A DNA stretch of 41,800 nucleotides, taken from Chitinophagaceae bacterium (GTDB lineage Bacteria > Bacteroidota > Bacteroidia > Chitinophagales > Chitinophagaceae). Position numbers and translations under genes: made by a program. The DNA lies in contig JANWIY010000151.1 in the NCBI GenBank assembly GCA_025449645.1, forward strand, positions 1-41,800. The letters are read 5' to 3'. The notes below the pieces were generated by a model. The model saw nothing but the letters and a program-made list of their open reading frames with translations. It did no database searches and was not told the origin of the DNA. The number at the start of each line of letters is the position of its first letter. Position 1 is the first letter of the stretch. Positions 1-41,800 of this stretch are shown piece after piece.

Positions 1-2376
1 CGGCGGAATAAAAATTATACCCTCATCAATATAGCCGGACTCTCAGTGGGTATCGCCATTTGTCTTGTGATATTTATTATTATCCGTTTTGAAACGAGCT
101 TCGACGAATTCCATACCAAAAAAGACCGCATTTACCGGGTATTGACGGAATATCACCACCCGGGTGAAAGGCCTGTTTTTTACGGCGCAGCGGCCCCGGC
201 ACCTCTTGCCGGGATCATAAAACATGAATTTCCTGAATTGAAAAAAACATCCGGAATATTTTCTTCCGATAATGACCAGGTGGTTATTCTTGATGAAAAA
301 GGTGAAACTGAAAAAAAATTCAGAGAAAAAAAAGGATTATTTGCCGTAGAGCCTGATTTCTTTGACATTTTCGATTTCCCCTGGCTCGCTGGAAGCCCGG
401 CCAGTTCCCTTCGAAATTTGAATTCCGCTGTACTCAGCAAGGAAACAGCAGAAAAATATTTCGGAGACTGGAGAAAGGCAATGGGCAAATCAATTAAAAT
501 TGATAACAAGGCTGTTTTTAAAATCACCGGTATCCTCGCTACCATTCCGCCAAATACTGACTTCCAACTGAAGATAATAGTGCCTTACGACTTCTTAGGT
601 TTTTCGAAAACCACTGACTGGGGAAGTTCAAGTTCCTCTCTTGATTGTTATGTTTTGCTGCCTGCCGGCGAATCAAAAGCATCATTCGATCCCAAACTCA
701 GGGCACTGTTTAAAAGAAACAGGCCTGCGAATGATAAGGATGAACTGGTGATACAATCCCTGAGCAAAGTTCATTATTTTGACAGCTATAGTCATACCGG
801 TAATTTTCTTGGAAGAACGATCGATCCGAAAACCATCAGGATACTCTGGCTGATCGGTTTATTTATTATTATTATCGCTTGTGTAAATTTCATCAATCTT
901 TCTACCGCCCAGGCGGTTAACCGTGCCCGTGAGGTAGGAGTTCGAAAAGTATTAGGCAGCAGGGCCTGGCAGCTGAAAATAAAATTCCTGCTGGAAACGC
1001 TATTCCTTGTTATAGCCTCTGTTATTATAGGCCTAATCATCTGTTTCATCCTCATACAACCCATAGCCAGACTACTGGATCTTCCCCTCTCGAAGGACGT
1101 CTTTTATTCCCCGGCAATCATCTTATTCCTGCTGATACTGATTGTCTCGGTCAGCCTGCTGGCAGGATTCTATCCGTCGGTTGTTTTGTCTGGATTCAAT
1201 CCGATCAATGCCTTGAAGAGCAAGCAGGCGGCAAGCAGTTCGCGCGGCATCTCCCTGCGGAGGGCCCTGGTGATATTTCAATTTGTGATCGCCCAGGGGC
1301 TGATCATTGGGGTAATCATTATGGTACGGCAAATGAATTACTTCAACAGTGGATCCATGGGGTTTGATAAGGATGCCATTGTAACGGTCAGTTACCCCTG
1401 GGACAGTACAGTGAGCAGGAAAATTGATTTTTTGCGCGGCCAGCTGGTACAAATGCCAGGTGTTAAGGACGTAAGTTTCAATTCCAGCCTCCCGGCGACA
1501 GATAATAACGGTTGGACTGAATTTAAATTTGACCATGCAGCTAAATCAAGTGAATTGTATACCATTATGAAATGGGTTGATCCGCAATACATAAAGCTAT
1601 ATGGTATACCGTTGGTATCCGGCAGGAATTTTATTTCTGACACTGCTCATGAATTCCTGATCAACGAAGAGCTCATGAGAAAACTAGGATATAGGGAGCC
1701 GGAGAAAATATTAAATAAAGAAATAGATCTATGGGACGGTTTTGTTAAAGGTCCGATTGTTGGCGTGGTCCGGGATTTTCATTCAACGGGTTTCAAGGAT
1801 AATTATTCACCTGTTCTCTTTTCAACAAGCAAGAATTCTTACAATAATGCTGCAATCAAACTAAGATCGGATCATGCACCGGCGACATTGAAGGCAATCG
1901 AAAAATTATGGAATCAGGAATATCCCGATTATGTATTTGAATTCCAATTCGTGGATGAAGCCGTAACTGGGTTTTATAAGCAGGAAACGGAGTTGTTTCA
2001 ATTATATAAAATATTCGCGGTAATAGCAATTTTTCTGGGTTGCCTGGGTCTGTACGGCCTGGCTTCTTTCATGGCCGTGCAACGGATAAAGGAAGTAGGC
2101 ATCCGGAAAGTACTTGGCGCTACCGTAAATAATATTGTAGCCCTGTTTTCCAGAGAGTTTATCATCCTGATCGGAATTGCATTTCTCATCGCTTCTCCGA
2201 TTGCCTGGTATTTCATGAATAAATGGCTGCAGGATTATACATTCAGGATCGATATTTCCTGGTGGGTCTTTTTAGTTGCCTGGTTACTCGCCGCAGTCAT
2301 TGCCCTGGCAACCATCAGTGTGCAGGCGATCAGGGCAGCAATGGCAAATCCTGTCAAAAGTCTGAGAACAGAGTGA
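1..2376 (+). CDS. FtsX/MacB-type ABC transporter permease, 5' end cut by window
   Basis: Inner-membrane permease of the MacB/FtsX superfamily, whose members work with an ATPase in lipoprotein or substrate export; the substrate cannot be read here. The frame is open from base 1 (reading N-Y-T-L-I-N-I-A-G-L), so the GTG at 46 is internal and the true start lies outside the window. About 791 residues are visible. There is an N-terminal membrane helix, a large periplasmic (MacB_PCD-like) region, a first FtsX block with the hallmark EVGVRKVLGS after a helix (near bases 840-1060), a second periplasmic region, and a second FtsX block with EVGIRKVLGA (near 2090-2120). It ends in the usual NPVKSLRTE. 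The duplicated FtsX layout is common in Bacteroidota, where such permeases often occur in tandem; the upstream neighbour is not visible. It converges on the esterase gene. Family is certain, role open. Confidence 0.93.
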   Translation, partial: RRNKNYTLINIAGLSVGIAICLVIFIIIRFETSFDEFHTKKDRIYRVLTEYHHPGERPVFYGAAAPAPLAGIIKHEFPELKKTSGIFSSDNDQVVILDEKGETEKKFREKKGLFAVEPDFFDIFDFPWLAGSPASSLRNLNSAVLSKETAEKYFGDWRKAMGKSIKIDNKAVFKITGILATIPPNTDFQLKIIVPYDFLGFSKTTDWGSSSSSLDCYVLLPAGESKASFDPKLRALFKRNRPANDKDELVIQSLSKVHYFDSYSHTGNFLGRTIDPKTIRILWLIGLFIIIIACVNFINLSTAQAVNRAREVGVRKVLGSRAWQLKIKFLLETLFLVIASVIIGLIICFILIQPIARLLDLPLSKDVFYSPAIILFLLILIVSVSLLAGFYPSVVLSGFNPINALKSKQAASSSRGISLRRALVIFQFVIAQGLIIGVIIMVRQMNYFNSGSMGFDKDAIVTVSYPWDSTVSRKIDFLRGQLVQMPGVKDVSFNSSLPATDNNGWTEFKFDHAAKSSELYTIMKWVDPQYIKLYGIPLVSGRNFISDTAHEFLINEELMRKLGYREPEKILNKEIDLWDGFVKGPIVGVVRDFHSTGFKDNYSPVLFSTSKNSYNNAAIKLRSDHAPATLKAIEKLWNQEYPDYVFEFQFVDEAVTGFYKQETELFQLYKIFAVIAIFLGCLGLYGLASFMAVQRIKEVGIRKVLGATVNNIVALFSREFIILIGIAFLIASPIAWYFMNKWLQDYTFRIDISWWVFLVAWLLAAVIALATISVQAIRAAMANPVKSLRTE

Positions 2377-2393
2377 TTTATCAATGGACAAAG

Positions 2394-2422
2394 GACAATA
2401 GACAGCTGTATTCTCCATTGTC
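2394..2422. terminator. Weak hairpin between convergent genes, possible relative of the heptad-arm elements
   Basis: GACAATAGA (2394-2402) pairs with TCCATTGTC (2414-2422) with one A/C mismatch, leaving an 11-base loop. It fills the 44-base gap between two convergent genes, so it may end transcription from both sides. The right arm runs into the esterase stop codon (TGA, 2421-2423, minus strand). GGACAA-type units repeat before the left arm. This recalls the clearer elements at 9.3, 12.6 and 15.7 kb, but the TGCGAAT core is absent. Confidence 0.4.
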
Positions 2423-3368
2423 AATTGTACATTTTCAATTGCTTCAACCACTCCAAACAAAGATCCATCCAACGGATGTCACTGGTTTTGTTGATCAGGC
2501 CAAAACCATGACCTCCCTTTTCGAAAGTAAATAGTTTTACCGGCACCCGGTGTTTCTTCAATGCTTCTGCAAAGACAATGCTGTTGGCATAAGGAACGGT
2601 ATCATCGTCCTTTGCATGAACCAAAAAAGCAGGCGGGGTATGATCAGTTACCTGCAATTCATTGGAGTAATTCATTATTTTTTCCTGCGAAGGATTTTTT
2701 CCGAGAAGTTGATCGCGGGATCCTATATGACCGATCGAGTCCGTAAAGCTGATGACGGGATAAATCAATATCATGAAATCAGGCCGCAATGAAATGCCTT
2801 GTGGATTGGAGATATAAGTTTTATTAAAATGCGTGCCGGCACTTGCAGCGAGATGCCCACCTGCAGAAAATCCCAGTATACCAATCCGGTTCGGGTTGAT
2901 TCCCCATTCTTTCGAACGCGATCGGACTATTTGAATTGCGCGCTGCGCATCCTGCAGGGGACCAATTTCTTCCTTGATCATTGTATGATCATCGGGGATC
3001 CGGTATTTCAATACGAAGGCAGCAATGCCCTCCTCATTTAAACGCCTGGCAACGTCTGAACCTTCGTGGCCGGCCGAAATATTCACATATCCCCCGCCAG
3101 GGCATACGACAATGGCAACATGGACAGCCTTTTCTTTCGGAGGAAGATAAACAGTTAATTCAGGCCTGGATACCTTACTTATACTAAGTATACCGTCATC
3201 AGAATATTGTGAAGTCTCCTCGTTGGGGGCGGGCCTTGAATTTGGAATTTGACCGGGATACAATGGCATTACGGTTTGCGCCTGCAGCGTGACTGATAAA
3301 GAGGGAAGCATGAAAAAAGTTATAATAATGCGGAAAGTTTGAATGACGGCCTGTCGGATCATGATCAT
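2421..3368 (-). CDS. Secreted alpha/beta-hydrolase esterase (acetylxylan-esterase-like)
   Basis: A 315-residue serine hydrolase of the alpha/beta fold, close to the secreted carbohydrate-esterase/BD-FAE-like group that removes acyl groups from glycans. An N-terminal hydrophobic stretch (about residues 10-30) looks like a signal peptide ending in LQA-Q. The oxyanion motif CPGGGY is at 89-94 and the nucleophile elbow GFSAGG at 166-171 (Ser168). An acid region HAKDDDTVP starts at 251, and the catalytic His is in GGHGFG (His287). It starts 17 bases after the rhamnosidase stop on the same strand, so both are likely co-transcribed and may act together on an acylated, rhamnose-containing glycan (inference). 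The last residues and stop lie within a small inverted repeat. The substrate cannot be fixed from sequence. Confidence 0.85.
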   Translation of the reverse strand: MIMIRQAVIQTFRIIITFFMLPSLSVTLQAQTVMPLYPGQIPNSRPAPNEETSQYSDDGILSISKVSRPELTVYLPPKEKAVHVAIVVCPGGGYVNISAGHEGSDVARRLNEEGIAAFVLKYRIPDDHTMIKEEIGPLQDAQRAIQIVRSRSKEWGINPNRIGILGFSAGGHLAASAGTHFNKTYISNPQGISLRPDFMILIYPVISFTDSIGHIGSRDQLLGKNPSQEKIMNYSNELQVTDHTPPAFLVHAKDDDTVPYANSIVFAEALKKHRVPVKLFTFEKGGHGFGLINKTSDIRWMDLCLEWLKQLKMYN

Positions 3369-3385
3369 ACAGTTTTCAAACCAGG

Positions 3386-6112
3386 TTATTTCAGATTGCA
3401 GGTAAATTGATATTTCCCTGACCCGATTTCCAGCATCTGATAATCACCTTCCGTTTTTTTCAAACTTCTGCCCTGTCCACCCATAATCGATTGACCGTCT
3501 TCCCTAACGGAAGACACATCGGTAGTTGGCAGATAAATATCAGCGCTCGTATTGGCAGGAATTTCAACATCCAGTTCAAGCTGATTTCCCTTTATTTTCC
3601 AATGGCTGGAGACCAGGCCATAGTAGGTATTCAGGTCGGCATTAACCCAACTGAAATCTCCTCCGGGGTGCGGCTTTATGATAATCTTTTTATATCCGGG
3701 AGAAGAAGGGTCCGTATCCAAACCAGACACAACACGGTACATGAAGTCTCCGATGGCCCCATAAGCATAGTGATTGAAGGAATTCATCCCAGGGTCCTCG
3801 AAACTGCTGTCAGGCTTTTCTCCGTCCCAGCGTTCCCAAATGGTCGTCGCACCCATCTTTACGGGATACAACCAGGAGGGATAAGTGTCCTGCAATAAGA
3901 GCCGGTAGGCTTCGTCCATATGTCCGAATCTTGCCAAAACCTCACAGAGATATGGCGTTCCCAGGAATCCTGTGGTAAGATGATCGGAATACGATTTTAT
4001 GTTTTCAACCAGCCGGTCCGCAGCTAGAGTGCGCAGGGATTCGGGAAGCATATCGAATTCAAGCGCCAGAACATAGGCAGTTTGTGTATTGGATACCATT
4101 CTTGCAGAAGCCGTCACATATTCTTTCAGGAAAGCGGTCTTTATCTTTTCCAATAATTTCTTGTAATTAGCCTCATCATCCCTGAAACCCAGAACATTCG
4201 CCGCCTGAATGAGCAGCTGTGTAGAGTGTGCGTAAAAGCATTGTGCGATGAAGTATTTATCTGTTATGGCGGATCTCTCTTCGTCGTTGTCGGGTGAGCG
4301 GTACGAAAGCCAGTCGCCAAAATGAAAGCCCGTATTCCACAGATCGTTCAGGCTATGATCCTTCATATAATTCACCCAGGCTTTCATTGAAGCATATTGC
4401 CGTGAGATTATGGATGTGTCTCCGTATGCGAGATACATGTTCCAGGGAATGATGGTAGCGACATCCGCCCAGCCGGCAGATGAACCGGCACCGGGGCCAA
4501 GTACATTCGGAATTACGAAAGGCACTCCGCCATCTGAAAACTGATCTGCGCTGAGGTCCTTGAGCCATTTGGCAAAAAAATTACGCACTCCCATATTAAA
4601 GGAAGCTGTCCGCGAAAAAGCCTGGGCATCTCCGGTCCAGCCCAACCGCTCGTCGCGCTGTGGACAATCCGTTGGAACATCCAGGAAATTCCCTTTCTGC
4701 CCCCATTGAATATTATGCTGCAATTGATTGATAAGCGCATCGGAGGTGGAGAAATTTCCCGTCTCCGGCATATCTGAATACAAGGCGACCGCGGTAAAAT
4801 TTTCAGGTTTGATTTCTCCCGGATATCCTTCCACCTTAACATAACGAAATCCCTGAAAAGTAAAATGTGGCTCAAAATGTTCTTCGCCTGTGCCGCTGAG
4901 GATATAGGTGTCCTGTTGCTTTGCCGCCCGCAGGTTGGCAGTATAGAAATTTCCGGTTTTGTCCAGCACTTCGGCATGCGAAATGCGGATCTCATCACCG
5001 CTTTTTCCACTTGCGGTTATATCAACCCAGCCTACGAGGTTTTGTCCGAAATCAATTACCTGATCGCCCTGCGGCGTTTTAAAAATGCGTACCGGTTTAA
5101 ACGTTTCATGTTTTTTTATCAGTTCATTTTCTGTAGATAGAATATTATTGAATGGATAATCCCGGACAAATACAGGCAACCAGTCACTGTCACTGAATCC
5201 GGAATTGGCCCAGCCCTGAAGCAGTTTTCTGTCATCCCAGGTTTCCCCGTTATATATTTCAGAACTGCGTATCGCGCCTGTTGCGGTTTTCCATTGATCG
5301 TCGGAAACAATCAATTCCTTCGTGCCATCTGCATACCGGATTTCCAATTGAGCCAGCAGCGCCAATGAATTTCCATAAATATTTTTATGACCTGCCCAGG
5401 CAAGTGGTCCTCTGTACCATCCCGAGCCCAGCATGGCACCGATAGCATTTTTGCCAGCCTGAACCAGCGCGCTTACATCATAAGCCTGATACTGCAGTCT
5501 CTTGTTATAGCTGGTAAATCCGGGTGTCAGCAAACCGTCGCCGGCTTTTTTCCCATTTATAAAAGCCTCATACAAGCCATGACTCGTAATGTATAGCGTT
5601 GCGGATGAAACCTTTTTTGCAACGATGAATTCTTTGCGGAATAAAGGGCTCGGGCCCGCGGCTGTATCGGGAACCGACCCGGCTGCGATCCATTTTGCTT
5701 TCCAGTTAGCGGGATCCAGCAGACCAGTTTGCCAGAAAGCCATGGCAGACCAGTCCGATTGCTTACCGGTCTCATCCCATACACGCACCTGCCAGTAATA
5801 ATTCCTTGTGGGTTCCAGTGCCTTCCCTCCATATTTCACATGCACGGAGGCTGCGGAAGCAACCTTACCGCTGCTCCAGACCAGGTTCCTGTTCTTTTTA
5901 AGATCTGCAGGTGATTCAGCCACGCGGACTTCAAAAGCTGATTGGCTGACATTCCTTCGGGCGGCCTGCAATTGCCAGTTGAAACGTGGCGTGCGTTCAT
6001 CAACCCCCACCGGATCTGTCCGGTATTCACATAGTAGCCTGCTCACCGAAACCTGGGCCTGTACGGCCGTAATGATGCTGCAAAATAAAAAAGCAGAGAT
6101 GCATTTTTTCAT
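3386..6112 (-). CDS. Alpha-L-rhamnosidase, glycoside hydrolase family 78
   Basis: Secreted enzyme that removes terminal alpha-L-rhamnose from glycans or glycosides by inversion. The ATG at 6112 gives MKKCISAFLF followed by a signal peptide ending near VQA-Q, hence 908 residues. An in-frame ATG at 6250 would add 46 residues with no secretion signal and is rejected. N-terminal beta-sandwich domains (about 20-420) lead into the (alpha/alpha)6 catalytic domain with the GH78 motif DCPQRDERLGWTGD near residues 480-493. A later acidic site IWERWDG lies near residue 757. A C-terminal beta domain follows. Length and domain order match full-length GH78 enzymes. It is the first gene of a two-gene unit with the esterase. 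No SusCD pair or regulator lies beside it, so this is not a complete polysaccharide utilisation locus as seen here. Confidence 0.95.
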   Translation of the reverse strand: MKKCISAFLFCSIITAVQAQVSVSRLLCEYRTDPVGVDERTPRFNWQLQAARRNVSQSAFEVRVAESPADLKKNRNLVWSSGKVASAASVHVKYGGKALEPTRNYYWQVRVWDETGKQSDWSAMAFWQTGLLDPANWKAKWIAAGSVPDTAAGPSPLFRKEFIVAKKVSSATLYITSHGLYEAFINGKKAGDGLLTPGFTSYNKRLQYQAYDVSALVQAGKNAIGAMLGSGWYRGPLAWAGHKNIYGNSLALLAQLEIRYADGTKELIVSDDQWKTATGAIRSSEIYNGETWDDRKLLQGWANSGFSDSDWLPVFVRDYPFNNILSTENELIKKHETFKPVRIFKTPQGDQVIDFGQNLVGWVDITASGKSGDEIRISHAEVLDKTGNFYTANLRAAKQQDTYILSGTGEEHFEPHFTFQGFRYVKVEGYPGEIKPENFTAVALYSDMPETGNFSTSDALINQLQHNIQWGQKGNFLDVPTDCPQRDERLGWTGDAQAFSRTASFNMGVRNFFAKWLKDLSADQFSDGGVPFVIPNVLGPGAGSSAGWADVATIIPWNMYLAYGDTSIISRQYASMKAWVNYMKDHSLNDLWNTGFHFGDWLSYRSPDNDEERSAITDKYFIAQCFYAHSTQLLIQAANVLGFRDDEANYKKLLEKIKTAFLKEYVTASARMVSNTQTAYVLALEFDMLPESLRTLAADRLVENIKSYSDHLTTGFLGTPYLCEVLARFGHMDEAYRLLLQDTYPSWLYPVKMGATTIWERWDGEKPDSSFEDPGMNSFNHYAYGAIGDFMYRVVSGLDTDPSSPGYKKIIIKPHPGGDFSWVNADLNTYYGLVSSHWKIKGNQLELDVEIPANTSADIYLPTTDVSSVREDGQSIMGGQGRSLKKTEGDYQMLEIGSGKYQFTCNLK

Positions 6113-6213
6113 ATGTATAATTTGAAGAAATATAGCGGACGGGCGCCGTGGAAATGGTTTGTTCGTTCCACTCTGCCTAAGGTATGAAAAATCAGGAATC
6201 GCAATGATAGAGA

Positions 6214-6241
6214 TTTGTCCGGGAAATGATGCGTAAATTTG
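6214..6241 (+). promoter_or_regulatory. Bacteroidota-type promoter for the TlpA-like gene
   Basis: A TTTG at 6214-6217 and a TAAATTTG (-7 box TAnnTTTG) at 6234-6241 are separated by 16 bases, a little shorter than the usual 19-21. The -7 box overlaps the alternative TTG start at 6239 and lies about 21 bases before the ATG at 6263, which supports 6263 as the real start. Sequence match only. Confidence 0.45.
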
Positions 6242-6262
6242 CGGATTCAATTTTTCAGGGTA

Positions 6263-7546
6263 ATGATCAAATTTATTCCGGGCCGCTTTCGTTTTGTTTG
6301 CCTTGTTCTTTTTTCTTTATTCATTCAGACTAAAAGCTATCCGGAATCGGTTCTTAAAAATGCCCGGCAACCCGCTGATGGAATTCCGGACGGAGTGTGG
6401 CAGGCCAGTATTCTAAGGAAAGACGGAATCCAAATCCGTTTCAATTTTGAAACCAGGGATAGTGCCGGAAAAAAGATTCTTTATGTAATGAATGGAAAGG
6501 AACGCCTGTTGGTTGACCATATCCGTCAGCTGCAGGATTCCGTGTTCATTGAAATGCCATTTTTCGATTCCCGCTTTGCACTTCGATTATTCAATGGCAA
6601 TGAGCTGGATGGAAACTGGATAAAAAATTACGGGCACCGCCAGGTGCCGACGCCATTCCGCGCCGTCTTCAATGAGCCGCAAAGGTTTTCGGTCCAGAAC
6701 GCACCATTGTTTAATGTCAGCGGACGGTGGTCGGCCTGGTTCGATGAATCTGACGGAAGAATGGAAGCCGTGGGAGAATTCAAACAAAAAGGTTCACGAG
6801 TGACCGGCACTTTCTTAACAACGACCGGCGACTACCGGTTTCTGGAAGGCGTTGTGGATGGCGACTCGCTCCGGCTTTCTACATTTGATGGTGGTCACGC
6901 TTATTATTTCACGGCGAAGATTAAAGGTCCGGACAAAATCTCAGGTGGTATGTTTTACGCGGGCGCAACCAGCAAAGAATCCTGGGCGGCTGAAAAAAAT
7001 CAGCATGCGGCGTTGCCTGATGAATACAGCCACACAAGGTTAAAAGACAAACACAAGGCAAGGCTGGATTTCAAATTCAGAAGCATTTCAGGCCCCATGG
7101 TTTCCATAAACGACAACAGATTTAAAAACAAGGTGGTCATTGTGCAGATCATGGGATCCTGGTGCCCCAATTGTATGGATGAGACCCGCTTTTTAAGTTC
7201 CTATTATAAAAAAAACCATCAAAGGGGCGTGGAAATCATTGCGCTGGCCTACGAGAGGACAACTAATTTCAAAGAGTCAAAAAAATCCCTCGGATCATTT
7301 GTAAACCGGTTTAGGATTACATATCCTGTTTTGGTTACAGGCGTTGCGGTAAACGATAGTCTGAGAACGGAAAAGACCCTGCCACAGATCGATATGATCA
7401 GGGCTTTCCCTACCAGCATTTTTATTGATAAGAAAGGGTTGGTAAGAAAAATTTATACTGGTTTTAACGGTCCGGGTACAGGTGATCATTATGAGATATT
7501 TAAGAAGCAATTTAATGAGCTGGTTGATGGGTTGTTAAAGGAATGA
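6263..7546 (+). CDS. Secreted TlpA/ResA-like thioredoxin-fold protein with long N-terminal region
   Basis: A 427-residue envelope protein. Starting at the ATG at 6263 gives MIKFIPGRFRFVCLVLFSLF, a clear signal peptide; the TTG at 6239 overlaps a promoter-like box. Residues about 30-270 are beta-rich and lack a domain I can name, with repeated patterns such as GRWSAWFDE and GGMFYAGA. This suggests a lipocalin- or DUF4369-like beta domain, as found before the redoxin in many Bacteroidota TlpA proteins. The C-terminal thioredoxin fold carries WCPNC with the redox pair Cys301/Cys304 and a cis-Pro-type segment AFPTSIFID. Such proteins usually reduce periplasmic disulfides, for example in cytochrome c maturation. 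It is divergent from the rhamnosidase and stands alone upstream of an ABC pair. The redox fold is certain, the partner unknown. Confidence 0.85.
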   Translation: MIKFIPGRFRFVCLVLFSLFIQTKSYPESVLKNARQPADGIPDGVWQASILRKDGIQIRFNFETRDSAGKKILYVMNGKERLLVDHIRQLQDSVFIEMPFFDSRFALRLFNGNELDGNWIKNYGHRQVPTPFRAVFNEPQRFSVQNAPLFNVSGRWSAWFDESDGRMEAVGEFKQKGSRVTGTFLTTTGDYRFLEGVVDGDSLRLSTFDGGHAYYFTAKIKGPDKISGGMFYAGATSKESWAAEKNQHAALPDEYSHTRLKDKHKARLDFKFRSISGPMVSINDNRFKNKVVIVQIMGSWCPNCMDETRFLSSYYKKNHQRGVEIIALAYERTTNFKESKKSLGSFVNRFRITYPVLVTGVAVNDSLRTEKTLPQIDMIRAFPTSIFIDKKGLVRKIYTGFNGPGTGDHYEIFKKQFNELVDGLLKE

Positions 7547-7583
7547 ATACAGGCTTACCGCGAAACCGGTATTTTCACCGCTA

Positions 7584-7626
7584 CCAGCCGGCTATTCGCC
7601 GCAAAAAGCTTTCCGGGAATAGCTGG
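7584..7626. terminator. Bulged hairpin between TlpA-like gene and ABC ATPase gene
   Basis: CCAGC-CGG-CTATTC (7584-7597) can pair with GAATAGCTGG (7617-7626), leaving CGG as a three-base bulge and about 19 bases of loop. It sits 40-80 bases after the TlpA-like stop and before the ABC ATPase start, so it may separate the two transcripts. There is no clear T-run, so confidence is low. Confidence 0.3.
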
Positions 7627-7665
7627 TGCAAATAACTTCACCCTGACTTGTATCTTAAATGATTA

Positions 7666-8499
7666 ATGAAAACGAAGATGGTTACTCAAACGGATTCCTC
7701 ACACAAACAGGTAATTAATATGCACGTTCAATCTCAGGCTGTTCTGGAAGTCCTAAACCTCAACGTGAAATACGAAGATTTTCACGCAGTAAAAAACGTT
7801 TCCTTCTCCGTGCAGGAAGGGGAGATTTTCGGATTACTCGGACCAAATGGTGCTGGTAAAACTTCCTGCCTCAGCGCGGTGGAAGGATTACTCGTTCCTG
7901 AATCGGGCGAAATCTATGTTGCCGGATACGATGTAAAAAAGCAGGGCCTGCTTGCCCGGGCCAATATGGGAGTGCAGCTACAGGCGACGAGTTTTCAGCC
8001 CGAATTAAATGTAATGGAGATTCTAAAACTTTATTCCGGGATTTACGGAGTAGACCTGACTAAGGAAAAGATGGATTCCATACTCAATAATATCAATCTG
8101 CGTGAATCGAGATCAAAAAAATTCGGCCAGTTGTCCGGCGGCCAGCAGCAAAGAGTTTCCCTGGTCATAGCGCTCATTCACGAACCGAAACTGGTATTGC
8201 TTGATGAGCCAACAACCGGCCTCGATCCCCAGGCGCGGCGCCAGTTATGGGAAAGAATGGAAGCGTTGAGAAACATGGGACATGGCATATTACTCACCAC
8301 TCATTCCATGGAGGAAGCAGAGGCCGTATGTGACCGGGTCTCAATCATTGACCACGGACAAATAATCAACACTGATACACCAGGCGGTCTGATCGACAAG
8401 CACCGGAATAATCCGGAGGTGATCCGTGCATCCCGCAAAGGAAAGATTACGCTCGAGGATGTATTCATTGGACTCACCGGTAGCCAGGTGAGGGTTTAA
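7666..8499 (+). CDS. ABC-2 type transporter ATP-binding protein
   Basis: A 277-residue cytoplasmic ATPase that powers the membrane partner encoded 21 bases downstream. It has Walker A GPNGAGKT at 59-66, the signature LSGGQQQR at 156-163, Walker B plus D-loop LVLLDEPTTGLD at about 177-187, and a switch His in TTHSMEE (near 213). The short C-terminal region (IDKHRNNPEVIRASRKGKITLEDVF is the tail pattern, split here across 230-270) resembles the DrrA/CcmA-like ABC-2 subgroup. These often export drugs, lipids or polysaccharide; no substrate is shown by the context. Internal ATGs at codons 5 and 19 are possible starts, and homology around the first strand begins only near residue 26, so the N-terminus is uncertain by up to 18 residues. 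Confidence 0.92.
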   Translation: MKTKMVTQTDSSHKQVINMHVQSQAVLEVLNLNVKYEDFHAVKNVSFSVQEGEIFGLLGPNGAGKTSCLSAVEGLLVPESGEIYVAGYDVKKQGLLARANMGVQLQATSFQPELNVMEILKLYSGIYGVDLTKEKMDSILNNINLRESRSKKFGQLSGGQQQRVSLVIALIHEPKLVLLDEPTTGLDPQARRQLWERMEALRNMGHGILLTTHSMEEAEAVCDRVSIIDHGQIINTDTPGGLIDKHRNNPEVIRASRKGKITLEDVFIGLTGSQVRV

Positions 8500-8520
8500 T
8501 TTTATTTTAAAGTAATTCTT

Positions 8521-9273
8521 ATGCAAGCTATACCACCCACATCAACAGTCCTTTCTTCCCTCCTGAGGGCCGATCTTACCACGCAGTGGCGAAACAGGAA
8601 ATCATTCATGCTTATCCTGCTTGTACCCGTAGTTATACTCTTATCATGGAAACCTGCGATAGACAAGCTCGGAGGAACATTCGTATTGGGAACCTGCCTC
8701 ACCCTGGGTCTGATTGCCATCGGCTTGATGGGTTATTCTAATTCGGTTGCACGTGACCGTGATAAGGGGGTTTTTCAGCGCCTTCGGGTTGCGCCCCTGC
8801 CGACATGGTCCATCATGGTGAGCCGCCTTGCCATACAACTGATGCTGATTTTCCTGATGGCAACCGCCGTTTTTATTGCCGGGTCTTATTTCGATAAGAT
8901 TACGCTGAGTGCATCCGGATACATCATGGGATACCTCGCATCCATTATGGGAGGGGCAGTTTATCTCGGACTTGGCCAGATGATCGTGGGCCTTATAAAA
9001 AACGCCGAGACCGTTCATTCCACAAGCCGCCTCGTATATTTTGTTTTTATCATGGTGGGCATGCTGGGCGAACTGGGTGTGCTGGGAAAAGAAATCGCCG
9101 AAGCCGTTTTGTGGTCCCCTTATGGAACTGTGAAACATATTATTGCGAGCAGCATCCATACCGGATCCTGGGATGTTTCTGCCTCCAAAGCCCTTGTGGC
9201 AACTATCGGATACGCAGTTGTTTTCTCCGGGCTCGGGATTAAGTGGTTTAAGTGGAGCGGGAGTGAGAAGTAG
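8521..9273 (+). CDS. ABC-2 type transporter permease
   Basis: A 250-residue integral membrane protein, partner of the preceding ATPase. After a short cytoplasmic start (LLRADLTTQWRNRKSF, the usual coupling region) six hydrophobic segments can be seen: about 28-44, 56-72, 105-122, 134-154, 168-186 and 222-240. NSVARDRDKGVFQRLRVAP is the characteristic cytoplasmic loop of the ABC2_membrane family, in which (E/D)(K/R)..G....LRVxP is conserved. Length fits a minimal ABC-2 permease without a periplasmic domain. It ends before an inverted-repeat element at 9293-9357 that may terminate the two-gene transcript. The transported substrate is not indicated. Confidence 0.9.
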   Translation: MQAIPPTSTVLSSLLRADLTTQWRNRKSFMLILLVPVVILLSWKPAIDKLGGTFVLGTCLTLGLIAIGLMGYSNSVARDRDKGVFQRLRVAPLPTWSIMVSRLAIQLMLIFLMATAVFIAGSYFDKITLSASGYIMGYLASIMGGAVYLGLGQMIVGLIKNAETVHSTSRLVYFVFIMVGMLGELGVLGKEIAEAVLWSPYGTVKHIIASSIHTGSWDVSASKALVATIGYAVVFSGLGIKWFKWSGSEK

Positions 9274-9292
9274 ATGTGCTGGCATGCAGTTT

Positions 9293-9357
9293 GTTGACGG
9301 TTGACATACTTCATTTGCGAATCCCAGCAGGGGATCCGTCAACAGTCAACCGTCAAC
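9293..9357. repeat. Heptad-arm inverted element 1 (GTTGACG type)
   Basis: GTTGACGGTTGAC (9293-9305) is perfectly complementary to GTCAACCGTCAAC (9345-9357), 13 base pairs with a 39-base loop. The right side holds three seven-base units in a row (GTCAACA, GTCAACC, GTCAACT, from about 9338). The loop contains TGCGAATCC, also present in the elements at 12.6 and 15.7 kb. It lies just 3' of the ABC permease, so a terminator or RNA-stabilising role is plausible, or it may be a small dispersed repeat family. Confidence 0.75.
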
Positions 9358-9469
9358 TATTCTAACTGGCTGTTCCCCATCAAGCTAAGCTTTTTCCCGC
9401 TTTTGGAAACCCTATCCAAATCGCAATTTCACGATCTGAAAACATCCTTTTATTAAACAAACTCGTACC

Positions 9470-9495
9470 TTGATCCGGGGAGTTTCATAATTTTG
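9470..9495 (+). promoter_or_regulatory. Promoter-like boxes before the 111-residue gene
   Basis: TAATTTTG (9488-9495) matches the TAnnTTTG -7 box, with a TTG at 9470-9472, 15 bases upstream, closer than usual. The -7 box ends 13 bases before the ATG at 9509, implying a very short leader. Confidence 0.35.
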
Positions 9496-9508
9496 GCACG
9501 AATTTTTT

Positions 9509-9844
9509 ATGACTATGGGTATGAACGGCAAGGGCAGGTATAAGTTTAAGGTAATCAACGGAATTCTTTCCTGGAAAAATGCGGAAATGGAGCGCTATAT
9601 GCCAGTATCTGCAGAGATTCTGACCCGGGTGGTATTGCTGTATGAAAAGGAAATAAAAAACGGTCTTGAGATCTGGAATGAAATAGAAGCTGAACAAAAA
9701 CATACGGTTTCCGAAGTCCATATGAGCGCCCTCTATGAGCAACTTGTAAATTGGATGGAGCATCTCCAGGGAATTTTCGGCGATACGGATCCTTTCCGCG
9801 AGAAAGACAAATGGTCGGAAGACCAACAGATCCATTTAAACTGA
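9509..9844 (+). CDS. Hypothetical protein, 111 residues
   Basis: I do not recognise this protein. It is soluble, with no signal peptide or membrane segment, mostly helical and acidic in the C-terminal half. A segment near 26-60 (AEMERYMPVSAEILTRVVLL) is amphipathic, and a second helix-rich stretch lies at 70-92 (SALYEQLVNWMEHLQGIF). The start at 9509 is the first of three near ATGs (codons 1, 3 and 5) and follows a promoter-like TAATTTTG. Its 3' end overlaps the convergent histidine kinase gene by nine bases. The reading frame uses ordinary codons and has its own promoter-like box, so it is probably real, but no function is offered. Confidence 0.6.
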   Translation: MTMGMNGKGRYKFKVINGILSWKNAEMERYMPVSAEILTRVVLLYEKEIKNGLEIWNEIEAEQKHTVSEVHMSALYEQLVNWMEHLQGIFGDTDPFREKDKWSEDQQIHLN

Positions 9845-11257
9845 ATTCCGGTCAGCGTTTTTCAGAATATTCAGCGAGATGGTGAATTCGGTCCCTTTTC
9901 CAGGCAAACTTAAAGCCTGTATTTTCCCCTTGTGATTCAATATAATATTTTGTGTATTCGTCATCCCGAGTCCGTTTCCCTGCGACTTCGAAGTGAAATA
10001 AGGGTCAAATATCTTAGAAAGCGTTTCTGAATCCATCCCTTTTCCATTATCTCTTATTGTGATCAGGCAGGATCCGTTTGAGGCCGCAGTTTCGACACTC
10101 AAAATGCCATTTTCATCCGGCATGGCTTCAATGGCATTGACAATAATATTTAACAAAGCAATCTTCATTCTGGACCGGTCAACGTTCAGCCAGATAGGAG
10201 AAGGCGTGTATTTTCTTTCTATCTGAACGTGATTGAGCAGGGCTCGGTCAACCGCTTCATTAAGCGATTCATCAACCAATTCATTTACCCTGATTTTTTC
10301 ATATTCCAGTTCAGAGAATTTAGTCGCGTTAAGGAGTTCATTGATCAGCTGGTTAATCCGTTTTGAATTCCGTGATATGATCTCAAGGAAGTTTTTTTTA
10401 TCTCCCGCTGATAAATTACTGTTTTCAAGGTGGGCTGCCGAAAGGTCAATATTGGTGAGAGGATTCCTCACTTCATGGGCAATTACCCGGGCGATCTGAC
10501 CGGTGCTGGTGAATCTTTCCAGGCTCCGGAGTTCAATCAGCTCCCGGTTGGCCAGTGCAAGTTCCGTGATCCGTTTTTCCAGTTGCTTATGATAATCTTC
10601 CGCCTGCATGGTGGCATTCCTTTTTGCACGGCTTTCCATATTGAAAGTGATTAAGGAATATATAATGAGCAGAATGGAAATCATTCCGGCCGCAATAATA
10701 ATACCGAATACAATTTTATTGTTGGAGCCTACTTTTGCCATTCGAATTTCCAGGAGGCTGCTTTCACGATTTTCTATTGACCCCGCGACAAATCTGATGG
10801 AGTCCATCAGTTGTTTACTTTCAAATGCTTTCATCCGGATGGCCTCACTTACTTTAGGCTGGAAGTCTTTGAATGATTGCAGTTGATCCTCAATGATCTG
10901 GTATTTTCTGTCGATCATTCCGTGCAGGGATTCCACACGCTGATATTCCAGCGAATTATCCGCTACGGCGTTGCGCAGGATCTGATAAATGGAATCCACG
11001 TGCTTCCTGCTGGTATAATAGGGCAAGAGGAATTTTTCATCATTCAACATGATATATCCCCTCAATCCGATCTCCGAATCCTTGATATAAGATAAGAGCA
11101 GTTCCAACTTATTCATCACTTCACGTGTATGGTCCACCCATTCGTTCTGTTCACGGAGCTGAACGAGTGAAGTAATGGAAAGAAAATAGGAGAAGAGTAA
11201 TAACAAAGAAGCTATAAAATAGCCACTCCTGATTTTTCTTGGGAAATCAAATTTCAT
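9836..11257 (-). CDS. Membrane sensor histidine kinase with CHASE3-like domain
   Basis: A 473-residue sensor kinase. Membrane helix 1 (about 13-33) and helix 2 (about 181-205) flank a four-helix periplasmic domain with the CHASE3 pattern SEIGLRGYIMLNDEKFLLPY at 61-80. A coiled linker (215-245) leads to the HisKA domain with phospho-acceptor His261 in AHEVRNPL. The ATPase domain has an N box at NIIVNAIEAM (Asn374), G1 DNGKGM (403-408), an F box near FDPYFTSK, and G2 GNGLGM (427-432). It autophosphorylates and passes the phosphate to a response regulator, but none is encoded nearby, so it is an orphan here. The ligand is unknown. It converges with the 111-residue gene (9-base overlap). All catalytic motifs are intact. 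Confidence 0.93.
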   Translation of the reverse strand: MKFDFPRKIRSGYFIASLLLLFSYFLSITSLVQLREQNEWVDHTREVMNKLELLLSYIKDSEIGLRGYIMLNDEKFLLPYYTSRKHVDSIYQILRNAVADNSLEYQRVESLHGMIDRKYQIIEDQLQSFKDFQPKVSEAIRMKAFESKQLMDSIRFVAGSIENRESSLLEIRMAKVGSNNKIVFGIIIAAGMISILLIIYSLITFNMESRAKRNATMQAEDYHKQLEKRITELALANRELIELRSLERFTSTGQIARVIAHEVRNPLTNIDLSAAHLENSNLSAGDKKNFLEIISRNSKRINQLINELLNATKFSELEYEKIRVNELVDESLNEAVDRALLNHVQIERKYTPSPIWLNVDRSRMKIALLNIIVNAIEAMPDENGILSVETAASNGSCLITIRDNGKGMDSETLSKIFDPYFTSKSQGNGLGMTNTQNIILNHKGKIQALSLPGKGTEFTISLNILKNADRNSV

Positions 11258-11361
11258 AAGCTATCGCGGGAAAAGGACGAAGCACTTTAACCGCCGGTAA
11301 CTGAAATTACATAATATTATCCTTAAATTTTAGTGTCAGGGCGCGCATTCTGAAACCCCTA

Positions 11362-12411
11362 TCAAACGAGCAGCATGGCATCTCCATAACTAAAAAACCG
11401 GTATTTATCCTTGATGGCTTTCTTATATGCCTCCATGGTGAGGTCGTACCCCGCAAAAGCGCAAACCATGATAAGGAGACTGGTCTTTGGGAGGTGAAAA
11501 TTGGTAATCAGTGCGTCTGCAATATTAAACTGGTAGGGCGGATGAATAAATGTGTTGGTCCAACCCTCAGAAGGTTTGAGCAATTTCTCGGCAGTAAAAG
11601 AAGATTCCAGCGCGCGCATCGTGGTGGTGCCCACGGAGCAGATCCGGTGGCCCCCAATACGGGCTTTATTCACAATCCTGCATGCTTCATCGTCGATCCT
11701 GTAGTATTCTGCGTCCATCTTGTGCTTGCTGAGATCCTCCACTTCAATCGGACGAAAAGTACCTAATCCCGTATGCAGAGTGGCCTCGGCAAAACGGATC
11801 CCTTTTATCTCCAGACGCTTGATCAGTTCCTTGCTGAAATGAAGTCCGGCCGTGGGCGCAGCCACAGCACCTTCGTGCTTGGCATAAACGGTCTGGTACC
11901 TTTCCTTGTCTTCTTCGTCCGGCTTGCGCTTGATATATTTGGGAAGTGGTGTTTCACCCAGCGTTTCCAGCACCAGTCGGAATTCATCATCGTTTCCATC
12001 CCATAAAAAACGGATTGTACGTCCTCGGCTGGTTGTATTGTCGATCACTTCAGCCACCAACTCGTCGTTGTCGCCAAAATACAGTTTGTTTCCCACCCGG
12101 ATCTTTCTGGCAGGATCCACGATCACATCCCATAATTTGTTCGGCTTATTTAGCTCCCTCAGAAGGAAAACTTCAATCTTGGCGCCCGTCTTTTCTTTTC
12201 GGCCATACATGCGCGCAGGGAATACTTTGGTATTATTGACAACAAATACGTCCTTGTCGTTGAAATATTCCATCACGTCCCGAAAGTGTTTGTTTTCTAT
12301 TTGTCCCGTTTTGCGATGAACAACCATCATCCGGCTGTCTTCTCTCCTTTTGGCTGGGTGCTGGGCAATAAGGTTAAGGGGAAGATCGAATTTGAACTGG
12401 GAAAGCTTCAT
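11362..12411 (-). CDS. queA: S-adenosylmethionine:tRNA ribosyltransferase-isomerase QueA
   Basis: Cytoplasmic enzyme of queuosine synthesis that transfers and rearranges the ribosyl group of S-adenosylmethionine onto 7-aminomethyl-7-deazaguanine in tRNA, giving epoxyqueuosine. At 349 residues it has the normal family length. Recognisable family segments are [20 protein letters not shown] at the N-terminus, [17 protein letters not shown] (about 55-71), [10 protein letters not shown] (about 185-194), [11 protein letters not shown], and [19 protein letters not shown] near the C-terminus. The start ATG at 12411 is the first after an in-frame gap. A promoter with a consensus -7 box lies 125 bases upstream, leaving an unusually long leader. 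Other queuosine genes are not in the window. Identification is secure. Confidence 0.97.
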
Positions 12412-12530
12412 TCAGTCATAATTTAAATAGTTCGCGGTACATGAGTCGAAGGAAGGACGGAATATGACTGATGGTTCAAACCAGGTCTTACGGCACCCGA
12501 TTCGATTCATGTTACGGCATGATTTTACAA
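12412..12530 (-). promoter_or_regulatory. Long, possibly structured 5' leader of queA
   Basis: About 118 bases lie between the predicted transcription start and the queA ATG. The leader holds a direct repeat TTACGGCA (plus strand 12488-12495 and 12512-12519). A perfect 5-bp hairpin TCATG/CATGA is formed at 12507-12522, and a second small hairpin at 12466-12487 has TGGT/ACCA. No preQ1 riboswitch consensus was recognised. A regulatory role is inference only. Confidence 0.3.
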
Positions 12531-12535
12531 GCGTG

Positions 12536-12565
12536 CAAAAGTAGTCAAGAATGTTGAAAATGCAA
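12536..12565 (-). promoter_or_regulatory. Bacteroidota-type promoter for queA
   Basis: Read on the minus strand: TTG (plus-strand 12563-12565), a 19-base spacer, then TACTTTTG (12536-12543), a full match to the TTG-N19-TAnnTTTG pattern known from Bacteroides and Flavobacterium. It is the best promoter match in the window. Confidence 0.6.
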
Positions 12566-12580
12566 TACTCCGCTCCAAAA

Positions 12581-12653
12581 TAGTTGATGGTTGATGGTTG
12601 ATGGCTGTCAGGTGCGAATTCACAACTGAAGTCCATCAACCATCAACTATCAA
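12581..12653. repeat. Heptad-arm inverted element 2 (GTTGATG type)
   Basis: TAGTTGATGGTTGATGG (12581-12597) pairs perfectly with CCATCAACCATCAACTA (12633-12649), 17 base pairs around a 35-base loop. The left arm continues with a third TTGATGG unit and the right arm with TATCAACC, so the arms can slip in register. The loop carries TGCGAATTC, like the loops of the elements at 9.3 and 15.7 kb. The right arm overlaps the 3' end of the ABC ATPase gene and supplies its stop codon. Likely terminator or member of a dispersed palindromic repeat family. Confidence 0.78.
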
Positions 12654-14379
12654 CCTTCAACCCTTTTCCCGGTATCGCATCAATCAAGCTCTTCGTGTAA
12701 GCTGTCTTTGGGTGGCTGTAAACGGTTTCTGCCTCGCCGGTTTCAACGATCCTCCCATTCTCCATCACCATCACGCGGTCGCAGAGGTAACGGATAACCG
12801 AGAGATCGTGGGAAATAAAAACGGCCGTGAATCCAAACTCCCGTTTCAGATCATTGATCAGATTGAGCACCTGGGCCTGAACGCTAACATCCAGCGCAGA
12901 AACGGATTCATCAAACACTACAAAACCGGGACTAAGTGTAAGTGCCCTGGCAATCACGATCCGCTGACGCTGACCGCCCGAAAATTCGTGGGGATAGCGA
13001 CTGAAAACATCCTGTTGCAGGTTCACTTTCTGCAATAGATCCGTTACCTTTTTCTTTCTCTCCAACCGGCTCAGCGAAGGTTCATGAATTCTTAAGGGTT
13101 CTGAAAGTGCGGATCCTACCATCAGCCTTGGATTCAATGAAGAATATGGATCCTGGAATACCATTTGGATATTCTTTCGAAAGGGCCTGAGTTCGGCATC
13201 CGGCATAGCGAGCAGGTCCCGGTTTTCATAACTGATGCTTCCCGAACCCGGCTTGTTCAGCCTCAGCAGCGCCCGGCCCAGGGTTGTTTTTCCACATCCG
13301 GATTCGCCAACCAGGCCGAGGGTTTCTCCTGTAAAAATGTCAAAGCTGGCATCCTGAACAGCTTTGACCCAGTGCTTCTCCCTTCCCAGCCAGGTTTTGC
13401 CGGATGAATACCAGACATCCAGGTTTTTTACACTCACCAATATTTCGGACTTTTTGGGTTCAGGAGCTCCATCATCCAAACTGGCATTGCGTAGAGCAGT
13501 CTCCTGGAATTTTGCGTATTGCTTCTTTCCACCGTTCAGAAAATCGCTTACCACGGGCAGTCTTTCTCCCTTATGATGAAGGATAGGCCGGCAAAGCAAT
13601 AATCCGCGCGTGTAAGGATGTTCAGGATTTGAAAATAATTCTTTTACAGTGCCCGTTTCAACGATCTTGCCGCGGAACATAACCGCGACCCGGTCAGCAA
13701 TATCTGCAACCAAACCCAGGTCATGCGTGATGAACAGCATGCCCATATTTTCCGATTTGCGCAGATCGCGCAACAATTCCAGAATCGTTTTCTGAACAGT
13801 TACATCCAATGCAGTCGTCGGTTCATCGCATATCAAAAGTGCTGGTTTGCAACTGATGGCCATGGCAATCATGACTCGTTGTTTCTGTCCCCCGCTGAGC
13901 TGGTGTGGATATTTATCAAATAGAAGTTCCGGATCAGGCAGCATGACTTTCTTAAATAACTGAAGCACTTCTTCGCGTGCTTCAAACCTGTTGAGTTTCC
14001 GGTGAAGCCTGACCGGTTCCATCACTTGTGCACCGCAGCGCATTACCGGATTAAGAGATACCATCGGCTCCTGAAAGATCATGCCGATGCTATTGCCCCG
14101 GAGGGAACGTATTTCAGGAGGTGCAAGTTTCAGGAGATCAATCGCCTTCATTCCATCGGTCGAAAACCATATTTCGCCCCCGTCGATGCAGGCAGCGTTC
14201 TGCGGGAGCAGTTGAAGAACCGATAGGGCAGTGACGGATTTCCCCGATCCGGATTCCCCGACAACAGCCAGCATTTCACCTGCCTTTAGTACCAGCGAAA
14301 TATTCCGCAGGGCAGGCAGGATTACTCCGCTTGTCCGGAAGGAAAGGGATAAATTATTTATTTGAAGCAGTGGAAGCAA
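12643..14379 (-). CDS. ABC transporter ATPase with two fused nucleotide-binding domains (oligopeptide/dipeptide type)
   Basis: A 578-residue cytoplasmic protein that fuses DppD-like and DppF-like ATPases, as in YejF or GsiA. Half one has Walker A GESGSGKS (41-48), signature LSGGQKQR (161-168) and Walker [13 protein letters not shown] (about 181-192), followed by the OppD-type tail with HPYTRGLL. Half two has Walker A GESGCGKT (358-365), signature FSGGQRQR and Walker [13 protein letters not shown], where DES replaces the common DEP. It would energise peptide or nickel import or export, but permease and binding-protein genes are not adjacent. It starts 10 bases after the AMP nucleosidase stop, so the two are likely co-transcribed. 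The last codons, KVDS and stop, lie inside inverted element 2, meaning the repeat reshaped the C-terminus. Family assignment is firm, substrate inferred only from family. Confidence 0.93.
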
Positions 14380-14389
14380 TCCGTAAATT

Positions 14390-15160
14390 TTAAAAGCGGA
14401 GATGCCTGACCGTTAGTCCTCCGTTGATCAATTGTTTCAGGGAATCAATGCCGATCTTCAGGTGCATTTCTACAAAGCTGTCGGTAACCCGCAGGTCGCT
14501 GTCAGCCGTTTTTACTCCATCGGGAATCATGGGCTGATCACTCACCAGCAGCAGGGCCCCGGTGGGTATTTTATTATAAAAGCCAACGGAGAAAATCGTT
14601 GCAGTTTCCATATCAACTGCATAGGCGCGGATATTCTTCAGGTATTCCTTGAAAGTATCATCATGTTCCCAGATCCGCCGGTTGGTGGTATAAACTGTGC
14701 CCGTCCAATAATCGACCTCATACTCCCGAATCGTGGTTGAAATGGCTTTTTGCAATGCAAATGCCGGAAGGGCCGGTACTTCAGGAGGAAAATAATCATT
14801 GGAGGTTCCTTCGCCGCGGATCGCTGCAATAGGCAGGATCAGGTCCCCCAGCTTATTTCTTTTTTTCAATCCCCCGCATTTACCCAGGAATAAAACCGCC
14901 TTCGGGGAAATAGCAGAAAGCAGGTCAACGATAGTAGCTGCCGTCGGGCTACCCATTCCGAAATTAATGATGGTTATATCTCCGGCCGTTGCGCAGGGCA
15001 TTGGCTTATCCTCTCCCATGACGCGCACGTTGTGCAATTCGGCGAACAGGTGCACATAGTGCGAAAAGTTTGTGAGCAGAATATACTCGCCGAAATTCTC
15101 TAGTTTCTCTCCCGTGTATCGGGGAAGCCAGTTACTGACGATCTCATCTTTGGTTTTCAT
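14390..15160 (-). CDS. amn: AMP nucleosidase (Bacteroidota short form)
   Basis: A 256-residue member of the nucleoside phosphorylase (PNP/UDP) family that hydrolyses AMP to adenine and ribose 5-phosphate in purine salvage. The family core is visible as INFGMGSPTAATIVDLLSAI (about 85-104), LFLGKCGGL, the EGTSNDYFPPEVPALP loop and the substrate-binding AVDMETATIFSVGF segment with its Met-Glu pair. The final part has LLVSDQPMIPDGVKT. The short length lacks the N-terminal regulatory domain of enterobacterial Amn, which is usual for this phylum. The start at 15160 follows a half copy of the GTTGACG repeat. It heads a likely two-gene unit with the fused ABC ATPase. Another nucleoside phosphorylase is the main alternative. 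Confidence 0.88.
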   Translation of the reverse strand: MKTKDEIVSNWLPRYTGEKLENFGEYILLTNFSHYVHLFAELHNVRVMGEDKPMPCATAGDITIINFGMGSPTAATIVDLLSAISPKAVLFLGKCGGLKKRNKLGDLILPIAAIRGEGTSNDYFPPEVPALPAFALQKAISTTIREYEVDYWTGTVYTTNRRIWEHDDTFKEYLKNIRAYAVDMETATIFSVGFYNKIPTGALLLVSDQPMIPDGVKTADSDLRVTDSFVEMHLKIGIDSLKQLINGGLTVRHLRF

Positions 15161-15187
15161 GTACTAATTTTATGGTTGCCGATTATT

Positions 15188-15200
15188 GTTGACGGGTGAC
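15188..15200. repeat. Solitary half of a heptad-arm element
   Basis: GTTGACGGGTGAC differs by one base from the left arm of element 1 (9293-9305) but has no complementary partner or TGCGAAT core nearby. It lies in the divergent gap between the AMP nucleosidase and the HsdR-N-like gene. It may be a decayed copy or a chance match. Confidence 0.3.
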
Positions 15201-15243
15201 TATCATAATCAGCCATTGCGTAAATTTAACAATAACTTCTGCT

Positions 15244-15687
15244 ATGATTAAAATCTATTACCCGCCCTATCCATATAAGATCAAGGAAGAGGAATACGGT
15301 AAAGAATTCATTTTTGATGAACAGCGCAAACAGTGGGTGAGGCTCACCGAAGAAGAGTGGGTGCGTCAGAATTTTACGCAATACCTGCTACAGGTAAAAA
15401 AATATCCTTCCAGTTATATTGCCGTGGAAAAGAAAATGAAACTGGGAGAAATGAACAAGCGATTTGACATCCTGGTCTATAATAAAGCTGCCAAACCCTG
15501 GATGATGATTGAATGCAAAGCAATGCACAGGCCGCTCGACAAAACCGTAATTTGGCAGGCCCTTCACTACAATATTGCCATCCCGGTAAAATACCTCGTC
15601 ATCACCAACGGGCAGGAATGTCATGCTTATAAAAAGGCGGTTTTGGATTTTGAGGAAATGGCGGTTTTGCCTTCGTATGATGAATGA
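15244..15687 (+). CDS. Stand-alone HsdR N-terminal-like protein (PD-(D/E)XK nuclease fold)
   Basis: A 147-residue soluble protein of the 'type I restriction enzyme R protein N-terminal' (HSDR_N_2) family that is widespread in Bacteroidota. The nuclease-fold signature is Asp75 in KRFDILVYN and Glu90-x-Lys92 in MMIECKA, after an N-terminal acidic region; an upstream Glu62 in AVEKKM could complete the site. No motor or methylase domain is present, and no restriction partners are encoded nearby, so it is not a restriction system by itself. The biological role of the family is unknown to me. I chose ATG 15244; the upstream GTG at 15196 would add 16 residues overlapping the half repeat. It converges with the glutamate dehydrogenase gene across inverted element 3. 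Confidence 0.82.
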   Translation: MIKIYYPPYPYKIKEEEYGKEFIFDEQRKQWVRLTEEEWVRQNFTQYLLQVKKYPSSYIAVEKKMKLGEMNKRFDILVYNKAAKPWMMIECKAMHRPLDKTVIWQALHYNIAIPVKYLVITNGQECHAYKKAVLDFEEMAVLPSYDE

Positions 15688-15707
15688 GCGAAAAGGAATT
15701 GTGGATA

Positions 15708-15772
15708 GTATATGGTGGATGGATTTTAGTTTTGGATTCGCAATAGAGATCCATCAACCATCCACCATATAC
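15708..15772. repeat. Heptad-arm inverted element 3 (GGTGGATGG type)
   Basis: GTATATGGTGGATGG (15708-15722) pairs perfectly with CCATCCACCATATAC (15758-15772), 15 base pairs around a 35-base loop. The loop contains GGATTCGCAA, the reverse complement of the TGCGAATCC core in element 1, so this copy is inverted. CCATCAAC units flank the right arm (15751-15758 and 15772-15779), tying it to element 2. It lies between two convergent genes and could terminate both. Confidence 0.75.
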
Positions 15773-15801
15773 CATCAACTTTTTACTCAACCATTTGCCC
15801 C

Positions 15802-17220
15802 TCAGGGAAAGATCCCCAATTCCGCATACGAAGTCCCCACCTTATTAATTGCCACAACATAGGCAGCGGTGCGCATATCCGGAATGGAAGGATTACTTTT
15901 CCAGCAGGCCATGATCTCGTGCGTCGCGGTGATCATGGTTTCTTCAAGTCCGCTGTAAACCAGGTCTGCTTCCTCAGGACCATGCATGATGAATTCCTTC
16001 TCTTTTGTCTTTACGCTTTTTCCTGTGAGCTCTTCTAGCTGGCCTAGGATATGGGTATTCAGATTTTCCGTAAATCTTTTTTCCATACGGCCATAGCGTA
16101 CATGGCTGAGATTTTTCAACCATTCAAAATAGGACACGGTTACTCCGCCTGCATTCAGATACATATCCGGAACCACCAGCACTCCTTTCTTAATAAACAC
16201 TTCATCAGCGTCCGGTGTGAGGGGTCCGTTTGCAGCTTCTCCGATGATCCTGGCTTTTACCCTGGGTGCATTTTTCCCGTTGATCACATTTTCCAGAGCG
16301 GCCGGGATCAGAATATCGCAGTCCAGTTCAAGTGCATCCGTTGAGCGCGCGATATTCGTTGCTCCAGGAAAATTCAGAATGGAGCCTGTTTTTTTGCGGT
16401 GCGCGAATACTTCTTCTTCATGCAATCCGGCTGGATTGGTGATTGCCCCTTCAAATTCTGCCAGACCGATCACCTTAGCTCCTCCTTCCCGGAAAAATTT
16501 AGCCACATGAAAACCCACATTTCCCAATCCCTGTACAACGACAGTCTTTCCTTCCACGCCCATGTGCAGCCCGAGCCGTTTCATTACGTCAGGAATATTG
16601 CATACTTCGCGAATTCCATAATAAACGCCCAGCCCGGTGGCTTCCTTCCTTCCCCTCACGCCGCCCTGAGTGACCGGTTTTCCGGTAACGCAACCCAGCG
16701 CATCGATTTCACCAGGACGCATGCTTAGGTAAGTATCCAGTATCCAGGCCATCTCACGTTCACCGGTTCCGTAATCGGGAGCGGGGACATCGGTACCAGG
16801 ACCGATAAAATTTTTCTTGATGAGCTCGGAAGTATAACGTCGCGTGATTTTTTCGAGATCGTATGCAGAATACTTTTTGGGATCAATGGCGATTCCCCCT
16901 TTTGCGCCGCCAAAGGGTACATTCACAATTGCGCATTTGTAGGTCATCAGCGCGGCGAGCGCCATCACTTCATCCAGGTTTACAGTAAGCGCAAAACGGA
17001 TCCCACCCTTGCAGGGAGTTTTATGATGGGAGTGTTGAACCCGGTAGGCTTTGATCACTTCGATCTTATCGCCGATCTTAACCGGAAAGAACATCCGGTA
17101 CACGGCATTGCATTGTTTGATTTGTTCGAGGATTCCGGGGTCCCAATGGGTGAACGGGGCGGCTTTATTAAAACTCTTCTCTACCGCTTCAAAAAATTTA
17201 TATTCATTACGGGCAGCCAT
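15802..17220 (-). CDS. gdhA: Glu/Leu/Phe/Val dehydrogenase (glutamate dehydrogenase)
   Basis: A 472-residue cytoplasmic NAD(P)-dependent dehydrogenase interconverting glutamate and 2-oxoglutarate plus ammonia. The substrate domain has KGGIRF (Lys71), TYKCA (Lys95) and the catalytic-lysine motif PFGGAKGG (Lys107), then GPGTDVPAPDYGTG. The coenzyme domain has the Rossmann motif VVQGLGNVGFHVAKFF. Length is slightly above the usual 415-450, with extra sequence at the C-terminus (about 400-450). It lies 43 bases after the ccmD-like gene on the same strand and may end a tdk-ccmB-ccmC-ccmD-gdhA transcript. The converging element 3 may terminate it. Leucine or valine dehydrogenase is less likely given size and motifs. 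Coenzyme choice cannot be read with certainty. Confidence 0.93.
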   Translation of the reverse strand: MAARNEYKFFEAVEKSFNKAAPFTHWDPGILEQIKQCNAVYRMFFPVKIGDKIEVIKAYRVQHSHHKTPCKGGIRFALTVNLDEVMALAALMTYKCAIVNVPFGGAKGGIAIDPKKYSAYDLEKITRRYTSELIKKNFIGPGTDVPAPDYGTGEREMAWILDTYLSMRPGEIDALGCVTGKPVTQGGVRGRKEATGLGVYYGIREVCNIPDVMKRLGLHMGVEGKTVVVQGLGNVGFHVAKFFREGGAKVIGLAEFEGAITNPAGLHEEEVFAHRKKTGSILNFPGATNIARSTDALELDCDILIPAALENVINGKNAPRVKARIIGEAANGPLTPDADEVFIKKGVLVVPDMYLNAGGVTVSYFEWLKNLSHVRYGRMEKRFTENLNTHILGQLEELTGKSVKTKEKEFIMHGPEEADLVYSGLEETMITATHEIMACWKSNPSIPDMRTAAYVVAINKVGTSYAELGIFP

Positions 17221-17263
17221 AAAGCATATTTAAATAAAGGAATAAGATTTCTCGGTGACTTGC

Positions 17264-17497
17264 TCATTTGTTTTTATGTTCGATCCGGGTCAGTTTCCGG
17301 TCAGTCAGAAAAAGATAAAGAAAAAGACCGGCAAGAATTACCAGCAAAACAGCAACCACTACATAGATCTTGCCATTGGAACGCATGGCGTCCGCCATTT
17401 GCGGTTTGTCTGTCTTAAGACTGTCCTGTGCCCGAACCAAACACACGCTGAGTATTCCGGTAACGGCGAAGAATAAACGCAGAAATGAATTAGACAT
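17264..17497 (-). CDS. ccmD: CcmD-like small membrane protein
   Basis: A 77-residue protein with an N-terminal hydrophobic segment ending in VRAQD (likely signal peptide or first helix). A second membrane helix lies at about 44-63 (IYVVVAVLLVILAGLFLYLF), followed by a basic tail. This matches the CcmD-family proteins found after ccmC in Bacteroidota, which in other bacteria hold heme-loaded CcmE at the CcmABC complex. It overlaps the ccmC stop by eight bases, showing translational coupling. The family is too short and variable for a proof from motifs; the call rests mainly on position and topology. Confidence 0.7.
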   Translation of the reverse strand: MSNSFLRLFFAVTGILSVCLVRAQDSLKTDKPQMADAMRSNGKIYVVVAVLLVILAGLFLYLFLTDRKLTRIEHKNK

Positions 17498-18161
17498 TAC
17501 TTTCTTGGTTTAGGGATAAAAGCTGGATCCGGGTGCGCAGATTGGTGATCCACAGACCCAGCAGTGTCCAGCCGGGTATTGCGCCGAACCAGAAGATTAC
17601 GCGCATGCGGCTATCGATATCGTTAGTGTCCAGCGCCGGATTTCCCATGCCGCCGGGGTGAAGGCTTTCCACCATCCGCGGAATAATCCATATGGTCGGG
17701 AATAGCATCGCAAAGGCAAACACATTATACACAGCGCTGATCCGGGCCGACTTGTCTCTGTCAGTTAAAGAGTTTCGTAAAACAAAATATGCGAGATAGA
17801 TCAGCAGGGCTACCGCTGCACCTATCTGTTTCGGATCATTGCTCCAGAAAGCTCCCCAGGCCCAACGGGCCCAGATGGAGCCGGTAAGCAGTCCCAGCGA
17901 GCCAAAAACGATACCGGTCCTTGCAAATTCCACGGCCCGGATATCATGAACCGGATTATTATGCCTCAAATATTTTAATGAATACAGCAGGGAGACAATG
18001 AAGAAGATCATCATTCCGAACCACATGGCTACATGGAAATAAAGGTTGCGGATGGTTTCGTTGAGAATGGGTTTTGCGGGCACATTTCCTAAAAAACCTG
18101 CCGTAAATGTGTACAGCAGAAGCAGAAAGCTCAAAATTTTCCACCAGTTCCTACGGAGCAT
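17490..18161 (-). CDS. ccmC: Cytochrome c maturation heme-handling protein CcmC/CcsA family
   Basis: A 223-residue inner-membrane protein that presents heme for attachment to CcmE or apocytochrome c. Six hydrophobic segments are visible (about 8-26, 42-64, 82-98, 112-130, 145-162 and 192-210). The tryptophan-rich heme motif reads WAWGAFWSNDPKQ at 100-112. Periplasmic heme-ligand His candidates are His43 (YFHVAMW) and His168 (ESLHPGG), placed as in E. coli CcmC. Length fits CcmC rather than the larger CcmF. Its neighbours ccmB and the ccmD-like gene support the call. ccmA and ccmE are not within the window. Confidence 0.9.
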   Translation of the reverse strand: MLRRNWWKILSFLLLLYTFTAGFLGNVPAKPILNETIRNLYFHVAMWFGMMIFFIVSLLYSLKYLRHNNPVHDIRAVEFARTGIVFGSLGLLTGSIWARWAWGAFWSNDPKQIGAAVALLIYLAYFVLRNSLTDRDKSARISAVYNVFAFAMLFPTIWIIPRMVESLHPGGMGNPALDTNDIDSRMRVIFWFGAIPGWTLLGLWITNLRTRIQLLSLNQESNV

Positions 18162-18238
18162 AAGATTTACTTAATTAGCAGACATCGTCAGGTGGCAAAA
18201 ATAAGGCAAGCCGCCCAAACCCTAAAAACAACCTTCCG

Positions 18239-18898
18239 TTAATCCTTCCACAGAAAAGGAAACAGGATAATGGAAAGTAAAACAACCATAATGTCAAAGC
18301 AAAAAAGCAGCAATATAATGGAGATCAATCCGCTTTGAAAAACATCGGAAAATGCAATGCCGGACATACGCATCAGCAACATCAGTTCGGGAATGATCAG
18401 CGGAAATCCAAGTATCGCCATCAGCGCCGCATTTTGCTGCGCCCTTGCAGCGATGGCCGCAAGAAAACTGAAAACAAGGCTGATACTCATTGCGCCAAAA
18501 CAGGAAACTCCGATAAAAATAAGCGCATGGCTCAAAGGGCTGCCCAGAAATAGTAAAAACAGAACCAGGCTGACCATGCTCATCAGCAGCATAAGAACGG
18601 CGTTAAAAATCATTTTGGCCAGCATGAAATGTACAGGATGGCAAAGCGAATAAAAATATAATTGCCTGCCTCTGCTCTCCTGCAAAAAACTTTTGGCTAC
18701 CGCATTGACGCAAATGAATAATTGCATCATCCAGAATAATCCGTTCCAGACCGTATTTTCCGGTTGCCCCATAGCCAGGTACAATACAAAAATGGTAGAG
18801 GCTACGTAAAGAAGAACACCGTAAAAACTGTATTGCTGGCGGAATTCGAGTAAAACTTCTTTTTTGAAAAGCGTCAGGATGTGCCGGATGGTGGTCAA
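18239..18898 (-). CDS. ccmB: Heme exporter membrane subunit CcmB
   Basis: A 219-residue membrane protein with about six helices (near 20-40, 52-66, 92-116, 122-145, 152-172 and 195-215). The N-terminal LFKKEVLLEFRQQYSFYGVLLY is the usual cytoplasmic start of CcmB, and ILGFPLIIPELMLLMRM matches the conserved CcmB segment with a buried Pro. It acts with the CcmA ATPase (not seen here) to release holo-CcmE during cytochrome c maturation. It lies 15 bases after tdk and 77 bases before ccmC on the same strand, forming a likely operon. Identification is by pattern and neighbours. Confidence 0.88.
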   Translation of the reverse strand: MTTIRHILTLFKKEVLLEFRQQYSFYGVLLYVASTIFVLYLAMGQPENTVWNGLFWMMQLFICVNAVAKSFLQESRGRQLYFYSLCHPVHFMLAKMIFNAVLMLLMSMVSLVLFLLFLGSPLSHALIFIGVSCFGAMSISLVFSFLAAIAARAQQNAALMAILGFPLIIPELMLLMRMSGIAFSDVFQSGLISIILLLFCFDIMVVLLSIILFPFLWKD

Positions 18899-18913
18899 TT
18901 GGCTTCTTTAGAT

Positions 18914-19492
18914 TTATTTTAACAAATCGCCTTTTTCGTAACAGAAGCGGCAGCGCGGTTCGTAAAGTTCCTTGTTTCCGAGCTCCACCTGTTCTGTGCT
19001 TCCTCCTTTTCGATAAGAATAGTTGGCTATATTGCCGCATTGCATACAAATGGCATGTAACTTGGTTATATATTCCGCCTTTGCAAGAAGTTCAGGAATG
19101 GGGCCGAAAGGCCTGCCCAGATAGTCCATATCCAGTCCTGCAACGATGACCCTTGTTCCCTGCGATGCCAGTGTGTCACATGTATTGATGAGTTCCACAT
19201 CGAAAAACTGGCCTTCATCAATTCCGACTACATCCATGGATTTTGCAAGCTCCGGGATGGACCCGGCATCGGGGACAGGAACAGAAAGCAAACTGGTTTC
19301 ATCATGGGAAACAATATTTTCCTGATGGTATCTTTTATCGGTTTCCGGCTTGAATACGGCCACCCGGAGATTGGCAATCCGCGCGCGCCGCAGTCTCCGG
19401 ATAAGTTCTTCGGTTTTCCCGGAAAACATGGAACCGCAGATGATTTCGATCCATCCGCGCCGCTCAAATTGCATGGCAGGTTCAATAAACAT
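18914..19492 (-). CDS. tdk: Thymidine kinase
   Basis: A 192-residue type II thymidine kinase that phosphorylates thymidine in nucleotide salvage. The P-loop GSMFSGKT is at 20-27 and the Walker-B-like DEGQFF at 92-97 (Glu93 the likely base). The lasso domain carries the structural zinc site with Cys149-x2-Cys152 (CMQC) and Cys181-x2-Cys184 (CRFC). Length and motif spacing are those of the family. It is divergent from the 220-residue conserved gene and lies 15 bases before ccmB, so probably heads the ccm transcript. The ATG at 19492 was kept; codon 7 is an alternative start. Confidence 0.97.
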   Translation of the reverse strand: MFIEPAMQFERRGWIEIICGSMFSGKTEELIRRLRRARIANLRVAVFKPETDKRYHQENIVSHDETSLLSVPVPDAGSIPELAKSMDVVGIDEGQFFDVELINTCDTLASQGTRVIVAGLDMDYLGRPFGPIPELLAKAEYITKLHAICMQCGNIANYSYRKGGSTEQVELGNKELYEPRCRFCYEKGDLLK

Positions 19493-19582
19493 ATTGCAGA
19501 AGCCAAGTTTGGTTAAATATTTGCTTTAATTTTATATATCCGCCAATTAAACTCAATTACCGGTCCCTTCCGACTGCACACG

Positions 19583-20245
19583 ATGGAAAGATTACAACAT
19601 CTGATCAGCAAGTTAAACGAACAATCCGAACAAAAGGACAGTCCACTTCAAATGCTTGTGACCCTCAAACAGATTGAATCTGAGTTGACAAGGTTGCATA
19701 CGGTAATTGCTACGGGAAGAAAAAATCCCGGAGTTTCAGTGGTGATGCCCTCACTTAATATTATGCACCGGGTAGCGGCTCCAGAGGAAAAAGAACAGCC
19801 AAGGGAAATGATGGAGAATGCGCAGCAGCAGGATAATGGAGCGGCACAACCTGCCTGGAGGGTGGATCCCCTGATCGAAGTGCCTACATTGGCCCACCAG
19901 CCCACTGGCCAGGAATTGAACGATATCATCGGGTCGGGAAGCCCTTCAATAAACGACAGGCTTAAAGAAAGCGGTTCGGTGGACCGTGGTTCGCAGCTCA
20001 AAGGCTCGCCTGTGAAAGAATTAAGAAAAGCGATCGGAGTCAATGACAGGTTTGTATTTATCAATGAACTTTTCCGTGGAGACGAGCCGATGTATGAGCG
20101 TAGCATCAAGACCATCAATAATTTCAGGATTCTGCCGGAAGCAGAGTACTGGATGGAAAGAGAACTGAAAATAAAATTAGGCTGGGATGATTCCCGGGAA
20201 ATCGTTCAGCATTTTTATCAGCTGGTCAGCAGGCGGTTCTCCTGA
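19583..20245 (+). CDS. Conserved hypothetical protein, 220 residues
   Basis: I recognise no named domain. The protein is soluble, with an N-terminal coiled-coil-like region (about 1-45) and a low-complexity, proline- and glutamine-rich middle (60-130). A compact C-terminal module at about 150-220 includes VNDRFVFINELFRGDEPMYE and a tail with WMERELKIKLGWDD. That C-terminal pattern is familiar from uncharacterised Bacteroidota proteins located near tdk or waaA, though I cannot name a family. The last 28 bases overlap the end of waaA on the opposite strand, which constrains both C-termini. No signal peptide or membrane segment is present. A cytoplasmic role is likely. Confidence 0.7.
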   Translation: MERLQHLISKLNEQSEQKDSPLQMLVTLKQIESELTRLHTVIATGRKNPGVSVVMPSLNIMHRVAAPEEKEQPREMMENAQQQDNGAAQPAWRVDPLIEVPTLAHQPTGQELNDIIGSGSPSINDRLKESGSVDRGSQLKGSPVKELRKAIGVNDRFVFINELFRGDEPMYERSIKTINNFRILPEAEYWMERELKIKLGWDDSREIVQHFYQLVSRRFS

Positions 20246-21489
20246 ATATATTCCACGATTTTTGCAGTCGCTCCCTTTCTCCCATAAACATAATCTCGGG
20301 ACGCTTTGCTATGATATGCGTATTCATCTTCATTCCTGAATAAACGCTCAAATACAGATTCTGCTTCCAGTGCATTGTCGATGATGATCACGCCACCGCA
20401 TTCCGACAGTTCCACCACTTCAACATATTTTTCAATGACCGGACCGGTTACTACCGGTTTGCCATAGACGGCTGCTTCCAGTACGTTGTGTACACCATCT
20501 TCTCCAAACCCACCACCCACATAACATATCGTAGCATAATGATAAAGTCTGGCCAGCATGCCCACATTATCAATGATCAGCACATGCGGCGGGTCAGCTT
20601 TAGCCGTATTTTCCGGCTGTTTTTTTATCAATTCGGAATACCGGATGCTGGGTCGAAACAAGGCCTCCATATCCCGCAGGTGTTCTTCTTCCACTTCATG
20701 GGGTGCGAGAATAAACCGGATTTCAGGATGGGCGTTAGCATAATGATCCAACTCTTCTTCATCTTCTTCCCAGGTACTGCCGGCAACGATTACATTCGCG
20801 CTTCCGCAATACCCTGCGATCCCTGGCACTTTTTCAAAACTTTCCGCAATATCAATCACCCGGTCGAACCGCGTATCTCCGCTCACCAAGACCGACTGAC
20901 TGATGCCGAGGGTTCCAAGCAATCTCTTCGAAGAATCTGTCTGCACAAAAAAAGCCCGGAAACTGTCGAGCATCAGCCGGTGAAGATTACCATACCATTT
21001 AAAGAACGGCTGGTCTTCGCGGAATAAGGGCGATACCAATAAAACAGGAATACCCCGCTTACGCAAAGCTGTGAGGTAATAAAACCAGTAATCGTATTTT
21101 ATCCAAATCACCAATGAAGGGTTCACGATGTCGAGAAAGGCACGCGCATGGAGATTGGAATCCGCAGGCAAATAAAAAACAAAATCAGCCCCCGCATAAT
21201 CCTTTCCGATAAGGTACCCGGAAGGTGAAAAAAAAGTAATGAGCACCGTTATATCCGGATCCATTCTGCGTAGTGCCTCGATCACTGGTTTGCCCTGCTC
21301 GAATTCACCCAGGGAAGCGCAGTGCATCCAAAGCTTTTTTCGCCTTTCTCCTATACCGGAGGAGGCGATACGCGCGAGGAGGTCCCGCCTTCCTTTGATC
21401 CAGGAGGCCGCTTTCCGGTTCCAGGGTGAGACAAGCCAGACGGAGATCTGATAAAGCCAGAGAAAAAGGTTATACAATAAGATGCTCAA
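20218..21489 (-). CDS. waaA: 3-deoxy-D-manno-octulosonic acid (Kdo) transferase
   Basis: A 423-residue GT30 glycosyltransferase that adds Kdo to the lipid A precursor, bound to the inner membrane. An N-terminal anchor (about 3-20) precedes the first Rossmann domain with the family signature MHCASLGEFEQGKPVI, in which Glu acts as the base. The DYWFYYLTAL segment is also typical. The second domain has VIVAGSTWEEDEE, FILAPHEVEEEHL and the nucleotide-binding YVGGGFGEDGVHNVLEAAVYGKPVV. Size and motifs are complete. A TACATTTG box on the minus strand (plus 21515-21522) could be its -7 element. The 3' end overlaps the convergent 220-residue gene by 28 bases. Confidence 0.95.
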   Translation of the reverse strand: MSILLYNLFLWLYQISVWLVSPWNRKAASWIKGRRDLLARIASSGIGERRKKLWMHCASLGEFEQGKPVIEALRRMDPDITVLITFFSPSGYLIGKDYAGADFVFYLPADSNLHARAFLDIVNPSLVIWIKYDYWFYYLTALRKRGIPVLLVSPLFREDQPFFKWYGNLHRLMLDSFRAFFVQTDSSKRLLGTLGISQSVLVSGDTRFDRVIDIAESFEKVPGIAGYCGSANVIVAGSTWEEDEEELDHYANAHPEIRFILAPHEVEEEHLRDMEALFRPSIRYSELIKKQPENTAKADPPHVLIIDNVGMLARLYHYATICYVGGGFGEDGVHNVLEAAVYGKPVVTGPVIEKYVEVVELSECGGVIIIDNALEAESVFERLFRNEDEYAYHSKASRDYVYGRKGATAKIVEYIQENRLLTS

Positions 21490-21514
21490 ACTAGTGGTTA
21501 AATGATTGTGTCAA

Positions 21515-21522
21515 CAAATGTA
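21515..21522 (-). promoter_or_regulatory. Possible -7 box for waaA
   Basis: TACATTTG on the minus strand matches TAnnTTTG and lies 26 bases before the waaA start. No TTG box at the usual spacing was found, so support is weak. Confidence 0.3.
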
Positions 21523-21558
21523 ACCCTTTCCCCAAACCGTTCATAACTGATTGAGTCA

Positions 21559-21589
21559 TTGCATAAACCATTATTTTAGCGTAGGTTTG
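21559..21589 (+). promoter_or_regulatory. Promoter for the nucleotide-sugar operon
   Basis: TTG at 21559-21561, a 20-base spacer and TAGGTTTG at 21582-21589 fit the Bacteroidota TTG-N19..21-TAnnTTTG pattern. The box ends 12 bases before the ATG at 21602, which supports that start and excludes the upstream in-frame ATG at 21551. Confidence 0.5.
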
Positions 21590-21601
21590 TGCCCGTTAAT
21601 A

Positions 21602-22738
21602 ATGCGCATGATGAAGCCAATTCAAATGGTGGATCTCCAACAGCAGTATGCTGGTATTAAGGATCAGGTGGATGCCGCCATCCGGGAGGTTTTGGAATCT
21701 GCAGCTTTTATTAACGGTAAACAGGTAACGGAATTCTCCAGGAATTTATCATCCTACCTTGATATCCCCCATGTGATTCCCTGTGCAAACGGTACCGATG
21801 CGCTGCAAATCGCCCTGATGGGCCTGGACCTTGATCCTGGAGATGAAGTGATAACACCATCTTTTACATTTATTGCTACAACCGAAGTAGTCGCCCTGCT
21901 CCGGTTAAAACCAGTTTTTGCGGACGTTGATCCGAAGACATTCTGCCTGGACCCAGCTTCTGTAGAAAAAAAGATCACTAAAAAAACCAGGGCCATCGTG
22001 CCAGTCCATTTATATGGTCAATCCTCGCCCATGAAAGAGATTATGGATATTGCAAATAGTCATAGCCTGCACGTTATAGAGGATAATGCCCAGGCAATTG
22101 GTGGCGACTACCATTTTCCAGGAGGAAAGACCTGGAAAACAGGAACCATCGGAACCCTGGGAACCACCTCGTTTTTCCCTTCCAAGAACCTGGGTGCATA
22201 CGGAGACGGTGGAGCCCTTTTTACCCGGGATGGGAACCTGGCAGAAAGGCTCCGAATGATTGCCAATCACGGCCAGGTGAAAAGATACTACCACGAACTG
22301 GTTGGATGCAACAGCAGGCTGGATTCCATCCAGGCTGCTGTGCTGAACGTGAAACTGCCTCTGCTCGACAGGTATATTGGCAGAAGAATAAAAGTGGCGG
22401 ACGAATACGATCGGGCTTTCGCCAATCATCCCGGGATCACTACGCCTTACCGCGCGCCATATTCCAAGCATGTTTTTCACCAGTACACTTTGTTGCTTGA
22501 AGGAGCTGACCGAAATAAGTTGCAGGAACATTTGGCATCGAAGAAGGTGCCGTCCATGATCTATTATCCCGTGCCCGCTCACCGCCAGCAGATGTTTGCT
22601 GCATTTCATTCTGACCGGGAGAAGCTGGAAACGACGGAGTGGCTCACAGAGCGCGTGATTTCACTCCCCATGCACACGGAGATGGATCAGGAACAGATCC
22701 GGTTTATTGCGGATAGCGTGCTGGAATTTTTAAATTGA
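21602..22738 (+). CDS. DegT/DnrJ/EryC1/StrS family sugar aminotransferase
   Basis: A 378-residue PLP-dependent enzyme that transaminates a keto-sugar nucleotide. The PLP Lys is Lys195 in FFPSKNLGAYGDGGA. Other family landmarks are CANGTDALQIAL (61-72), PSFTFIATTEVV and the conserved HLYGQ and EDNAQAIGG segments. It most resembles WbpE/FdtB/QdtB-type enzymes that make amino sugars for O-antigen or capsule, but the exact substrate is not set by sequence. The preferred start is 21602: the ATG at 21551 precedes the predicted promoter. It heads the row aminotransferase, ugd, UXS, rmlB, rmlC, rmlD on one strand. No matching ketosugar-forming dehydrogenase of the WbpB type is present, so the substrate may come from elsewhere or from rmlB product. 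Confidence 0.9.
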   Translation: MRMMKPIQMVDLQQQYAGIKDQVDAAIREVLESAAFINGKQVTEFSRNLSSYLDIPHVIPCANGTDALQIALMGLDLDPGDEVITPSFTFIATTEVVALLRLKPVFADVDPKTFCLDPASVEKKITKKTRAIVPVHLYGQSSPMKEIMDIANSHSLHVIEDNAQAIGGDYHFPGGKTWKTGTIGTLGTTSFFPSKNLGAYGDGGALFTRDGNLAERLRMIANHGQVKRYYHELVGCNSRLDSIQAAVLNVKLPLLDRYIGRRIKVADEYDRAFANHPGITTPYRAPYSKHVFHQYTLLLEGADRNKLQEHLASKKVPSMIYYPVPAHRQQMFAAFHSDREKLETTEWLTERVISLPMHTEMDQEQIRFIADSVLEFLN

Positions 22739-22773
22739 ATAATTAAACCCTAAACTCAAAACAGTATCATTTT

Positions 22774-24117
22774 ATGAAGATTGCCGTGATAGGAACAGGA
22801 TATGTAGGATTGGTGACCGGTACCTGCTTCTCCGAAACCGGAAATGACGTGATCTGTGTTGATATTGATGCGAACAAAGTAAAAAGACTCTCGGAAGGAG
22901 AGATTACGATTTATGAACCCGGACTCAATAAATTATTCCTGCGGAATTTAAAGGAAGAACGCCTGAAATTCACCACCGACATGGCTTCAGGGATCAAAGA
23001 GGCGGAAATCATTTTTCTGGCGCTGCCCACGCCGCCCGGCGCCGACGGATCCGCCGATCTCCGCTACGTGCTGGGTGTAGCCGAACAGCTGGGCAGCTTG
23101 ATGAAAGGCTATAAGGTGATTATTGACAAAAGTACGGTGCCTGTTGGGACGGCCGAAAAAGTACATGCAGCCATTTTAAAAAGTTATTCCGGCGAATTTG
23201 ACGTGGTATCCAATCCCGAATTCCTGCGCGAGGGAGTGGCAGTAGAGGATTTTATGAAACCCGACCGAGTGGTGATCGGCACATCTTCTGACCGGGCCAA
23301 AAAAGTGATGGAGGAATTGTATAGCCCCTTTGTGCGCCAGGGAAATCCCATGATCTTTATGAATGAGCGTTCAGCAGAACTCACCAAGTACGCGGCAAAT
23401 TCTTTTCTCGCTACCAAAATAACTTTCATGAATGAGATTGCGCAGCTTTGCGAACGGCTCGGAGCCGATGTGGACATGGTCCGTCGCGGCCTGGGAAGCG
23501 ACGAGCGGATTGGCAGAAGATTTCTGTTTCCGGGAATTGGTTATGGAGGCAGCTGTTTTCCGAAAGATGTGCAGGCGCTGATAAAATCTTCCAGGGATGT
23601 GAATTATGAATTCCAGATCCTGAATGCCGTGATGGATATTAACGAGAAACAAAAACTCCATCTCATCCCCAAGATCAGGAAATATTTTAACGGAAATCTG
23701 AAAGGTAAGCATCTCGCTCTCTGGGGCCTTGCATTCAAACCCAATACGGATGACATCCGGGAAGCTCCTGCATTATATATCATTGATGCGCTGAAAAAAG
23801 AAGGCGCCAGCCTGGCCGTGTATGATCCCGAAGCCATGAACAATGTAAAAGCGCAGATCGGGGACAGGGTTTCCTATGGAGAAAATCAGTACGATGTGCT
23901 CGTTAATGCCGACGCACTGATCATCGCCACGGAATGGAACGAATTCCGCACGCCTAATTTTTTGAAAATGGTTACTACCATGAAGAACAAAGTGATCTTT
24001 GACGGAAGGAACCTCTTTGATATCAACGCCATCCGCGAACTCGGTTTCTATTATGAAAGCATTGGCCGCGCCATAGCCATTCCGGCTAACAATAACTATC
24101 ATAAAAAGAATCCATGA
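22774..24117 (+). CDS. ugd: UDP-glucose 6-dehydrogenase
   Basis: A 447-residue NAD-dependent enzyme that oxidises UDP-glucose twice to UDP-glucuronate. The N-terminal Rossmann motif is [10 protein letters not shown] (about 7-16) with D in VCVDID downstream. STVPVGTA and NPEFLREG mark the first domain. The catalytic Cys261 is in [10 protein letters not shown], and the C-terminal domain has [19 protein letters not shown]-mannuronate dehydrogenases share the fold, but the pattern and the following decarboxylase favour UDP-glucose. Its stop overlaps the next gene's ATG (ATGA, 24114-24117), indicating coupled translation. Gap to the aminotransferase is 35 bases. Confidence 0.95.
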
Positions 24118-25103
24118 ACAAACAACGCGTACTCATTACGGGTGCAGCAGGATTTTTGGGGTCGCATCTGTGCGACAGGTTCATTAAAGAAGGATTCCAC
24201 GTGATCGGGATGGATAACCTGATCACCGGTGATTTAAAAAATATTCAGCATCTTTTCAAGCTTGAACAATTTGAATTCTATCATCAGGACGTAAGCAGGT
24301 ACATTCATGTACCCGGGCCGCTGGACTTTATTCTTCATTTTGCATCGCCTGCGAGTCCGATCGATTATTTAAAGATCCCGATCCAGACCTTAAAAGTCGG
24401 CTCGCTCGGTACGCATCATTGTCTCGGTCTCGCAAAAGCAAAACAGGCCCGGATTCTCGTCGCCTCCACCTCGGAGATCTACGGCGATCCGCAGGTTCAT
24501 CCCCAACCTGAAGAATATTGGGGAAATGTAAATCCGGTCGGCCCGCGTGGCGTGTACGATGAAGCCAAGCGTTTCCAGGAAGCCATCACCATGGCTTACC
24601 ATACTTTTCATAAACTCGAAACCCGTATTGTACGCATCTTCAATACGTACGGTCCGCGAATGCGACTGAATGACGGCCGCGCCCTCCCCGCATTTATCGG
24701 GCAGGCGCTGCGTGGCGAGGACCTGACCGTATTCGGTGACGGCAGCCAGACCCGCTCCTTTTGTTATGTTGACGATCTGATCGAAGGCATTTACCGCTTG
24801 TTGAAAAGCGATTATGCATTGCCCGTAAACATTGGCAATCCATCCGAGATCACGCTTAAAGAATTTGCAGAAGAAGTGATAAAGCTTACCGGCACCAACA
24901 GGAGGATCGTTTATAAACCCCTCCCGGCTGACGATCCTAAACAGCGCAGACCGGATATCAGCAAAGCAAAAAAAATACTGGGCTGGGAACCAAAGATTGA
25001 CCGCAAAGAAGGTCTGAAGATCACGTATGAATATTTCAAATCCCTTCCCCCGGAAGAGTGGTATAAGGAGCCGAAAGAGTTTAAAGCAGCAACTGAAAAG
25101 TAA
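24114..25103 (+). CDS. UDP-glucuronate decarboxylase-like SDR enzyme (UDP-xylose synthase)
   Basis: A 329-residue extended SDR enzyme. The NAD motif is [10 protein letters not shown] (about 10-19). The catalytic set is Ser/Thr in VASTSEIYG with Tyr and Lys in GVYDEAKR. The strings [20 protein letters not shown] and [13 protein letters not shown] are typical of UXS enzymes, which convert UDP-glucuronate to UDP-xylose or its 4-keto intermediate. Its start overlaps ugd by four bases, which supplies its substrate. The tail after residue 310 is lysine-rich and runs into an A-rich direct-repeat-like stretch. A UDP-glucose 4-epimerase is a less likely alternative. Confidence 0.92.
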
Positions 25104-25349
25104 AAAGTTAAAATTAAAAAGTAAAAAAGGTCCGGAATTGGATGTACGTTTTCTCATGCTCCATGGACTCATCAATAAGCGAAATAGGTTGGTTGCGGCC
25201 CTTTGGGATTTGAGGGGTCGTTCCACCTGGCCTTACAAAAACCTGAATGATGATTATTTTTGTTCAACAATCCAAAGCGAAGCATTGATCGAAGATCTTA
25301 AAAGCATATACAGGAATAAAATTACAAACCGGAAATACCGGACTTAAGA
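25104..25349 (+). other. Operon spacer with A-rich repeats and possible small ORF (25157-25347)
   Basis: This 246-base spacer interrupts an otherwise tight operon. It opens with repeated AAAAAGT/TAAAA units that continue the lysine-rich tail of the preceding gene in another frame. An ORF from ATG 25157 to the stop at 25345-25347 encodes 63 residues (starting MLHGLINKRN) and ends two bases before rmlB, as an operon gene would. I recognise no family. It has no signal or membrane segment. It may be a small real gene, a remnant of a larger one, or chance. Confidence 0.25.
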
Positions 25350-26411
25350 ATGAAATCATTCAGCAAAACCATTATGATCACCGGGGGCGCGGGTTTTATC
25401 GGCTCGCATGTGGTCAGGCTATTCGTAAACAAGTATCCGGATTACAGGATCGTGAACCTGGATGCCCTTACTTATGCAGGCAACCTGGAAAACTTATGGG
25501 ACGTGGAAGCGGCTCACAATTATATTTTCGAAAAAGGCGATATCACAGATGGAGAAGGAATTTCCAGATTATTTGAAACCTATCATTTCGATTCAGTCAT
25601 CCATCTGGCGGCGGAGAGTCATGTTGACCGCTCGATTCAAGACCCACTGGCCTTTGTAAGGACCAATGTGATGGGCACCTGCATGTTGTTAAATGTGTGC
25701 AGGCAACAATGGAGCAAGGACAGCGGGGGAAAATTATTTTACCATATTTCAACGGATGAAGTGTATGGGTCTCTTGGACCGACGGGATATTTTACTGAAA
25801 CCACGGCATACGATCCACGCTCTCCCTATTCGGCATCCAAAGCAGCTTCTGATCATTTTGTGATGGCCTATTATCATACCTATCAATTGCCCATGATAAT
25901 ATCCAATTGTTCCAATAATTATGGTTCTCATCATTTTCCGGAAAAGCTGATACCACTGATGATCAATAATATTAAGAATAACCGTCCTCTGCCGGTATAT
26001 GGAAAGGGAGAGAATGTGCGTGACTGGTTGTATGTTGACGACCATGCGCTGGCCATTGATAAAATATTTCACCATGGCCGGGTTGGCGAAAAATATAATA
26101 TCGGCGGATTTAATGAATGGAAAAACATTGACATTGTGAACCTGCTCTGCAGGATCATGGATAAAAAGCTAGGACGCGCGGAGGGTGAATCAGCAAAGTT
26201 AATCAGCTTTGTCAAAGACAGACCAGGACACGATATGCGCTATGCCATTGATCCTGCCAAACTGAACCGGGAACTTGGCTGGAAGCCCTCGCTGCAGTTT
26301 GAGGAAGGATTGGAAAAAACAGTCGACTGGTACCTGAAGAATGAGGAATGGGTGAAAGAAGTAACCTCGGGAGCTTACCAGCGTTACTACGAAAAGCAAT
26401 ACCAGAAATAA
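25350..26411 (+). CDS. rmlB: dTDP-glucose 4,6-dehydratase
   Basis: A 353-residue extended SDR enzyme, second step of dTDP-L-rhamnose synthesis, making dTDP-4-keto-6-deoxyglucose. NAD motif GGAGFIGSHVVRLF (about 12-25), then LDALTYAGNLENL, a family landmark, and HLAAESHVDRSI. The active site is STDEVYGSLG, giving the Thr/Asp/Glu set, and YSASKAASDH with the Tyr/Lys pair. NCSNNYGSHHFPEKLIPLMI and RDWLYVDDHA complete the RmlB pattern. Its start follows a small ORF by two bases. The intermediate could also feed the DegT aminotransferase at the head of the operon (inference). Confidence 0.97.
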   Translation: MKSFSKTIMITGGAGFIGSHVVRLFVNKYPDYRIVNLDALTYAGNLENLWDVEAAHNYIFEKGDITDGEGISRLFETYHFDSVIHLAAESHVDRSIQDPLAFVRTNVMGTCMLLNVCRQQWSKDSGGKLFYHISTDEVYGSLGPTGYFTETTAYDPRSPYSASKAASDHFVMAYYHTYQLPMIISNCSNNYGSHHFPEKLIPLMINNIKNNRPLPVYGKGENVRDWLYVDDHALAIDKIFHHGRVGEKYNIGGFNEWKNIDIVNLLCRIMDKKLGRAEGESAKLISFVKDRPGHDMRYAIDPAKLNRELGWKPSLQFEEGLEKTVDWYLKNEEWVKEVTSGAYQRYYEKQYQK

Positions 26412-26421
26412 ATTAGTATCC

Positions 26422-26982
26422 ATGCCATTTACAGCGACCCCTTTACCCGGCGTTCTTCTGTTTGAGCCATCGGTATACCCGGATGATCGCGGTTACTTTT
26501 TTGAATCTTACAACAAGCGCTTATTTCAGGGGAACGGGATTACCAATGAATTTGTGCAGGACAATCAATCATTTTCCTGCTATGGCGTCATTCGCGGATT
26601 GCATTTTCAGCTTGAACCCTATGCTCAATCCAAGCTTGTGCGCGTGCTGCAGGGAAGGATCTTAGACGTGGTCGTGGACCTTCGCGCAGGATCACCGGGG
26701 TTCGGAAAAAGCTATAGTGTTGAATTGTCTTCTGAAAACAAAATGCAGATTTATATTCCAAAAGGCTTTGCCCATGGATTTTCCGTGCTGAGCGTTACCA
26801 CGGAGATATCCTATAAATGCGACCAGTTTTATAACAGGCAAAGCGAGAGCGGGATCCGGTATAATGATCCGCAATTAAATATTGATTGGCAGATCCCGGT
26901 GGAAAAAGAACTGATCTCGGAGAAAGATGCCCGGCTTCCTCAGTTTGATCCCCGGATTCTGCAATTCAAATTCAGCGAATAG
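26422..26982 (+). CDS. rmlC: dTDP-4-dehydrorhamnose 3,5-epimerase
   Basis: A 186-residue cupin-fold epimerase, third step of dTDP-rhamnose synthesis. FEPSVYPDDRGYFFESYN at the N-terminus, the catalytic His in VIRGLHFQ (about 54-61), VRVLQGRILDVVVDLR, and IPKGFAHGFSVLS with a second conserved His are all present. The Tyr expected near FYNRQSESGIRYNDP is in place. It begins 10 bases after rmlB and its stop is followed after one base by the rmlD start. Length is normal. Confidence 0.97.
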   Translation: MPFTATPLPGVLLFEPSVYPDDRGYFFESYNKRLFQGNGITNEFVQDNQSFSCYGVIRGLHFQLEPYAQSKLVRVLQGRILDVVVDLRAGSPGFGKSYSVELSSENKMQIYIPKGFAHGFSVLSVTTEISYKCDQFYNRQSESGIRYNDPQLNIDWQIPVEKELISEKDARLPQFDPRILQFKFSE

Positions 26983-26983
26983 C

Positions 26984-27865
26984 ATGCCTGATGAAAAAAT
27001 ATATTCTATCGCTGTTACCGGCATGAATGGCCAGCTTGGAAAAGAGCTGGCCCTGATCGCGCATAGGTTTCCGCGCTTCCGGTTTCATTTTCTTAACAGA
27101 AAGGATTTTCCCCTGGATGATGCGGGGATGATGGGTGCATGGCTGAGCGAAAATCCGGTCGCCTGTCTCATCAACTGTGCGGCCTATACCGCGGTTGACA
27201 GAGCAGAATCAGAACGGGAACAAGCATTTAAGATCAATGGTGAAGCACCGGGAATCATTGCGGGATTTTTATCCAGGCAAGGCGGCAGGCTGGTTCAATT
27301 ATCCACAGATTATGTATTTGAAGGGCAATCTTCCAGGCCGCTCACAGAAGAAGCGGTGGCCCACCCAATAAATATTTACGGCGCATCCAAGTTGCAGGGA
27401 GAGCAATCTGCCATGGCAAATAATCCACAGACCCTGGTGATCCGCACATCCTGGCTGTACTCTTATTTCGGAAATAATTTTGTGAAGACCATGATGCGGT
27501 TAATGAAAACGAAAGAATCCATCCAGGTGGTGAATGATCAGGTAGGGTCACCCACTTATGCTGCAGATATTGCAGAAGCCATCATGAAAATAATATCTGG
27601 GGAAAAATTCATTCCGGGCATTTTTCATTACAGCAATGAGGGGGAAACGAGCTGGTATGGATTTGCGCAGGAGATAAAAAAAAATACCGGAAGCGCCTGT
27701 ACCGTTTTGCCGGTAGCCAGTTCCGGTTATCCGACAGCTGCCAGACGGCCGGCATATTCTCTGCTGGATAATTCAAAAATAAAAAAATACTATAAGCTGA
27801 CCATTCCAGGCTGGAGGACCAGCCTGGCGGTTTGTATTAATGAGTTGTTGAGATCTTCAGTGTAA
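26984..27865 (+). CDS. rmlD: dTDP-4-dehydrorhamnose reductase
   Basis: A 293-residue SDR reductase, last step to dTDP-L-rhamnose. Starting at ATG 26984, just after the rmlC stop, the NAD(P) motif is GMNGQLGKEL (about 12-21), with NCAAYTAVDRAESE and LSTDYVFEG, then the catalytic YGASKLQGE with Tyr and Lys. The RTSWLYSYFGNNFVKTM and RRPAYSLLDN segments are typical of RmlD. An upstream in-frame ATG at 26927 would lie within rmlC and is rejected. It is the last gene of the operon, and rmlA, which makes the dTDP-glucose substrate, is missing from the window. Confidence 0.95.
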   Translation: MPDEKIYSIAVTGMNGQLGKELALIAHRFPRFRFHFLNRKDFPLDDAGMMGAWLSENPVACLINCAAYTAVDRAESEREQAFKINGEAPGIIAGFLSRQGGRLVQLSTDYVFEGQSSRPLTEEAVAHPINIYGASKLQGEQSAMANNPQTLVIRTSWLYSYFGNNFVKTMMRLMKTKESIQVVNDQVGSPTYAADIAEAIMKIISGEKFIPGIFHYSNEGETSWYGFAQEIKKNTGSACTVLPVASSGYPTAARRPAYSLLDNSKIKKYYKLTIPGWRTSLAVCINELLRSSV

Positions 27866-27886
27866 AAAGGATCGATAAATTGCTTT

Positions 27887-28135
27887 TTATTTGGCTAATT
27901 TGGTTGCCTTCATGGAATCGTGATTCAGTCCGATCACCGGCGTATCACTTCCACCGTATAAAAGTTCCTCGTTCAGATCGAGTACATCCTTTTGCAGGCC
28001 GTACACCTCCTGTGTAAGCTTTCTAACCTTCTTAGATCCAAGCAGATAGCCAATGCCGAAAATAAAAAGACAAGCAACCGCAACTTCCAGCATATTGAGT
28101 TGAATAGCCTGGAGTAAATCAATAATGGCTTCCAT
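27887..28135 (-). CDS. Small membrane protein with coiled-coil tail
   Basis: An 82-residue protein of unknown function. A membrane helix at about 15-34 (MLEVAVACLFIFGIGYLLGS) is followed by a basic edge (KKVRKL) and a short amphipathic, coiled-coil-prone stretch at 36-60, then a polar tail. Topology suggests an inner-membrane anchor with a cytoplasmic tail by the positive-inside rule. It converges with rmlD, 21 bases away. Upstream lies a 241-base gap with a perfect 12-base palindrome. No family is recognised. Reading-frame quality and start are reasonable. Confidence 0.6.
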   Translation of the reverse strand: MEAIIDLLQAIQLNMLEVAVACLFIFGIGYLLGSKKVRKLTQEVYGLQKDVLDLNEELLYGGSDTPVIGLNHDSMKATKLAK

Positions 28136-28228
28136 AGTGTTTAATTTTAATAGGAATGGATTAACAGTACTTTAAAAGTATTGCAACAAAACCAGAAGTA
28201 CAACGTAAAACTACTCTTCGTTGGTATG

Positions 28229-28240
28229 CGTAAATTTACG
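28229..28240. repeat. Perfect 12-base palindrome
   Basis: CGTAAATTTACG is its own reverse complement and lies about 94 bases before the small membrane protein gene and 137 bases after the end of the GNAT-like gene. It could be an operator. It also resembles the TAAATTT part of a -7 box on both strands. The rest of the 28136-28376 gap shows an AGTACTTTAAAAGTATT near-palindrome and nothing else I can support. Confidence 0.3.
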
Positions 28241-28376
28241 AAAGATGTTGATTATGTGTGAGTTAGGAGGTAAGAAATAGTAGCTTGCTTTACTTTATTT
28301 TAATCCGCCCAATGCTTTCAATTCCATTTCTCATGAGATAAATTCTTTAGGGAACCAAATAGCGACACGTTGGAAA

Positions 28377-28967
28377 TCATGCGATTCCTTTTCCCTTAAA
28401 TAATAGAATGGTTTGCTGATTGATATCTACCATCTTCCCATAGGTTCTAAATCCCAATTCTTCCAAATCATGAATAAAGAAATGCGGCAATCGGGGGGCA
28501 GGCATATAAATAAAGCCACTTTCAGGAAGACTAAAAAATAATTCAAGCAAAAGAGTAAGTCCGGAGACCCAGGTCTTATTTTTTAAGCTTCCATAGGGAA
28601 TAAGGCAACTGAGAACACAGTCATTTACCTTGGTCGGGATGAGAAAATATAGAGGATCAGTTTCCGTTCCTTTAATATTAAATTGGCAAACGATTTCATC
28701 TTCCAGTAGTAAAACAAAGGATTGCCCGCGGGAAGAAGATAAGATTCTTTTGTAATGGGTCAAAACCCTGCCCTGGTCTCCACTTTCAATTGTATTTACC
28801 TTTTCGTCCGGACTTTTGATCCAGCGATGAAGTGTTCGAAGGTCATCAGGAATATAGACTGGCCTGAGGCTGAGAGCATATCCCAGTTCCGGAAAATCCT
28901 TTCGAGTCCAATCAGACTGTTTCGAAAAAGGATCGACTGGCCTTAAAAAGTTTGCCATCGAATCCAT
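28377..28967 (-). CDS. GNAT-like acyltransferase, siderophore-type family (tentative)
   Basis: A 196-residue soluble protein. The N-terminal part has DLRTLHRWIKSPDEKV (about 42-57), like the opening of IucB/RhbD-type acetyltransferases, in which a 'D..LLH.WM' pattern begins the fold. A strand pair near 78-97 (QSFVLLLEDEIVCQFNI) and the terminal HDLEELGFRTYGKMVD, a typical GNAT ending, support the fold. The acetyl-CoA pyrophosphate loop (Q/RxxGxG/A) is not clear: the region reads SLKNKTWVSGLTL. No siderophore synthesis genes are nearby. It is divergent from the first AraC-type gene and may be under its control (inference). Alternative start at codon 4 (28958). Confidence 0.5.
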   Translation of the reverse strand: MDSMANFLRPVDPFSKQSDWTRKDFPELGYALSLRPVYIPDDLRTLHRWIKSPDEKVNTIESGDQGRVLTHYKRILSSSRGQSFVLLLEDEIVCQFNIKGTETDPLYFLIPTKVNDCVLSCLIPYGSLKNKTWVSGLTLLLELFFSLPESGFIYMPAPRLPHFFIHDLEELGFRTYGKMVDINQQTILLFKGKGIA

Positions 28968-29074
28968 ACTTAAGAATTAATTAGAACTAAACTATTTGTT
29001 TCCAAGGGGTTTGCCCGAAATTGAGGAAATTTCAGAGAACAGATTTATCTTTTCGGTCAGATAAACTTTGATTT

Positions 29075-29869
29075 TTGACCAGATATTCCTCCTTGCATCC
29101 CATCAAAGCTAAAGTCGCCGGTAGCTATAGCGTTTTTAGGCCAGATTCAAATCATTTTCCCATTTTGTTTTGTAACGACGAGAAATGTCTGAACTGCCTT
29201 ATTTCGCTTTGCGGAAGCTTTTTTCTGAGTGGTATAGAAATTCCTGAAAATCATTTTTACTGGAGGATATTTGAGCCGGGCGAATATGTAATTAAGCAGC
29301 AAACTTCTGGTGGATTGCAAGGACAGTTACTCATTATTAGTATGGACCCTGCATCCCTGCCGCAGGAAATACTCCGGATTCCAGAAATCCTTTCTGCTCT
29401 AAACATGGAGGCAGTGAAAATACTGATCAATCTCCGGGCAGAGACTACCGGATCTGCTGCTGGTTCCCTGATTGATCGATTAATTGCGGACGCATTTATT
29501 CATTCGGTGGCGTCAGGATCCAAAAATGAAAAAAATGTGTTGCCATATGATCAAACCAGGTTAATTCAAGAATCGATGATGGGTTTGAGTGCCCGAAATG
29601 AAAAAATATCAAGAATTCCTAAAGCAAGACGGGTTTGGATCTGCAAACAGGTTTTCCACAGGACGCCCGGGCGACTAAAGCGCGAATTGTTGTTAGAGCA
29701 GTCTCTGGAAGCCGTAATACATACATCAAGACCTCTGGACTCGTTAGCCCTGGAGGCAGGTTACCGTTCTTGTGAAAATTTTATTACGGTCTTCTGCAGG
29801 CAATTCGGTATTTCACCGGGTAAGCTCAGAGCCCGGACGCGCAATCTTTCTTCCAATTTTTTTTCGTAG
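29075..29869 (+). CDS. AraC-family transcriptional regulator, TTG start (regulator 1)
   Basis: A 264-residue DNA-binding regulator. The N-terminal 170 residues are a probable sensor domain without a family I can name; it holds two close cysteines (CNDEKCLNC). The C-terminal AraC region is about 180-255, with the second helix-turn-helix clear in LDSLALEAGYRSCENFITVF followed by CRQFGISPGKLRAR. The first helix-turn-helix (IPKARRVWICKQVFHRTPGR) is degenerate. No early ATG exists, so TTG at 29075 or a later TTG (29093) must be the start. The 3' end overlaps regulator 2 on the other strand by 57 bases. It is divergent from the GNAT-like gene. Target unknown. Confidence 0.75.
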   Translation: MTRYSSLHPIKAKVAGSYSVFRPDSNHFPILFCNDEKCLNCLISLCGSFFLSGIEIPENHFYWRIFEPGEYVIKQQTSGGLQGQLLIISMDPASLPQEILRIPEILSALNMEAVKILINLRAETTGSAAGSLIDRLIADAFIHSVASGSKNEKNVLPYDQTRLIQESMMGLSARNEKISRIPKARRVWICKQVFHRTPGRLKRELLLEQSLEAVIHTSRPLDSLALEAGYRSCENFITVFCRQFGISPGKLRARTRNLSSNFFS

Positions 29870-30814
29870 TTCCATTGGGGTAAATCCTGTTTTCTTTTTA
29901 AAGAGGGCTGAAAATGTCGCATCGCTTGAGTAACCAACCCGAGTTGCAATCTCGCGTATGGACAGCCCAGTATGTGCGATCAGTCCGTTTGCATTTTCCA
30001 TCCTGATTTTGAGAATAAAACGATGAACTGTCATGCCAAACTGCTGTTTAAACAGATGTTTAAACCTGTTAGGGCTTAGTCCGTTTCTTTTCGCGAGATC
30101 AGGAATAGAAATCTTTTGAAAGGGCACGCCCATGATTTCTACGACTGCTTTTTCCAAGTTTTCCATGTCATAACCCTGCTCCGAGCTATTTACAAATTCA
30201 AAACCATGTCTGATCAGCTTTTCCACTATTCTAATAAAGACAAGCAGGCACTGGGTGGATATAAACTCTTTAGAAACCTGATGATCTCTGAATCTTATTT
30301 CTTCCAATACGATCCTGTCCTCAAGATCGAGTACAAAAGGAAGTTCGTTCAGGCAAATTGCCTGTTGATTTTCTGCCTTATCCATCAGCAATTGAACAGG
30401 AGCGTTTAATGATCTATGAGCTTCTAAAATGGATGAGCTTAATTGCACCAGGTTCAACGCGTAATTGCCGGGTCCTGGAAATTGGAGCGTGAAGAGATTT
30501 TCCGGATTATAAAATATATCACCCAGCGATTTGGCAAGGCATCGTGAATGCCCATCCCAAACATGAATGAAAGCACCTTGCTCACTTACCAGTATACAAA
30601 TGCTTCCAGCAGGGATGCAAAATCTGATCCTGACCGATTGATCGATCTTAAAGGAATAAAAATAAAATTGGGCTGATTTTCCTTCTGATTGTTTGATACG
30701 AATTGCGCCAAAAGGTCCTGTGTAATCACAGCAAGAGGACTGATTTTCCGGGTCCTCCTGCGGAAGCAGGTCATAGGAATCCCCCGTCCAAAAGCTGATT
30801 TGATGTAATTGCAT
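29813..30814 (-). CDS. AraC-family transcriptional regulator (regulator 2)
   Basis: A 333-residue regulator. The first 220 residues include a cupin-like beta region (about 50-140). The C-terminal AraC domain (about 232-322) is complete: helix-turn-helix 1 IPDLAKRNGLSPNRFKHLFK followed by QQFGMTVHRFIL, and helix-turn-helix 2 IREIATRVGYSSDATFSALF followed by KKKTGFTPMELRK. It is transcribed toward regulator 1, with the last 18 codons of each gene lying antisense to each other. It is divergent from regulator 3 (143-base gap). Of the three it has the best-preserved DNA-binding domain. The inducer and targets are unknown. Confidence 0.88.
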   Translation of the reverse strand: MQLHQISFWTGDSYDLLPQEDPENQSSCCDYTGPFGAIRIKQSEGKSAQFYFYSFKIDQSVRIRFCIPAGSICILVSEQGAFIHVWDGHSRCLAKSLGDIFYNPENLFTLQFPGPGNYALNLVQLSSSILEAHRSLNAPVQLLMDKAENQQAICLNELPFVLDLEDRIVLEEIRFRDHQVSKEFISTQCLLVFIRIVEKLIRHGFEFVNSSEQGYDMENLEKAVVEIMGVPFQKISIPDLAKRNGLSPNRFKHLFKQQFGMTVHRFILKIRMENANGLIAHTGLSIREIATRVGYSSDATFSALFKKKTGFTPMELRKKIGRKIARPGSELTR

Positions 30815-30957
30815 AGATTAGGTTCGGAATTAAGGTAGGGAATTTTCACATAATAACTAAAGTGTTTTACCCGGGATTTAATTAAAAAATCAAATCTTTT
30901 TGTTCGTTTTCCCAAAATATTTTCAAGCAATGCAGGATATTTTGCGCCTAAAATCCA

Positions 30958-31920
30958 TTGGAAGCCATTATTACTTCTCAGGCATATGGCAAATGGATAC
31001 TGGTACCATCAGAACCCATGCTCCCTTTTTCCGCCAGGTCCCGGGGGTCTTATAAAGCAATCGCTCCTTCCGGTGAATTGACTTATGAAAACCGGACTAT
31101 GCCGCAGGTGGATTTGCATTTTTTTCATATCAGGATGAAGACCAGCGATATTTTGAGATTCAATCTACTTTCTTCACCCTATACTCTCCTATTCAATCTT
31201 TTGGGATCATGTATTGTTGAAGTCAGGTCAGGGCCATCGAGGGTTTTTCACGAACGAAGCTGTAACCTGATATGCAGAGAGAATTCAGAATTTTCATTGA
31301 GATTCAAGGAAAAAATGACCTCCCTCTTTCTCGTGATTTGTTTTAGTAAGGAATTTATAGGGAGGGTTGAGGAAGAGATCGTTATACCTGGAAACGATCG
31401 CATTGCATACTTAAACGCTAAAAACTTTATTGTAACCAAGGACCTGCTTGATCTCTTATCTCAGATCTTATTTCACGACTGCTCACTGAAATATAAAGAC
31501 TTTATTATAGAGGAATTCGCTCTGGCAATACTGCTTTGCCTGATGGGGAAAAGAGAAAAAGGACCTTTCCAGCCTCTTTCCCATGACCATACAGATACAG
31601 ATTCGCTTAGAGAAATGAAAAATCAATTACTCGAGGTGAAGAATAGAGCCCTATCCTTTCAGTGCCTGATGAAGACTGCAGGCATTATCCAGGTCAACAG
31701 GCTTCGAAGATTACTCAAATCCTTTTATGGGCTCTCAATTGAGGAATTCCTAACCGAAGCCAGGATGTCTGAAGCCCAATCCTTGCTGCTTAAAATGGAC
31801 CGACCGATTAAGCAAATTGCCGCTGAAACAGGCTATAAAAACGTATACTATTTTACTAGGATTTTCAGCGCGTATACCGGAATGCCTCCTGCTACTTTTC
31901 AAAAGCTAAATAATGAATAA
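30958..31920 (+). CDS. AraC-family transcriptional regulator (regulator 3)
   Basis: A 320-residue protein if TTG 30958 is used; an in-frame stop lies at 30949-30951, so the only other early start is ATG 31018, which would remove 20 residues. The N-terminal part resembles that of regulator 2 in layout (beta-rich, HERSCNLICRENSEFSLRF near 95). The C-terminal AraC region (about 215-318) has a weak first helix-turn-helix and a good second one, IKQIAAETGYKNVYYFTRIF followed by SAYTGMPPATFQ. It is the nearest regulator upstream of the MauE-like/peptide genes (119-base gap, same strand), so it may control them (inference). Confidence 0.8.
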   Translation: MEAIITSQAYGKWILVPSEPMLPFSARSRGSYKAIAPSGELTYENRTMPQVDLHFFHIRMKTSDILRFNLLSSPYTLLFNLLGSCIVEVRSGPSRVFHERSCNLICRENSEFSLRFKEKMTSLFLVICFSKEFIGRVEEEIVIPGNDRIAYLNAKNFIVTKDLLDLLSQILFHDCSLKYKDFIIEEFALAILLCLMGKREKGPFQPLSHDHTDTDSLREMKNQLLEVKNRALSFQCLMKTAGIIQVNRLRRLLKSFYGLSIEEFLTEARMSEAQSLLLKMDRPIKQIAAETGYKNVYYFTRIFSAYTGMPPATFQKLNNE

Positions 31921-32039
31921 ATAATCCAAAATGAACTGCCATAAAGTATAAATAAAAAGGCACAGAATATAAAAACCAGATGACTAATAATTAGGAAGCA
32001 GCATACTTCTCTCCACACCTTTGTATCACAAACTTTGCC

Positions 32040-32477
32040 ATGAAAGAAAAAGCAAAAAAGAATATCGTGGAGGTAATTAGTATTCTCTTCATTATTCTTT
32101 TTGTTTATGCTGCGGCAAGTAAATGGATGGCCTTTGACAAATTCCAGGCGCAACTCAGTCAGTCGCCAATCATCGGTCCATTCACCAGATGGATTGTGTG
32201 GATAGTTCCCCTTGCAGAATTATTTTTGTCAATACTCTTGATTGTTCCGAAGTGGCAGGTCATGGGATTATATGGTTCATTTAGTCTTATGACCGCCTTC
32301 AGTACTTATATCATTGCTATCACACAATTCAGCGAGTATATTCCTTGTTCCTGCGGTGGAATCCTGGAGCACATGTCATGGAATATTCATCTTCTCTTTA
32401 ACCTGTGTTTTGTTATACTTGCTTCTATAGCTATTCTCATTAGACCAGCACAAAATCATTTCACATTACTTGAATGA
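32040..32477 (+). CDS. MauE/DoxX-like redox-associated membrane protein
   Basis: A 145-residue inner-membrane protein with four hydrophobic segments (about 10-27, 52-70, 76-97 and 118-135). The family start is FVYAAASKWMAFDKFQAQLS, matching the 'Y..SK..d...F..QL..S' pattern of MauE-like proteins. The loop after helix 3 holds PCSCGGILEHMSWNIHLLFN with a Cys-x-Cys pair (Cys103/Cys105), the likely redox centre. MauE-like proteins are thought to pass electrons between the quinone pool and periplasmic thiols, as DsbB and DoxX relatives do; direct evidence for this subgroup is thin. It precedes the secreted Cys-rich peptide gene by 105 bases, a pairing common in Bacteroidota. Confidence 0.85.
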   Translation: MKEKAKKNIVEVISILFIILFVYAAASKWMAFDKFQAQLSQSPIIGPFTRWIVWIVPLAELFLSILLIVPKWQVMGLYGSFSLMTAFSTYIIAITQFSEYIPCSCGGILEHMSWNIHLLFNLCFVILASIAILIRPAQNHFTLLE

Positions 32478-32544
32478 CTGAAATATTTTTTATTGCAATT
32501 AAAAAACAGGGGATACCGAAAACCTGATCAAAGAGTAGGTAAAA

Positions 32545-32572
32545 TCTAAAGTTTAGAGCTTTTTATAAAAGC
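32545..32572 (+). repeat. Two tandem small inverted repeats in the peptide-gene leader
   Basis: TCTAAA-G-TTTAGA (32545-32557) is followed directly by GCTTTT-TAT-AAAAGC (beginning 32558/32559, ending 32572). They end 10 bases before the ATG of the small secreted peptide. The first is operator-like (one-base centre), the second could form a hairpin near the ribosome-binding region. Role unproven. Confidence 0.4.
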
Positions 32573-32582
32573 CACGTTTTGT

Positions 32583-32807
32583 ATGAAAAATAAAAAAATA
32601 GTTCTCCCCATCCTGGCAATACTTTTTGCTATTGCGAGCGCCTTTACCACTCAAAGGGTATCTTCAAAGCCTCCAACAGTTTATTATGAAAGTTCTCCGG
32701 CAAACTGTAAACCTTCCGCTTGCGGCCAGTTCACCGGAGCCCAGTGTAGTAATACTTTCTTGGATATTACCTGTCTTCAACCTACAACTTTGCGCAAGCC
32801 TAGTTAA
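32583..32807 (+). CDS. Small secreted four-cysteine peptide, DUF6520-like
   Basis: A 74-residue precursor. MKNKKIVLPILAILFAIASA is a signal peptide, with cleavage likely near residue 20-23. The mature part of about 50 residues has four cysteines (Cys42, Cys47, Cys55, Cys64), no tryptophan and a Pro/Ser/Thr-rich ends. The N-terminus and Cys spacing match the small secreted DUF6520-type peptides of Bacteroidota that occur beside MauE-like genes; function is unknown. A strong hairpin with a TTCG loop follows the stop codon. Four cysteines would allow two disulfides, which fits the redox proteins encoded on both sides (inference). It may be mistaken for a NVEALA-type peptide, but no NVEALA motif is present. 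Confidence 0.72.
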   Translation: MKNKKIVLPILAILFAIASAFTTQRVSSKPPTVYYESSPANCKPSACGQFTGAQCSNTFLDITCLQPTTLRKPS

Positions 32808-32813
32808 CACCAT

Positions 32814-32845
32814 ATACACAGGCTTGCTTCGGCAAGCCTGTGTAT
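32814..32845 (+). terminator. Strong hairpin with TTCG tetraloop after the peptide gene
   Basis: ATACACAGGCTTGC (32814-32827) pairs perfectly with GCAAGCCTGTGTAT (32832-32845), 14 base pairs closed by TTCG, a very stable loop. TTAAAA follows; the T-run is short. It ends 15 bases before the next gene's ATG at 32861, so it may be a partial terminator or RNA stabiliser that sets a high peptide to downstream-protein ratio. Confidence 0.85.
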
Positions 32846-32860
32846 TTAAAACCTAGCCTT

Positions 32861-33916
32861 ATGTTAAGCAGAAGGATAAAGTCATTATTTCCCTTTTTCT
32901 TTATAAGTATTGGCCTTATTCTTATACTCTATTATTGGTCGGCTAAAACAAACAAGAATGAATTTCGCAGGCTTTTTCCATCTCATGTACTGCTTGATGA
33001 AAAAGTGACTGATCTGGCGTATAACTCCTATTATATCGCGGGGAAAACGAAGAAAACCATTTATTTGGGTAATTATGTGACTCCTGATTATATAACTGAA
33101 TTTTTACCTTCAGCAGCCCTGCTTAAGCACTTTCGCGTGCATTTAAACAGTCCGGAAAAGCTAAAAAGTGCCGGGTTCATTCTATCGGTAGATTCTCCCA
33201 TGTATTTTTTGACCGAAGGAAATGAAGCTTTGTTATTTCGATCTGAATTTCCTGATCTTCAGTTGGAAAGCTCAATCGGCCATTCGTTACCTCATTTTTC
33301 TCTTTTCTGCCCAATTTCCAGTACCAGCTTTTTATTGAGGAGTTATAATCCGCAAAAAGCGACTACCACGATTTCAAAAATTTATTACTCCCCTTATAAG
33401 AAAATTGAAATTTTAAATATTCTGCAAAAACAGGTTGATGGGATTTTTTGCACAGACGGCATGATGGGTTACGATCCTGTTTCGCATAAGTTTGTTTATA
33501 TATATTATTACCGGAATCAATTCACGGTTACAGATAGCGATTTACATATTATCTACCGGGGTACGACTATCGATAGCAATTCAACCGTAAAGTTTACCGT
33601 TTCCAGTTTTGATCAGCATAAGACGACGATTATTTCTTCCCCACAAAGACCAATCAATAAGCGCCTGGTCCTTGACCACGGAAATATTTTAGTGCAATCT
33701 GGTTTAGTCGCCAAAAATGAAAATGCCGGTATCTTGAATCGATATGCTGTTGTTGATGTTTATGCTATGAACGATGGCCATTACCGGTTTAGTTTTTATA
33801 TCCCGAATTACAATGGGGAACAGGTCAGGGATTTCAGCATCTTAAATGACGATCTAATATCGCTTTGTGGACATTTTCTAATACATTACCACCTTAATAT
33901 GCCGGATCCAAATTAG
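32861..33916 (+). CDS. Membrane-anchored protein of unknown function, probably beta-propeller-like
   Basis: A 351-residue protein. A single N-terminal membrane helix (about 8-26, SLFPFFFISIGLILILYYWS) anchors a periplasmic or outer-face domain rich in beta strands and Tyr/Phe. Repeated short strand patterns (YYIAGKTKKTIYLGNY, FVYIYYYRNQF, YRFSFYIPNYNG) suggest a beta-propeller, as in the 6-bladed propeller proteins encoded next to small secreted peptides in Bacteroidota, but no family motif is firm. The start at 32861 was preferred over GTG 32840, which lies inside the terminator hairpin. Only three cysteines are present. It converges with the TlpA-DUF3738 gene, four bases apart. Confidence 0.7.
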   Translation: MLSRRIKSLFPFFFISIGLILILYYWSAKTNKNEFRRLFPSHVLLDEKVTDLAYNSYYIAGKTKKTIYLGNYVTPDYITEFLPSAALLKHFRVHLNSPEKLKSAGFILSVDSPMYFLTEGNEALLFRSEFPDLQLESSIGHSLPHFSLFCPISSTSFLLRSYNPQKATTTISKIYYSPYKKIEILNILQKQVDGIFCTDGMMGYDPVSHKFVYIYYYRNQFTVTDSDLHIIYRGTTIDSNSTVKFTVSSFDQHKTTIISSPQRPINKRLVLDHGNILVQSGLVAKNENAGILNRYAVVDVYAMNDGHYRFSFYIPNYNGEQVRDFSILNDDLISLCGHFLIHYHLNMPDPN

Positions 33917-33920
33917 GGTT

Positions 33921-35264
33921 TTAATTTTCAGATACTGAACCTGAAAGCGAATCCCTAATTACAATAACTTTCATAACTGCTTTGCCTGGCACCAAATCAA
34001 GTCCCTGCCGGTTCAAAGCATTTTTCAAATCTGACCAGTCGGTCATTATACAATCCAGAGTAAGATCAATATTTCCCAAAATCTCCGTTTTATCCAGGAT
34101 CGGTGGTTCATTATAATGATAATCCCATATCAGGTTGATCAGGCCTTTCACGAGGTAGTTAGTCATTGTAAAACCGGCACTTTCTTCTATGTCCGGAATC
34201 ACCTGTTTACCTCCTTTGGTAACCAGATTTTTCCGGGCTAAATCGTTGGCAACCAAATTCCAACAAGGCATCTCTCTGTTTTCAATCGTAACACTGTAAC
34301 CAAAATAGTTGCTTAAGTCCCGTTGCATGATAGTCTGCAAAAGCCGGGTCGTCGCTTTATTTTCCGGAATTCGCGTATTATAACAAAACAGGTTTTTTCG
34401 TTTTGCACCATCTGAAGAAAAAAGAGAACTGTCTTCCAGTTCTAAAACAGGCTGAATCCAATATGTGCCGTAAGAATTCTTTTCATAAAGATTCGGTACA
34501 TGAAATATCGTATCTCCGTAAGCCAAATCATAAAGAGATCGTAAATCTATGTTTCCGACCATGATTTGGTTTCTGCAATAGACTTTGTTAATACAAGGTG
34601 GACCAATAGGCGGGACTAAGGAATTGAATCCTGTTAGCAGAGACCGAAATAAAAAAACAGAATCAGGGCCACCATTTCCAGATACCTGAAGCGGTTTTCT
34701 GTAATCAAATTCTGTTTCATCATCGAACAGCATGGGAATGTTTATCGGCTTATGACGAATAAAGGCTTCTATATTTTCAGCATCTAAACCAATCGGACAA
34801 CCTATTCCAGCTACCAGACCAGCAGTATCAATATAGACATATGTTGGCACTCGCTGTATAAGCAAATTTTTGAATACCGCACTATCAAATGCATAAGGCA
34901 TATTAAGCCCTTGTTTGTTTTTGTATTTGGAATAAATCTTTTCAATGGTTTTGTTTTCTAAACCCACGAGCAGGAAATCAACCTTCTCTTTATATTTATT
35001 ATATAAGCTGTTAACCTTCGGAAAGCTTTGCACACAGGTAAGGCAACCCTGGGACCAGAAATCTAAAATCAATCCTTTTTGACGATGCCCCTGTAGAGAA
35101 ACTATGGAGTCGCGAAAGCCTTGCACTTCCCTTATTTCTTTAGTAACTAAAGGCTTTCCTATTTCCGGTCGCTGAGAAAGGCCTGCTCCGGATTGGCCAC
35201 AAACCAATAATGTTCCCACTATACCCGAGCTGACAAGTAACAAGCACTTCAAAGACAAATTCAT
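33921..35264 (-). CDS. TlpA-like thioredoxin protein with DUF3738-like C-terminal domain
   Basis: A 447-residue envelope protein. An N-terminal hydrophobic segment (about 5-23) serves as signal peptide; the Cys22 context LLVCGQ is a poor lipobox. A redoxin domain at about 35-165 has the active site SQGCLTC (Cys74/Cys77) in place of the common WCxxC, and RVPTYVYID as the cis-Pro segment. The C-terminal third (about 290-440) has the pattern of DUF3738: LLQTIMQRDLSNYFGYSVTI, MTNYLVKGLINLIWDY, and PPILDKTEILGNIDLTLD, close to the 'P..DkTgl.G.yd..l' signature. It starts 20 bases after the susD stop, so belongs to the SusCD operon. Substrate unknown; a thiol-related role at the envelope is likely. 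Confidence 0.82.
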   Translation of the reverse strand: MNLSLKCLLLVSSGIVGTLLVCGQSGAGLSQRPEIGKPLVTKEIREVQGFRDSIVSLQGHRQKGLILDFWSQGCLTCVQSFPKVNSLYNKYKEKVDFLLVGLENKTIEKIYSKYKNKQGLNMPYAFDSAVFKNLLIQRVPTYVYIDTAGLVAGIGCPIGLDAENIEAFIRHKPINIPMLFDDETEFDYRKPLQVSGNGGPDSVFLFRSLLTGFNSLVPPIGPPCINKVYCRNQIMVGNIDLRSLYDLAYGDTIFHVPNLYEKNSYGTYWIQPVLELEDSSLFSSDGAKRKNLFCYNTRIPENKATTRLLQTIMQRDLSNYFGYSVTIENREMPCWNLVANDLARKNLVTKGGKQVIPDIEESAGFTMTNYLVKGLINLIWDYHYNEPPILDKTEILGNIDLTLDCIMTDWSDLKNALNRQGLDLVPGKAVMKVIVIRDSLSGSVSEN

Positions 35265-35284
35265 AGTGGAATTTTTAATATGAA

Positions 35285-36658
35285 CTAATACCCTGCATTT
35301 TGAGTCAGGTACGGATCTTTTTGGATCTCAGGTTGGGGAATAGGAAACCAGACATCGGTGGATTGCCAGTTTGATCCTTTAAGTAGGCCCAGGGTTTGAT
35401 CGGAGAGGTTAAGGCGTTTTAGGTCAAACCATCGGTTTCCCCACTCAGTGAAAAGCTCTATTTGTCTTTCATGAATCAGATGTGTCTGAAAACTGGATAG
35501 GTCCGAAGAATTTATTGGAGGAAGACCAGCTCGATTGCGGATTTGATTAATATCTGCATCTCCCGAAACAATATCTCCTTGATTGGCCTCTGCCTCTGCG
35601 CGAATCAGGAGTAATTCACCCAATCGAAATACCACCTGGTACTCTGAAACATCCATTCCTGTCTTTATCTTGTATTTATAAGCAAAGTAGAAGGTTTGGC
35701 CACTTACCGAAATGCTGTCTATCCAATCTTTTCTGCGCATGTCTCCGGTTTCAAATGCAAAAAGAAGAGCAGAATCTAAGGCAACAAGAGAAGGAAAATC
35801 CTCCAGAATAAAATAATCTCCGTCCCAAGTATTACCTCCCGGAACAACCGGCATGAGTTGCCACACGGTTTCAGGACTCTCTTTTAGGAATACTCCATTA
35901 AGATCCGGATTAAGAGAGAAAGTACCGGAGTTTAATATAAGGTTGCAATATTTCTCGGCGTTAACCCAATCTTTCCTGTATAAGGCCAATCGAGCTTCAA
36001 GAAACTCGGCAGCTGCAAGTCCTGGATGGGAGGATCCAGCCCGATCCGGTATGTCAGCAAATGCCTGCGCTGCACCCTGCAGATCATCGTCCATTTGTTT
36101 CTCTATATCCGATAATGTTGATCTTGGTTTACCTGAATTTAATAAATAATTTGTAGCTGTTACTAATGGAATGCTGTCAAACAAATTGATGAGATAAGAA
36201 TAACAAAATGCCCTTAAAAATTTGGCTTCTCCAATCAGATGGGTACGGGTTTCGTCAGGCAAATTATTAGAAGCGGAAACTCCCTCAAGCAAACTATTGA
36301 CTGCGTAGATATATCCGAAAGTAGATCCCCAAAGATTGTTTACCAGCAGTGAATTGCGAGGAGAAATGGAGTTTTGATAAAACTGTCCAGGCTCGGTTTG
36401 GCTTGAATAATTTTTCAACTCATCAGCTGCCATTCCACAGAGCATGCCAATACTTGATCCCCCACCCGAAAAAGGACTGGTTGGGTCCTGCATGATGCTA
36501 CTATATATCCCGGATAAAGCGGCTTTGGCGGATTGATCATTTGCAAATACCACCGAGCTCACCAGTTCTGTTGTAGGAGCAGGAACATTTACAAATTTTC
36601 GACAGCCAGATGTGGTAGATAAGATCAATAATGTGAAAATTTTTCCGATTGCTTTCAT
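35285..36658 (-). CDS. SusD/RagB-family outer-membrane nutrient-binding lipoprotein
   Basis: A 457-residue surface lipoprotein that forms the lid of the SusC channel. Signal peptide with lipobox STTSGC, lipid-bearing Cys19, followed by KFVNVPAP. The N-terminal SusD domain shows the FANDQSAKAALSGIYSSI helix and AEFLEARLALYRKDWVNAEKYC tetratricopeptide-like helices; the C-terminal part has VVFRLGELLLIRAEAEANQGD and the classic INQIRNRAGLPPI, then LIHERQIELFTEWGNRWFDLKR. It ends with the typical WFPIPQPEIQKDPYLTQNAGY. It begins 14 bases after susC. Ligand may be glycan or peptide; no glycoside hydrolase sits beside it, so a polysaccharide ligand is not indicated. Confidence 0.96.
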   Translation of the reverse strand: MKAIGKIFTLLILSTTSGCRKFVNVPAPTTELVSSVVFANDQSAKAALSGIYSSIMQDPTSPFSGGGSSIGMLCGMAADELKNYSSQTEPGQFYQNSISPRNSLLVNNLWGSTFGYIYAVNSLLEGVSASNNLPDETRTHLIGEAKFLRAFCYSYLINLFDSIPLVTATNYLLNSGKPRSTLSDIEKQMDDDLQGAAQAFADIPDRAGSSHPGLAAAEFLEARLALYRKDWVNAEKYCNLILNSGTFSLNPDLNGVFLKESPETVWQLMPVVPGGNTWDGDYFILEDFPSLVALDSALLFAFETGDMRRKDWIDSISVSGQTFYFAYKYKIKTGMDVSEYQVVFRLGELLLIRAEAEANQGDIVSGDADINQIRNRAGLPPINSSDLSSFQTHLIHERQIELFTEWGNRWFDLKRLNLSDQTLGLLKGSNWQSTDVWFPIPQPEIQKDPYLTQNAGY

Positions 36659-36672
36659 GATAATTTCTTTAA

Positions 36673-39600
36673 CTATAGTATGATTTGAAAACCCACTGTA
36701 ATCGTGGTTAATAGCGGAATATTGTTAAAATTCTGCGTCTGTGGACTGAGCCCGGTATAATGATTGAAAGTCAGCAAATTTTGACCCTGAATAAATATTT
36801 TAAATAAACTAATATGAAATCTCTTCAATGTTGCAGATGACAGGTTGTAAGAGATAGCTACATTTTTCAGGCTGATAAATGATGCATCTACAACAGTATT
36901 ATCTCCATATCCATTTACATTATAATATGCAGTAGACGCCGCTGATCCAGGATCCTGACTGTACTTTTGAATATTTGTATGGTTTCCGGATTTTTGCCAG
37001 CGTAGGGTAACTGCTTCCGGCTGATTGCTTAAAGTTCCCGGTACAGAAAAAAATGAATACCTATAATCCCGTCCGGATTGTTTCACAAATTGAAAAAAAA
37101 CATCAAGGCTCCATCCCTTATATTGAAAACTGTTTTCCAGTCCCCCGAAAAGATCCTGCTGAATAACTTTGTTTGTTTCAAGATCATCTGGATACACAGG
37201 ATTGTTTGTGAGATCCCCTTTGCTGTCGTAGAATTGATAGACACCCGTTTCAGGATTAACGCCTGCCATATCAAAAGCGTGAACGATGCCAAGCGGCTTG
37301 CCGATAGCATATCTGGTGGCATAAGAGGATCCGGCTATGCCCGGAAAAGCAATGAGCTTGCTTTTAGGAATAGAAAGGTTAATGCTACTAGTCCAGGTAA
37401 ATGCGCGGGACCGAACGTTGCGTGAATTAATATCAAATTCCCAACCTGAATTCCTTAACAATGCAGGTAGATTGGCAACAATGGAATTAAATCCCGTGAT
37501 CAAAGGCAAAGCATAAGGAACGAGTTGACTACTCGACCGGTTAATGTAATAGCTTGCATTCAGCAGGAGCCGGTCATGAAACCAACCTGTTTCAAGTGCG
37601 CCTTCCCATTTATTATTTTTCTCCCAGCTGTAATTTGGGTTTGAAAGATTATTAGGATACAATCCTCCGGTGTTGTCATAAGGATAAGGTGTGGGACTAT
37701 AAGTAGACAAGTATTGATAATCTCCGATCTGATCATTCCCGGTAACTCCCCAGCTGGTCCTGCATTTTCCGAAACTCAAAAAAGCAAACCTTTTTTGGAT
37801 AAAAGGTTGATTGGAGAAAATCCAGGAAGCGCCGACTGCTCCAAAAGAGGCAAACTGATTACCAGGACCGAAACGGCTTGAACCATCTCTTCGACCTGTA
37901 AAATCGAATATCCATCGATTATTTATGTTGTAAAGAAGTCTTGCAAATAACGCCTGATATTTATAATGCAGATCGTTTGTGGCAATTACGTAAATGTTGG
38001 AAGCACCGGCAATATTTTCAATCAGCGCATCATTGGTAAACCCAGTAGCATCCAGTGTTTGTGCTTTTTGATTTGATCCCTGGAATGTTGATCCAATCAA
38101 AATCTCCACTTTGCTACTTCCCAGGGTTCTTTTCCAATGAAGTTGTGGTTCAAGTATCCAGGTATTGCTATTATTTTCTGCAAATGCGGCCGCGCCGAAA
38201 GGAATACCCCAGGCCGGGTCATAAGACCCTAATGGGAAAGTAGAAGTTTCATTAAAGCTTAGTCGATTATATCCCGCGTTTATCTTCATTTCCAGATCGG
38301 CTGTAAGTTGATAACCAAGAACCAAATTGGAATTCAATGTTTCTGTCTTAGCAAGAAAAAGTGTCTTGACAATGCGCAACGGATTTGTCCAGCTCGAATG
38401 TGCCCAGTTCAGGTTGCCACTTGAATCATAAATTGGAGGAGCATCCGGCGGGAGACTAAGTGCTTGGGCCGTCAGATCCATACCAGGGAGATAGTTATTA
38501 TCTGAAAGATAACTTCCGGAAAATTGCATAGAAAATTTACGATTAAATGAAAAATGCTGAACAGAGATATGCCCAGATACTTTTTGATCAGAAAAATTTC
38601 CTGGAAATACAGTCGTCTCGCGGTGGTAACCACCACCTAATAGCACATTAGTGAGAGAGTCTCCGCCGCTTACTGATGCATGCAAATCATTTGTTTCGCC
38701 TGTTCCACCAAGCAGAACTTTTTGCCAGTCGGTACTTCGCGTCGTATCCCAGATTAAGAGATCCGGTGCGTTTGTAATATCAGGGACTACACCGTCGTTG
38801 CTAAAAGCTTCCCTTCTCATTTGCAAATATTCTGATTTGGAAAGCAGTTTCAAAGGTTGAGCAAGCTTCAGAAAGCCCGAATAAGCGGAAACATCGAGCC
38901 TTGTTTTTCCTGCTTTTCCTTTTTTTGTAGTAATTAAGATCACCCCGTTTGCTCCCCGAGATCCATAAATCGCAGTGGCATCTGCATCTTTTAATACTTC
39001 AACGCTACTGACGGAAGCCGGATCAATACTTCCTAATGGATCGCCGTTTTGAATAATGCCACTAAACAAAGAGCCCATAGGTGCAGAAGGAAAGGGCACA
39101 CCATCAATAATGTACAATGGATCATTTCCACTGGAGATGCTATTCTGTCCACGGATCTTAACCAGAAAGCTGCTCCCCGTTACACCTGTTTGTTGAATCA
39201 CAGAAAGTCCGGAGACTCTGCCTTCCAGGGCGGAGAGAGGGTCAGTTATGGGTTGTTTCTCGATATCCTCCGATTTTACGGTCGCCACATCCCCTGTATT
39301 TAATCTTTTGGTCGTAGTACCATACGCAATCACCTGCACTTCATCCAGGCTGCTGATGGTGCGTTTGAGGATCACTGTTAGATTCGACTTCTTATTCAGC
39401 AAAAGAGTCTGAGTCTGGTAACCAACATGACTCAATACCAACATCGTTTCGTCAGGAATTTTTTCCAGCATAAACTCCCCTTCACTGTTGGTCGTCGTTG
39501 CGATCCGGGATCCCTGCACACCAACCGTAACGTCCTCGACCGGATCTCCCTGTTCATTCGTGATTTTACCCTTAATGTCGATCGGCGGCTGATTTACAAC

Positions 39601-39897
39601 AGGCTTTTTCTGAACAACTATGGTTTTGTTTTCCAGCCGGTACACCAAAGGCTGCCCTGCAAAACAAAGATTAAGAACTTCTTCCAGCGGAGCTTTAGTG
39701 ACATGGATCGTTACCGGTTTTGCTCCCGACAAATCCTTATTTGAATAATAAAAAAAATAACCGGTCTGGTGATGGATCTCTAAGAAAAGATCCTGCAAAG
39801 AGGCATCGTCGCGGTTCAGCGTTATTTCCTGACTGCGTGCATCCACGCAAATGAGCACCGAAATCAGGAGGCAGGTGAGGTAAATAATTTTTCTCAT
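36673..39897 (-). CDS. SusC/RagA-family TonB-dependent transporter with STN signalling domain
   Basis: A 1074-residue outer-membrane receptor. The ATG at 39897 gives MRKIIYLTCLLISVLICVDA, a signal peptide; the upstream in-frame start at 39963 adds 22 residues without one. An STN (secretin/TonB short N-terminal) domain at about 25-98 contains LQDLFLEIHHQTGYFFYYSN. A CarboxypepD_reg-like domain (about 107-190) includes GKITNEQGDPVEDVTVGVQG. The plug (about 200-330) has YIIDGVPF and IYGSRGANGVILITTKKGK. A 22-strand barrel fills the rest, ending in an aromatic-type residue region TTITVGFQIIL. The STN domain implies it signals to FecR. It lies 102 bases after fecR and is first of the susC-susD-tlpA group. 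Substrate not shown. Confidence 0.96.
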   Translation of the reverse strand: MRKIIYLTCLLISVLICVDARSQEITLNRDDASLQDLFLEIHHQTGYFFYYSNKDLSGAKPVTIHVTKAPLEEVLNLCFAGQPLVYRLENKTIVVQKKPVVNQPPIDIKGKITNEQGDPVEDVTVGVQGSRIATTTNSEGEFMLEKIPDETMLVLSHVGYQTQTLLLNKKSNLTVILKRTISSLDEVQVIAYGTTTKRLNTGDVATVKSEDIEKQPITDPLSALEGRVSGLSVIQQTGVTGSSFLVKIRGQNSISSGNDPLYIIDGVPFPSAPMGSLFSGIIQNGDPLGSIDPASVSSVEVLKDADATAIYGSRGANGVILITTKKGKAGKTRLDVSAYSGFLKLAQPLKLLSKSEYLQMRREAFSNDGVVPDITNAPDLLIWDTTRSTDWQKVLLGGTGETNDLHASVSGGDSLTNVLLGGGYHRETTVFPGNFSDQKVSGHISVQHFSFNRKFSMQFSGSYLSDNNYLPGMDLTAQALSLPPDAPPIYDSSGNLNWAHSSWTNPLRIVKTLFLAKTETLNSNLVLGYQLTADLEMKINAGYNRLSFNETSTFPLGSYDPAWGIPFGAAAFAENNSNTWILEPQLHWKRTLGSSKVEILIGSTFQGSNQKAQTLDATGFTNDALIENIAGASNIYVIATNDLHYKYQALFARLLYNINNRWIFDFTGRRDGSSRFGPGNQFASFGAVGASWIFSNQPFIQKRFAFLSFGKCRTSWGVTGNDQIGDYQYLSTYSPTPYPYDNTGGLYPNNLSNPNYSWEKNNKWEGALETGWFHDRLLLNASYYINRSSSQLVPYALPLITGFNSIVANLPALLRNSGWEFDINSRNVRSRAFTWTSSINLSIPKSKLIAFPGIAGSSYATRYAIGKPLGIVHAFDMAGVNPETGVYQFYDSKGDLTNNPVYPDDLETNKVIQQDLFGGLENSFQYKGWSLDVFFQFVKQSGRDYRYSFFSVPGTLSNQPEAVTLRWQKSGNHTNIQKYSQDPGSAASTAYYNVNGYGDNTVVDASFISLKNVAISYNLSSATLKRFHISLFKIFIQGQNLLTFNHYTGLSPQTQNFNNIPLLTTITVGFQIIL

Positions 39898-39985
39898 AAT
39901 GTGGTTTGGTTTGGGCATGAGCCTGACAGCCGGGCTCCGCCGTAATTCTAAAACTACAATCAAGTTTGACTAGCTAATCAAGCTA

Positions 39986-39998
39986 AGGGTTTTACCCT
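39986..39998. promoter_or_regulatory. Short AGGGT/ACCCT hairpin between fecR and susC
   Basis: AGGGT (39986-39990) and ACCCT (39994-39998) flank TTT, directly after the fecR stop. Such a small perfect hairpin could be a weak terminator or an operator between the regulatory pair and susC. A GAGCC/GGCTC pair occurs further on toward susC (minus strand). The rest of the gap has a TAGTTTTA -7-like box (7 of 8) on the minus strand, with a TTG 22 bases upstream. Confidence 0.35.
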
Positions 39999-39999
39999 A

Positions 40000-41187
40000 T
40001 CAGGTTTTCCGGGGTATGACCTGGACTTCATTTCCCTGGATGCGGAAATGAACGTATTCTTCAACTTCCAGCGTCTTTAACACTTCAATCAGAGAACGGC
40101 TCCGTGGAAGTATTCCGGAGAATCGTTCGGTTAATGGACCCTTGTAAGTAACGTGAATCGGATACCACCTGGCGATTTCGTTCATGATCTCATCAAAAGG
40201 CTCATCCTGAAACCAGAACAGATTTTGCCGCCAGGCAGCAGCTTGTTGGATATTAACCGAATCAGTCTTAATTTTTCCGCCTCTCCCCAATACAGCCTGA
40301 TGCCCGGGCTTCAGTATTGTACTGTCAGGTCCAGCTCTCAAACTTATCAGGCCCTGCACCAAAGTTGTTTTCTCTGATGGTTCATCTACGTAATTTCTAA
40401 CATTAAATTCCGTACCCAGTACCCTGACCACCCCATTACCGGCATCCACCAGGAATGGCTTGTTCTTGTTTTTTGTGATTTCAAAATAGCCCTCCCCAGA
40501 TAGAATTACTCTTCTTTCATTCCCTGGAAAGGATACCGGAAAAGTCATACTCGAGCCGGCATTAAGCCAAACCCGGCTCCCATCCGCCAGCGTAATCTGA
40601 TAACTTGATCCTGTAGGTGTGGTCAGCGTACTAAATTCATCTTCTGCCGGTTTCGCTGTTTGTTGAATAGTAAGACTATTGCTGTCGGTTTTCCAAATCA
40701 AATTTGATGCTGTAAGATTTCCATTGTGCGCAGTATCCAAACGAATCACCGTCCCGTTAGCTAAGATGAGTGTGGGTTTTGGCAAAGCAGGATTTACATC
40801 ATTTTTGAACCGCTCTGCCTGGGTTTGATCCTGGTCAGGCATTAATTTAGGATGATGGGTAACAAGAATAAAAGTTCCAGTAACCGCACCTGCAAAAATC
40901 GCGGCAATAGCGGCATATTTTTTCCAGCCAAACAAAACCGGAGCCTTTTTGCTACTCCCCGCTTCGATCCTTTTCCGAATTAGATTCCATGTGGCTTTAC
41001 TATCCCTGGACTTAAGCTTTGCTAATTGCCGGTTCCAGGCATCTTCATTGCTGATGTCGTCAAATAAGTCCTCATTTGCCTGGGACTGCCTGAGCCAGTC
41101 CTCAAGTATTCGCCTATCAAGTTCCGAAAGCGTTTCGTGCTGCTGATAGCGCCAGAGAATATCAACAATTGAAAGGTTTTTTTGCAT
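40000..41187 (-). CDS. FecR-family anti-sigma factor
   Basis: A 395-residue inner-membrane anti-sigma protein. The cytoplasmic N-terminal part (about 1-85) carries the helical sigma-binding region with WLRQSQANEDLFDDISNED, typical of Bacteroidota FecR. A membrane helix lies at about 89-110. The periplasmic FecR domain (about 185-285) has LTTPTGSSYQITLADGSRVW, LNAGSSMTFP and GEGYFEITKNKNKPFLV, followed by a DUF4974 domain (about 320-392) with FDEIMNEIARWYPIHVTY. It is expected to hold the ECF sigma factor until SusC's STN domain reports substrate. It is 95 bases after the sigma gene and 102 before susC, the standard order. Confidence 0.95.
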   Translation of the reverse strand: MQKNLSIVDILWRYQQHETLSELDRRILEDWLRQSQANEDLFDDISNEDAWNRQLAKLKSRDSKATWNLIRKRIEAGSSKKAPVLFGWKKYAAIAAIFAGAVTGTFILVTHHPKLMPDQDQTQAERFKNDVNPALPKPTLILANGTVIRLDTAHNGNLTASNLIWKTDSNSLTIQQTAKPAEDEFSTLTTPTGSSYQITLADGSRVWLNAGSSMTFPVSFPGNERRVILSGEGYFEITKNKNKPFLVDAGNGVVRVLGTEFNVRNYVDEPSEKTTLVQGLISLRAGPDSTILKPGHQAVLGRGGKIKTDSVNIQQAAAWRQNLFWFQDEPFDEIMNEIARWYPIHVTYKGPLTERFSGILPRSRSLIEVLKTLEVEEYVHFRIQGNEVQVIPRKT

Positions 41188-41282
41188 AATCAGGGAATCT
41201 TCCGGTAAAGCTTAATACTTAAAACTCCTCTATCTGAATTAAGCATCCGATAAATTTTTTTTAATCCCCAATAAAGTTAAAC

Positions 41283-41800
41283 CTAAAAAAAGAAGAAATT
41301 CAAGTAGGTAAATGAATGTCTTGCCAGGCTTTGACGTAGGCTTTTGAGGGCGGAAACACGGTGGGTTTTAACGGTATTTATGGATATTCCCAAGCGTTCG
41401 GAGATTTCCGTAAGTTCCAATCCTTCCCGGAAAATCATCATAAACACTTTTTTCCTTTGTTCGGGAAACTCCTCTGCTTTCAAAAATGCCAATTGGCAAA
41501 GCTCAGCACGGATCAGTTCTGCTTCCATTTCAGCAGTAGTCTTTTCTGAAAGATAGCCGACTTCTTCTTGTGCGGCCCTGCGCCGTTTGTTCAGCCGGAT
41601 GTTATCGAGGCAGGCATTTTTTGCTACCGCAAACAGATAATGTACAATTCCCCTGATATTTTGAAATTTCTCACGCCTATCCCAGATTTTGAGAAAAGAT
41701 TCCATCACGATATCTTCTGCCTGAAGGTCATCCTCAATCAGATTACGGGCATAATTCCAAAGCGCATGGTAGTGAATATCATAAAAATATTTTAGCGCAG
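41283..41800 (-). CDS. ECF-type RNA polymerase sigma factor, 5' end cut by window
   Basis: About 172 residues are visible, and the frame stays open to base 41800, so the start lies outside the window; the GTG at 41708 is internal. Region 2 reads YHALWNYARNLIEDDLQAED followed by IVMESFLKIWDRR, the usual core-binding helix. Then comes HYLFAVAKNACLDNIRLNKR. Region 4 at about 120-165 has EISERLGISINTVKTHRVSA, a typical helix-turn-helix, followed by LKSLRQSL. The tail ends in a run of phenylalanines (NFFFF) before the stop at 41283. It should direct transcription of the downstream susCD operon when released by FecR. Family is clear; target genes are inferred from position. Confidence 0.93.
   Translation of the reverse strand, partial: ALKYFYDIHYHALWNYARNLIEDDLQAEDIVMESFLKIWDRREKFQNIRGIVHYLFAVAKNACLDNIRLNKRRRAAQEEVGYLSEKTTAEMEAELIRAELCQLAFLKAEEFPEQRKKVFMMIFREGLELTEISERLGISINTVKTHRVSALKSLRQSLARHSFTYLNFFFF

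What the first reader, a model, noticed from the sequence alone, without database searches (positions are those of the whole stretch)
9293..15779. Family of heptad-arm palindromic elements with a conserved TGCGAAT(C/T)C loop core
Three elements (9293-9357, 12581-12653, 15708-15779) share arms built mainly from roughly 7-base units and a 35-39 base loop. Perfect stems are 13, 17 and 15 bp. The arm unit changes between loci (GTTGACG; GTTGATG; GGTGGATG) while both arms of each copy change together, which looks like selection for pairing or arm homogenisation. The loops share TGCGAATCC, TGCGAATTC and, inverted, GGATTCGCA. All lie just 3' of genes. I cannot tie this to a named repeat family. Possible roles: terminator, RNA 3' stabiliser, protein-binding site, or a non-autonomous mobile repeat.
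Basis: seen in the sequence. Interest (0 to 1): 0.72.

Follow-up and report, generated by a model that had tools for sequence, protein, structure and literature searches.

The report
Seven-letter-repeat hairpins tied to IVP genes
The three palindromes belong to a large family of DNA hairpins whose arms are built from seven-letter repeats that keep changing sequence on both sides at once, and in many bacterial groups the same kind of arms enclose a small gene of unknown role, which gives that gene and these unexplained repeats a first testable connection.

Summary
The three elements belong to a dispersed family: a capped covariance-model search lists 82 distinct places in this genome (counted). 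Each is one long imperfect palindrome, (GTTGATG)n-GGA-TGCGAATTCGCA-TCC-(CATCAAC)n. No Y1/RAYT transposase was found.

Two results go further. First, at orthologous sites in congeners the palindrome often persists while its 7-mer (sometimes 8-mer) vocabulary is replaced, both arms together. Second, PF05635 genes (23S rRNA intervening-sequence protein, "four helix bundle protein") are commonly bounded by the same kind of arm: inverted 7-mer or 8-mer arrays with a vocabulary that differs by locus. Complementarity is 15 or more in 60 of 111 loci, against 0 of 203 control stretches, in Bacteroidota, Cyanobacteria, Planctomycetes and others, and in 8 of 12 cyanobacterial plasmid loci.

Best reading: the window elements are gene-less members of a hairpin-element class whose gene-bearing members carry PF05635; arms are kept complementary probably by slippage plus arm-templated copying. 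PF05635 acting on the hairpins is inferred, not shown. Terminators and REP/RAYT are poorly supported. Closest known: 23S rRNA IVS elements and cyanobacterial STRR hairpins; my open-licence paper searches found no report linking them.

The parts
9293..9357 (.). Element 1: heptad-arm palindrome (GTTGACG arms), loop core TGCGAATCC
9293..9305 (+). Element 1 left arm
9345..9357 (+). Element 1 right arm
12580..12654 (.). Element 2: heptad-arm palindrome (GTTGATG arms), core TGCGAATTC; right arm supplies the TGA stop of the ABC transporter-like ORF 12643-14379 (-)
12583..12604 (+). Element 2 left arm, three GTTGATG units
12633..12654 (+). Element 2 right arm
15701..15779 (.). Element 3: mixed-vocabulary palindrome (GTTGATG, GTATATG, GTGGATG on the minus strand), core TGCGAATCC on the minus strand; the orthologous site carries other 7-/8-mer palindromes in several congeners
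15701..15722 (+). Element 3 left arm
15758..15779 (+). Element 3 right arm

Best explanation
The three elements are short, gene-less members of a class of hairpin elements defined by architecture rather than sequence: two inverted arrays of tandem 7-mers (less often 8-mers) around a loop. Gene-bearing members hold a PF05635 gene between the arms. SHOWN: inverted periodic arms; persistence of palindromes at orthologous sites while both arms change vocabulary in step; common enclosure of PF05635 genes by such arms in several phyla; purifying selection on PF05635 at one Flavobacterium site; more gene-less 7-/8-mer palindromes in the sampled PF05635-bearing relatives than in PF05635-free ones. INFERRED: new unit variants spread along an arm by replication slippage and are copied into the opposite arm when the hairpin forms in single-stranded DNA and the nascent strand serves as template (quasipalindrome correction). 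The PF05635 protein (relatives solved as 2gsc and 2rld; Xanthomonas S23p reported as a pentamer of four-helix bundles; distantly related to the DGR protein Avd) binds the hairpin as RNA or extruded DNA and helps it persist or spread, including gene-less copies in trans. Elements settle at gene ends, where they can also serve as translation stops or RNA 3' structures.
For: Flanks of PF05635 genes are complementary at score 13 or more in 80 of 111 loci against 39 of 1500 shuffled pairings and 4 of 203 control stretches of the same loci; at 15 or more in 60 of 111 against 0 of 203. Best arm period is 7 in 63, 8 in 11 and other in 6 of the 80. In a separate sample, 8 of 12 cyanobacterial plasmid loci score 15 or more against 6 of 130 cross pairings.

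At six orthologous sites of this genus (21 elements) own arms score 20.95 on average against 9.88 for cross-species arms, 0 of 20000 permutations as high. One element (G090, score 81) lifts that mean; without it the own mean is 17.95. Restricted to G000, G095 and G073 (18 elements): 17.7 against 12.4, 28 of 46656 exact permutations as high, own strictly best in 13 of 18. In 12 orthologous PF05635 groups (50 loci) the sum is 779 against 620+-26, 0 of 20000.

The protein is constrained: dN/dS 0.05-0.19 in the 13 of 15 Flavobacterium pairs with finite dS, several with dS above 1. Strict gene-less palindromes: 20 in 600 kb of eight PF05635-bearing relatives against 0 in 525 kb of seven PF05635-free ones, Mann-Whitney p 0.022, all of period 7 or 8. 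R1 matches go with PF05635 in 19 of 20 genomes against 26 of 40 without R1, Fisher p 0.012, own genome included. Own-genome PF05635 loci use vocabularies seen in gene-less palindromes: L085 GTGGATG/GTATATG, L088 AAAAAGT as in L289. Nascent-strand templating at imperfect palindromes is described in PMC7202029 (passages).
Against: No binding, transcription or mobility was shown. Four of eight PF05635-bearing relatives gave no strict palindrome in the sampled stretches, including two with 14 copies and one with 16. The strict scan is insensitive: it missed window elements 1 and 3 and found none in 60 kb of G095. At the laxer threshold one period-9 and, in the own genome, one period-12 case appear. 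One genome with R1 matches, G017, has no PF05635. Thirty-one of 111 PF05635 loci score below 13. Many PF05635 loci are orthologous and L111 and L146 are the same locus, so the 111 are not independent. At site 12704 orthologous arms are interchangeable, and sites 3521 and 11174 were not in the arm-exchange test because no orthologous palindrome was found. PF05635 could simply have inserted into pre-existing palindromes. Bearing and free genomes were not corrected for phylogeny, and most PF05635-free stretches were taken from contig starts.
Confidence: 0.6

Rival explanations
1. The palindromes are host-useful transcription terminators or RNA 3' stabilisers, and arms covary by ordinary compensatory mutation under selection for pairing.
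For: Stable predicted hairpins. In 42 of 52 cases an ORF 3' end is adjacent, median 5 nt, 40 of 42 within 60 nt. At the element-3 site, between convergent genes, some congeners (G071, G086, G085, G097) show ordinary GC-rich hairpins by eye. T-tracts are slightly above background (21 of 96 against 14%).
Against: 10 of 52 lie between divergent ORFs, close to background 53 of 243. Most arm ends lack a T-tract (75 of 96). The unit of change is the whole repeat vocabulary, and 7- or 8-nt periodicity is not needed for pairing.
Confidence: 0.2
2. PF05635 genes and short palindromes are linked only passively: PF05635-bearing inserts land in loops of existing palindromes or share insertion-tolerant intergenic sites, and the protein does nothing to the palindromes.
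For: F. fluvii lacks the gene at a site occupied in six other species and has a different hairpin there. PF05635 genes lie between linked genes such as nrdB/nrdA, cas6/cas4 and, as annotated in F. columnare, gmk/nadD; 18 were reported in cas loci (PMC3936711 passage). In rRNA, IVSs replace helix tips (PMC4990558).
Against: Arms of gene-bearing loci are 7-/8-mer arrays in very different phyla. Palindrome presence tracks PF05635 presence in the samples taken, though modestly.
Confidence: 0.25
3. REP/REPIN-type non-autonomous elements moved by a RAYT or other Y1 transposase.
For: Dispersed intergenic palindromes in many copies.
Against: No PF01797 match in the genome (86% complete). Arm sequence is not conserved among copies or species.
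Confidence: 0.04
4. MITE-like DNA transposon remnants with terminal inverted repeats.
For: Inverted repeats around variable loops; long-loop and loopless variants.
Against: No fixed TIR sequence; terminal units differ between copies and orthologues. Target-site duplications were not tested systematically.
Confidence: 0.06

Closest known systems
23S rRNA intervening sequences (IVS) with S23p/IVP ORF (Leptospira, Coxiella)
   Same: Same protein family (PF05635) enclosed by complementary ends that can form a stem (PMC4990558 introduction).
   Different: The loci here are intergenic between protein genes, their arms are 7-/8-mer arrays, and gene-less relatives are dispersed in the genome.
Cyanobacterial STRR sequences (short tandemly repeated repetitive, usually 7-bp)
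   Same: 7-bp tandem repeats able to form hairpins, function unknown (PMC2670836 passage).
   Different: In the passages I saw there is no statement that they enclose PF05635 genes. LTRR repeats and tRNA-Leu intron heptads are recalled only.
REP/REPIN elements and RAYT
   Same: Dispersed intergenic palindromes, possible partner gene (recalled).
   Different: No Y1 transposase found; sequence is not conserved, only architecture.
Diversity-generating retroelement accessory protein Avd
   Same: Of six PF05635 proteins scanned, four match Pfam bAvd and four NCBIfam Avd, all below cut-off; similarity noted in PMC10053308 (passages).
   Different: No reverse transcriptase, template or variable repeat was looked for beside these loci.

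Membership tests
REPIN/RAYT | Y1 (RAYT) transposase in the genome | tested here: not met
   PF01797: 0 matches in G000; genome 86% complete
REPIN/RAYT | conserved repeat sequence among copies | tested here: not met
   arm vocabulary differs among copies and orthologues, though the loop centre is conserved
23S rRNA IVS element | complementary ends that can form a stem | tested here: met
   window elements; PF05635 loci
23S rRNA IVS element | PF05635/S23p ORF inside | tested here: inconclusive
   absent from the three window copies (loops of 35-39 nt); present between arms in L085 and many relatives
23S rRNA IVS element | location in a 23S rRNA helix | tested here: not met
   window copies lie between protein ORFs; no rRNA match in the Rfam scan of the window
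23S rRNA IVS element | excision by RNase III | not testable with these tools
   needs an RNA experiment
STRR-type heptamer repeats | tandem 7-bp units able to form a hairpin | tested here: met
   the host is not a cyanobacterium
Intrinsic terminator | stem followed by a T-tract, at gene 3' ends | tested here: not met
   as a family: 21 of 96 arm ends with T-tract vs 14% background; 10 of 52 between divergent ORFs; single copies may still act so
MITE | fixed terminal inverted repeats with target-site duplication | tested here: inconclusive
   terminal units vary; duplications not tested
Rfam RNA families | match above gathering score | tested here: not met
   none at the elements; only sub-threshold miRNA-type matches over element 2

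The most novel reading that the evidence does not exclude
A so far undescribed, cross-phylum class of hairpin elements in which a small pentameric four-helix-bundle protein (PF05635) recognises stem architecture, a 7- or 8-nt repeat rhythm, rather than sequence, and drives copying between the two arms and to new sites. Window palindromes, cyanobacterial STRR hairpins and 23S rRNA IVS elements would be gene-less, degenerate or rRNA-resident forms of one system.
Probability: 0.35. Interest if true: 0.95.

Novelty: new variant of a known kind. Interest (0 to 1): 0.84.

Why it matters
PF05635/S23p proteins have no known function (stated in PMC4990558), and 7-bp STRR hairpins are reported as of unknown function (PMC2670836 passage). 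The present data tie the protein to 7-/8-mer inverted arrays across phyla and give a concrete binding partner to test. The orthologous sites also record two arms changing sequence in step at fixed positions, a clean setting for separating compensatory selection from arm-templated copying.

Tried and rejected
RAYT/Y1 transposase (none). Rfam families (none credible at the elements). Pair counting over all 42 pairs: the percentage paired does not exceed column shuffles (75.0 against 74.7, 159 of 500 as high) and the covariation score does so only weakly (18 of 500), because one consensus dominates and the loop dilutes the signal; whole-arm exchange tests were used instead. Orthologous empty sites in G035: gene order too changed. 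At the element-1 site G095 has about 6.9 kb of unaligned DNA. Same-genus G035 has no R1 match (there at most 71 candidates per genome were scored, so absences are weak evidence).

'Stops in all frames' idea: 5' arms of PF05635 loci hold stops in all three frames in 34 of 80, against 17.7+-3.0 for unit permutations; 3' arms in 10 of 80 (7-nt blocks were used also for 8-mers, so approximate). Kept as a possible secondary effect. The 5' arm is G-rich (G>C in 75 of 80), but palindromes of G078, G079 and G090 at site 3 start with the C-rich arm (by eye), so no rule was built on it. Long-loop members (L276-L281) share arms and loop ends but not the middles, by eye. Phage records: no match to the PF05635 query.

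Paper searches without a report linking PF05635 and heptad inverted repeats: (open-licence PMC only). Searches returned no paper; of those listed by the others I looked at passages of nine and at named sections of one (PMC4990558), the rest only as listings. So prior description elsewhere is not excluded.
Full report
1. What is in the window. Among 12 short-range inverted repeats listed for the window, elements 2 and 3 make up the first three and element 1 is the ninth. As single RNA strands all three fold better than any of 200 shuffles (z -5.0, -9.0, -5.8). Stacking 29 copies on the core shows one long palindrome: heptads in fixed phase at 16-22, 23-29, 30-36 and 37-43 nt from the centre, a spacer of about 8 nt, and a centre TGCGAA|TTCGCA. 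The 'core' is therefore the palindrome's middle. These 29 were selected for the core, so its conservation in them is by construction; in the family model's other hits it was not measured. Element 2's right arm provides the TGA stop of the ABC transporter-like ORF 12643-14379 (gene name from reading the translation of its relative).

2. Copy number and spread. The window lies in an unnamed Bacteroidota genome (inference: G051, of the same family, carries a locus identical to MKTY01000024.1, titled Sphingobacteriales bacterium 46-32). A covariance model (28 copies) gives 150 rows in the own genome, a capped list with 82 distinct places; window element 1 is not among them. In a family sample 20 of 60 genomes, own included, have a match at E 0.01; the same-genus G035 has none, but at most 71 candidates per genome were scored. 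In a genus search with a 6-kb window stretch (33 genomes), G000, G073 and G095 had 17-21 matches, largely element-sized, against 1-8 in the others.

3. The arms change in step at fixed sites. G095 (about 77% identity) is co-linear with much of the window; G095 and G073 are both co-linear with most of own contig C145. Of seven C145 places examined, six R1 places and one CATAACC-type array, a palindrome is present in G095 at 5 of 7 and in G073 at 5 of the 5 that could be located, one of them a loopless remnant. At 15303, for example, G000 reads GTGGATG-GTATATG-GTGGATA-GTGGATG, G095 GTTGATG-GTATATG-GTGGATG-GTAGATG and G073 GTTGACG followed by three GTTGATG, with right arms to match. At 293, G073 keeps the outer units and has a GATTATG array inside. 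At window site 3, G073 has GTTGACG arms, G095 an 8-mer palindrome, and G078 and G090 7-mer palindromes of other vocabulary; several others have ordinary GC-rich hairpins, all by eye. Over six sites (21 elements; C145 places 3521 and 11174 dropped for want of an orthologous palindrome) own arms score 20.95 against 9.88 for cross-species combinations, 0 of 20000 within-site permutations as high, own strictly best in 16 of 21. G090 scores 81; without it the own mean is 17.95. For G000, G095 and G073 alone: 17.7 against 12.4, 28 of 46656 exact permutations as high, own strictly best in 13 of 18. Counter-examples: at 12704 the orthologues' arms are interchangeable, and G079 at site 3 scores only 7.

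4. The partner gene. The own genome has four PF05635 genes. L085 has heptad arms of the window's vocabulary on both sides; L086 and L088 showed none by that vocabulary-specific scan, and L087 one arm about 840 nt away. Two lacked usable flanks. Complementarity is 13 or more in 80 of 111, against 39 of 1500 shuffled pairings and 4 of 203 control stretches of the same loci; 15 or more in 60 of 111 against 0 of 203. The best arm period is 7 in 63, 8 in 11 and other in 6 of those 80. The flank autocorrelation peaks at 7 (0.339 against 0.259) and 14, with a lesser rise at 8. Record titles with strong arms include Bacteroidota, Cyanobacteria, Planctomycetes, Hydrogenedentota and Cloacimonadota. Caveats: many loci are orthologous, and L111 and L146 are the same locus.

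5. A separate sample. A PF05635 query matched 24 plasmid records, at least 19 cyanobacterial by name. I fetched the best 12 of 24. Eight of 12 score 15 or more, against 6 of 130 cross pairings; at 13 or more it is 8 of 12 against 12 of 130. L373 and L374 carry the same arms on two plasmids of one strain, so the independent count is 7 of 11. Seven of the eight have best period 7. Neighbouring genes include nrdB/nrdA, cas6/cas4 and two secretion genes, which looks like insertion between linked genes. PF05635 genes in cas loci were already reported (18 genes; PMC3936711 passage).

6. Protein constraint and an unoccupied site. In Flavobacterium one site between the same two genes holds PF05635 with arms of different sequence in six species, while F. 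fluvii has a 90-nt spacer with a different hairpin and no gene (arms of L230 and L231 judged by eye). dN/dS is 0.05-0.19 in 13 of 15 pairs; in two pairs dS is saturated and in several it exceeds 1. So the protein is conserved while its arms turn over. Across 12 orthologous groups (50 loci) arms fit their own partner better than an orthologue's: 779 against 620+-26, 0 of 20000. Group H runs the other way (own mean 17, cross 18.5) and group I shows little difference (24.5 against 23.0).

7. Genomes with and without the gene. Family genomes with R1 matches carry PF05635 in 19 of 20 cases, those without in 26 of 40 (Fisher p 0.012). A vocabulary-free scan of sampled stretches gives 20 strict periodic palindromes (14 of period 7, 6 of period 8) in 600 kb from eight PF05635-bearing relatives, 0 in 525 kb from seven without, and 0 in shuffled sequence. 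Only 4 of the 8 bearing genomes contribute, so the per-genome test is modest (p 0.022). At the laxer threshold the counts are 31 (one of period 9) against 0, p 0.0096. The own genome's unselected stretches and window gave 2 strict cases in 201.8 kb, and 60 kb of G095 gave none. In G021 and G055 sampled palindromes share units, by eye, with those genomes' PF05635 loci L108 and L095; in G009 they do not with L115.

8. Function. Neighbour orientation is tandem 29, convergent 13, divergent 10 of 52, against 136/54/53 background. Elements lacking an ORF within 600 nt on either side were dropped, their number not recorded. Where an ORF 3' end is adjacent it is close (40 of 42 within 60 nt), and 11 of 52 elements hold a neighbour's stop codon (heuristic ORFs). 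T-tracts are near background (21 of 96 against 14%). Termination may be a local use but does not explain the class. My preferred mechanism for arm fidelity, slippage plus nascent-strand templating, is a known process for imperfect palindromes (PMC7202029 passages) but was not shown here. The role of PF05635 is inference; its identity is not (PF05635 and TIGR02436 above cut-off in six of six; solved relatives 2gsc and 2rld).

9. Literature. From PMC4990558 I read the abstract and introduction. From PMC10053308, PMC8700078, PMC5524665, PMC2670836, PMC2858038 (a reference entry), PMC7202029, PMC10910872, PMC3936711, PMC11637426 and PMC5787105 I saw only passages. None of what I saw describes this association; the searches are named in Tried and rejected, and only open-licence papers were searchable.

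Noticed in passing
window 12420-12545: Intergenic stretch upstream of a queA-like ORF (11362-12411, -) conserved in several congeners; only a sub-threshold 16-nt match to the Rfam queA RNA (19 bits, cut-off 52.6). Possible structured RNA.
   Followed up: partly
window 32506-32541 (+): DUF805b RNA (RF02914) above gathering score, the only Rfam match in the window.
   Followed up: no
window 32814-32845: Perfect 14-bp palindrome with 4-nt loop, ATACACAGGCTTGC.
   Followed up: no
L313 (G090) at the orthologue of window site 3: Palindrome with arms of about 80 nt (score 81), heptad units inside and non-repeat sequence outside.
   Followed up: no
L334 (G095), orthologue of C145:11174: A solo array of 13 GTTGACA units with no inverted partner in the displayed stretch.
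   Followed up: no
L231 (F. reichenbachii): Partial tandem duplication of the PF05635 3' end together with the right arm.
   Followed up: no
L365, L368, L366: PF05635 genes sit between functionally linked genes: cas6/cas4, nrdB/nrdA and a pair of secretion genes.
   Followed up: partly
L276-L281 (own genome): Long-loop members share arms and loop ends with the short family but have different middles of about 70 nt, by eye.
   Followed up: partly
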